Origin: Spirochaetae bacterium HGW-Spirochaetae-5
GTDB lineage: Bacteria; Spirochaetota; UBA4802; UBA5550
Assembly: GCA_002839285.1 (NCBI GenBank)
Contig: PGXT01000007.1
Span: 7,077 to 50,139, forward strand
Reading direction: 5' to 3'
DNA: 43,063 nucleotides
Below, one piece after another: positions 1 through 43,063 of the stretch. The translations under genes and the position numbers were made by a program. Within the stretch, counting starts at the first letter, position 1. Every line of letters begins with the position of its first letter. The notes beneath the pieces are model-generated. The model did not search any database. It saw nothing but the letters and a program-made list of their open reading frames with translations, and was not told the DNA's origin.

Positions 1-45
1 ATCCGGCATAAACAGAAATAATCTAAATAATAAAAGGAGAATCGG

Positions 46-972
46 ATGAAAAAAGGTATTTATACACTTACGTTATTATGCTTAAGTTTTATTTTAATTC
101 AGGGATGTAAAAAAGGGGACAAGCAGGGGCTTGATCTTGCTCCCGGTGATGTAGTAAAGTATGCAAAATATGCAACTGCGGTTTACAAAGATCAGGAGAT
201 GAAAACATGGGCTGCAACTCTTTCTAAAACAGAACCTGTTAAACTTCTGGAAACACTAAATGTTCCGGTTAAGGGTGTTAATACTGAAGTTGCAAAGGTT
301 ATGCTTTCAGATAATACTGTTGTTTTTGCTTCGGCGAAAAATCTCGGTGATAAACCTGTAGTTTTTTTAGAAGACACAAAAGCATATGTGCGGAACAACG
401 CTTCAAGTAAGGTTTACGCAATAATTCCCAAGGGGACAATCGGTTTTGTTCTTCAGGAGAGTGCCGACTGGATTCAGGTTTATATAGGTCAGGTCGACGG
501 TAAATGGATTACTGCACAGTGGGTAAACAGCGGATTTACTGCTGAGGATCAGAGAGTTCAGGAAGCTAAACTATATGAAGAATCTGTAGCTATTCTTAAA
601 AACTCTGCATCTAAAGCTGATCAGAAAAAACAGGCAGAAGCTAATCTTAAAGATCTGTCAACAAGTAATGGTATATTCGCGGAAATGGCTCTTGCTGTTT
701 TAGGGCAGATAAGCGGCGGAGCAGAAAACAGCACCGGAACAGATGACGCCGGTCTTGGCAAAGCAACTGTTCAGACTGCGGCAGGACTTACTTTGAGAGA
801 TCAGCCGTCAACATCGGGGAAAGCTATTCTGGTAATTCCAGATGGTAATACTGTAAAAATAATTGAGAATGGAACAACCGAAGAGACAATAGCCGGTAAG
901 ACAGCAATCTGGTACAAAGTAGAGTGGAACGGAAACAGAGGCTGGGTATTCGGTGGATTTTTAGCACCGTAA
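46..972 (+). CDS. SH3-domain lipoprotein
   Basis: This 308-residue protein begins with a lipoprotein signal peptide: a basic start, a hydrophobic core, and the lipobox LIQGC ending at Cys21. It is therefore probably lipidated and anchored to a membrane facing the periplasm. Two bacterial SH3-like segments can be seen. One is at about residues 105-165 (begins TKAYVRNNASS, includes WIQVYIGQVDGKW). The other is at about residues 240-306 (begins TVQTAAGLTLRDQPS, ends RGWVFGGFLAP). A helical, Ala/Lys-rich linker joins them. SH3b domains usually bind peptidoglycan or peptides, so an envelope-binding role is likely, but the ligand is unknown. The start is supported by AAGGAGA five bases upstream of the ATG. 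No catalytic domain is evident. Confidence 0.8.
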   Translation: MKKGIYTLTLLCLSFILIQGCKKGDKQGLDLAPGDVVKYAKYATAVYKDQEMKTWAATLSKTEPVKLLETLNVPVKGVNTEVAKVMLSDNTVVFASAKNLGDKPVVFLEDTKAYVRNNASSKVYAIIPKGTIGFVLQESADWIQVYIGQVDGKWITAQWVNSGFTAEDQRVQEAKLYEESVAILKNSASKADQKKQAEANLKDLSTSNGIFAEMALAVLGQISGGAENSTGTDDAGLGKATVQTAAGLTLRDQPSTSGKAILVIPDGNTVKIIENGTTEETIAGKTAIWYKVEWNGNRGWVFGGFLAP

Positions 973-978
973 AATTTT

Positions 979-1103
979 CGCCGCCCCTATCCGCCCTACA
1001 GGCACCTTCCCCCATAAATGGGAGAAAAGGTAACTCGGAATATTTCATATTCGTCTCCTCCCATTCCATGGGGGAGATGGCGGTGGCAAGAGGGGGCGGA
1101 ACT
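979..1103. repeat. Nested inverted repeat (family D-like)
   Basis: Left arm (CGCCGCCCCTATCCGCC, then CCTTCCCCCATAAATGGG) and right arm (CCCATTCCATGGGGGAG, then GGCGGTGGCAAGAGGGGGCGG shortened here to its core GGCGGTGGCAAG) are inverted copies of one another. Each arm contains its own small CCCAT/ATGGG hairpin. The element sits between two convergent genes, so it could also act as a bidirectional transcription barrier. It has no coding content. Confidence 0.65.
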
Positions 1104-1116
1104 GTTCCTTTTGTTT

Positions 1117-1392
1117 CTACTTATCTTTAAAGCAGTATTTACATCCCATAATTATAATTTTGTTTTCAGACTTCTCGGTGATCTTCGATGCGTAAAGACC
1201 TTCGTACTTTGTAAGTTCAGAACCGCACAGGGGACATATGCGGGTTCCCGGCGGAACTGTCTGTTTTACTATTTTTTTCTGTCCGGCATCAGATTTCCCG
1301 AATTTATTCATCCCTCCGGAAATGACCGAGAGTATGTATAAAAATGCAGAAACCCCGATTGCAAGTCCCGCGATAAATATCAGCGCACTCAT
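1117..1392 (-). CDS. Small membrane-anchored zinc-ribbon protein
   Basis: A 91-residue protein with one N-terminal transmembrane helix (about residues 3-25), then a basic linker, then a zinc-ribbon-like domain with two CxxC pairs: C53-x2-C56 (CPLCGSE) and C84-x2-C87 (CKYC). The four cysteines probably bind a zinc ion on the cytoplasmic side. Its start overlaps the stop of the upstream methyltransferase gene in an ATGA arrangement (1389-1392), so the two are probably translationally coupled. I do not recognise the specific family. Function unknown. Confidence 0.75.
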   Translation of the reverse strand: MSALIFIAGLAIGVSAFLYILSVISGGMNKFGKSDAGQKKIVKQTVPPGTRICPLCGSELTKYEGLYASKITEKSENKIIIMGCKYCFKDK

Positions 1393-2132
1393 TCTTCTGT
1401 TTTTACCTTTACCACAAAGTTTATCATTATTGTTTCATCAGAGGGTGGATTATAAGTATAGTCGCTGCAGACTTCAATTATTTCAAATCCCTCTTCGTCG
1501 AGAATTAATCTCATCTCTTCTTCGGAATATATTCTCTGTGTATGTTCTTCATTGATAATACGGCCGTCTGAATGTCGTATTGTAAAAGATGAAATAATAT
1601 GCTTTTTTTTTCTGTCGTAGAGATTGCTCCACTCTATATTCATTCCACGGGTTTTGTAGTACGATGTTTTATTGTTAAAAAAACGGTCGATGTTATGTTC
1701 TGTTGTGATGTCGAACATGAATACACTTCCATCGTGCATTACCTGTTTAACGCAGCGGAGAACACTCCGTACATCTTCAGCTGTAAGCTGGTAGTTTATT
1801 GTGTCGTGGACGCTGAATATAAAATCGAATTTTTTTTTGAAATAAAAGTTACGGATGTCGGCGCAGATTATTCTGAAACTTCTGAAAGCTCTTGTTTTTG
1901 CCACCCGGAGCATATTGAGAGAAAGATCTACGCCGAAGATTCTATAATTGTCTGCTGAAAACTTTGCGCCGAATTTGCCTGTTCCGCATCCAAGTTCCAG
2001 AACTGTTTCCGGGCATTCGACATAGGAGTGCATTATGTTGAGGATAAACCGGTACCACTGTTCGTAGTCAACATGCCGGAGTACATAATCATATGCTTCT
2101 GCAAGACCTGTATATGGTTCTGATGTTTCCAA
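1389..2132 (-). CDS. Class I SAM-dependent methyltransferase
   Basis: A 247-residue class I methyltransferase. SAM-binding motif I is VLELGCGTGKFG (about residues 44-55), followed by an acidic strand end in FGVDLSLNML and a post-motif region FDFIFSVHDTINYQ. This is the usual Rossmann-fold layout of small-molecule methyltransferases (Methyltransf_11/25 type); the substrate cannot be told from sequence. The proposed start is TTG (complement of 2130-2132) with no clear Shine-Dalgarno sequence. The next in-frame ATG would remove part of the N-terminal helix, so the TTG is preferred but uncertain. It is the first gene of a two-gene unit with the zinc-ribbon protein, which it overlaps by four bases. 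Confidence 0.82.
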   Translation of the reverse strand: METSEPYTGLAEAYDYVLRHVDYEQWYRFILNIMHSYVECPETVLELGCGTGKFGAKFSADNYRIFGVDLSLNMLRVAKTRAFRSFRIICADIRNFYFKKKFDFIFSVHDTINYQLTAEDVRSVLRCVKQVMHDGSVFMFDITTEHNIDRFFNNKTSYYKTRGMNIEWSNLYDRKKKHIISSFTIRHSDGRIINEEHTQRIYSEEEMRLILDEEGFEIIEVCSDYTYNPPSDETIMINFVVKVKTEE

Positions 2133-2444
2133 TTTCTGTTTGTTCCCTTTATAATATGCCCTGTTTTAAAAAATCCAGTTTATAAGACATTATTATTTAC
2201 GGTTTATTTTTTATATTTAAATGAGTTTTTTTTATGAATTGAGATTTATTGTTGAGTACAGTTTTAAGTTATCATTATCCCCGAAGAGAGTAAGTATATT
2301 CATTTATCAGATGGATAACTGATTTTCAGAAATATTATCAGGTTGTAAAAGTCAATAATTTAATTGGTGACATAATATTCAGGGTGTAATAATTTATTTT
2401 ACAAAACTGGTTATTGTATTATTTTTTGAATTACATGATTAAGC
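2133..2444. other. AT-rich divergent intergenic region
   Basis: Gene-free, strongly AT-rich region between the minus-strand methyltransferase and nikR. It should hold the promoters of both units, but no match was convincing enough to place. No ORF or RNA gene was seen. A family A repeat follows at 2445. Confidence 0.5.
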
Positions 2445-2576
2445 AGGCAACAGTTAATTTTTGCGGGCACAGAGCTTCGCGCTGTGTCTGAAATGTAGGA
2501 TTACAGGGGCAACGCTCCCATTTCGACCGTATGCGATGCATATGCTTCATAAAATTAATTTGCGGCACATTAAATA
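2445..2576. repeat. Family A multi-hairpin repeat, copy 1
   Basis: Long palindromic element. The outer arms are CAACAGTTAATTTTTGCGGG and an inverted counterpart ending AAAATTAATTTGCGGC. Inside are a CAGAGCTTCGCGCTGTG hairpin, a second arm near CTGAAATGTAGGATTACAG, and a third arm GTATGCGATGCATATGC. It is the same layout as at 11784 and 18600. It lies just upstream of the nikR ribosome binding site and so probably within the nikR leader. Confidence 0.7.
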
Positions 2577-2605
2577 CTTATAAACTAACTGCACGGAGAG
2601 TATCA

Positions 2606-3034
2606 ATGATAGATAAGAATATAGTGAGATTTGGCGTGTCGATTGATGAAAAGCTTCTTACGAAATTTGATTCGCATATTTCTGAAAAGGGTTACGTCAA
2701 CAGATCTGAAGCGATTCGCGATCTGATTCGTGATGTGCTTGTTGAACAGCGTATTGAAAATCCTGAAACGGAATCTTTCGGTACACTGACGATAATATAC
2801 AATCACCATCATGGTGAAATTTCCGACAAGCTCAATAATGTGCAGCATGATTATTTCAAGAATATTGTATCAACAACCCATATACATCTCGATTCTCATA
2901 ACTGCCTTGAAGTTCTGATACTGAAGGGTAAAGCGGGACACTTAAAATCGCTGGCTGACATGATACTCTCTATAAAAAATGTCAAACATGGCAAGTTTGT
3001 AATAGCTTCAACAGAGACAGATCTTGATGAGTGA
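2606..3034 (+). CDS. nikR: Nickel-responsive regulator NikR
   Basis: A 142-residue NikR family transcription factor. The N-terminus is a ribbon-helix-helix DNA-binding domain (VRFGVSIDEKLLTKFD onward, residues 7-50). The C-terminus is an ACT-like metal-binding domain. All four residues matching the E. coli nickel site are present: H81, H92, H94 and C100 (segments NVQHDYF, THIHLDSHNCLE). It should be a tetramer that binds operators when loaded with Ni(II). The ATG at 2606 is chosen because CGGAGAG lies just upstream and homologues begin here; an in-frame extension to 2531 would run into the repeat. No nickel transporter, urease or hydrogenase gene is in the window, so its targets lie elsewhere. 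Confidence 0.93.
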   Translation: MIDKNIVRFGVSIDEKLLTKFDSHISEKGYVNRSEAIRDLIRDVLVEQRIENPETESFGTLTIIYNHHHGEISDKLNNVQHDYFKNIVSTTHIHLDSHNCLEVLILKGKAGHLKSLADMILSIKNVKHGKFVIASTETDLDE

Positions 3035-3077
3035 AACGTGTTATAATAATTTTTGATTAACTTAACTGAAAAATCTC

Positions 3078-3271
3078 ACCGTCCCCTTTGTAAACTGACT
3101 TGTACCCATTTCACTCAGCCCCCTAAATCCCCTGGAGGGGGACTTTAAAACAATATCGCAAAATTCATTCATTTTAATCTAGTTTTTCAAATAAATCTCT
3201 TTTAAGTCCCCCTCCGGGGGATTTAGGGGGCTGCACAAAAGGATGTGGGTAACGATAAGGCGGGGGCGGTG
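3078..3271. repeat. Family D nested inverted repeat
   Basis: About 195-bp imperfect palindrome. The inner arms are CAGCCCCCTAAATCCCC (from 3116) and GGGGGATTTAGGGGGCTG (to 3233), separated by about 50 bp of AT-rich spacer. Each arm also carries its own hairpin (CCCCTGGAGGGG and CCCCCTCCGGGGG). Weaker outer complementarity joins CACCGTCCCC near 3078 with GGCGGGGGCGGTG near 3271. From memory, CCCCCTAAATCCCC-type inverted repeats occur in many unrelated bacterial genomes. This repeat occupies most of the gap between nikR and the LysM gene (3035-3385); nothing else was identified there. Confidence 0.75.
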
Positions 3272-3385
3272 GCTTTCTGTTCTTTTTTTAATCATAATTT
3301 TTTTTTCGCTAAACTATAAAGGTTAAGAGCACGATACTATGATTAAGGGATAATACGGCCATTTGAGACAGTTCGGGGTAAAATA

Positions 3386-4240
3386 GTGAGGGTAAAACCG
3401 CAATCTTATTTATTACCCGCTGCTCTTTTAATATGCCTGTTTTTTTGTACATCAGCTTATTCGCAGAAGAAAAACAGTGTTTACATGGAAGGGGCAGACA
3501 GGGGTGTAAAATTTAATAATGAAAATTATAAAGAGAGTGCGGCAGAGGGTGATGGAGACATAATATCCTACAACAGGAAGAATTATAATGCTTTTGATGA
3601 TGATTCATATAACCGCCGGGAAATGTCCGTTAGGCCGAATAATATTAAAAATATCTCTTCGAAGAATTCATCCGGTTCATATGTGTATTATGTGGTTAAA
3701 AGCGGTGACACTCTTTTCAGTATTGCAAAAAAATCCGGAGTTACATTGAATCAGATTCAGGATATCAATGATCTGAAAGGGAGTTCTATAATATATAAAG
3801 GTATGAAGCTTAAAATACCTTCCAGGCAGTTGAAAAGTGAAGGTAAGGCATCTGCCGTTGTAAACACCGATAAAGTTAAACCCGGATTTCGATGGCCTTT
3901 AAAAAAAGTTAGAAGTTACAGCCCTGATGGCGGAAATGGTGTTAAATCTATCGGCATATTGATTAAAGGTATTCCCGGTGGTGAAGTAGTTGCATCTGAG
4001 GATGGTGTTGTAAAAAAAGTCGGCTATATGCGCGGATATGGAAATTATATTGTAGTTAAGCATGAAAACAGGTATATTACAGTGTACTCGAATTTATTGG
4101 GTATTGATGTAAAGGCCGGAGACCCCGTGGTAAAGGGGTGCAGAATAGGAAAGATTTCAGATGATATGACCCTTCACTTTCAGATTGATAGAGAGGGGAA
4201 GCCGGAGAATCCAATCAAACTTCTTCCGGGGCGTGGCTGA
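3386..4240 (+). CDS. Secreted LysM protein with degenerate M23 domain
   Basis: A 284-residue exported protein. There is a signal peptide at residues 1-26, a polar linker, one LysM domain at about 101-145 (YYVVKSGDTLFSIAKKSGV), and a C-terminal M23/LytM fold at about 168-280. Active M23 peptidases use an HxxxD motif and a final HxH. Here the first motif is absent (the matching stretch is GVKSIGILIKGIPGG), and only one histidine of the last motif remains (TLHFQID). The protein is therefore probably not a hydrolase. It resembles the NlpD/EnvC class of LytM factors that activate amidases, which is an inference. The start is GTG at 3386, with GGGG about eight bases upstream. Confidence 0.82.
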   Translation: MRVKPQSYLLPAALLICLFFCTSAYSQKKNSVYMEGADRGVKFNNENYKESAAEGDGDIISYNRKNYNAFDDDSYNRREMSVRPNNIKNISSKNSSGSYVYYVVKSGDTLFSIAKKSGVTLNQIQDINDLKGSSIIYKGMKLKIPSRQLKSEGKASAVVNTDKVKPGFRWPLKKVRSYSPDGGNGVKSIGILIKGIPGGEVVASEDGVVKKVGYMRGYGNYIVVKHENRYITVYSNLLGIDVKAGDPVVKGCRIGKISDDMTLHFQIDREGKPENPIKLLPGRG

Positions 4241-4286
4241 TTCTGTCTTATTCAGGATCAGCAGAAAAATATCTATTTTATTTTGC

Positions 4287-4315
4287 TTGACTGGAAGTTT
4301 CCGGTATTCTATTTT
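4287..4315 (+). promoter_or_regulatory. Candidate sigma-70 promoter for the amidohydrolase operon
   Basis: TTGACT (4287-4292), 17-bp spacer, TATTTT (4310-4315). It would give a leader of about 130 nt before the amidohydrolase start. No convincing TGTGA-N6-TCACA site was found nearby. Confidence 0.5.
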
Positions 4316-4451
4316 TTAGAATGATTAATACATCTGTATTGCGATTTTATGCGGCAGTTTTTCCAGGTATCGGATTTAGAAAGTGTAATAAAGTATGTTG
4401 ATTTCAGGCTGTGTCGACATCAGCTCATAATAATTAATGAAGGATTTTAGT

Positions 4452-5672
4452 ATGAAAAAGTGGGTAATTTCAGGAATGGCAATACTGAATCCTGATAAAA
4501 CTACTGAAAAAGTTAATATATTAATTGAAAACGGTAGAATTTCTACTGTTTCAAATAAAGATGTGGGGAATCATTTATCCTGCAATGCCGGGGGAATTAT
4601 TTCGGCCGGTTTGATAAATGCTCATGATCACCTTCTGGGGACCTATTACCCGAAAGTGGGAAATGGCCCCTATGAAAACTGGCTCCCATGGGACAATGAT
4701 TTAAAAAGTGCTCCGGTTTATCAGGAGAGGCAGCAGATCGAAAATAGAGACCTTTATCTTCTGGGAGCATACCGGAATCTTATTTCAGGGGTAACTACGG
4801 TTTCGGATCATATACCCCATTTTGTTGCTCAGCCTTATTATGATATTCTTCCTGTAAAAGCTATAAGAGAGTATGCACTTGCTCACTCAATAACCTCATT
4901 TGCTCTTGCATGGGGTGACGGGATTGAAGCTGAGTACAAGAAAGCCGTTAAAGATGATATTCCGTTTATTACACATATAGCTGAAGGTTTTGATCACGAA
5001 ACAGTTAGAGATATCTCTACTCTCGATAGGCAGGGTGGGCTGGGGGATCATTCAGTTCTTATCCATGGAATAGCTTTTTCAGAGAGTGATATGGATCTTA
5101 TCAAGAAGAGAAATGCTTCAGTTGTCTGGTGCGGCGATTCCAACATGTTTATGTTTAATAAGACAACCAATATAAAAATGCTCCTTGATAAAAAAATAAA
5201 TGTCTGTATTGGAACAGATTCACCAATGTCGGGCGGTGAAAATCTTTTATATGAAATGCAGTTTGACAGAAAACTTTTTAAAAAGCTTTATGCTGAAGAG
5301 TTAAGTGACGAATTAATCTATAAAATGGTGACTGTAAATCCGGCTAAAGCTTTCAGGCTTTATGATTCCGGGGATATCCGGGAAGGGAACATTGCCGATC
5401 TGGTTGTAGTAAAAGACAGGGGCGGGTCTTATATAAATTCAGTGGTGTCTGCGGGATTGAAGGATATCATGCTTGTAGTAATTAATGGTATGCCTACTTA
5501 TGGAGATGTGGAGTATGCCTCTTTATTTGATTCTCTGGGCGTAAAATATCAGAATGTAGTGGTGGCCGGTAAAGAGAAGATTATTATTGGAGATCTCAAA
5601 GGGCTTCTTCGCAGAATAAGCAGAGCAGTAGGATTTAAGAAGGAATATCCATTTATGCCGGTTGATTTTTGA
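4452..5672 (+). CDS. Amidohydrolase-superfamily deaminase (candidate cyclic-nucleotide deaminase)
   Basis: A 406-residue metal-dependent hydrolase of the ATZ/TRZ (COG0402-like) branch of the amidohydrolase superfamily. The full mononuclear deaminase site is visible: HxH at H58/H60 (NAHDHL), HxxE at H175/E178 (THIAEG), H205 (LIHGIAF) and D256 (GTDSPMSGG). Relatives deaminate guanine, adenosine, methylthioadenosine and similar compounds. The start is ATG 4452, with AAGGA eight bases upstream; an ATG at 4437 is less well placed. Nineteen bases separate it from a pair of cyclic-nucleotide-binding genes, and a cAMP deaminase (CadD) of this superfamily has been reported from Leptospira interrogans. 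A role in cAMP removal is therefore plausible but unproven. Adenosine or guanine deamination is the main alternative. Confidence 0.85.
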   Translation: MKKWVISGMAILNPDKTTEKVNILIENGRISTVSNKDVGNHLSCNAGGIISAGLINAHDHLLGTYYPKVGNGPYENWLPWDNDLKSAPVYQERQQIENRDLYLLGAYRNLISGVTTVSDHIPHFVAQPYYDILPVKAIREYALAHSITSFALAWGDGIEAEYKKAVKDDIPFITHIAEGFDHETVRDISTLDRQGGLGDHSVLIHGIAFSESDMDLIKKRNASVVWCGDSNMFMFNKTTNIKMLLDKKINVCIGTDSPMSGGENLLYEMQFDRKLFKKLYAEELSDELIYKMVTVNPAKAFRLYDSGDIREGNIADLVVVKDRGGSYINSVVSAGLKDIMLVVINGMPTYGDVEYASLFDSLGVKYQNVVVAGKEKIIIGDLKGLLRRISRAVGFKKEYPFMPVDF

Positions 5673-5690
5673 TTAACACAAGGAGTAGCG

Positions 5691-6911
5691 ATGGCTAGCG
5701 GATTTCAGGGCGGAATAATTACACGGGGCTATAAGTCCGGCTCAATTATCTATTTTGAAAATGATAAAAGCGAGTATATATATATATTGAAGTCGGGTCG
5801 CGTTCTTCTGACTTATACAAAGATCGACACCGGGGAAGAGGTTAAGGAAGAGGTCCGCCAGGGTGAGTTTTTCGGTGTTAAATCCGCTCTTGGCAAATAT
5901 CCCCGTGAAGAGACTGCTCAGACAATCGGTGAAACCACTGTTCTTGTTTTAAACATGGCTGATTTTGAAAGAATGATTCTCCGTAATGTAAATGTTGTAA
6001 GAAAGATGCTCCGTGTTTTCAGTAATCAGCTGAGAAGGCTTGGTAAAACTGTCCGTACGGTTCTTGGTGAAACCGATAATGTAAATCCCGATGTTGAACT
6101 TTTCAGAATAGGGGAGCACTATTTTAAGGCCGGGGATTTTAATAAAGCTACTTACGCCTTTAAAAAATATATGGAATACTATCCCAATACAGATTATTCA
6201 AAACTTGCCATGGACAGGATAAAAACTATAAGTTCAGGAGGAGGATATACCTCACCTGCGTCAGCTAAAGCACCGAAAGAGGATGACCTTTCCGATTTTT
6301 CAATGGATGAAGATTCTGATGATGTTTTCAGTTTTGATGATAAACCTGCTCTTAAGAAAGAGACTAAGCCGGATTTCAGTTTCGATTCCGAGCCGGATAA
6401 TCCCTCATTAGCCTCAGAGTTGTCAAGTGAGATGGATGACTTTTTATCTGACGATAATACCCTGGATGATTTTGGTGATTTTGATTTTGACGGAGGCTCG
6501 TCTGCAAAGTCAGAGCCGACTTTAAAAGAGAGATTTGAGGTCGGTTTTTCAAGTTTTAAAATGGACAACTATAAGGATGCTCTGACGGTGTTCTCTGAAA
6601 TAATAAATGAGGGTGTTCCCGGGAAGCCACATGATTTAAAAATTTATATTGATGCTTATTTTTACTCAGGTGTCTCTTATTTTAAATTAAAGAATTATAA
6701 AGAGGCTATGAATCATTTAGGAGAGATCATAAAGAAATATTCAGATTCTGAAAGGATGAAGGAATCACTTCTTTATGTTGGGGATATTTTTGCAGCAGCT
6801 TCGCAGAAGGAAAAAGCGATTACATATTACAATAAAGTAGCCAATGCCTCTCCAAAGGATTCTTTGAATTCTAAGGCATTTGATAAAATCAGGACTTTAC
6901 AGAAGAGTTAG
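5691..6911 (+). CDS. Cyclic-nucleotide-binding domain protein with TPR repeats
   Basis: A 406-residue cytoplasmic protein with three parts. Residues 10-125 form a CNBD beta-roll (SGSIIYFENDKSEYIYILKSG) with its following helix. Residues 145-185 form a first TPR-like unit (FRIGEHYFKAGDFNKATYAF). A strongly acidic, low-complexity linker follows (about 195-275, with runs such as DDFGDFDFDGG). TPR units resume at about 280-400. There is no helix-turn-helix, so it is not a Crp-type transcription factor and may be an adaptor acting through its TPRs. The phosphate-binding cassette is altered (GVKSALGKYPREETAQ: Arg kept, usual Glu and Ser replaced), so ligand binding may be weakened or changed. AGGAG sits before the ATG. 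The downstream Crp-like gene follows directly. Confidence 0.82.
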   Translation: MASGFQGGIITRGYKSGSIIYFENDKSEYIYILKSGRVLLTYTKIDTGEEVKEEVRQGEFFGVKSALGKYPREETAQTIGETTVLVLNMADFERMILRNVNVVRKMLRVFSNQLRRLGKTVRTVLGETDNVNPDVELFRIGEHYFKAGDFNKATYAFKKYMEYYPNTDYSKLAMDRIKTISSGGGYTSPASAKAPKEDDLSDFSMDEDSDDVFSFDDKPALKKETKPDFSFDSEPDNPSLASELSSEMDDFLSDDNTLDDFGDFDFDGGSSAKSEPTLKERFEVGFSSFKMDNYKDALTVFSEIINEGVPGKPHDLKIYIDAYFYSGVSYFKLKNYKEAMNHLGEIIKKYSDSERMKESLLYVGDIFAAASQKEKAITYYNKVANASPKDSLNSKAFDKIRTLQKS

Positions 6912-6920
6912 GTGGCATTT

Positions 6921-7568
6921 ATGCTTGAGCTTGATGAAAAATTTTTTGGAAGATTCGGAGTTGAATACACTCCTAATCAGATTATATTTTGTGAGTTTGA
7001 ACCGGGGTATGAATTCTATTTTATACAGAAAGGGAAAGTTAAAATCACAAAGATTATTAATGACAGGGAGAAGACTATTGATGTTCTCACAGCCGGGGAT
7101 GTTTTCGGCGAGATGGCTATACTTGAAGAGGAGCCCAGGTCCGCTTCTGCAATTGCCGTGGATAATGTCAGAGTTTTAAAGTTTCACCGGGATAATTTTG
7201 ATACACTGTTACAGGGGAATCCTCAGCTTGCGTATAAACTTCTGCTTATTTTTTCCAAGAGAATTTACGATGCGAAAAGAAGGTTAATGATTCTTCTTCT
7301 TGAAGAACCGGCTGTAAAAGTCATGGACGTTCTTATTATGCTTGCCGAGCAGAATCCGCAATACGATTTTGAAGGAGAGGTCACTTTATATACAACTGCA
7401 GCACAGGTGGCCAGCTGGGCCGGCATGGCAGAGGCAGATGCTCAAAAAGAATTGACACATTTAACCCGTGTGGACAAAATTGATCTTTACGAGGATAGAA
7501 TCGTTGTTAAGAATATCCGTGATTTTCAACGTGTTATAACTTCCAGAAGAAAAAATCTTTATTCGTAG
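6921..7568 (+). CDS. Crp/Fnr-family cyclic-nucleotide-binding regulator
   Basis: A 215-residue protein with an N-terminal CNBD (residues 1-115) and a C-terminal segment (about 130-205) that looks like a divergent winged helix-turn-helix (LYTTAAQVASWAGMAEADAQ). The phosphate-binding cassette is well preserved (GEMAILEEEPRSASA, with Glu64, Arg73 and Ser74), as in cAMP-binding Crp proteins, so cyclic-nucleotide binding is likely. ATG 6921 is preferred because AGGTGG (6910-6915) lies five bases upstream; a GTG at 6912 immediately after the previous stop is an alternative. The gene is almost fused to the CNBD-TPR gene and is probably co-transcribed with it. The class I adenylate cyclase at 21389 could supply cAMP. 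Confidence 0.85.
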   Translation: MLELDEKFFGRFGVEYTPNQIIFCEFEPGYEFYFIQKGKVKITKIINDREKTIDVLTAGDVFGEMAILEEEPRSASAIAVDNVRVLKFHRDNFDTLLQGNPQLAYKLLLIFSKRIYDAKRRLMILLLEEPAVKVMDVLIMLAEQNPQYDFEGEVTLYTTAAQVASWAGMAEADAQKELTHLTRVDKIDLYEDRIVVKNIRDFQRVITSRRKNLYS

Positions 7569-7583
7569 AAAAAGCATTAATTT

Positions 7584-7657
7584 GCTCCCGTAGCTCAGGC
7601 GGATAGAGCAGTGGTTTCCTAAACCATGTGTCGGTGGTTCGAGTCCTCCCGGGAGCG
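7584..7657 (+). tRNA. tRNA-Arg (anticodon CCT)
   Basis: A 74-nt cloverleaf. The acceptor stem is GCTCCCG/CGGGAGC with discriminator G. The D stem is GCTC/GAGC. The anticodon stem GTGGT/ACCAT encloses the loop TTCCTAA, giving anticodon CCT, which reads AGG. The T arm is GGTGG-TTCGAGT-CCTCC. CCA is not encoded. It starts 15 bases after the Crp-like stop codon. Confidence 0.95.
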
Positions 7658-7685
7658 ATAATAAACCAGTTAAATAACAGGAAAA

Positions 7686-7710
7686 AAGCGGATTATCCGC
7701 TTATTTTTTT
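7686..7710 (+). terminator. Intrinsic terminator after tRNA-Arg
   Basis: Seven-bp stem AAGCGGA/TCCGCTT with a three-base loop, followed by A and seven T residues. This is a textbook rho-independent terminator closing the amidohydrolase-CNBD-tRNA unit. Confidence 0.85.
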
Positions 7711-7774
7711 ATTAATTGCCCAGAAGCTGACTGGAAATTACTTTTGAGCATTATTTTTTATCCGGAGGAAATGT

Positions 7775-8842
7775 ATGGATGCAAAGCTGAATGAAATTAA
7801 GCATAGATTTGAAGAAGTAGAGAAACAGCTGAGTGATCCTGATGTTATTTCTGACCAGAAAACTTTCAGGGTACTTAACAAGGAACACTCACAGCTCGCA
7901 CCTGTAGTGAATAAAATTAATGAATACATGAAATGTGTCAGAGATCTTGCTGACAATAAAGAGCTTATAAAATCGGAGCAGGATTCAGAGATGAAGGAGA
8001 TGCTCTCTCTTGATATCTCTTCGCTTGAAGAGCAGATTAAAGATCTTAATGACAAACTTATGCTGATGCTGCTCCCTAAAGATCCGAATTCAGGTAAAGA
8101 TATAATCATTGAGATAAGAGCCGGAACCGGGGGTGACGAGGCTGCGCTTTTTGCTGCAGACCTTTTCCGCATGTATACAAGGTATGCCGAAACAAAAAAA
8201 TGGAAAGTTGAAATACTTGAAATGAATACCAACGAGATCGGGGGATTCAAAGAGGTTTCATTTTCAATTAAAAGTTCCGAGGCATATGATGAATTTAAAT
8301 ACGAATCGGGTGTGCATAGGGTTCAGAGAGTTCCTGAAACTGAGACTCAAGGGCGTATTCATACATCGGCTGTTACAGTAGCTGTTTTATGTGAAGCCGA
8401 AGAGGATGAGCTTGTTATAGACCCTAATGATCTGAAAGTCGATGTCTACAGGTCATCGGGCTGCGGCGGTCAGTCGGTTAATACCACGGATTCAGCGGTG
8501 AGGATTACGCATATTCCAACTGGAATAATTGCAACATGTCAGGATGAGAAATCCCAGATAAAAAACAGAGCGAAGGCTCTCAGGGTTTTAACAGCAAGGC
8601 TTCTTGAAAAAGCAAATTCCGAGAAACAGGCAAAGGAGTCTGAAATCAGAAAAGCTCAGATCGGTTCAGGGGACAGGAGTGAACGGATCAGAACATATAA
8701 TTACCCCCAATCAAGAATGACCGATCACAGAATAGGTCTTACATTATATTCTCTTGAGAAAATAATGGAAGGGGATATTGCTGATATGATAGAAGCTTTA
8801 AAGAAATTTGAAAATGAAGCTCTTCTTAAGACATTGAAATAA
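7775..8842 (+). CDS. prfA: Peptide chain release factor 1
   Basis: A 355-residue class I release factor, the usual RF1 length. It recognises UAA and UAG in the ribosomal A site and triggers hydrolysis of peptidyl-tRNA. The catalytic GGQ is at residues 231-233 (SSGCGGQSVNTTDSAV). The codon-recognition tripeptide is PET at 187-189 (RVPETETQGRIHTSA), the PxT form of RF1, not the SPF of RF2. The start has GGAGG six bases upstream. The partner gene prmC, whose product methylates the GGQ glutamine, lies downstream but is separated by a family C repeat. Confidence 0.97.
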   Translation: MDAKLNEIKHRFEEVEKQLSDPDVISDQKTFRVLNKEHSQLAPVVNKINEYMKCVRDLADNKELIKSEQDSEMKEMLSLDISSLEEQIKDLNDKLMLMLLPKDPNSGKDIIIEIRAGTGGDEAALFAADLFRMYTRYAETKKWKVEILEMNTNEIGGFKEVSFSIKSSEAYDEFKYESGVHRVQRVPETETQGRIHTSAVTVAVLCEAEEDELVIDPNDLKVDVYRSSGCGGQSVNTTDSAVRITHIPTGIIATCQDEKSQIKNRAKALRVLTARLLEKANSEKQAKESEIRKAQIGSGDRSERIRTYNYPQSRMTDHRIGLTLYSLEKIMEGDIADMIEALKKFENEALLKTLK

Positions 8843-8843
8843 A

Positions 8844-8980
8844 TCAGTGATTATTTCTAAATATATTTTTTAGTGTAAAAACAGGAATTATATATCCCCG
8901 CCGCCGAAGGCGGCGGGGATATAGCTTTTTTTACTTAAGAAGAGTTACGGAATAAATACTGGAAATAAGTAATTTTTAAA
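8844..8980. repeat. Family C palindromic repeat, copy 1
   Basis: About 135-bp imperfect palindrome. Its centre is TCCCCGCCGCC-GAA-GGCGGCGGGGA, flanked by AT-rich arms: TTTTTTAGTGTAAAA on the left and CTTTTTTTACTTAAG on the right. The ends are inverted: the right end GGAATAAATACTG mirrors the left CAGTGATTATTTC. It closely matches the copy at 39372 along its whole length. It sits between prfA and prmC and may act as a terminator hairpin or be a miniature mobile element. Confidence 0.8.
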
Positions 8981-8993
8981 CAGGATATTAATT

Positions 8994-9824
8994 TTGACTT
9001 TAGGTGAAATTTCGAAAAAGACTGCGCTGCGTTTGAAAGAAACGGGGATAGAAAATCCGCTTCTCGATTCGGATATTATTATAACTTCTGTTCTTGATAT
9101 TGAAAGATACAAGCTTGTTTCAGATCGGGACAGAGTCCTTACGGAAGATCAGATAAAAGCTATCGAAAAATGCGTCTTGAGAAGGCTTAAATTTGAGCCT
9201 GTTGCTTATATAACAGGTGTGAAAGAGTTTTATTCAATTGAATTTGAAGTTAATAAAGATGTTCTTATCCCCCGGCCCGAAACAGAGCTTCTGGTCGACA
9301 TGGCTATATACTGGGGAGGGAATGGTGCAAGAGTTCTTGATCTCTGTACCGGTTCAGGTGCCATTGCGGTTGTTTTAAAACACTCAAGACCTGATCTTGA
9401 TGTTTATGCATCAGATTTATCTGAAAAAGCATTAAAGCTTGCAAAGAAAAATGCCGCGGAAATTCTGGGTTCTAAAAAGATAAATTTTGTTCATGGTGAC
9501 CTTTTTATTCCGTTTAAAGGTGAGAAATTTAATCTTATAGTTTCAAATCCCCCCTATGTTGATGCTGATCTGCAGGGTAAACTTCAGAAAGAGATCGATT
9601 TTGAACCTGCCATGGCGCTTTTTGCAGGGAATAAGGGCACTGATATTATAAAAAAAATAATTGAGGATTCAGTGGATCATCTTGAGGATAAGGGTGTTCT
9701 TCTACTGGAAATTGGAAGCGACCAGCATGATTTTGTCCATGCTGTTGGAGAAAAATGCGGTTTTACTGTTTCAATTTTGAACGATTATGCAGGATTTCCC
9801 AGAGTTGCAACTCTGAAAAAATAA
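8994..9824 (+). CDS. prmC: Release factor glutamine methyltransferase
   Basis: A 276-residue PrmC/HemK protein that transfers a methyl group from SAM to the glutamine of the release-factor GGQ motif. It shows an N-terminal helical domain (residues 1-75), the SAM motif VLDLCTGSGAIAVVLK, and the signature NPPY at 185-188 (VSNPPYVDAD), which positions the target amide. The start codon is TTG 8994, with AGGA about eight bases upstream. The pairing with prfA is the standard arrangement, here interrupted by a repeat. tRNA-Sec follows 53 bases after the stop. Confidence 0.95.
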   Translation: MTLGEISKKTALRLKETGIENPLLDSDIIITSVLDIERYKLVSDRDRVLTEDQIKAIEKCVLRRLKFEPVAYITGVKEFYSIEFEVNKDVLIPRPETELLVDMAIYWGGNGARVLDLCTGSGAIAVVLKHSRPDLDVYASDLSEKALKLAKKNAAEILGSKKINFVHGDLFIPFKGEKFNLIVSNPPYVDADLQGKLQKEIDFEPAMALFAGNKGTDIIKKIIEDSVDHLEDKGVLLLEIGSDQHDFVHAVGEKCGFTVSILNDYAGFPRVATLKK

Positions 9825-9877
9825 AGTTTTGTTATTGCAATCTTCACATGCTTTTTTAAATATCTACATTACTCAAT

Positions 9878-9967
9878 GGAAGAGGATGGGATCTGGTGGT
9901 CTCCGCGGTCTTCAAAACCGTTGGCTGTAGTTTACTGCAGCGGCAGGTTCGTTTCCTGCCCCTTCCG
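9878..9967 (+). tRNA. selC: tRNA-Sec (anticodon TCA)
   Basis: A 90-nt selenocysteine tRNA. The anticodon loop CTTCAAA gives TCA (reads UGA). The six-bp D stem GGGATC/GGTCTC with a four-base loop TGGT, and the long variable arm CTGTAG-TTTA-CTGCAG, are hallmarks of tRNA-Sec. The acceptor strand GGAAGAGG pairs with CCCCTTCC with one A/C mismatch, or with seven pairs and a bulged A. Only 12 nt lie between the T loop and the discriminator G, one fewer than the usual bacterial 8+5. The T loop TTCGTTT has T where A58 is normal. Encoded bases after the discriminator are CA, not CCA. Confidence 0.92.
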
Positions 9968-9976
9968 CATTAATTT

Positions 9977-11195
9977 CTAATTTTTAAGTGACTGTAACGG
10001 TGCAGGGATTCTTCCTCCGCGTTTTACAAAAATCTCTGCTGAGTTTTTGTGAAGCGGAATTATTCTTGCCTTACCAAGAAGTCCTCCGAGAGAAATGACA
10101 TCTCCAGGCACTGCTCCGGGAACCGGCAGCAGTCTGACTGCAGTTGTTTTAAAGTTTACAACACCTATGCTTATTTCATCTGCTATAATAGCCGCAATTG
10201 TTTCTGCCGTTGTATCTCCCGGGACTGCTATCATGTCAAGTCCGACAGAACAGACTGCTGTCATTGCTTCCATTTTATCAAAGGTAAGGTTACCCTCTGC
10301 CGCTCTCTTTTCCATGGTGGCATCTTCGCTCACCGGGATAAAGGCTCCGGATAAGCCCCCCACGTATGATGAGGCAAAGACCCCCCCTTTTTTTACAGCG
10401 TCATTCAGGAGCGCAAGTGCCGCAGTTGTGCCATGTGTTCCGCATGTTTCAAGTCCCATGGCTTCGAGTATATCGGCAACACTGTCTCCGATTGCCGGTG
10501 TGGGGGCAAGAGAGAGATCTATTATGCCGAAATCCACGCCGAGTTCTTTTGCCACTTCTTTGCCGACAAGTTCACCCATTCGTGTAATTTTAAATGCGAT
10601 TTTTTTAATTGTTTCAGATATTGCTTCAAAGTCCGCATCCTCGGGAAGACTTTTTACAGCACGGAATACAACTCCGGGACCTGAAACTCCCACATTCAGG
10701 GTAGCATCACCTTCACCCGGTCCGTTAAGTGCTCCGGCCATAAAAGGGTTGTCTTCGGGTATATTTGCAAATACGACCAGCTTCGCGCAACCGATTGCCT
10801 GACGGTCTGCTGTCAGTTCTGCTGTCTGCTTGACGATATGCCCCATTCGAAGAACCGCATTCATGTTTATTCCCGATTTGGTTGTTGCAACATTAACTGA
10901 CAGCTTCAATATATTCTTCCAGACTTCGAGGTTTTCCGAAAACAAGGGAGAGGGGGGTAAGCGATATTCTTTTGTTAACAATTGTAACCCCGTATCGTCC
11001 GGCTACCCTGTTTGCAGTTTCAACGATATTTGAACCGTACCTGAGCATCTTTTCTCTGACATTATCCGCTGTCTTTTTTGATGATTCATTTATGCAGTCG
11101 AAGAGGCTTAGTCCCAGGGTGACCGTTCTGACATCAAGGTTTTCAAGGGAGTTCATTTTTATTGTTTCAAGTATTTCAGATACTTCGTAATTCAT
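9977..11195 (-). pseudogene. PFL/UPF0210 (DUF711) family gene, disrupted
   Basis: Two reading frames together cover most of a PFL-family (UPF0210) protein. The N-terminal 86 or so residues (from 11195: [31 protein letters not shown]) are in one frame, which stops at 10893. The C-terminal part (from about 10915 to 9977: [48 protein letters not shown], ending [13 protein letters not shown]) is in another. Compared with my memory of the family (about 450 residues), roughly 50-60 residues are missing at the join near [11 protein letters not shown], and the frame changes. The simplest reading is a deletion with frameshift that inactivates the gene; an assembly error is possible. The ACT-domain partner directly upstream is intact. 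Confidence 0.82.
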
Positions 11196-11203
11196 CGGTT
11201 TAC

Positions 11204-11680
11204 CTATATCCTGTTCATGCTTCTGAAGATGTTTTCATGCTGTATGTATATTTTAAGATTTTTCTTTTCGGCTATTTGATTCATTAATTCCTGAAGTTTG
11301 TCAAGAGTGACATTCATTGCTGACACATCGATCGTGAGGATAAGTGCGAAGTATCCGGTGACAATGGCCTGATTCATACTTTCAATATTAGCACTGCTTT
11401 CGGCAAGAATCCGTGTAACTTCGGCAACGATACCTACAGAGTCCTGACCGATTACCGATACGACAGCCATCTCTTTATCTTTCTTTTCATTTGAAATCAT
11501 GCGGAGAAGTACAAGTTCATCGGCATTAACAGATGTGGAGAGTTTTTCATTTATTTTATCAGTTATAATTGATAGTTTATCAGGATGGATACTGTCGCCA
11601 AGTTCTTCATTGATTATCTGTTTAACGCTGTTTTCGATACGCCCTTTTATATCCATTATAAATAACTCCATTTTTTTCAA
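11204..11680 (-). CDS. ACT-domain protein (UPF0237-like)
   Basis: A 158-residue protein. The C-terminal half (about residues 70-158) is an ACT domain (MAVVSVIGQDSVGIVAEVTRILAE) of the type usually encoded beside PFL/UPF0210 proteins. ACT domains bind small ligands, often amino acids. The N-terminal 65 residues are a predicted helical extension not typical of the short (about 90-residue) family members. It ends eight bases before the PFL gene start, so the pair formed an operon. AGGAGA lies 13 bases upstream of the ATG; an in-frame TTG just before the ATG is an alternative start. With the partner broken, this gene may be losing its role. Confidence 0.8.
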   Translation of the reverse strand: MKKMELFIMDIKGRIENSVKQIINEELGDSIHPDKLSIITDKINEKLSTSVNADELVLLRMISNEKKDKEMAVVSVIGQDSVGIVAEVTRILAESSANIESMNQAIVTGYFALILTIDVSAMNVTLDKLQELMNQIAEKKNLKIYIQHENIFRSMNRI

Positions 11681-11783
11681 TAGTACGTTTTCTCCTGTTT
11701 TTGAATACCGGAGATCACTTAATTATCATCTATTTATAAACGGATTTAAAGTCAATAATTGTTTGAATTTTAAATGAAAAACG

Positions 11784-11904
11784 GGCAGCAGTTTATTGTT
11801 GGGGCGCAGCGCTACGCGCTGTGCCTGAAATGGGGGATACGGGAGCGAATCCCCCATTTTAGCGTATGCGTAAGCATACGTACCTCCGAAAATAATTTGC
11901 TACT
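11784..11904. repeat. Family A multi-hairpin repeat, copy 2
   Basis: The most complete copy. The outer arms are AGCAGTTTATTGTTGGGGC and its inverted partner TACCTCCGAAAATAATTTGC. Three hairpins lie between them in order: AGCGC-TAC-GCGCT; CTGAAATGGGGGAT paired with ATCCCCCATTTTAG; and CGTATGC-GTAA-GCATACG. One strand could fold into a four-way junction with three arms. It fills much of the 395-bp gap between the ACT gene and the cysteine-cluster gene; no other feature was recognised there. Confidence 0.85.
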
Positions 11905-12076
11905 GAAAACGGTAGTTATGCGGGTTTAATGGTGCAGATTTTTTATGCTGTGTCTCACGATAATAAATTGCTGCAGATGCAAATATAAGAAAGTTACTTG
12001 ATTTTTGCCGGTCAACTTCATTGTATCTGATTTTTATGACATCATCTATCGTAAGGATCAGCTATACGAGAGGAAT

Positions 12077-12835
12077 ATGAGCAGCAGAGATAATTTTAGC
12101 GATACTGCAGAGGGCAGGGCAAATCCTCCGGAGATTGTGATTACAGAATCTGCCGGTAAAATAATTATAACGATAGAGGAAATTCTGGATTATCTGATCA
12201 GCCGGAAAGACCTTAATCCGGATGATAATTTATTTTATTTTAAATTTCGTGAAGCTTTAGATTTATATGACCTTTTGCTGGAAGAGGTGCTGGCTGCATC
12301 AGAGATCAGTTCTGTCTGTAAAACAGGATGTAAGCAGTGCTGCTGCCACTGGGTAGAGAATGTCAGTTTCGTGGAGGGAGCTGTTATCAGCCGGTATTTA
12401 AAAGAGAACCATCCTGACCTTGTTGGACAGATAACCGGTTCGTTCAGGGAGGATGCTGATATTTTTGATTCAGTCTGTGTTTCTGCTGATGATAAAATTC
12501 CGGAGCATCATATTTTCGGGGACGAATCGGATGACCGGTATGATCTGATTCTTTCATGCTTTTATCAGTTTGGACGTCACTGTGCTTTACTTGATAAAAA
12601 CGGCCGATGTATGGTTTATCCTGTACGCCCATTTACATGCCGGGACTATTTCAATGTTCGTGATGCCTCGGCCTGTCATCCTGAAAAAATTAACGATGAA
12701 AATAATGCCACGCTGATTGTTTATATTTCAGATGCTATAACAGAAAAAATTGAAGTTCTGCACAGGCGTTTTAATAAGGTCAGTGATGATATGTCTCTTC
12801 GCAGACTTCTGGTCCGTTTTCTTAAATATGTATAG
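12077..12835 (+). CDS. YkgJ-family cysteine-cluster protein
   Basis: A 252-residue protein with the cysteine pattern of the YkgJ/CxxCxxCC (UPF0153) family: C81, C85 and C88-C90 (VCKTGCKQCCCHW), then further cysteines in CFYQFGRHCALL, GRCMVYPVRPFTCRDYF and ACHPEK. The family is thought to bind zinc or an iron-sulfur cluster; biochemical function is not established. The N-terminal 75 residues are a poorly conserved helical region. The ATG at 12077 is chosen (AGAGGA just upstream, though closely spaced); a TTG at 12005 would add 24 residues and has no ribosome binding site. It lies between two family A repeats and upstream of selA, but a link to selenium metabolism is not demonstrated. Confidence 0.8.
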   Translation: MSSRDNFSDTAEGRANPPEIVITESAGKIIITIEEILDYLISRKDLNPDDNLFYFKFREALDLYDLLLEEVLAASEISSVCKTGCKQCCCHWVENVSFVEGAVISRYLKENHPDLVGQITGSFREDADIFDSVCVSADDKIPEHHIFGDESDDRYDLILSCFYQFGRHCALLDKNGRCMVYPVRPFTCRDYFNVRDASACHPEKINDENNATLIVYISDAITEKIEVLHRRFNKVSDDMSLRRLLVRFLKYV

Positions 12836-12842
12836 AATTTTG

Positions 12843-12932
12843 GTAGCAGTTTATTTTTGGGGGCACAGCGCACCCGTAATCCTCCATTTCAGCGTATGCG
12901 GAGCATACGCACCCCCGAAAATAATTTGCTAG
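12843..12932. repeat. Family A repeat, copy 3 (internally deleted)
   Basis: The terminal arms TAGCAGTTTATTTTTGGGGG and CCCCCGAAAATAATTTGCTA pair over 23 positions with about five mismatches. The first hairpin and the left half of the second arm are missing: only CGTAATCCTCCATTTCAG remains. The GTATGC-GGA-GCATAC arm is intact. It begins eight bases after the YkgJ-family stop. Confidence 0.85.
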
Positions 12933-13038
12933 CTAAAATCTTCTGTAAAACAAAAATAAATAATTCTTGAAAAATGGTACTCCCTTCTGAATATAACTGT
13001 TTATTATCTGAAATACTGAATAATTGAGATTGAGGAAT

Positions 13039-14424
13039 ATGAGCGATACAAATGAACTTTTAAGAGGGATTCCTCAGGTCGAGAAACTTATGCAGGATAC
13101 CGATATAGCATTATTGATCCCTGAAATCGGGAAAGGGCTGGCTGCGGATATAATAAGAGAAAAGGTCGAGAAATACAGATCTTCGATAATCGGCGGTGCT
13201 GCTCCTGATAATTCAGAACTTAAGAAAAATATTATTACAGGAATTAAAATAAAAATTTCAGAAAAGCTTCAGCGAATAATTAACGGAACCGGTGTTATAA
13301 TTCATACTAATTTCGGAAGGGCACCGCTTGGTGAAAAAATATTCGAGACTCTTAAATCTGAAATTTCAGGATACTGCAATCTCGAATTTCATATCCCTTC
13401 AAAGGGCCGCGGCAGGAGAGGGGGATTTGCTGAAGAGCTGATCTGCCGGTTAACCGGATCAGAGGATGCGCTGATAGTAAACAATAATGCTGCGAGTGTT
13501 TTTCTTATCCTGAAACAGTTCGCAGATGGGAGAGAGGCTGTTGTTTCAAGAGGCGAGCTTATTCAGATCGGCGGAGGTTTTAGAATTCCTGATATAATGA
13601 AAGAGAGCGGAGCGGTTCTGGTTGAGACCGGTACAACCAATATCACTACAATTGAAGATTATAAAAATGCAATTACAGAAAATACATCGATGATATTTTC
13701 CGCGCATACATCTAATTACAAAATAGAAGGATTTTCCGAAGCTCCAACCATGAAGGAACTGGCCTCTTTAAAGAGTGATAAAATTCTATACGTAAGGGAC
13801 CTTGGGAGCGGAAATATTTTTTCTCCGGACAAAGAGGGCGAAAAGTTTGAGCAGACAGTTTATGCTGAGGTAGCACAGGGGCCTGACCTTGTATGCTTCA
13901 GCGGGGATAAGCTTCTCGGAGGCTGCCAGGCTGGGATTATTGTGGGCAGTAAAGATCTCATTGGTAAACTCCGTAAGAATCCATTGATGAGGATGATACG
14001 CGTTGATAAAATAACATACATGATACTTCAGGAGACTCTTCTTGAATATGTAAACGGCAATCAGATTGACGTTGAACTCTGGAAGATGATAATGCAGAAA
14101 CCTGTAGATGTTATGCGGAATGTAAATCAGTTTATAGATATGATGAAAAATAGATCCGGAGATAGTTGCTGCATCGTCAGACCAACACGGGCAACTTATG
14201 GTGGAGGTTCCATGCCCGGTGTTGAGCTTGAGAGTACAGGGGTTGAAATAGCAGTTCCCGGAATGAAACCGGATGAAATAAATGATTATTTTCTTTCATG
14301 TACACCTCCGATTGCCGGAACTGTCAGGGATGACAGATATGTGATTGATTTTTACACGGTTTTTGAAAGAGATATAGAGTGTATTGCAGATGCGGCGGAG
14401 ATATTGATAAAGAATAGATTGTAA
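13039..14424 (+). CDS. selA: L-seryl-tRNA(Sec) selenium transferase
   Basis: A 461-residue PLP enzyme that converts seryl-tRNA(Sec) to selenocysteyl-tRNA(Sec) using selenophosphate. The PLP-binding lysine is K291 in the motif FSGDKLLGGCQAG. Other family stretches are IINGTGVIIHTNFGRAPLG near the N-terminus and DLGSGNIF before the lysine. Length is normal. ATG 13039 is preferred, preceded by TGAGG; a TTG at 13024 would add five residues. selB follows 72 bases downstream, and tRNA-Sec is 3 kb upstream, so the incorporation machinery is clustered. selD is not in the window. Confidence 0.96.
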   Translation: MSDTNELLRGIPQVEKLMQDTDIALLIPEIGKGLAADIIREKVEKYRSSIIGGAAPDNSELKKNIITGIKIKISEKLQRIINGTGVIIHTNFGRAPLGEKIFETLKSEISGYCNLEFHIPSKGRGRRGGFAEELICRLTGSEDALIVNNNAASVFLILKQFADGREAVVSRGELIQIGGGFRIPDIMKESGAVLVETGTTNITTIEDYKNAITENTSMIFSAHTSNYKIEGFSEAPTMKELASLKSDKILYVRDLGSGNIFSPDKEGEKFEQTVYAEVAQGPDLVCFSGDKLLGGCQAGIIVGSKDLIGKLRKNPLMRMIRVDKITYMILQETLLEYVNGNQIDVELWKMIMQKPVDVMRNVNQFIDMMKNRSGDSCCIVRPTRATYGGGSMPGVELESTGVEIAVPGMKPDEINDYFLSCTPPIAGTVRDDRYVIDFYTVFERDIECIADAAEILIKNRL

Positions 14425-14450
14425 TTAGTGTAAGAATATTGAACACGTCG

Positions 14451-14470
14451 GGGCGAAACATTTTTCGCCC
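14451..14470 (+). promoter_or_regulatory. Hairpin between selA and selB
   Basis: Perfect eight-bp stem GGGCGAAA/TTTCGCCC with loop CATT, ending 26 bases before the selB start. It is not followed by a T-run, so it is not a typical terminator. In E. coli, SelB binds a SECIS-like hairpin in the selAB leader, so a regulatory role is conceivable. This loop does not show the known E. coli SECIS loop sequence. Confidence 0.5.
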
Positions 14471-14496
14471 GTAGAAAATGTAGAAAGGATAAATAA

Positions 14497-16320
14497 ATGT
14501 ATATAGTCGGAACATCGGGTCATATTGATCATGGTAAGACTTCATTGATAAGGGCGCTCACGGGAGTCGACTGCGACAGACTCCCGGAAGAGAAGGAGCG
14601 TGAGATGACCATCGACATCGGTTTTGCCAGTATGGACTACCCGAAATTCGGGACGGTGAGTATTATTGATGTTCCCGGACATGAAAGATTTATCCGGAAC
14701 ATGGTTGCCGGTGCATGGGGAGTTGACCTTGCTCTTCTGGTAATTGCCCTTGATGACGGATGGATGCTTCAGACAGAGGATCATTTCCGGGTGCTTCAGC
14801 TTCTGGGAATTGAAAGAATAATTATAGTTATCAACAAGATTGACCTTGGCGATGACGAGATGATTGAAATGGTTAAAGATGAGGTCAGGGAGAGACTTGA
14901 GCTGACAAAATACAATGAAGCGGATATTGTTCCTGTTTCTTCAAAGACCGGTGACGGTATAGATAATCTGAAAGAAGTGATTGTTGCTAACCTCCGTAAA
15001 CTCTCCAAGGCCCCCGATGCAGATAAGCCATATCTGTTTATCGACAGGGTATTCTCTCCGCGTGGTGTTGGTGCAGTTATTACGGGTACGCTGAAGAACG
15101 GGGTTTTTACAGACAATGATAGTGTTACGGTTCTTCCGATTAAACGCGAAGTGAAGATAAAAAAGATTGAGAGTCACTACAAGGAGCTGCAGGAGGGGGT
15201 TCCTTCTCAGCGGACAGCGCTTAATCTTTCGAATATTAATAAAGATGAGCTTAAGCGCGGAGATATTATCTGCAGAACAAATTTCTTTACCGAGACAGAT
15301 GATATCATTGCGCGGATTGCTCTTATGGCTGATCACAGGAAGATCAAGAATAATACATATGTTGAGATTCTTGCAGGCACCGATGCTGTTAAAGCGAAGC
15401 TTATAATGTTTAACGATGATGAGAATTTTGAAGAGGAGTTTCTTGTCCGTCTCAGATTTGATGATAAGACAAATCTATATCCCGGTGAATCATTTATATT
15501 AACAACTCCGGGCGGTTACAGAATCATCGGCGGCGGTACTGTTGTTGTGCCGGGTTATATTCCCGCTGATCATAAGAGGAATCTGAAAACTCTGAATAAA
15601 ACACTTAAGGCGGGGAGTTTAAGTGAAATTGTTTTATTTAATATTGCCGTTAACGGATCGATGAAAAGAGACAGGATATTCTCTTTTCTGCCGGGGAGCA
15701 AAAAGAGCATTGAACGGTTTATTCTGGAACTGGAGGACGCAAAAAAGATTTTGATTATCGGGGATATTATTTTCTATCCTCAGTTTCATTCAGATTCAAC
15801 TCTTGCTATAAAGAAGACTCTTGTCGATATGCTCGGGCCGAATATGAAGGAGATATCTGATAAATCGGGTGTGGACTTTGATATATGTTCTATTCTTATG
15901 AAGAGTATCCAGAAAGAGGAGACTCTTATCGAGAAAGATGGACGATATTTTACCAGGGAATCTGTGACTGAAGATACTCTTCCTGACTCAAAAAAGAAAA
16001 TTCTCGAAATGGTAAAAAGAAATGCCGGTGAGGGGATTGAGCTTGATAAAGTAAAAGATGATATTCAGAAAAAAGAGATCGGAGATTTAATTAAACTCAA
16101 TTTTCTCATAAGCCTTGACGGAAATATTATTTATCATAAAGAGATTTATGAAATGATGAAAAAAAATATTCTTGAACTTTTTGATACAAGAGACAAGGTA
16201 ACGGTTTCCGAGGCGAAGGATGCTGTTAATCTTTCAAGAAAGTATATTATTCCGCTTCTTAACAGAATTGAAAATGAAGGGCTTCTGAAAAGGCTTGGTG
16301 ATTTCAGGATGAAGGGGTAG
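14497..16320 (+). CDS. selB: Selenocysteine-specific elongation factor
   Basis: A 607-residue translational GTPase that delivers Sec-tRNA to UGA codons marked by a SECIS hairpin. The G1 motif GHIDHGKT is at residues 8-15, G3 is DVPGHERF, and G4 is NKID. EF-Tu-like domains II and III follow (about residues 175-345), then the C-terminal winged-helix repeats (about 370-607) that bind the SECIS RNA. Length is typical of bacterial SelB. AAGGA lies seven bases before the ATG. It is probably co-transcribed with selA; coaX begins nine bases after the stop. Confidence 0.96.
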   Translation: MYIVGTSGHIDHGKTSLIRALTGVDCDRLPEEKEREMTIDIGFASMDYPKFGTVSIIDVPGHERFIRNMVAGAWGVDLALLVIALDDGWMLQTEDHFRVLQLLGIERIIIVINKIDLGDDEMIEMVKDEVRERLELTKYNEADIVPVSSKTGDGIDNLKEVIVANLRKLSKAPDADKPYLFIDRVFSPRGVGAVITGTLKNGVFTDNDSVTVLPIKREVKIKKIESHYKELQEGVPSQRTALNLSNINKDELKRGDIICRTNFFTETDDIIARIALMADHRKIKNNTYVEILAGTDAVKAKLIMFNDDENFEEEFLVRLRFDDKTNLYPGESFILTTPGGYRIIGGGTVVVPGYIPADHKRNLKTLNKTLKAGSLSEIVLFNIAVNGSMKRDRIFSFLPGSKKSIERFILELEDAKKILIIGDIIFYPQFHSDSTLAIKKTLVDMLGPNMKEISDKSGVDFDICSILMKSIQKEETLIEKDGRYFTRESVTEDTLPDSKKKILEMVKRNAGEGIELDKVKDDIQKKEIGDLIKLNFLISLDGNIIYHKEIYEMMKKNILELFDTRDKVTVSEAKDAVNLSRKYIIPLLNRIENEGLLKRLGDFRMKG

Positions 16321-16329
16321 CTGAATAAA

Positions 16330-17106
16330 ATGTTTTTAGGAATAGATATTGGAAACACATCAACGATGATCGGACTTTACCCCGATGATTCAATTTTACC
16401 CGAGAAAACTCTAAGATACAGAACAAATAAAAAAGGGGATGTAACTGATCTTATTAACTGCATCAGCATGTCTCTTCGAAATATGGGGGATTATAAGGCG
16501 ATTTCTGCGGAGATAACCGGTATAGCTTTTTCAAGTGTTGTTCCGGAGATCAATGCTGTTTATAATTTCATAGGAAAAAAACTTTTTAATGTAGATCCCT
16601 TTGAGATAAAGCATAATTCAAAATTTTCAATCGGTATTAATTACAGGGATATCAGAAAGCTTGGAATTGACCGTATTGTAAATACAGTTGCGGCTCATCA
16701 TGAATATGGTGACGGATGTGTGGTAATTGATATTGGTACTGCGGCGACTTTTGATGTTCTGAATCATAGCGGAACATTCGACGGGGGATTAATCTCTCCC
16801 GGAATCGGGACAACAATAAAAGCTCTTGCTGAATCAGCCTCAAATCTTCCGGAAATTGTTTTTGGTAAACCGGATCTGCTTGTTGCGCTTGATACTGAAA
16901 ATGCGATAAAATCGGGATTTTATTACGGCTGGATATCTCTTATTGAAGGGGTTGTCCGTAAAATTGAAAAAATTTATAATCGTGATTACAAAGTTGTGCT
17001 TACAGGGGGATTCGCTGAGAAAATTGCTCCGGGTATTGAGCGGGAAATAATTCTCGATCCTTTGTTGACAATGAAAGGGATCAGATATATATATAATAAC
17101 AAATGA
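16330..17106 (+). CDS. coaX: Type III pantothenate kinase
   Basis: A 258-residue CoaX enzyme that phosphorylates pantothenate, the first step of coenzyme A synthesis. It belongs to the ASKHA fold. The N-terminal phosphate loop is GIDIGNTST, and the second nucleotide motif is VVIDIGTAATFDVL. The conserved segment LGIDRIVNTVAAHHE and the glycine-rich GGLISPGIGTT are also present. Type III kinases need ammonium or potassium and are not feedback inhibited by CoA (family knowledge). Nine bases separate it from selB, so it probably belongs to the selA-selB transcript, though the functions are unrelated. Confidence 0.94.
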   Translation: MFLGIDIGNTSTMIGLYPDDSILPEKTLRYRTNKKGDVTDLINCISMSLRNMGDYKAISAEITGIAFSSVVPEINAVYNFIGKKLFNVDPFEIKHNSKFSIGINYRDIRKLGIDRIVNTVAAHHEYGDGCVVIDIGTAATFDVLNHSGTFDGGLISPGIGTTIKALAESASNLPEIVFGKPDLLVALDTENAIKSGFYYGWISLIEGVVRKIEKIYNRDYKVVLTGGFAEKIAPGIEREIILDPLLTMKGIRYIYNNK

Positions 17107-17125
17107 TTAAGATATTGTAACTCAA

Positions 17126-17163
17126 AAGTAAGTGCTCAATTTTATGGAATTGAGCTCTTACTT
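17126..17163 (+). terminator. Strong hairpin after coaX
   Basis: A 16-bp stem (AAGTAAGTGCTCAATT with AATTGAGCTCTTACTT, one mismatch) and a six-base loop, 20 bases after the coaX stop. It is followed by a weakly T-rich stretch, not a clean T-run. It probably ends or protects the selA-selB-coaX transcript. Confidence 0.6.
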
Positions 17164-17174
17164 CTAAATCATTT

Positions 17175-17197
17175 CCCCGCCGCCAAAGGCAGCGGGG
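17175..17197. repeat. Family C-type GC hairpin core
   Basis: CCCCGCCGCC-AAA-GGCAGCGGGG, the same core as the centre of family C, but without the AT-rich flanks seen at 8844 and 39372. It is directly followed by a family B element. Confidence 0.65.
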
Positions 17198-17200
17198 TTA

Positions 17201-17289
17201 GTGGCTGCTCAAAAACTGGTGGTAAAATTGCTCTCTGCCGCGCCGGTGGTGCGGCGGAGATAAAATACTTGTGGTTTTTCAGGAGTTAC
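17201..17289. repeat. Family B palindromic repeat, copy 1
   Basis: A GC-rich central hairpin (CTCTGCCGC with GCGGCGGAG) is flanked by unequal AT-rich arms: TGCTCAAAAACTGGTGGTAA on the left and GATAAAATACTTGTGGTTTTT on the right. The same modules occur at 30481 in the opposite order. It directly precedes the next gene. Confidence 0.7.
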
Positions 17290-17315
17290 AGGATATTAAA
17301 AATAAAAAGGGATAT

Positions 17316-17717
17316 ATGATGACAGCAGCACCTTACATATACTTTAAGTTTTTAGGAATAAATTCGTTCATAAAAACTCTTGATGATTCGGACACGGAGT
17401 ATACAATATTTGATGATAAATATGAAAATCTTTATCTTAAGTATTCTTCTATTATAAATAAAGAGGATACTCTTAAAACCGGGATTCTCAGCCGTGACGG
17501 GCAGCATGTGTTTTTTACTGAAGTGGGAATTAAAATTACGAAGAGTTACAGCTCGTACTTTGTTTATATTTTTGACCGTCATCCCGTGGAGGATGATATA
17601 GAGTTTATAATAAATGGTCTTGAATCATTGATTAGTGAGAATATCGATAGAATTGACCCTTCCGAAATTGCAGAAACATTTCCGGAATCTAAAAAAGGTG
17701 GTCATTTGATAAACTGA
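17316..17717 (+). CDS. Hypothetical protein
   Basis: A 133-residue soluble, acidic protein that I do not recognise. It has no signal peptide or membrane segment and a mixed alpha/beta composition. Near the middle lies GILSRDGQHVFFTEVGIKIT, followed by a helical C-terminal part (DIEFIINGLESLISENIDRI). The ATG at 17316 (or the adjacent ATG at 17319) is chosen because AAAAAGGGA precedes it. The longer frame from GTG 17271 would extend into a family B repeat and is unlikely. It converges on the DUF554 gene with a four-base gap. Confidence 0.65.
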   Translation: MMTAAPYIYFKFLGINSFIKTLDDSDTEYTIFDDKYENLYLKYSSIINKEDTLKTGILSRDGQHVFFTEVGIKITKSYSSYFVYIFDRHPVEDDIEFIINGLESLISENIDRIDPSEIAETFPESKKGGHLIN

Positions 17718-17721
17718 TGTT

Positions 17722-18447
17722 TTATACTATTTTTGTGATCAGATAATATACAAATGGTATAAATACAGCAGGGAGCAGGTTCCCCACCTTTATCCTTTTT
17801 AATTCAAGAACATTGATCCCGATGGCAATTATCAGAATACTCCCCACAAGTGATGTCTGACTTATAACACTCTCCGTAAGCCATGGTTTGATGAAACCTG
17901 CTGTAAGTGTGATTAATCCCTGGTACAGAAAGACCGGAATTGCAGAAAAAGCAACACCTATCCCGAGAGTAGCTGCAAATATTACTGAGATGACACCGTC
18001 AAGAACGGCTTTTGCAAAAAGAGTTCCTGTATCTCCGGCTAATCCGTCTTCAAGTGAACCTACAATTGCCATGGCTCCTACGCAGAATACAAGACTGGCA
18101 GTGACAAACCCCTCTGCAAAATTGCCGCTGTTTTTCAGATACTTCTTCTGTATCCATATACCGAGTTTCTCCAGTTTGTCTTCTATGTTTAACAGTTCGC
18201 CGATGATTGCACCACCCACAAGACTGAAAATCATAAGCATTATATACTCTCTGGAGAGCTTGCCCGAGGCCGTAATTACATATATCCCCTGAAGTGCGCC
18301 GGACAATCCGATCATAACAATAGAGAGTCCGAGAGCCTGCATTATCGTATCTCTGAATCTCTCCGGGAGCCCGCTTCTTAGAAGCGCCCCGGCTACTCCG
18401 CCGGCGATTATTGCAGCTGCATTTACTACTGTTCCCAGACCTGTCAT
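17722..18447 (-). CDS. DUF554 (YqgA-like) membrane protein
   Basis: A 241-residue integral membrane protein with about six or seven hydrophobic segments. It begins TGLGTVVNAAAIIAGGVAGA, which is characteristic of the DUF554/YqgA family. Other family stretches are GLSIVMIGLSGALQG and FCVGAMAIVGSLEDGL. A transport role has been proposed for the family, but no substrate is established. The start is well supported by GGAGG six bases upstream of the ATG. It stands alone, convergent with the preceding gene. Confidence 0.88.
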   Translation of the reverse strand: MTGLGTVVNAAAIIAGGVAGALLRSGLPERFRDTIMQALGLSIVMIGLSGALQGIYVITASGKLSREYIMLMIFSLVGGAIIGELLNIEDKLEKLGIWIQKKYLKNSGNFAEGFVTASLVFCVGAMAIVGSLEDGLAGDTGTLFAKAVLDGVISVIFAATLGIGVAFSAIPVFLYQGLITLTAGFIKPWLTESVISQTSLVGSILIIAIGINVLELKRIKVGNLLPAVFIPFVYYLITKIV

Positions 18448-18540
18448 CTATTCCTCCGGCAATTGTGAATAAATCAGGAATATGTTTTTGATCTGTTTCT
18501 GTCAAATCATAATGAAGCATGGTGTTAATCATATAAGTAT

Positions 18541-18585
18541 CTACTCATAAACTGGCGGAGATAAATACTACCGGTTTTTGAGCAA
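18541..18585. repeat. Family B repeat, copy 2 (remnant)
   Basis: CTACTCATAAACTGG is joined directly to CGGAGATAAATACTACCGG and TTTTTGAGCA. These are the two ends of a family B element with most of the central GC hairpin deleted. A family A copy follows within 15 bases. Confidence 0.6.
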
Positions 18586-18599
18586 TTACTCATATGATG

Positions 18600-18723
18600 G
18601 TGGCATTTTATTTTTTGTGGCAAAGCGCTACGCGCTGCACCTGAGATGAAGGATTACGGGGGGCTCCGTAATTCTCCATCTCAGGCGTATGCGAAGCATA
18701 AGTCTCGTTAAAATAATTTTCTG
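18600..18723. repeat. Family A multi-hairpin repeat, copy 4
   Basis: Outer arms near GGCATTTTATTTTTTGTGG and CGTTAAAATAATTTTCTG. Internal arms: AGCGC-TAC-GCGCT; CTGAGATGAAGGATTACGG pairing with CCGTAATTCTCCATCTCAG (two mismatches over 19 bp); and CGTATGC-GAA-GCATA. All three hairpins are present, as in copy 2. Confidence 0.85.
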
Positions 18724-18888
18724 TCTCATTTATTTTGCAGATTTTACCTGTTAGAAAATATGGAATCGATGCAGTGTATCGATTTAGTGTTTTTTACAGG
18801 ATTATGTCTCAAAAAATACGCATTGACGATGCGATTTATAAAAAAAAATTCATGTCTAAAAGGGGGTAAGAATCTACTAAAATTTGAG

Positions 18889-19163
18889 TTGTCCACAAAG
18901 TTATCCATGTTATCCACAGAAAAATCCACAAAGTACATTAATTTCTGAAATTAATTTCCCATATAACGGTTAAATATTTCAACATTTATTAAAACATCAT
19001 TTTCATATGCGACATAAACCTTTAAACCCTGAATCTGTCAGGGGGTTTTCTATATGAGACCATGTTAAATAAGACTCATTGATAAATTTGCCGATAAAAA
19101 TCTGTCTGAATGTTTGGCGGGACAGGAAATTTTTTTTGTCCAGCTTTTTAGATTTGTGGATAA
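18889..19163. promoter_or_regulatory. DnaA-box cluster (candidate replication-origin or DnaA-binding locus)
   Basis: Four DnaA-box-like 9-mers lie in one direction: TTGTCCACA (18889), TTATCCATG (18901), TTATCCACA (18910, consensus) and AAATCCACA (18922), with spacers of 3, 0 and 3 bases. A fifth, consensus box lies in the opposite direction at 19155 (TGTGGATAA). On the minus strand, a TTTTAGTAGATT stretch follows the tandem boxes, resembling DnaA-trio TAG repeats. The flanks are AT-rich, and the 861-bp region has no gene. dnaA and dnaN are not in the window, and gene orientation does not switch here as expected for an origin, so this stays a candidate. Confidence 0.55.
19024..19050 (+). terminator. 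Hairpin with T-rich tail in the gene-free region
   Basis: Six-bp stem CCCTGA/TCAGGG with loop ATCTG, then GGTTTTC. It looks like a weak intrinsic terminator, but no gene upstream on this strand explains it, so a short untranslated transcript may end here. Confidence 0.4.
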
Positions 19164-19172
19164 CTTCTTTTG

Positions 19173-19201
19173 TTGACTAAACCTGGGCTTGTTATTATAA
19201 A
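19173..19201 (+). promoter_or_regulatory. Strong sigma-70-like promoter
   Basis: TTGACT (19173-19178), 17-bp spacer, TATAAA (19196-19201). The reverse DnaA box at 19155-19163 ends nine bases upstream of the -35 hexamer. Transcription would start near 19208. Confidence 0.6.
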
Positions 19202-19207
19202 AGAGCC

Positions 19208-19257
19208 GGTTATAGAAAGTCCTTTTCTGCAGCCGATAGTCCCATGGGGGCTTTTTT
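19208..19257 (+). ncRNA. Candidate short leader or small RNA
   Basis: About 50 nt between a good promoter and a terminator-like hairpin (AGTCCC/GGGGCT stem, then five T residues ending at 19257). The enoyl-CoA hydratase-like gene starts 51 bases later. It may be an attenuated leader of that gene or a small RNA. No known riboswitch motif was recognised. Confidence 0.35.
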
Positions 19258-19308
19258 AAGTACCCTGGCACGTTAGATCCTGAAATTATTGTTAAATAGG
19301 TGAAAAAT

Positions 19309-20028
19309 ATGGAAAATGAAGTTTTATTCACTGTGGAAAATAACATAGCAGTTATTACATTAAACCGTCCTGAGAGGAGAAATTCAATCAATAAGAATCT
19401 TCTTATCGGGTTATATAACGGACTTGAGGAGGTTTCGGGTAATAAGGATATCAAAGCGGCTGTTATTACTGGCAACGGAAAATCTTTCTGTTCGGGGATT
19501 GATCTTTCAGTGATAGGAAAGGAGAATATTTTTGATCCCAGGGGTGACGGGAAAGATCTTCCAGACCTGTTTGCAGCATGTAAAAAACCTGTTATAGGTG
19601 CGGTAAACGGTCATGCAATAACAGGTGGATTTGAAATAGCACTTAATTGCGATTTCCTCATTGCTTCTGAGAATGCTATGTTTGCCGATACTCATGCAAG
19701 AGTGGGGATTCACCCCGGATGGGGGATGACACAGCTTCTGCAGCAGGCTGTGGGGCAGCGGATGGCCATGCAGATGTCCATGACATGTCAGTTTATGGAT
19801 GCACAGACAGCTCTTCGTACAGGTCTTGTAAACGAGGTTGTATCTCCCGATGAGCTTATGCCTCGGGCAATTCAGCTTGCAGGATTTATATGTGAAGGGA
19901 GAGAGGATATGCTCATGACTGTTAAAGAGCTTATTGAATTTAGAAACAACGCTACTCTCGAAGAAGCATATGAAAATGAAAGAACCGGATTTAGGGCTTT
20001 TGTAAAGAAGAACATCCCTTCTTTATAG
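19309..20028 (+). CDS. Enoyl-CoA hydratase/isomerase (crotonase) family protein
   Basis: A 239-residue crotonase-fold protein. Oxyanion-hole segments are clear: TLNRPERRNSINKNL, ITGNGKSFCSGIDLS and AVNGHAITGGFEIALNCDF. It should bind a CoA thioester in the cytoplasm. The two glutamates used by true hydratases seem to be missing: the stretch DTHARVGIHPGWGMTQLL has Ala-Arg where PE is usual, and the second site reads MTCQFMDAQTA. The reaction may therefore differ from water addition. The ATG at 19309 is chosen because AGGTG lies six bases upstream; a GTG at 19300 is less likely. It converges on the next gene with two bases between the stops. Confidence 0.88.
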   Translation: MENEVLFTVENNIAVITLNRPERRNSINKNLLIGLYNGLEEVSGNKDIKAAVITGNGKSFCSGIDLSVIGKENIFDPRGDGKDLPDLFAACKKPVIGAVNGHAITGGFEIALNCDFLIASENAMFADTHARVGIHPGWGMTQLLQQAVGQRMAMQMSMTCQFMDAQTALRTGLVNEVVSPDELMPRAIQLAGFICEGREDMLMTVKELIEFRNNATLEEAYENERTGFRAFVKKNIPSL

Positions 20029-20030
20029 AA

Positions 20031-21125
20031 TCAGAATGTTTCTGTTGCGTTCCAGCAGAGATAATTCATTATATTTGAGTTGCTGCTGCTTATAACAATC
20101 TTTTTTTTCTCTATGGCGGAATTCAGATTAAACAGGAACTCCATTCCCATTGAATCAAATCGGCCGGTGAGCCTGTTGAAAATGTTCCCGGGCAGAAGGT
20201 CGATGAATTTTATTGTTTTAATCAGTACTGTTTCATTTTTTAAAATTTCTTTTAAGATACATAAATCGATGTTCAGAAGAATGTTGCAGATAGATGTGTT
20301 AATTTCATATAGCCATGAGTTTTCAAAATTAAAAGATGGTATTGATATAAGAAGAGATAGAATCCAGTTAATTGAATCTGTGTCATTCATTGAGTATATG
20401 TTCTTTTCAATATGGAGAATGGTAAATGTCATCTCCTCCTTTGATGAAGGGCAGGGATTCTCATCTATTCTGCAAAGATCAAATTTTTCTGCAAACTGTA
20501 TCAGATCTGATTGACCGTTGCTTATTTCGCAGATTGAGTCCCAGTTCAGCCCTCTGCTGCTGTTATATTTTAATCCAAGAAGTGCTGCCGATTTTACGAA
20601 GCCGGATGTGGAATTTTTAAATGAGTTGTAAAAAAATTCAACAAGTGCTTCATCTTTGAAGTAAAGAAGTGTTTTGATTATCTCTTTTTCAAGATTTGTT
20701 ATACCCTCTGATTCAGATATAAGGACCGGCACCATTGCGGAGATATTTTTATTTTTGATTATTATAAGATCATCGGGGTAAAGTGATCTGTTTCTCAGAT
20801 TTGCTGAATAGATATTCAGGTCGGTAAGTGCCTCTAGTGTAAGACTTAATTTTGAATAGAGATCGTCAATTATGTAATCTCTTATATTGGAATTATAGTC
20901 GTCGTTTTCTTTGAATTCGTATATTATCTGATCAATAAGCTCAATAAGGTTAATAAAGACTTCATCGGTGATGTTCAGATTACCCGGGGTAATGAAATCA
21001 CCGAAATCGGAAATAACTCTATCTGCAATAGATTTTAAAGCATCATTTTTTGACGGGGTCGAAGTTAATATCTGAAAATAATTATTAACTGCCCGATTTA
21101 GTAAGGTTAAATTATTTTTTTTCAT
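20031..21125 (-). CDS. Hypothetical helical protein
   Basis: A 364-residue protein I do not recognise. It has no signal peptide or transmembrane helix. It is rich in Leu, Ile, Asn and Ser and appears almost entirely alpha-helical, with loosely repeated amphipathic helices (for example EGITNLEKEIIKTLLYFKDE and SGFVKSAALLGLKYNSS) that suggest a HEAT- or armadillo-like solenoid. No catalytic motif is visible. It is transcribed divergently from the adenylate cyclase gene across a 263-bp gap and is tail-to-tail with the crotonase gene, with a two-base gap and no obvious terminator. Confidence 0.65.
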   Translation of the reverse strand: MKKNNLTLLNRAVNNYFQILTSTPSKNDALKSIADRVISDFGDFITPGNLNITDEVFINLIELIDQIIYEFKENDDYNSNIRDYIIDDLYSKLSLTLEALTDLNIYSANLRNRSLYPDDLIIIKNKNISAMVPVLISESEGITNLEKEIIKTLLYFKDEALVEFFYNSFKNSTSGFVKSAALLGLKYNSSRGLNWDSICEISNGQSDLIQFAEKFDLCRIDENPCPSSKEEMTFTILHIEKNIYSMNDTDSINWILSLLISIPSFNFENSWLYEINTSICNILLNIDLCILKEILKNETVLIKTIKFIDLLPGNIFNRLTGRFDSMGMEFLFNLNSAIEKKKIVISSSNSNIMNYLCWNATETF

Positions 21126-21281
21126 TTGTCTTCATTTGTTTATATTTGTACCAAATTGAAGAAATCTCTTAATGGTTTAATCAGTTTTAAACAGTTAAAT
21201 GTCTATAATTTTTTTTTATAAGCGATAAAAAAAGATTTGTGATGTTTATTGAACCCAGGTAGTATTTTATGAATTATTTAA

Positions 21282-21345
21282 AGTAGCGGGCAATTTTTTA
21301 CCCGGGCTCAGCGCGAAGCGCCGCGCCCTTAAAAATAAGAAGTCA
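21282..21345. repeat. Family A repeat, copy 5 (short)
   Basis: AGTAGCGGGCAATTTTTTAC, then a GC-rich hairpin AGCGC-GAA-GCGC, ending GCCCTTAAAAATAAG. Only the outer arms and one hairpin remain. It lies about 45 bases upstream of the adenylate cyclase start, probably within its leader. Confidence 0.6.
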
Positions 21346-21388
21346 TTATAATTCCTTTTTAAGCAGAAATATTATCCGGCATGGTAAG

Positions 21389-24100
21389 ATGAAATTAAAC
21401 AGTGTTATAGAAGATAATTATAATTCGTTTTTAAAATTCAATCAGATGAAAGTTGACCGTTTTCAGCAGCTTTTTGCGAGTACAAATATTAAACGTGTTA
21501 TAAATTCAATTCCGGCAATACTCTCCATGAATGACAGAAAAGTCCCCGGTTTTATCGATGAGAAATGTCCCTACGGTGTTTCGGGCTATAGTCCCGATGC
21601 GGAAGTTGCGAGGTATATAAAGGGGAGATTCGGTGTTGAGTTTGCCGATTCTAAGGGTAATAATTTTATTGAGATGCTTGCTGTCATGGGGAGTGTCGGA
21701 ACTATTGCCTATAATAAAAAATCGGATTTTGATTACTGGGCCTGTGTTGATAAAAGCAGGACCGATGAAAAAGGGCTGAAGCGTTTTTCGAAAAAAGTTG
21801 AAGAGGTTCAGAAATGGGCAGAGAAGGAATCGGGTGTTGAAGTTCATATTTTTATAAATGATGTTCATAATCTTAAGCTGAATATCTTTGCCGAGGATGA
21901 TGACGAGGGATTCGGTTCTACAGTGGGTGCTGTATTGAAAGATGAATTTTTCAGAAGTTCAATCATTGTCGCCGGTAAGGTGCCGTTCTGGTGGGCTGTT
22001 CCGAAATTTGTAACAGATGATGAGTATGATAAGATTTTCAGTCATATTCCGGAAGAGGATAGGGATAAAAAATTTGTTGATATCGGAAATCTTTTTCGCA
22101 TATCGAAGGAGGATTTTCTCGGTGCGGCGCTTTTTCAGCTTATAAAGGCAATCGGTAATCCCTTTAAGTCTATTCTTAAGATAGGTATTCTTGAGCGCTA
22201 TCTTTTCAGTGATGAGAATACTCTTCTGCTCAGCCAGAGAGTTAAAACAGCCATAATCAGAGGTGAAATTACCGCAACTATACTCGATTCATATCTGCTT
22301 ATGTTTAATGAAGTTTATAAATATTATGAAGAGGTTTTGAGCGATAGATCCCTTCTTGTAATATTGAGACAGAATCTTTATCTTAAAATTGATCCGCAGC
22401 TCTCCAAATACGTGGCTCTGAAAGAGAAAAAAAATCTCCCTTATAAAGTTGTTGTTATGTTTAAAGTAACTCATGAGTGGGGATGGGGGATCGAAGAGTT
22501 AAAAGACCTTGATGATTTTGAAAGCTGGGATTATAACCGGATAATTCAGTTCTGGAACTATATAAAGAAATTTATGCTTCTATCTTATCAGAAGATCTCC
22601 CGTCAGATGCCTACGATGAATCTTCAGCATAAAATTTCAGAATCTGACTTTAAACTCCTCAGCAGTAAACTGAAGGCAAACTTTTCCATAGAACCGGATA
22701 AGATCGAAAATTTTATTACGTTTAAAGATACACCGAATGAGCCTTATCTTTATATTGAACCCGATATGAGGAGTGTAAAGGAGAGCGGATGGCGTGTATA
22801 TAAAAAAGTACGGATAGATAACAGTAAAAATGAAAGAGAGATTGCCATAAAGAGTGAGGATGATCTGGTTAAACTTCTTGCATGGTGTTCAATCAATCAG
22901 GTTTACGAACCGACCTTCAGCAGACTTTATATAGATTCCGGATACAATCATATCAGCAAAAGTCTGATAACAGATCTTCTCAATAAAATATTTGAGATGT
23001 TTAATTCCGAAAAGGTTCACCTGGGGAATAAATTCTATCTCCAGAATCCCAGAACATACAAGAATATGATTATCATGAATTTCAGCGACAGTAAAGCTTC
23101 AACTATTGCTTCTTTCTATCATCTCTATATGAACACATGGGGAGAGACTTTTTTAAAGCACTATACCAATCCCTCTGACCTGGTAATGATTTTTTCAAAA
23201 CTGCTGAAAGACGGGCCGCTTAACAACAGGAGCTTTGATGAATTCTGTTATTTCGTTTCACCGGAACCTCACAAGAAGCTTTACAAACATATCGAGAAGA
23301 CATTCAGAAATGCCTATGATTTTTTTGTAAGCGGGAAACAGTATGTTAAACAGAGACTGCTTATAAGTATAGATAATAATCTTGTTTGTGCCACGAAGGA
23401 GGAGACTGAGATCTCTGTTGCATCATTCGGAAGTGAAATAGAATTGTTATCCTATGTGTCACAGCGTCCCTTCAGGTATCCCGACAATAGAATTTATTCA
23501 GAGGATAACTTTGAACTCTCATTGATTGATGAGATATACGGCAAAAGACAGAACAGTACTATTACAATGGTTCACGAAGAGAAGCCTAAATATATTATGA
23601 TATACATTGTTGATGAGAATGGAAATCTGTTTACTTACATAAAGCGGAAAGGGGAGGGGGATCCTGCTCCCGGATATTACAGATTTTGTATGAATACTCT
23701 TTCCAATATAAGAAAATCCAAATGCGTAAAGAATATCAATGAAGATATTTTCTGTTATAAACTTGATGTTGATAAGTTCGGAAAAGTAAACTTTAAAGAC
23801 AATTCAAGAAACATAAGGCAGCTTGACTCTTTATACAGTGTTTCTGAAAACGCGATAATGATAGATGTGGGATTAAAGGACGGGAATACATATTATTCTA
23901 TCAGAAGCGGCGCCGGGAGGACCAGTGCCGTAACAATTTCCGGAATTCCCGGGAAGCTCAAAGAGCTTGGTAAAAGCAGAGCATGTGAAATAATTGATAT
24001 TAAATTTCACGGTTTTCCTGAAGATAGAATGGAGATGGGGAGCACCATCTATTTTTATGAGAAGTACAAAATTGAGAAAGTGATAGGATCAATTATCTGA
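21389..24100 (+). CDS. cyaA: Class I adenylate cyclase
   Basis: A 903-residue class I (enterobacterial-type) adenylate cyclase, which makes cAMP from ATP in the cytoplasm. The nucleotidyltransferase motif GSVGTIAYNKKSDFDYW is at residues 101-117, with Asp113 and Asp115 as likely metal ligands. The first 340 residues follow E. coli CyaA closely in pattern (VPGFIDEKCPYGVSGYSPD; DLGG-like DIGNLFRISKEDFLGAALFQ; NLYLKI). The C-terminal 550 residues are more divergent; in E. coli this part is regulatory. Length is close to the usual 850. It is a single-gene unit. The likely receptors are the CNBD proteins at 5.7-7.6 kb. Confidence 0.93.
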   Translation: MKLNSVIEDNYNSFLKFNQMKVDRFQQLFASTNIKRVINSIPAILSMNDRKVPGFIDEKCPYGVSGYSPDAEVARYIKGRFGVEFADSKGNNFIEMLAVMGSVGTIAYNKKSDFDYWACVDKSRTDEKGLKRFSKKVEEVQKWAEKESGVEVHIFINDVHNLKLNIFAEDDDEGFGSTVGAVLKDEFFRSSIIVAGKVPFWWAVPKFVTDDEYDKIFSHIPEEDRDKKFVDIGNLFRISKEDFLGAALFQLIKAIGNPFKSILKIGILERYLFSDENTLLLSQRVKTAIIRGEITATILDSYLLMFNEVYKYYEEVLSDRSLLVILRQNLYLKIDPQLSKYVALKEKKNLPYKVVVMFKVTHEWGWGIEELKDLDDFESWDYNRIIQFWNYIKKFMLLSYQKISRQMPTMNLQHKISESDFKLLSSKLKANFSIEPDKIENFITFKDTPNEPYLYIEPDMRSVKESGWRVYKKVRIDNSKNEREIAIKSEDDLVKLLAWCSINQVYEPTFSRLYIDSGYNHISKSLITDLLNKIFEMFNSEKVHLGNKFYLQNPRTYKNMIIMNFSDSKASTIASFYHLYMNTWGETFLKHYTNPSDLVMIFSKLLKDGPLNNRSFDEFCYFVSPEPHKKLYKHIEKTFRNAYDFFVSGKQYVKQRLLISIDNNLVCATKEETEISVASFGSEIELLSYVSQRPFRYPDNRIYSEDNFELSLIDEIYGKRQNSTITMVHEEKPKYIMIYIVDENGNLFTYIKRKGEGDPAPGYYRFCMNTLSNIRKSKCVKNINEDIFCYKLDVDKFGKVNFKDNSRNIRQLDSLYSVSENAIMIDVGLKDGNTYYSIRSGAGRTSAVTISGIPGKLKELGKSRACEIIDIKFHGFPEDRMEMGSTIYFYEKYKIEKVIGSII

Positions 24101-24129
24101 TGTGAGGGGATTCAACTAAGTTTAAAATT

Positions 24130-24151
24130 CCGCTGCGTTACGGCGCAGCGG
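24130..24151. terminator. Hairpin after the adenylate cyclase gene
   Basis: Eight-bp GC stem CCGCTGCG/CGCAGCGG with loop TTACGG, between the convergent cyaA and hypothetical genes. It has no T-run, so it is a possible bidirectional stop or another short palindrome. Confidence 0.4.
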
Positions 24152-24192
24152 TGAAGAAAGGATTTGCGATCTTCTATCAGGTAATATTTTTA

Positions 24193-24792
24193 TTAATCGG
24201 ATGGAAAGTTTTCTCTGAAGAATCTGACTTTTTTTTCTCTATCCATAACCTTTTTATTGAGAGATCCTTTTTCAAGAGCTACATCAAGTAGTTTTATACT
24301 TGTGTCATCAAGAGGTGTATCATCTTCATCAAAAGCAGGTGAAATTACAGTATTCTCTATCTTTGTCTTCTCTTCACTTTTTATTGTGCTGAATTTTGCG
24401 TCTATCTGATCCTGAGTAAGCATGGGGATGTCGTCATCATCAGGTATAGTAATCTTTCTCTTTACCGGAGGTGCTGTTTTAACCGGTACCGACTCTTTAG
24501 GCTGGGTTTTTTTTACGGCTTTTTTAGGTTCTGGAATTACCTGTACCGGAGCTTCAATTATCTCCTCTTCTTCACCTGCAATGCCGGCTGTAAATGATTC
24601 CGGTGGATTCAGGATCTGCAGATCGAGCATCTTTATTCTCTCGCCAAGAAGAATATTTATCTGCTTTTCGATGGTCATAAATATAGGTGTGGTAAAAGAC
24701 TTGTCTCTTGCTATGGACTTTTCCAGTTTTCTCAGTTCTTTTATGTCATTATCAATTGTTTCTACCCTTTTAATTACATGTACAACTTTCAT
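24193..24792 (-). CDS. Hypothetical protein with Pro/Lys-rich linker
   Basis: A 199-residue soluble protein I do not recognise. Residues 1-60 are a predicted coiled coil (RVETIDNDIKELRKLEKSIA). Residues 75-125 are low in complexity, rich in Pro, Lys, Val and Glu (EAPVQVIPEPKKAVKKTQPK). Residues 125-199 are acidic, with an IPMLTQDQIDAKF motif, and end in the basic stretch DREKKVRFFRENFPSD. There is no signal peptide. This disordered, two-ended layout suggests a scaffold or adaptor protein. It is a single gene, convergent with cyaA. Confidence 0.6.
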   Translation of the reverse strand: MKVVHVIKRVETIDNDIKELRKLEKSIARDKSFTTPIFMTIEKQINILLGERIKMLDLQILNPPESFTAGIAGEEEEIIEAPVQVIPEPKKAVKKTQPKESVPVKTAPPVKRKITIPDDDDIPMLTQDQIDAKFSTIKSEEKTKIENTVISPAFDEDDTPLDDTSIKLLDVALEKGSLNKKVMDREKKVRFFRENFPSD

Positions 24793-24890
24793 ACTTGCGA
24801 CCTCTTAATAGTTTACTGGAATTATTAATTATATAAAAACATTAATGTATAAGTCAATAAGTTTTTCTTCTGTAAAACAGAGGCTGGAGG

Positions 24891-24945
24891 ATAGCAATTC
24901 TTTTTCAGAGGTGCGTATGCTTTGCATACGCGGGAATTGTTACTG
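24891..24945. repeat. Family A repeat, copy 6 (short)
   Basis: TAGCAATTCTTTTTCAGAGG, then the perfect hairpin TGCGTATGC-TTT-GCATACGC, then GGGAATTGTTACTG as the inverted end. Only the third arm of the full element is kept. It lies between the hypothetical gene and the chloride-channel gene. Confidence 0.65.
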
Positions 24946-24999
24946 TTAGAGTTTTAACGTGAGGTGCGTTATTGAAAAATTTTATCCTGCTGTCCGGTT

Positions 25000-26835
25000 T
25001 TATAAGGTTTGACCCTGTGAAGGGTGTTTTTTGTAATTTTTTTTAGTCAGATGCTCCGAGTGTTCCGCTTCGTCGAGCATTACATTGTATGACTGAAGTA
25101 TATCTTTATATGTTATTATTCCCGAAAGTGTAGTGCCGTCTTTGTCAGAAACGACAGGTATAATTTCTATTTCGTACTGTTTTATTTTGCTTATGGCAAG
25201 TGTAAGCGGATCGCTCTCCCTGACAACCGGCACCTGTGTAATAAGATCATGGGCGATTAGAAGGTCTACCAGATCGTCGTCCATGAGAGTCTGTCTGACA
25301 TCTTTTAAAGTAATCATCCCGAGAAGGTTTTTACCGGCATCAACTACAAAGACATCACCGTATTTTGAATTGATAATTATCCTGAGAAGTTCTTTGAAAG
25401 GCATCCGGAAATCTACAACATCCATATCTTTTTTCAGTATTAATCCTGCATTTATTTTGCTTAAAATATCGAGTTCCCCTCTTTTTGACATATCAATATT
25501 GTCATTCATGAGAGCGATTGTATAAATATTCCCTTTTTTGTAATATAATACAACAAGATAAGATACGATTGATGCAAGCATAAGGGGGAGTATAAACTGG
25601 TAGTCGTTTGTAACTTCAAATACAAGAAGTATTGATGTCAGAGGGATGCAGTTGATTCCCGAGAGGACTCCACCCATTGCTACAAGTGCAAAGGCTGTGG
25701 GGTCAAGATTTGTACCGAATGTTGCGTTCATAATTAAGGCATAACTGAAACCGAGAAGGGCGCCGATGCTCAGTGATGGCGCGAATGTCCCTCCGAAAGC
25801 GCCTGCCTGAATAAAAAGAACAAGAAAGACTACTTTAAGCGCCAGCAGTATAATCAGAGTCTGCAGCTGTATCTGCCCGGCCAGAACAGAATTAATCAGG
25901 TTATATCCTATTCCGAAAATTTCTTCATATTTAAGAAGCACGAATCCGAAAATTATTGTTACAGGGAGAAGCCGTAAAAATGGATTAAATATTTTAACTT
26001 TTTCATTAAGAAAATATCCGAAGCTGTCTGAAAATTTAAAATAAAAAAGAGCTGTTAATCCGCATAAAACTGCAAGACCGATATAGAAAGGATAGGAATA
26101 AATATTTCCTGTATCGTAGTGGGGTATGGTGAAAACCCGCATATTCCCCAGGTAGGCACGTGAGAGAATGTCTGCAACGACAGATGAAATTATCAGCGCG
26201 CTCAGTGCTCTGTTCTTTAGGTCGTTCAGCAGAATTACTTCAATTCCGAAAAAAACTCCTGCAATAGGGGCGTTGAATGCTGCTGAGATAGCCGCTCCGG
26301 CACCTGCAGTTGTGTACATTACCATGTCGTTTTTATTCAGGTTAAGTTTCTGAGACATATATGATCCTATGCCGCTTCCGATCTTTGCCGCTGGTCCTTC
26401 CGGTCCCAGGGGAGTACCGGTTCCGATGGATATAATCGGCGCAAATAGATGAAATAGGGTCTCCTTTATAGGGATAAATCCTTTTTTAAGAATGATTGAT
26501 TTAATTACAGAGAGAACACCTTTTTTGGAAGCAGTTTCGGGTTGAAACAGAGTCATGAATGAAGTAATAATACCGCCAAAGATTGGAATGAATATTATTG
26601 ACCAGCCGGGGAGTCCTGAAAAGATACTTAAACTCTGTTCTTCAAAGAGATATCTCATATGCTCAAGAAGATAATGAAAAAGGATTGCCCCCCCTCCGGC
26701 CAGAAGTCCCAGAAGTATAGAGAGGAGCATGTGGGTTATATACCTGAAAATTTCAGAATCTGCATAGTTTATACTTAAAGTCTTAAGAATTTTTTTAATA
26801 GAGCTATTAAAATCTGAGAAAACAGAATTCTTCAT
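25000..26835 (-). CDS. ClC-type chloride channel/transporter with CBS domains
   Basis: A 611-residue membrane protein of the ClC family with about ten or more hydrophobic segments (residues 30-440), followed by two CBS domains (about 465-595). The GxEGP motif is present as LGPEGPAAKIGSG (gating glutamate at about residue 146), and the third pore motif is GAFGGTFAPSL. The usual first selectivity motif GSGIP is not obvious. Cytoplasmic CBS domains usually sense adenine nucleotides. Whether it is a channel or a proton-coupled exchanger cannot be decided from sequence. It is a single-gene unit whose upstream region contains nested repeats. Confidence 0.92.
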   Translation of the reverse strand: MKNSVFSDFNSSIKKILKTLSINYADSEIFRYITHMLLSILLGLLAGGGAILFHYLLEHMRYLFEEQSLSIFSGLPGWSIIFIPIFGGIITSFMTLFQPETASKKGVLSVIKSIILKKGFIPIKETLFHLFAPIISIGTGTPLGPEGPAAKIGSGIGSYMSQKLNLNKNDMVMYTTAGAGAAISAAFNAPIAGVFFGIEVILLNDLKNRALSALIISSVVADILSRAYLGNMRVFTIPHYDTGNIYSYPFYIGLAVLCGLTALFYFKFSDSFGYFLNEKVKIFNPFLRLLPVTIIFGFVLLKYEEIFGIGYNLINSVLAGQIQLQTLIILLALKVVFLVLFIQAGAFGGTFAPSLSIGALLGFSYALIMNATFGTNLDPTAFALVAMGGVLSGINCIPLTSILLVFEVTNDYQFILPLMLASIVSYLVVLYYKKGNIYTIALMNDNIDMSKRGELDILSKINAGLILKKDMDVVDFRMPFKELLRIIINSKYGDVFVVDAGKNLLGMITLKDVRQTLMDDDLVDLLIAHDLITQVPVVRESDPLTLAISKIKQYEIEIIPVVSDKDGTTLSGIITYKDILQSYNVMLDEAEHSEHLTKKNYKKHPSQGQTL

Positions 26836-26945
26836 TGTTTACCATGTGATATTAATTATTAAAGAGAGAAAGATTATATACTTAATATAAACAGATATCC
26901 TGAAAAGACTATTTTTAACAACCAGTTTTTAAAAAAGATAAAAAA

Positions 26946-26988
26946 AGTCGGAGAGCAATTTCACCACCAGTTTATGAGTAGTCATAAA
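26946..26988. repeat. Family B repeat, copy 3 (half element)
   Basis: GTCGGAGAGCAATTTCACCA, CCAGTTTATGAGTAGTCATA: this matches one half of the full family B copy at 30481. The other half is absent, and a family C core is joined directly. Confidence 0.65.
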
Positions 26989-27014
26989 TCCTGCCGCCTT
27001 TGGCGGCGGGGAAG
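26989..27014. repeat. Family C-type GC hairpin core
   Basis: CCTGCCGCC-TTT-GGCGGCGGGG, joined without a gap to a family B half on the left and a family A copy on the right. Confidence 0.65.
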
Positions 27015-27078
27015 GCAGCAAGTTATTTTCGGGTGTGCGTATGCGCGAAGCGCTGTGCTTCAAGAATAAATCGTTACC
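27015..27078. repeat. Family A repeat, copy 7 (short)
   Basis: GCAGCAAGTTATTTTCGGGT is followed by GTGCGTATGCGCGAAGCGCT and an inverted end GAATAAATCGTTACC. It lies in the divergent region between the chloride-channel and DUF3467 genes (26836-27192). No other feature was recognised in that gap. Confidence 0.6.
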
Positions 27079-27192
27079 GCGGGGAAACAATTAATAACTG
27101 AAAAAAGTATTTGTTATTTTCAGTTGGTACATATTGAATTGCTGGATAGGTTGTAATAGATTTTTATACCTGCGAAAAAATTTGAGGGAAAA

Positions 27193-27474
27193 ATGATAAA
27201 GAAAACAGATAATGATTCGAATTTTCAATTGAACGTTCAGCAGCCTCAAATTCCCGAAGTGTACACTAATGCGGTGAAAACAAACATGACACCTTATGAG
27301 TTTGAAATAACAATGGGGCTCGGGAGTAATAACTACGAGGGGATACGTCCTGTGATTAACGTAAGAATGAGCCCCCAGTTTGCCAAGGAGTTTTCAGAAC
27401 TGCTTCAGCATAATGTCAAACTTTTTGAAGAGAAGTTCGGTGAAATAAGTGTATTTAAGCCCGTAGTTAACTGA
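27193..27474 (+). CDS. DUF3467 family protein
   Basis: A 93-residue protein matching the DUF3467 pattern. A beta-rich N-terminal part (PEVYTNAVKTNMTPYEFEIT) is followed by NVRMSPQFAKEFSELLQHNV and a C-terminal helix ending KLFEEKFGEI. The family is small, soluble and of unknown function. The ATG has GAGGGAAAA upstream. The stop lies one base from the stop of the convergent TPR gene. Confidence 0.8.
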   Translation: MIKKTDNDSNFQLNVQQPQIPEVYTNAVKTNMTPYEFEITMGLGSNNYEGIRPVINVRMSPQFAKEFSELLQHNVKLFEEKFGEISVFKPVVN

Positions 27475-27475
27475 C

Positions 27476-29530
27476 TCATTGCTGTCTTTTTTTATTTATT
27501 ACAAGCTGTGCATTCTTTTTATTCCGGGAAGCTTCAATATCCCCCGGATTAAGCTCTAGTGTTTTGTTGAAATCTTTCATTGCCGCTTCGTAGTCGAGCA
27601 GCTTAAATCGGGCTACTCCCCGATTATTATATGCGTTTATAAATCCGGGATTAATCTCAATTGATCTGCTGTAATCCTCCATCGCGCCTTTGTAATTTTT
27701 TAAAGCTGCTCTGGTAATTCCCCTGTTGTAGAATAATTCAGGTTCTGACGGGTTGAGGATTATCCCTTTGCTGTAATATTTTTCAGCATTTTTGTAATTC
27801 TTCAGCTTATAATCGGCAAATCCCCTGTTGTTGTATGCCGGATAATACTCAGGATCTATTTTTAAGCACATACTAAAATCGTCAATTGCCCCTTTGTAAT
27901 CAGAGAGTTCAAGTTTTGCATTGCCGCGATTATTATATGCCTGGAAAAAAGTTTCATTAAGCTCAATAGCTTTGTTATAGTTTAGAATTGCAGCCCTGTG
28001 TTGTTTTAAAGTCTGATATACAATACCTATGTTGTAGTAAATTGTAGAATTAATTATTATTAATTCTGCTGAGGTGTTATCTGTAATATCTCCGGAATCT
28101 TTTTCTATCCAGGCGTTTTTTACATCTGTCTGATTACCCTTTGAATCTGACATTGGCTGACCTGTTTTTTTATCTGATTTTACACTGTTGTCAACGGCTG
28201 TATTCCGGGATGGAAGTTTATCCGGTTTATCAGCTTTTGCGGAACTCTGTTCAGATTTATTTTTCTGCATCTGTCTGTTTTTTATCTCAGAGGATTTTTT
28301 ATCAATATTATTAAGATCAGATTTTTCAGTTCCGGACTTTTCTGATTGGTTCAGGATGTTATTTTCTCCGGTTTTATTTTCTTTCTTTTCTTCGGGTATA
28401 ACCGGAAGGAGTGATTTTGCAGAATCAGATTTCTGTTCAGTCATTTCAGTTGTCTTAGTATTAATAGATTTTATTGAAGCTGTAGTTTTGAATCCTGCAG
28501 GTTTTATATTGTCAACAGATGTGTTTGCTGAATCAGCTGAATCTGTTTTTAAAATTTCAATCTGTTCTGCAATTTTTAAAGCGGGTTTTTTCATAATCCG
28601 CTCAGTGATATCTCTGTTTCTTCGGGCAATCTGATAATCTGTTTTGAGTTCAATTGCTTTTACAAAATCCGCAAGTGCTGCGGGATAATCCTCCATTTTG
28701 AATTTTGCGATGCCGCGGTTATTATATAATCTGTGATGGTCCGGTTTCAGTTCAATAGCTTTATTATAATCACTGAGGGCGCTGGAATAATCCTGCAGCA
28801 TCAGCCGGGCTATCCCGCGGTTGCTGTAGGCATCTGGATTATCTGATTCAAGTTCAATTGATCTGGTGTAATCGGATATTGCGTCGTTAAACTGTTTCAG
28901 TCTGTAGAATGCATTTCCGCGATTGTAGAATGCCTTGGAGTAACGCGGATTCCGTTCTATTGCCCCGGTGTAATCTGTAATGGCACCGGTAATATTATTG
29001 AGTTTTAATTTTGTAATACCCCGGTTGTTGTATGTCTGTGCATAGCCGGGATTTCGGGCAATTACAATACTGAAATCCTTCTCTGCATTCGAGTAATCTT
29101 TCAACTCTATATAAAGATTCCCCCTGATGAAGTAATACCGGCTCTCTGATGGATTGAGTTCAATCGCCTTATTAAAGTCATTCAGGGCGCCCGCCGGATC
29201 ATTCAGTTCATATCTGCATTCTCCTCTGGCGTAAAAAACAGCGGAGATTGAAGGATTCATTTTAATACTCTCTGAAAAATATCCCGATGCTGCTTTGTAA
29301 TCTTTTCTGTTGAAAGAAATAAAACCCCGGGCATAAAGTCCATATTCCGACTCCGGTGAAACTTCTAAGATACTGTTTATCAGGGCAACTTTGCTTTTAT
29401 ACGAAGATGCTTCTTCCGACTGCTTAAACAGATATTCTGCATCAGGAGTAGTCTCTATTCCGGAGGAGGGGTTTAAAGTTAATAGTGAAATTCCAAGTGC
29501 AATTGATAATACAATAAATATTCTGTTCAT
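27476..29530 (-). CDS. Exported TPR-repeat protein
   Basis: A 684-residue protein with an N-terminal signal sequence or membrane anchor (IFIVLSIALGISLLTLNPSS). It has two blocks of TPR units of the DYxxAxxDYxKAIELNP type: about eight units at residues 60-310 and about five at 490-670. A polar, low-complexity linker (about 320-475) rich in Ser, Lys, Asp and Thr separates them. Units such as AYNNRGNAKLELSDYKGAI are nearly identical to one another, so recent repeat duplication is likely. TPR arrays are protein-binding scaffolds, and the protein probably works in the periplasm or envelope. It is tail-to-tail with the DUF3467 gene. Confidence 0.85.
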   Translation of the reverse strand: MNRIFIVLSIALGISLLTLNPSSGIETTPDAEYLFKQSEEASSYKSKVALINSILEVSPESEYGLYARGFISFNRKDYKAASGYFSESIKMNPSISAVFYARGECRYELNDPAGALNDFNKAIELNPSESRYYFIRGNLYIELKDYSNAEKDFSIVIARNPGYAQTYNNRGITKLKLNNITGAITDYTGAIERNPRYSKAFYNRGNAFYRLKQFNDAISDYTRSIELESDNPDAYSNRGIARLMLQDYSSALSDYNKAIELKPDHHRLYNNRGIAKFKMEDYPAALADFVKAIELKTDYQIARRNRDITERIMKKPALKIAEQIEILKTDSADSANTSVDNIKPAGFKTTASIKSINTKTTEMTEQKSDSAKSLLPVIPEEKKENKTGENNILNQSEKSGTEKSDLNNIDKKSSEIKNRQMQKNKSEQSSAKADKPDKLPSRNTAVDNSVKSDKKTGQPMSDSKGNQTDVKNAWIEKDSGDITDNTSAELIIINSTIYYNIGIVYQTLKQHRAAILNYNKAIELNETFFQAYNNRGNAKLELSDYKGAIDDFSMCLKIDPEYYPAYNNRGFADYKLKNYKNAEKYYSKGIILNPSEPELFYNRGITRAALKNYKGAMEDYSRSIEINPGFINAYNNRGVARFKLLDYEAAMKDFNKTLELNPGDIEASRNKKNAQLVINKKRQQ

Positions 29531-29695
29531 AATCCGGTAAATACTCCTGCTGCTATCTGATGATTTTCTGTATAAAAAGCAAGTTAATATTGAGCAGGTT
29601 TAATACAGGCGGGTGATTTTTTCAAATAATAATCCGGCTGCAGGATTAATAAGTGTTCATCGATTGAAAAAAATAACTAATAAATAATGAAAACG

Positions 29696-29724
29696 TTTAC
29701 AGAATCGAAAGAGCGGTGTATACT
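29696..29724 (+). promoter_or_regulatory. Sigma-70-like promoter for the membrane protein gene
   Basis: TTTACA (29696-29701), 17-bp spacer, TATACT (29719-29724). It lies 36 bases before the ATG at 29760, and ATGGAGAC supplies a ribosome binding site in between. Confidence 0.65.
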
Positions 29725-29759
29725 GATTACATTATTATCAATTAAAATGGAGACATCAT

Positions 29760-30452
29760 ATGAATAAGCCCTTTTTGAAAGCCGGATACATAGGATTGTC
29801 AGTAATAGTTATAAGTATTATCCTTATTGCCGTTAATCCGTCAAAAGGGGGTAAGCTCCCTCAGGGATTTTTCACGCCCGTTGTTGCATTTGAATTCATT
29901 TCAACCGAAGGGGAGGTTCTGGATCTTTTCGGCGATGCCCCTTCCGGTTTTCAGGGGGAGATGGTTGAGAGGATGAGAACGGGAACTTACATAGATTTTA
30001 TTTATATGTTTGTATATACTTCCTTTCTTCTCTATTTTTCAATTATCTGCAGCCGCATAACCGGTGAGAAATGGTTTCTCTTCAGCTTTATTATTGCTCT
30101 GATTATTTTCGCAGCAGATTCAGGTGAAAACATTCAGCTTCTGTCAATTATGGACAAACTTAATTCCGGCGGGTTTGAAAGGGAGCTTCTGCTTCTTGAC
30201 TATTTTACATGGGCAAAATGGGGAGGATTAAGCGCTCTCTTTATCTCCCTTATCCCCTTCCTCCGGAAAACAGGTGTTTTTGGAAGGATTATATCTATTG
30301 TTTCTCTTATTTCTGCTGTAGCAGGTTCTGCGGCATATCTTAACCGGTCCATTATGAATGAAATATATGTCTTAACCATAGTGATTGTTTTTATAATGCT
30401 CTTTGTATTTTCATTTACTTTCAGAATTTCATCTTATTCCGGAAGTAAATGA
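29760..30452 (+). CDS. Hypothetical multi-pass membrane protein
   Basis: A 230-residue protein with about six predicted transmembrane helices: residues 7-27, 78-96, 104-122, 156-175, 178-200 and 203-226. A soluble loop of about 45 residues (30-75) lies between the first and second and includes FISTEGEVLDLFGDAPSGFQ. Short polar segments include ADSGENIQLL and YFTWAKWGG. No family was recognised and no catalytic pattern is evident. It has its own promoter and appears to be a single-gene unit; a family B repeat follows the stop. Confidence 0.7.
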   Translation: MNKPFLKAGYIGLSVIVISIILIAVNPSKGGKLPQGFFTPVVAFEFISTEGEVLDLFGDAPSGFQGEMVERMRTGTYIDFIYMFVYTSFLLYFSIICSRITGEKWFLFSFIIALIIFAADSGENIQLLSIMDKLNSGGFERELLLLDYFTWAKWGGLSALFISLIPFLRKTGVFGRIISIVSLISAVAGSAAYLNRSIMNEIYVLTIVIVFIMLFVFSFTFRISSYSGSK

Positions 30453-30480
30453 TGGCAATGGGGCAGGCCGGCGGGGTCGG

Positions 30481-30568
30481 TGACTGCTTAAAACCCGGGG
30501 GTATTTTATCCACGCCGCGCCACTGACGCGGCGTAGAGCAGTTTCACCACCGGTTTATTAGCAGATAC
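30481..30568. repeat. Family B palindromic repeat, copy 4 (full)
   Basis: ACTGCTTAAAACCCGGGGGT and its inverted partner ACCACCGGTTTATTAGCAG enclose TATTTTATCCACGCCGCG and CGCGGCGTAGAGCAGTTTC. The ends are inverted repeats, but the middle segments (TATTTTATC on one side, GAGCAGTTTC on the other) differ, so the element has polarity. Copy 1 at 17201 has the same modules in reverse order. Confidence 0.75.
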
Positions 30569-30661
30569 AAAGAATAGATTCATTTGCTGTAATTTATTAT
30601 TGACAGAAGCTTATCGGGGCTTAATAAGGATATAAAGAAAAACGGATTGTGGAGAAAAAGC

Positions 30662-31114
30662 GTGGTTTCAGTTACTGATTATACCGGTTTGAATTACATT
30701 AAAAATATCGATGCAGGTGATAAGTTCGAGGCTATTGAAGAACTTGCCAGAGTATTCAACGGAAGCGGATTGTGCGAGGATATAGATTCTCTTGTACATG
30801 CTCTTAAAGAGCGGGAAGGGATCATGAGTACAGGGATCGGTGCCGGGATTGCAATTCCTCACGCGAAGATAGCCGGTGTTAAGGAGATGGCCTTTGCTAT
30901 CGGAATTTCTGAAAAAGGGATAGACTTTGACTCCATGGATGGACATGCCGTTAATCTTATCATTCTGGTTATTGCCGGAGAGAAGCAGCATAAGGATTAT
31001 CTTAGACTATTATCAAATATTATGGCTATATTGAAAAAAGAACCGGTTAAAGAAAAAATTATAAAAGCTTCCACATCTGAAGAGATACTCCGGATTCTTA
31101 AAGAACAGATATAG
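30662..31114 (+). CDS. PTS EIIA-like (fructose/nitrogen type) protein
   Basis: A 150-residue PTS EIIA type-2 domain with the phosphorylation site histidine H67 in GIGAGIAIPHAK. Other family stretches are FEAIEELARVF and QHKDYLRLLSNIMAIL. With no sugar permease (EIIB or EIIC) beside it, it resembles regulatory EIIA-Ntr (PtsN) more than a sugar transporter component, which is an inference. The GTG at 30662 is chosen because GGAG lies seven bases upstream; a TTG at 30647 would add five residues. A GC-rich hairpin (31125-31147) follows the stop. Confidence 0.88.
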   Translation: MVSVTDYTGLNYIKNIDAGDKFEAIEELARVFNGSGLCEDIDSLVHALKEREGIMSTGIGAGIAIPHAKIAGVKEMAFAIGISEKGIDFDSMDGHAVNLIILVIAGEKQHKDYLRLLSNIMAILKKEPVKEKIIKASTSEEILRILKEQI

Positions 31115-31124
31115 ATTTTAAGCC

Positions 31125-31147
31125 GGAGCGTGGCAGTCTGCCGCTCC
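31125..31147 (+). terminator. Hairpin after the EIIA-like gene
   Basis: GGAGCG/CGCTCC stem enclosing a short inner stem, 11 bases after the stop codon. There is no T-run, so termination is uncertain. Confidence 0.35.
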
Positions 31148-31304
31148 TGCAGAGGATAGCAGATGAACAGGGCCTTCAGAAGTTCAATGCATTAATAAGC
31201 ACCATCCGGCTGAATTATCAGCCAGACACTTCGTCAGAGACATTCAGGCATGCTCAAAACAGAGTGACCACCTGCTGAAAATTAAAAATGAAGTGTGTAT
31301 ATTT

Positions 31305-31329
31305 AACAGGCCGGTTTGGATAGCCTGTT
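31305..31329 (+). promoter_or_regulatory. Hairpin in the leuS leader
   Basis: Seven-bp stem AACAGGC/GCCTGTT with an 11-base loop, directly followed by TATAATTCT and 26 bases before the leuS ATG. No T-box sequence or known leader motif was found; it could overlap a promoter (TATAAT at 31330). Confidence 0.35.
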
Positions 31330-31354
31330 TATAATTCTAAAAAAGGAAACGGCA

Positions 31355-33823
31355 ATGACAGAGAAAGAATATAATTTTACAGATATAGAAAATAAGTGGC
31401 AGAAGAGATGGGATGAGAAGCAGAGCTTTGCGGCCCGTGTTGATAAAAGTAAAGAGAAGTTTTATGTTCTTGAGATGTTCCCTTACCCTTCAGGCCGTAT
31501 ACATATGGGGCATGTACGGAATTACACCATTGGAGATATAGTTGCCCGTCACAAAAAGATGAAGGGGTATAACGTATTTCATCCAATGGGTTGGGATTCC
31601 TTCGGGCTCCCTGCAGAGAACGCTGCGATAAAAAATAATACCGCGCCTTTCAAGTGGACTTCTGAAAATATTGACTACATGAAGACTCAGCTGAAACGTC
31701 TGGGATTTTCATACGACTGGTCACGCGAAGTAGGGACATATAAGCCTGAGTATTACAGATGGAACCAGTGGATCTTTCTCAAGATGCTGGAAAAAGGTCT
31801 GGCATATAAAAAAGTATCATCAGTGAACTGGTGTCCCGAGTGTATGACCGTTCTTGCTAATGAGCAGGCGGAGAATGGAGTATGCTGGAGATGTGATTCA
31901 GAAGTTACACAGAAAGAGCTGGACCAGTGGTTCTTTAAAATTACAGATTATGCCGATGACCTTTTAGCCGGTCACGACGAGATAAGCGGTACCTGGCCCG
32001 AGCAGGTTATAACAATGCAGAAAAACTGGATAGGCCGGTCAACCGGTCTTAAGGTTAATTTTAAACTCGAATCGGGGGAGGATTTTCCAATATTCACCAC
32101 CAGACCTGATACTGTTTTCGGTGTGACATTTATGGTCATCGCCCCGGAGCATCCGCTTCTTGATAGAGTAACCGATCCGAAGGTAAAGGAGTTCATTAGC
32201 AGAGTTAAGACTCAGTCTATGATCGACAGAACTTCAGAGGATAAAGAGAAGGAGGGGATTGATACAGGGCTTAAAGTTATCAATCCCTTTAACGGCGAGA
32301 AGGTCTCTCTCTATGTGGGGAATTTTGTTCTTATGGGATACGGAACCGGGGCTATCATGGCTGTCCCGGGACACGATGTCCGCGATTTTGCTTTTGCTAA
32401 AAAGTATAATATACCGGTGAAGATTGTAATTGATACTCCTGCTGATCCTCTTAAGCTTGAAGAGATGACAGGTGCTTATACCGGTGAAGGAGTCTGCGTT
32501 AATTCCGGCGAATTCACCGGTGTAAACAGTTCTGAAGCCATAGAAAAAATTGCCGCCTTTGCCGAGAAGAACGGCATCGGTGAAAGAATGATAAACTACC
32601 GCTTGAGAGACTGGGGCATTTCACGTCAGAGATACTGGGGATGTCCTATTCCGGTTATCTACTGCGATAAGTGCGGTACTGTTCCGGTTCCTGAGAAGGA
32701 TCTGCCCGTTGTACTCCCCACTGAGGTCGATTTTAAAGGGGATGCAACTTCTCCCCTTACAAGGATGCCCGAATTTACAAATGTAAAATGCCCCGCATGC
32801 GGCGGCGATGCCCGTCGTGAAACCGATACCATGGATACTTTCGTTGACTCATCGTGGTATTATGCCAGATACACTTCTCCTCATAGCGATAAGATCTTTG
32901 ATGAAGAGGAGGTTAACTACTGGATGTCCGTTGATCAGTATATCGGCGGTATTGAACATGCGGTAATGCACCTCCTTTATGCGAGATTTTTCTCAATGGT
33001 GTTGAACGATCTGGGGCTTCTTAAAAATCGCGAACCGTTTAAAAAACTCCTTACTCAGGGGATGGTAATTAAGGACGGCGCGAAGATGAGCAAGTCCAAG
33101 GGTAACGTTGTAGACCCTGATGAAATTATAAAGAAGTTCGGTGCAGATACAGTAAGGCTCTTTATGCTTTTTGCATCTCCTCCGGTGAAAGATCTCGACT
33201 GGTCTGATAAGGGTGTTGAAGGGAGTTACAGATTTCTGAGCCGCGTTTGGCGTTTTATGCAGAAGCATAAGGACCTTTATCTTCAGGAGTATACAATCGA
33301 TCCGGAACTGTTAAGTGACGAACAGAAAAAGCTCCGTATAGAGCTTCACCGGACAGTTAAATATGTAAGCCATGATATCGAAGAGAGAATGCAGTACAAT
33401 ACGGCGATTGCACGTATGATGGAGCTTACTAACGCGCTTTATGCGATCGATGAAGATGAACTCTATACCGATTCCGGGAAAAAGGTTTTCTCGGAAGTTG
33501 TTGATAAATTTATTCCGATAATGAATCCATTCGTCCCTCACTTTGCTGAAGAGCTCTGGGAGGATTTCGGCGGGAAAACAATGCTCGTTGATGTTAAGTG
33601 GCCGGAGTTTACAGAATCTCTTACTATCCGCGGTGAGATTGAAATTGTATTTCAGGTTAACGGGAAGATTAAAACAAAGATGAATGTGCCGTCAGATATT
33701 ACTGAAGATGACATGAAGAAGATGGCCTTTGAAGATCATAAAGTTTCTGAACTTGTAACGGGTAAAGAGATTGTTAAAGTCATTGTCGTAACAGGAAAGC
33801 TTGTTAATATTGTAGTAAAATAG
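31355..33823 (+). CDS. leuS: Leucyl-tRNA synthetase
   Basis: An 822-residue class I aminoacyl-tRNA synthetase that charges tRNA-Leu with leucine. The HIGH motif is HMGH at residues 50-53 ([15 protein letters not shown]), and the KMSKS motif is K577-S581 ([14 protein letters not shown]). The editing (CP1) domain is present at about 220-410, with [20 protein letters not shown]. Zinc-binding cysteine pairs occur as CPEC/CWRC and CDKC/CPAC. The ATG at 31355 is chosen because AAGGA precedes it; the frame extends to 31316 but homologues begin here. A terminator hairpin follows. Confidence 0.97.
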
Positions 33824-33839
33824 AAATTATTTTACATTC

Positions 33840-33876
33840 CCTTCCCCGTCTCACCACGGGGAAGGTGCCGTTTTCT
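33840..33876. terminator. Bidirectional terminator between leuS and the chemotaxis gene
   Basis: Ten-bp GC-rich stem CCTTCCCCGT/ACGGGGAAGG with a six-base loop, then TGCCG and TTTTCT. It lies between convergent genes and can serve both strands. Confidence 0.7.
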
Positions 33877-33882
33877 AAAACA

Positions 33883-35751
33883 TCATTTAACCTTAAAATA
33901 ATTTATAAGCTTCATAAGCGACGTACTCATCTCTGCAATCTCTCCTGCAGACCGTTCAATCATCGCCGATCTCTCCCTGTTGTCCGATGAGAGTCTGTTC
34001 ATGGATGAGATGGAGTCTGCTATTTTAATTACCGCATCATTATGTTTTATTATTACTTCTTTTGTTTCGTTTACAATAAGGTTCATTGTCTCAGATTCAT
34101 CCTGAACATTTTCGTTGTGAATGGACTGATTCTTCATTGATTCATGAATTTTTTTTACTACGCCTGAAATCGAGGAGACATCTTTTATTACTGTGCTGAA
34201 AAGTTCGACCATGGAGCTGACACTGGATATTCCGTCATTGATCAGTTTTGTGTTTCCCTGTATTATACGGTTGATATCTTTTACATTCATGGAAGTTTTA
34301 TCTGCGAGCTTTGAAATTTCATCTGCAACTACGGCAAAACCTCTTCCTGCATCCCCGGCTCTTGCTGATTCAATTGCAGCATTGAGTGAAAGGAGATTAA
34401 TCTGATCGGATATGTCATTTATCAGACCGGCTATCCCGGTAAGCTCCCGGGAGCTGGTGCTTATATTGTCCATAATACTGCTGGTTGAAAAAAGGGTGTT
34501 TTTACCCTTTTCAACTTTATCTGTAATGGTTATAGTGAGGTTTTCAGCATTTCCCGATTCCTCAGTCAGCTCGGCTATTGATGCTGATAACTCGGTGAGT
34601 CTGTTGGATAATATAAGGAAGCAGTTTCTTTCAAGGCTGGCATTCATATCGAGCATTTCGACACTTTCTTTTGCATCCGCTATTCCGGAAGAGACCTCAT
34701 TTTCAAGAACCGATTGCCCTGAAAGATTTTCAGAAAAAGTATGAATTGATAAATTTATGTCAGATGTTGCATTGTTAAGTTCTGAAATTATCTCTTTTAC
34801 ATCGGTAATTGCTTCCTGCAGTTTGCCGATAAATCTGTTAAACTCCATTGCCGCCTGTCCCAGTTCATCATTGCTTTTTACCGGGAGTTCGGAAGTAAGG
34901 TCACCTTCACCCTCTGCCATATAGCGGAGACTTGTGACAAGACGCTGCAGCGGAGGACTGATCATTTTATTAATAAGAAGAGATACTATAATAGATGAAA
35001 GTATTGAAGCAATTGAAATCAGTACATATATTGCAAGAGCACGTTTGAGCTGCTGATTTGCATTTTTATCAGAGATGTCCAGTCCGAGAATACCAAGGAA
35101 TTTATCATCATCCATTATAGGAGCATATCCTGAAACGATATTTGATTTGCCCTCTTCATCGTAGGTGAAATTTTTCTCCACCAGATTTATCCGTTCACCG
35201 ACTGCTCTGGCCATGATTGAATCTGCCGAAGATTCATAAAGTTTTCCATAGCGCGTAATTTCATCAAGAGGTTCACCCGATTCAAGAGCTTCTTCTATAA
35301 GAGACGGGGCATCGGCATCTGCTATAAAACGGAACATTCCCGGATCTTCTGTAGGTATAATGATATATGCATAAAGAAGAAGATCGGGTTGAGCATCACG
35401 TATTATATTCAGGTCGGCGCAGACTTTCAGAAAGTCTTCACTCTTTTCTATAAGTGAGAGTTTGTCTTCTGCTACCGGATTGATGCCATCAGCAGTAATT
35501 CTGCTGTAATCATACCCGGGGGCAATCTGAAGAATAAGACCCGTGAGAGCTTTCCGGTCTATAATAAAAGATCCGGTATGGGATATATTTTTCAATCTCC
35601 CCTTGAGTTCATTAAAGAGCTGTTTTTTTAGTGTAAAATATGAAAGAACCGTTATTCCGATACAGATAGATGATATAAGAATAAACAGAACAAGCATGAC
35701 ACGGGTTCTGAGCTGAAGATTATTGAACTTTAATTTATGAAAAGATTTCAT
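33883..35751 (-). CDS. Methyl-accepting chemotaxis protein
   Basis: A 622-residue transmembrane chemoreceptor. TM1 spans residues 18-40, an extracytoplasmic sensor domain about 41-236 (probably Cache-like), and TM2 about 237-261. HAMP is at about 262-314 ([20 protein letters not shown]), followed by a long coiled-coil signalling domain. The hairpin tip that binds CheW and CheA is conserved ([20 protein letters not shown], then [17 protein letters not shown]). The ligand is unknown. No che genes lie nearby, so it is an orphan receptor. It is convergent with leuS. Confidence 0.94.
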
Positions 35752-35947
35752 CAGCAGACCTCGGAAATAATAATGCTATGTTGAAAAGATTAGTGCTTTA
35801 TTCAGATTAACTATAACGAATATTTATAAACTCTCACAATTTTAAACTTGAAAAATCAAAAGAAGATCAGTAATAATTTCTCAGGATATACTATAAAGAT
35901 TTATCATTTTAATTTTGTTTGTATAGTCTTTTTTTATCTTTTTAAGA

Positions 35948-36010
35948 GGTAGTAAACTATTTCAGGGGCACATCGCTTCGCATACGCGCTCGGGAAAATT
36001 AATCGCTCAC
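35948..36010. repeat. Family A repeat, copy 8 (short)
   Basis: GTAGTAAACTATTTCAGGGG, then CACATCGCTTCGCATACGCG and the inverted end CGGGAAAATTAATCGCTCAC. It lies in the 417-bp divergent gap 35752-36168, which is otherwise AT-rich with no ORF or RNA gene recognised. Confidence 0.6.
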
Positions 36011-36168
36011 TTTTTAATATGATTTGATTATCATACAGCATTCTGCAGTGAGAGAGTCTTTTTGCCGGGAATCTCCTGTTAGTTATGGCATTTGAATCAG
36101 TTTAAGAAGATCGCTGGAAGCTGAATTTTTAAGGATCCATATTATTAATAAATACAAGCGAGGGGACT

Positions 36169-36663
36169 ATGTCTGATATTAAAAATACTCCGAAGTATAA
36201 AAATAAATTAATAAAGGCAGTAAGAGCTACTCTCGGGCATAGAGCTACCTGGTTATATATGCTTCTTGATGAAGCAGAAAAGGCCGGCATTAATAGTGAT
36301 AAGTTTTCTAAAGCAGCAGTAATGAGGTGCGGGTGTTATCAGGGAAATCAGTTAAACGCTGAAGCAGGTACAAAAAGTCTGAAGGGTTTAAAAAAGAAAC
36401 TTTTTAATTTGCCGGCAAGATTGGTTTTTGAAATGAAAATTCTCGGATGTACCGATGACCGGCTTGACATAGATTTTTATTACTGTCCGCTGGTGGCGGC
36501 ATGGCAGGAGCAGGGATGTACAGACGAAGAGATTTCAAAACTTTGTGATATAGCAATGGAGGGTGACAGAGGGATTGCTATATCTTTCGGCTGTGAGCTC
36601 GATCTTGGTGAAACTATTGCCAATGGCGGAAACTGTTGTCAGATAAGATTTAAAAGAGTTTAG
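36169..36663 (+). CDS. L-2-amino-thiazoline-4-carboxylate hydrolase-like protein
   Basis: A 164-residue soluble protein of the ATC hydrolase family (PF14196-like). Family features are conserved cysteines in AVMRCGCYQGNQ, CPLVAAWQEQGC and GNCCQIRF, and the FGCELDLGETIANGG stretch near the C-terminus. The name comes from an enzyme in the conversion of thiazoline carboxylate to cysteine in Pseudomonas, but many family members are uncharacterised, so the substrate here is open. The ATG has GAGGGG upstream. It is a single gene, convergent with the sensor kinase. Confidence 0.78.
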   Translation: MSDIKNTPKYKNKLIKAVRATLGHRATWLYMLLDEAEKAGINSDKFSKAAVMRCGCYQGNQLNAEAGTKSLKGLKKKLFNLPARLVFEMKILGCTDDRLDIDFYYCPLVAAWQEQGCTDEEISKLCDIAMEGDRGIAISFGCELDLGETIANGGNCCQIRFKRV

Positions 36664-36698
36664 GATTGTTTATTATTAAGCTTTCGGGGAATTTTGTA

Positions 36699-39230
36699 CT
36701 AAGACCGTATTACTTCATCAACAAGTTTTGTAAATTCAGACAGCATGTAAGGTTTCTGAATAAATCCCTTTGCCCCGGATTTCAAAATGTCCTGAACGGA
36801 TCCTTCATTATTGAAGCCCGATGCGAAGATTATTTTGACTTCCGGATTTATTGACTTTAATTTACGAAATGTTTCTATACCGCTCAATTTCGGCATAATC
36901 ATGTCAAGAACTACAAGTGAGATTTTATTCATTTCAGCTTCATATATTTCAGAACCGGTGATTCCATCTTCAGCAAGAATAACTTCATAGCCGGCTGCTG
37001 TGAGGATTCCATGAGCAGTATTCCGTATAATAGATTCATCGTCAATTACAAGAATACAGCCTGAACCTCTGGCTATAAGATTTTTTGTATCATCAGCTAT
37101 TAGCGGGATCTGGTCGCTCTGGCGGAGATAAATTTTAAAAATTGTTCCTTCTCCAGGCTCGCTGTAAACAGTGACTATACCTTTATGATCTTTTACTGTT
37201 CCATATACTCCGGAGAGTCCAAGACCTGTTCCTTTACCTGCGGGTTTAGTTGTAAAAAATGGATCAAATATTTTTTGAATAATATCTTCAGGTATGCCGT
37301 TTCCGGTATCAGATACATCAATTTCGATGTAAGGACCTGGTTCGGCATTTAATGAGTTATGACGGATGGTATCATAATCAAGGATTACATCACTTGTGGA
37401 GATGGTTATAGTTCCCCCCTCCGGCATGGCATCGCGGGCGTTAATTGCAAGATTTAGTATTGCATTTTGCAGAAGTGCCGGGTCACCCGCTGTGCAGGAA
37501 TTAATGGCTGATAATCTGGTGGTGATAGTTATTTTTTTATCAATGCTTCTCTCCAGCAGATCTATTGCGGCTATTATTAACTCGTGAATATCTACTGGAG
37601 TGGATACAGTTTTACCCTTTCGGGAAAATGCCAGAAGCTGTGAGGTCAGATTTGCCGATCGTTTGGCGCTTTCAAGTATAATGTCTATATACTTTTTCAG
37701 TTTAGGATTTTCTCCTGCTTCATACCTTAATAGTTCAGCACTCCCCATTATACCGCTGAGCATATTATTAAAATCATGTGCCACACCCCCTGCAAGCTGA
37801 CCTACTATATCCATTTTCTGCGCCTGATGCAACTGTTCTGTTATCCTGTTTTTTTCAGTAATATCTCTGAATACAAGAATGGAACCTACAATATTTTCTG
37901 ATGAATCGAAAATGGGTGCAAAGCTACCTGATACTTCTGCAACCGATCCGTTTTTCTGTGTAAGATTTATATCGTTTAGCAGGTCAATCCGCTCATTTTT
38001 TTGAAGTATATGATTAATGGGATTATCGCAGTTTATTCCTTTTACACGGTCAGCAGCATTGAAAATTTCAGAGATAGGTCTCCCTTCAGACTCGCTGAAA
38101 TTCCAACCGGTAATTTTCTTCGCGGCAGGGTTCATTCGCGTTATCACTCCGGTTTTATCCGTGGCTATAACTGCATCTCCAATTGAGTTAAGTGTTATCC
38201 GGAGATTCTCCTCCTGAGCTTTGAGAAAAGCTTCATTCTTTTTGCTGGTAAGGATTTCATTCGAAAGAACTATGTTTCTGTTGGCGAAATACATAAAGAC
38301 AACTCCAATAGCGAGAAACAGGAGCATTATAATTATAGATTTGTTTTTAAATCCCTGCACATTTGATATAATATAGTATTCGGGAGTTGCTACCGCTATG
38401 GACCAGTGTGTATTCATAATACTTACCGGAGTGTATGCTGCATGTTTGATCGTCATACCGATCTGTTCTTTTTTAAGGCGGTCGTAATTATACGTGGAGG
38501 TCCCTTTTTCTCCTTTCATCATCAATTCAGATATTTTTATTACTTCCGGATAGCTGCTCAGAGTTTCATAAATCGACACACCTGAAAGTCCGGGAACCGG
38601 GTCGTAGATCATTACTCCGTCTCTGCTGAGAACCCATGCATATCCCGCATCACCTATTGCAATATTTTCAAGATATCTTTTTGAGATATATTCAAAGTTT
38701 ATCAGCAATGCAATACTTCCGTGAAATTTGCCGTTTTTTAAAATAGGATAATGAAATGCTATCGCTCTGTATCCCTGGACTGCCACAAAGACGTCACTTA
38801 GAGTAGGTATTTGATTTTCAAGAAGATATTTTATATGCTTCTGGTATGAAATATCGGTACCGATAAGTTTTTTGTTATAAGGGGTCAGCCACGTTAGTTT
38901 TCCGGATGAATCTATTCTGGAAATAGAGCTTAGAACCGGTTTTTTCTTCTTCAGATAATCTACCAGTATTTTTTTACCATTTTCATTCAGTGCTGTTACA
39001 TCATTAATATTTACCAGAAATTCAAATTCGTTTGTCAGGTTGCTGAAAAATTCAGTAATTCCTGCTGCTGCCTGTTCGGCAAGTATCATCTGCTGTTTAT
39101 TGAACTCGTTTATGGTATTACGCTTAACCTCTCTGTAGGACAAAAAAAACAGAATTGAGATAATGATAAACAGGATTATAAGCAAAAATAACCATCTGCC
39201 GGTTCCGATTTTAAATCTGTTTTTCGGCAT
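36699..39230 (-). CDS. Hybrid sensor histidine kinase/response regulator
   Basis: An 843-residue membrane sensor kinase. TM1 is at residues 12-31, a periplasmic double-Cache-like sensor at about 40-295 (GYAWVLSRDGVMIYDPVPG), and TM2 at about 298-322. A PAS domain follows at about 335-455 (AVIATDKTGVITRMNPAAKK). The HisKA phosphorylation site is GGVAHDFNNMLSGIMG, and the ATPase motifs are NLAINARDAMPEGG, DTGNGIPE and GTGLGLSGVYG. A C-terminal receiver domain has its phospho-acceptor Asp in VVLDMIMPKLSG and Lys in GFIQKPY. No separate output regulator is adjacent. Confidence 0.94.
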   Translation of the reverse strand: MPKNRFKIGTGRWLFLLIILFIIISILFFLSYREVKRNTINEFNKQQMILAEQAAAGITEFFSNLTNEFEFLVNINDVTALNENGKKILVDYLKKKKPVLSSISRIDSSGKLTWLTPYNKKLIGTDISYQKHIKYLLENQIPTLSDVFVAVQGYRAIAFHYPILKNGKFHGSIALLINFEYISKRYLENIAIGDAGYAWVLSRDGVMIYDPVPGLSGVSIYETLSSYPEVIKISELMMKGEKGTSTYNYDRLKKEQIGMTIKHAAYTPVSIMNTHWSIAVATPEYYIISNVQGFKNKSIIIMLLFLAIGVVFMYFANRNIVLSNEILTSKKNEAFLKAQEENLRITLNSIGDAVIATDKTGVITRMNPAAKKITGWNFSESEGRPISEIFNAADRVKGINCDNPINHILQKNERIDLLNDINLTQKNGSVAEVSGSFAPIFDSSENIVGSILVFRDITEKNRITEQLHQAQKMDIVGQLAGGVAHDFNNMLSGIMGSAELLRYEAGENPKLKKYIDIILESAKRSANLTSQLLAFSRKGKTVSTPVDIHELIIAAIDLLERSIDKKITITTRLSAINSCTAGDPALLQNAILNLAINARDAMPEGGTITISTSDVILDYDTIRHNSLNAEPGPYIEIDVSDTGNGIPEDIIQKIFDPFFTTKPAGKGTGLGLSGVYGTVKDHKGIVTVYSEPGEGTIFKIYLRQSDQIPLIADDTKNLIARGSGCILVIDDESIIRNTAHGILTAAGYEVILAEDGITGSEIYEAEMNKISLVVLDMIMPKLSGIETFRKLKSINPEVKIIFASGFNNEGSVQDILKSGAKGFIQKPYMLSEFTKLVDEVIRS

Positions 39231-39371
39231 ACTCAGTTACCTGAAAAGATTAAAGATTTGAATGTAATGAATAAAATGAAAATAACAATAATTCCCTGAA
39301 TAATCAAGTCTGAAATAGATCAGACCTGATTATTTCTTAAAATGTAAAAAATGAATTTCGCAGAAAAATAG

Positions 39372-39505
39372 TCAGTAGTTATTCCTGAATATTTTTTTTA
39401 GTGTAAAAAATAATAATATATTCCCGCCGCCTTCGGCGGCGGGGATAATAGAGTTTTTTTGACTTTAGAAAAGTTAAGGAATAAATACTGAAAAATAGTT
39501 GTTTT
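39372..39505. repeat. Family C palindromic repeat, copy 2
   Basis: Centre TCCCGCCGCC-TTC-GGCGGCGGGGA. Left arm AGTAGTTATTCCTGAATATT and right arm AAGTTAAGGAATAAATACTG are inverted counterparts. The whole element matches the copy at 8844 at both ends. It lies between the sensor kinase and rpiB; the rest of the 325-bp gap is AT-rich with nothing recognised. Confidence 0.8.
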
Positions 39506-39555
39506 TCCTGCGGGATTTTATCTTCTGATAGGTAATTATAGTTATGGAAGGTTTT

Positions 39556-39987
39556 ATGAAAATAGCAATAGCGTCTGATCACGCAGGGCTCAGATTAAAA
39601 AATATTTTAAAGAAACATTTTGCTGAACATGAATTCATTGATGTGGGTACACATACAGAAGATTCATGTGATTATCCCGATTACGCACTTCTTGCCGGTG
39701 AGAAAGTTGTATCCGGTGAAGCTGAAAAGGGAATTGTCATCTGCGGAACAGGTATTGGAATATCTATCGCAGCCAATAAAGTTAAGGGGATAAGGGCCGC
39801 TCTCTGTTTTAATGAATTTATGGCAGAGATGTCGAGAAAACATAATGATGCCAATGTTCTTGCACTTGGCGCACGTGTAATAGGGGAGGATCTTGCCGTG
39901 AGAATTGCCGAAGTATGGCTTAAGACGGAGTTTGAGGGTGGAAGGCATGAAAAGAGAGTTATTAAAATAGGAAAAATTGAATCCTGA
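39556..39987 (+). CDS. rpiB: Ribose-5-phosphate isomerase B
   Basis: A 143-residue RpiB/LacA/LacB-family isomerase that interconverts ribose 5-phosphate and ribulose 5-phosphate in the pentose phosphate pathway. It shows the N-terminal motif IAIASDHAGLRLK, the segment DVGTHTEDSCDYPDYA, and the catalytic cysteine in GIVICGTGIGISIAANK. Length is typical. The ATG at 39556 is chosen because GGAAGG sits about four bases upstream and homologues start MKIAIASDHAG; an ATG at 39544 is possible. The next gene may overlap its end. Confidence 0.95.
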   Translation: MKIAIASDHAGLRLKNILKKHFAEHEFIDVGTHTEDSCDYPDYALLAGEKVVSGEAEKGIVICGTGIGISIAANKVKGIRAALCFNEFMAEMSRKHNDANVLALGARVIGEDLAVRIAEVWLKTEFEGGRHEKRVIKIGKIES

Positions 39988-40012
39988 AGGGATTTATGCC
40001 GATAATGTATTT

Positions 40013-41695
40013 ATGAAAACTACCCGTGTAAAATTAATTATAATTCTGCTGTTTATAACTCAGTTTCTGGCACCGTCGCGTAATGCCTCTGATGTTATGG
40101 TCATTACGGATCTTCCCGCTTCTTCTCTTCATAATGCGGTAAAGAGAATAATGCCTGATGGAACAACAGGATATGTGATAAAAGATATAAATTATTCTGA
40201 AAATGCAGATCCATTTTCCACTGATATTCTTTTTAAATTTGATAAAGAATCTGAAAGATATGTTAAGGATGATTCAGGAAAATATAATATCTATTCCGCT
40301 AATTATCAGTTTCTGAAAGAGGGTGTGGGGAATGGCTGCGCTTCTTTTTTTAAAAGTGACCATGGTATCAAAATTAATTCATCTGAAGGCCTGTGGCTCG
40401 GGAGTGTTGAAGATCTCGGTTCATTTAATATTGAGTTCAGGTTTAAAGCTGCGGAGTTTAACAACAGCGGTATACTTTTTTCAAGGTTGGGGTATTTCTC
40501 CGGAGTAAAAAAGGGGCTGGAGATAAAACTGAAAGACCGGCGCATATCCGTTTACATGTATAATATGTTCAGAAAGCCTGACGGTACTCTTAAAGGGGTT
40601 TCACTTGCAAGAGGGGCAGCGCTTAATAAGGGTGAGTGGTATCACTTCAGTTTAAGTTTTGACAGAGGAACCGGCAAGCTGGCTAAATATATAAATGATA
40701 ATGAGGAGGATGTTGTTTATATGACATCATCCGGCGGAGCGTTCAGTGATGTTTATACTCCTCTGTTCGGATATATAGACAGTGAAGACGGAAGCAGCCG
40801 CGGGACAGATCTTCCGCTTGCAGTGATCGGTAAAAGCTACAGCGGGCTGATCGATGAGTTCCGTATTTCATATATGCATTATAAAGATCTGAAAGATAGC
40901 AGAGATGTAGCGATTCAGAAATATAAAGGTTCGGAATATGCAGGCCGTGTTCCATATAACAGGGAGGGGGTTATCACCAGTCCTGTGAAGGAGCTCCCTT
41001 CAACGGGGACATCAATTACAGATTTCACATGGGATGAAATTATCAATCCGGGTACATTTATCTGGATGGAGATGCGTGTTTCCGACAGGTTTTTCAGCGA
41101 ACGGGATTCATCTGTTAAATGGTATAAGATTAAGCCGGGTCAGAGAAGGATCTCCATGATGAGGGGCGATGACGGTGATTATCTCCGCGGGAAATATTTT
41201 CAGTGGAGAGCACATCTTGCGGCATCCCCCGAGGGGGACCGGTCCCCCGTGATGAAAAAGGTTGTTGTTAAATACAAAGCCGATCATCCGCCGATTGTAC
41301 CTTTGGGATTTGAAGCTGGTGAAACAGGTGACAGGTATATTACGCTTAAGTGGAAAAGAAACGTTGAAGCAGATCTGGGCGGATATAAGATATATTACGG
41401 TACAAAAAAAGGGAAATACGACGGAATTATTACTGCAATTAATGGCAGAAAAATTGACAATCAGATGATCCAGGGGAACTATGTAACCGTCCGTATAGAT
41501 AATGCGGTGATTGAAGAGAATAAGCAGCTGGACGGCCGTAATGTTCTGGTATATCCGTCTCTGGAAAATACAGTATTATATTACTTTTCGGTAACATCCT
41601 ATGATACATATAAAGAGAATACAGTTTACAATCACGAGTCAGAACTTTCATCTGTAATTCAGGCGAGGCCCTTTGCCGGGAGTGATATCAGATAA
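40013..41695 (+). CDS. Secreted LamG/FN3-like surface protein
   Basis: A 560-residue exported protein. The N-terminus is a signal peptide (KTTRVKLIIILLFITQFLAP). Residues about 75-275 look like a concanavalin/LamG-type beta-sandwich (SLGSVEDLGS-like start LWLGSVEDLGSFNIEFRFKA, then GEWYHFSLSFDRGTGKLAKY). Residues about 430-555 look like a fibronectin type III domain (RYITLKWKRNVEADLGGYKI, then YYFSVTSYDTYKE). Such domains often bind glycans or proteins on the cell surface; no catalytic residues are seen. The ATG at 40013 is chosen because of the signal peptide. A TTG at 39977, preceded by AGGA, would overlap the end of rpiB and add 12 residues. It is probably co-transcribed with rpiB. Confidence 0.78.
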   Translation: MKTTRVKLIIILLFITQFLAPSRNASDVMVITDLPASSLHNAVKRIMPDGTTGYVIKDINYSENADPFSTDILFKFDKESERYVKDDSGKYNIYSANYQFLKEGVGNGCASFFKSDHGIKINSSEGLWLGSVEDLGSFNIEFRFKAAEFNNSGILFSRLGYFSGVKKGLEIKLKDRRISVYMYNMFRKPDGTLKGVSLARGAALNKGEWYHFSLSFDRGTGKLAKYINDNEEDVVYMTSSGGAFSDVYTPLFGYIDSEDGSSRGTDLPLAVIGKSYSGLIDEFRISYMHYKDLKDSRDVAIQKYKGSEYAGRVPYNREGVITSPVKELPSTGTSITDFTWDEIINPGTFIWMEMRVSDRFFSERDSSVKWYKIKPGQRRISMMRGDDGDYLRGKYFQWRAHLAASPEGDRSPVMKKVVVKYKADHPPIVPLGFEAGETGDRYITLKWKRNVEADLGGYKIYYGTKKGKYDGIITAINGRKIDNQMIQGNYVTVRIDNAVIEENKQLDGRNVLVYPSLENTVLYYFSVTSYDTYKENTVYNHESELSSVIQARPFAGSDIR

Positions 41696-41929
41696 GATGA
41701 AAATTTTATGATGAAAGATCACACAGTTCGAAAAGATTCTTGAACTGATAAAATGTAATCCCTATCAATCAAGACAGTTTAAATTATATAGTCAGTGATT
41801 ATCCCGGTTCTGACCACTTCAGAAATATAAAAAAGTATAATAAAGTTTTGTTTATTTTTAAATTAAGAGAGAATCCCGCTGTTTTTAGTCATTACTGATC
41901 CGTGTACTAATTCATCGCGCAATTAAAAC

Positions 41930-41958
41930 TTGACATGCTTTATCAGCCGGAATTTTCT
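41930..41958 (+). promoter_or_regulatory. Candidate promoter for serC
   Basis: A perfect -35 TTGACA (41930-41935), 17-bp spacer, and a poor -10 TTTTCT (41953-41958), 28 bases before the serC ATG. Confidence 0.35.
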
Positions 41959-41985
41959 GTAAAAAAAATTATAAGGATAACCACC

Positions 41986-43063
41986 ATGGCGAGAGTATAC
42001 AATTTTTCAGCTGGACCTGCAGTTCTTCCCGAAAGCGTGCTCAAAAAAGCAGCCGCAGAGATGCTTGAATACAAAGATTCAGGCATGTCCGTTATGGAGA
42101 TGAGCCACAGATCGGCACTCTACATGGATATTATAAATGAAACAGAAGAGCTTCTGATCAAGCTGATGAACATACCATCTGACTATCAGGTGCTCTTTCT
42201 TCAGGGCGGCGCGTCACTTCAATTCAGCATGATCCCAATGAACATAATGACTGCAAATAAAAGCTTTGATATAATACACACCGGCGCATGGACAGAGAAG
42301 GCAATTTTTGAGGGGAAAAAACTCGGGAATGTAAACGTTCTGGCATCTTCGGAAGACCGTATGTATAAATATATCCCCTCTTTTGAAAATCTCAAGTTCA
42401 GCCCCGATGCGGATTATCTTCACATCTGCTATAACAATACAATTTACGGAACAAAATATAACTCTCTCCCCAATCCGGGAAATACTCCCATTGTTGCGGA
42501 TATGTCTTCATGCATATTGTCCGAAGAGTATGACGTGAATAAATACGGAATCATCTTTGCCGGTGCACAGAAGAATATAGGACCGGCCGGTGTAACAATT
42601 GTAATCATAAAAAAAGATCTCATGAAGCGTGTAGATAAAAATCTTCCATCAATGCTGAACTTCAATGTACATGCAGATAATAAATCGCTGTTCAATACAC
42701 CTCCTACTTACGCGATCTATATGTCTAAACTTGTATTTGAATGGCTCGACAATATGGGGGGAGTAAAAGAGATCGAAAAAATTAACAGAGAGAAAGCGGC
42801 TCTTCTTTATAATTACATAGATGATTCAAAACTCTTCACGGGAAATGTAGACAGGGAATTCAGATCTCTAATGAATGTGACATTCTCTACAGGTTCAAAA
42901 GATCTTGATGCTCTCTTTGTTAAAGAGGCAGAGAAGAATGCTCTTACCAATCTTTCAGGACACAAAACAGCAGGGGGGATGAGAGCAAGCATATACAACG
43001 CAATGACAATTGATGGAGTAAAGGCTCTTCTTGATTTTATGAAAAAGTTTGAAGTTGAGCATA
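41986..43063 (+). CDS. serC: Phosphoserine aminotransferase (partial, runs off the window)
   Basis: The first 359 codons of a SerC-type, PLP-dependent class V aminotransferase, which makes 3-phosphoserine from 3-phosphohydroxypyruvate in serine synthesis. It begins MARVYNFSAGPAVLPESVLK, the characteristic SerC N-terminus. The PLP lysine lies in IIFAGAQKNIGPAGVTIVII, and MSHRS and FLQGGASLQF are further family signatures. The usual length is about 360 residues, so only the last few are likely to be missing at the right edge. AAGGA precedes the ATG. Confidence 0.95.
   Translation, partial: MARVYNFSAGPAVLPESVLKKAAAEMLEYKDSGMSVMEMSHRSALYMDIINETEELLIKLMNIPSDYQVLFLQGGASLQFSMIPMNIMTANKSFDIIHTGAWTEKAIFEGKKLGNVNVLASSEDRMYKYIPSFENLKFSPDADYLHICYNNTIYGTKYNSLPNPGNTPIVADMSSCILSEEYDVNKYGIIFAGAQKNIGPAGVTIVIIKKDLMKRVDKNLPSMLNFNVHADNKSLFNTPPTYAIYMSKLVFEWLDNMGGVKEIEKINREKAALLYNYIDDSKLFTGNVDREFRSLMNVTFSTGSKDLDALFVKEAEKNALTNLSGHKTAGGMRASIYNAMTIDGVKALLDFMKKFEVEH

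Follow-up and report, generated by a model that had tools for sequence, protein, structure and literature searches.

A high-copy MITE family with a three-hairpin core and most likely an ISKra4 origin in a spirochaete genome

The palindrome at positions 11784 to 11904 of the window (the 43,063-nt stretch of DNA from Spirochaetae bacterium HGW-Spirochaetae-5 analyzed here) belongs to a family of about 150 or more scattered copies in the host genome, most likely a new MITE family of ISKra4 origin. We put at roughly 0.86 the probability that these are MITEs with terminal inverted repeats (TIRs) that are, or once were, recognized by an ISKra4 transposase supplied in trans, with 8- or 9-bp target duplications and with hairpin arms that outlast the ends. 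The family is a new one of a known kind, neither a new RNA nor a substrate of single-strand transposition.

The host genome (4.71 Mb in 309 contigs, 95% complete) was searched by blastn with positions 11784 to 11904, which gave 41 strong matches (177 first-look candidates, 40 of them scored). Thirty copies of the family, that at 11784 among them, were used to build a covariance model, which matched all 150 of the candidates scored with it, at no fewer than 147 distinct places on many contigs. TIR half-sites were likewise abundant, with 251 in the genome at ≤3 mismatches versus 4 for a reversed control pattern. The dispersed family with terminal inverted repeats described in the initial annotation is supported. 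Beyond the host, the model found zero matches in 58 relatives, of which the sole member of the same genus is only 73% complete, and a search of viral contigs and phage records gave none either. Nothing was found when named genomes were scanned for the exact pattern or when proteins were scanned with the ISKra4 transposase of a relative (G023, see below).

Complete elements are ca. 132 nt long (131 to 134 nt in aligned copies) and consist of TIRs of 22 to 24 nt (GGTAGC...GGGGG) with three consecutive hairpins between them. In the aligned copies the left end reads GGTAGCGGTTTATTTTTGGGGG and the right end CCCCCGAAAATAATTTGCTACC, arm 1 is GCACAGCGC-TTC-GCGCTGCGC, arm 2, of ca. 21 bp, is GAAATGGGGGATTACGGGGGC-NNN-GCCCCCGTAATCCCCCATTTC, and arm 3 is GCGTATGC-GGA-GCATACGC. 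The cloverleaf core with three arms that had been drawn from the window copies is supported by the fold of a consensus-like copy (L003), which closes as a cloverleaf when folded as DNA (−58.3 kcal/mol versus −22.6 ± 3.0 for shuffles, z = −12). A second class of ca. 60 to 68 nt keeps both TIRs, and in most of its members the left portion of arm 1 is fused with the right portion of arm 3. In copies with one end only, the break often falls within arm 2, where palindrome-induced deletion would be expected to place it. One-sided TIR matches were also considered as autonomous IS and proved on inspection to be truncated copies, several of them broken inside arm 2. The elements are short, non-coding, and bounded by TIRs, as MITEs are, and 132 nt leaves no room for a transposase gene.

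Seven of the eight window sites that had been assigned to the family were recovered by the covariance model (E from 4e-30 to 1e-5), and the eighth, a short copy at 35948 that fell below the E = 0.01 threshold in the model search, was recognized by eye (Table 1). The three-hairpin anatomy is present as claimed at 11784 to 11904, where arm 2 lacks ca. 10 nt at its tip, and at 18599 to 18725, where the TIRs have decayed and arm 2 was largely kept through two-sided changes. Of the eight window copies, only these two are complete or nearly so; that at 2446 is decayed, and the rest are either remnants or derivatives with deletions. The view that shorter copies are deletion products with the ends kept agrees with the copy at 12842, in which CAGCGC of arm 1 is fused to the far side of arm 2. 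The copy at 27014 is flanked by a perfect 8-bp target duplication, GCGGGGAA, at 27006-27013 and 27079-27086, and its insertion point borders a GC-rich REP-like hairpin. This separate GC-rich hairpin family (CCCCGCCGCC...GGCGGCGGGG) occurs in the window at 8893-8932, 17173-17235, 26951-27013, and 39408-39447, and one of its hairpins is contained in a RAYT locus elsewhere (L107, 1343-1365). The window also holds a palindrome unrelated to the MITE, a 34-nt inverted repeat (3116-3149 and 3200-3233) that is 94% complementary with a 50-nt spacer.

Table 1. Members of the MITE family in the window and parts of the copy at 11784
Feature	Position	Strand	Evidence
Near-full-length MITE copy, 121 nt	11784..11904	+	Covariance model, 108.5 bits, E 4e-30; alignment
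Left TIR, GGCAGCAGTTTATTGTTGGGG	11784..11804	+	Alignment, left end of the model
Hairpin arm 1, GGCGCAGCGC-TAC-GCGCTGTGCC	11803..11825	+	
Hairpin arm 2, TGAAATGGGGGAT...ATCCCCCATTTTA	11826..11861	+	
Hairpin arm 3, GCGTATGC-GTAA-GCATACGT	11862..11881	+	
Right TIR, ACCTCCGAAAATAATTTGCTACT	11882..11904	+	Alignment
Full-length copy, decayed	2446..2567	+	68.6 bits, E 1e-17
Internal deletion derivative, both TIRs intact	12842..12933	+	70 bits, E 4e-18
Older full-length copy	18599..18725	+	87.5 bits, E 1e-23
Remnant, one hairpin and partial TIRs	21265..21347	-	34.3 bits, E 4e-7
Remnant, arm 3 and TIRs	24890..24991 (matching part ca. 24890-24948)	-	34.1 bits, E 5e-7
Short-class copy	27014..27078	-	29.4 bits, E 1e-5; flanks
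Short-class copy, target duplication TTTTTAAGA/TTTTTAATA	35948..36010	+	Inspection only

The flanks of the copies indicate how they were inserted. Among 85 complete copies, the two flanks resembled each other more than the control only at repeat lengths of 8 bp (identity 0.51) and 9 bp (0.54), compared with 0.28 when flanks were shuffled between copies, and identity fell sharply at 7 and 10 bp. Repeats with ≤1 mismatch were found in 17 of the 85 copies at 8 bp and in 19 at 9 bp (control, 0.2% and 0.05%), and many short-class copies carry perfect 9-bp repeats (e.g., actgaaatc, aaaatcaat, and atctttatg). The family has both the target-site duplication and the high dispersed copy number that characterize MITEs. 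Duplications of 8 or 9 bp point to insertion by a DDE transposase and not to single-strand transposition, which the initial annotation had put forward. It is true that the host genome has eight Y1_Tnp genes and that the copies lie between genes and fold strongly, as expected if REP/RAYT-type (IS200/IS605-like) palindromes were mobilized here in single-stranded form by a tyrosine (Y1) transposase. However, long TIRs and 8- to 9-bp duplications contradict that mechanism (IS200/IS605 elements lack target-site duplication), none of the eight Y1/RAYT loci is bordered by MITE ends, with just an ordinary copy near one of them, and the GC-rich hairpin family found in one RAYT locus is a better REP candidate, which makes this origin highly improbable.

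As for the insertion sites, neighboring genes were divergent at 20, tandem at 13, and convergent at 1 of the 34 copies with a gene called on each side. The divergent excess (p = 0.002, taking one third as the expectation, with a small, ORF-based background) is suggestive of a preference for sites between divergent genes. Part of the ISKra4 group is described as inserting upstream of promoters (PMC3942029).

The assignment to ISKra4 comes from relatives of the host. The TIR pattern was searched with ≤1 mismatch across 46 genomes of the class and was found in two relatives of the same family, G008 and G004. In G004, GGTAGCAGATTAATTTTGGGGG lies 63 nt ahead of the start codon of a transposase gene fragment of the ISKra4 type, whose two frames, joined by hand at an A-run, match NF033572 (ISKra4 transposase) with E 1.4e-10; the fragment is cut at IS66-/IS21-type genes directly downstream (L118, 964-5821; ORFs read by eye). 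G013, also of the same family, has GGTGGCAGATTAATTTTAGGGG at the corresponding place upstream of a homologous transposase fragment. An intact ISKra4 IS (NF033572, E 2.8e-82) was found in G023, of the same order, with ends GGGAGTGAATTAATTTTCGGGG and GGGAGTGAATTAAATTCCGGGT, a divergent form of the TIRs, and an 8-bp (possibly 9-bp) duplication, GTCATGCG. G008 harbors a different MITE of ca. 233 nt with the same TIRs (L113, 1501-1733; L117, 1501-1730; L120, 596-831) and, in L117, a perfect 9-bp duplication, ATTTCTTAA. Mutator-like prokaryotic elements have inverted repeats of 18 to 39 bp and direct repeats of 8 or 9 bp (PMC3942029), and the MITE agrees with ISKra4 elements in TIR length (18 to 39 bp), terminal G/C, and direct repeats of 8 to 9 bp. 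Being non-coding and encoding no ISKra4 transposase, it is filed as a derivative and not as an IS.

The closest ISKra4 elements, those of G004 and G013, are truncated and have one end only, the intact G023 IS has diverged TIRs, and a full-length autonomous IS with exactly the TIRs of the MITE was not found among the genomes searched. Nor was an ISKra4 transposase gene detectable in the host assembly, for which reason the family looks orphaned and transposition in trans is deduced across species, although a multi-copy IS could be absent from a fragmented assembly. Within the 100-copy set the nearest pair of copies is 94% identical, which gives no sign of recent activity. Two other masters were considered and rejected: DDE_Tnp_1, with two host genes, neither bordered by MITE TIRs, and IS1595, with no such gene found in the host genome.

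We then considered the arms. In an alignment of 100 copies, which leans towards the arms since it was fitted to a model containing all three, the named cloverleaf had 205 cells with two-sided changes, more than any of the shuffles (90.5 ± 9.8) and versus 58 to 122 for slid controls; in arm 2 alone, Watson-Crick cells with two-sided changes numbered 125, where independence would predict 11.7. The statement that arm sequences vary while pairing is kept holds up well, and covariation is present. Its extension to selection for structure is weakened, as template switching between the arms of inverted repeats yields paired changes as well, together with loop inversions (PMC8794818, PMC8604942). Reverse-complement pairs are indeed seen among the loops of arm 2 (AGC/GCT, AAC/GTT, TGC/GCA, GTA/TAC, and ATC/GAT), but their number was not significant against column shuffles (p = 0.29), and loop inversion in arm 2 is only suggestive.

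The excess of two-sided changes, together with the lower divergence of arms than of unpaired positions (see below), would also fit a dispersed structured RNA (a regulator, attenuator, or 3′ stabilizer) whose fold is under selection, as the initial annotation had alternatively suggested. Against it, the arms show G-T and A-C mismatches at equal frequency (67 and 81, p = 0.29), which indicates that pairing is not maintained for the sake of one RNA strand and favors neither strand as RNA, the element has no Rfam match, and just 1 of the 34 classified copies has convergent neighbors. We regard a structured RNA as improbable. The only Rfam matches in the window were tRNA and tRNA-Sec, none of them at the element; the selenocysteine tRNA (9878-9966; RF01852, 70 bits) indicates that the organism probably makes selenoproteins.

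The arms decay more slowly than the ends, an aspect that merits further work. Across age classes defined by the target duplication, divergence rose from 0.19 to 0.37 at the TIR tips and from 0.15 to 0.28 in the unpaired core and went from 0.04 to 0.03 in arms 1 and 3, in a large set that was collected with an arm-dominated model and favors copies with intact arms. In seven full-length copies met incidentally, divergence was 0.083 in arms 1 and 3, 0.12 in arm 2, 0.19 in the inner TIR, 0.31 in the unpaired core, and 0.32 at the TIR tips, so that even in this small sample the hairpin arms were 2 to 3 times less diverged than unpaired or terminal positions. How the copies were sampled accounts in part for the low divergence of arms 1 and 3 (3 to 4%) among the 100 copies; the value is 8% in the copies met incidentally. 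Template switching alone preserves pairing but, by our reasoning, should not lower divergence from the consensus; the slow decay could come from constraint on arms 1 and 3, from biased correction, or from conversion between copies.

Both samples would agree with a MITE core that the host has co-opted for a role at the DNA level (as a binding site for a nucleoid protein, gyrase, or a regulator), with arms 1 and 3 near-invariant after the ends decayed. However, the large sample favors intact arms, the incidental one is small, and part of the effect could come from gene conversion or template switching, and we consider co-option rather unlikely. The more general idea, that once the ends have decayed the hairpin core is actively maintained through selection for a function at the DNA level or hairpin-templated repair, seems to us less likely than not. 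If true, a dead MITE family would turn into uniform palindromes throughout a genome, and REP-like repeats could in this way arise from MITEs. With ca. 150 copies of graded age, the family amounts to a natural experiment on the fate of inserted palindromes, and it allows testing of selection versus template switching as the source of compensatory changes in hairpins.

Returning to the ISKra4-derived MITE that we favor, an ISKra4-family DDE transposase (Mutator-like, related to IS256/ISLre2) would act in trans on the 22- to 24-nt TIRs, and insertion, mostly upstream of genes, would create the 8- or 9-bp duplications. This enzyme probably moved the copies and has since been lost or is unassembled, so that most of them would now be immobile. 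After insertion, the ends would decay and the arms remain paired, likeliest by template-switch correction between the closely spaced arms at replication, at the DNA level, with perhaps additional selection on arms 1 and 3.

The family adds a high-copy MITE with ISKra4-type ends to the known systems; a literature search for ISKra4 and MITE returned no such family in the titles or abstracts considered. With ISKra4-family IS of the ISMich2-like type (Mutator-like, p-MULT 4; PMC3942029) it shares TIR length and sequence type and 8- to 9-bp duplications, and the transposase of the relatives is in two frames with a shift at an A-run, like that of the ISMich2 group, which uses a −1 frameshift (PMC3942029). 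Unlike these IS, it is 132 nt long, has no transposase gene, and has a three-hairpin interior without visible similarity to the IS. Like the MITEs Chunjie, QMITE2, and ERIC (PMC10969869), it is non-autonomous, intergenic, high copy, and strongly foldable, with TIRs, direct repeats, and size variants that keep the ends; it differs from them in family and ends (the TIRs were not compared letter by letter), in its full three-arm cloverleaf, and in a copy number (ca. 150 or more) in the upper range. REP/BIME sequences with RAYT are also high-copy, GC-rich intergenic palindromes, but the MITE has target duplications and long TIRs and no linked RAYT. Finally, the two-sided stem changes, and more suggestively the reverse-complement loop triplets, resemble those of inverted repeats homogenized by template switching (PMC8794818, PMC8604942), systems that are RNA genes and coding sequences, whereas here they occur in a MITE family.
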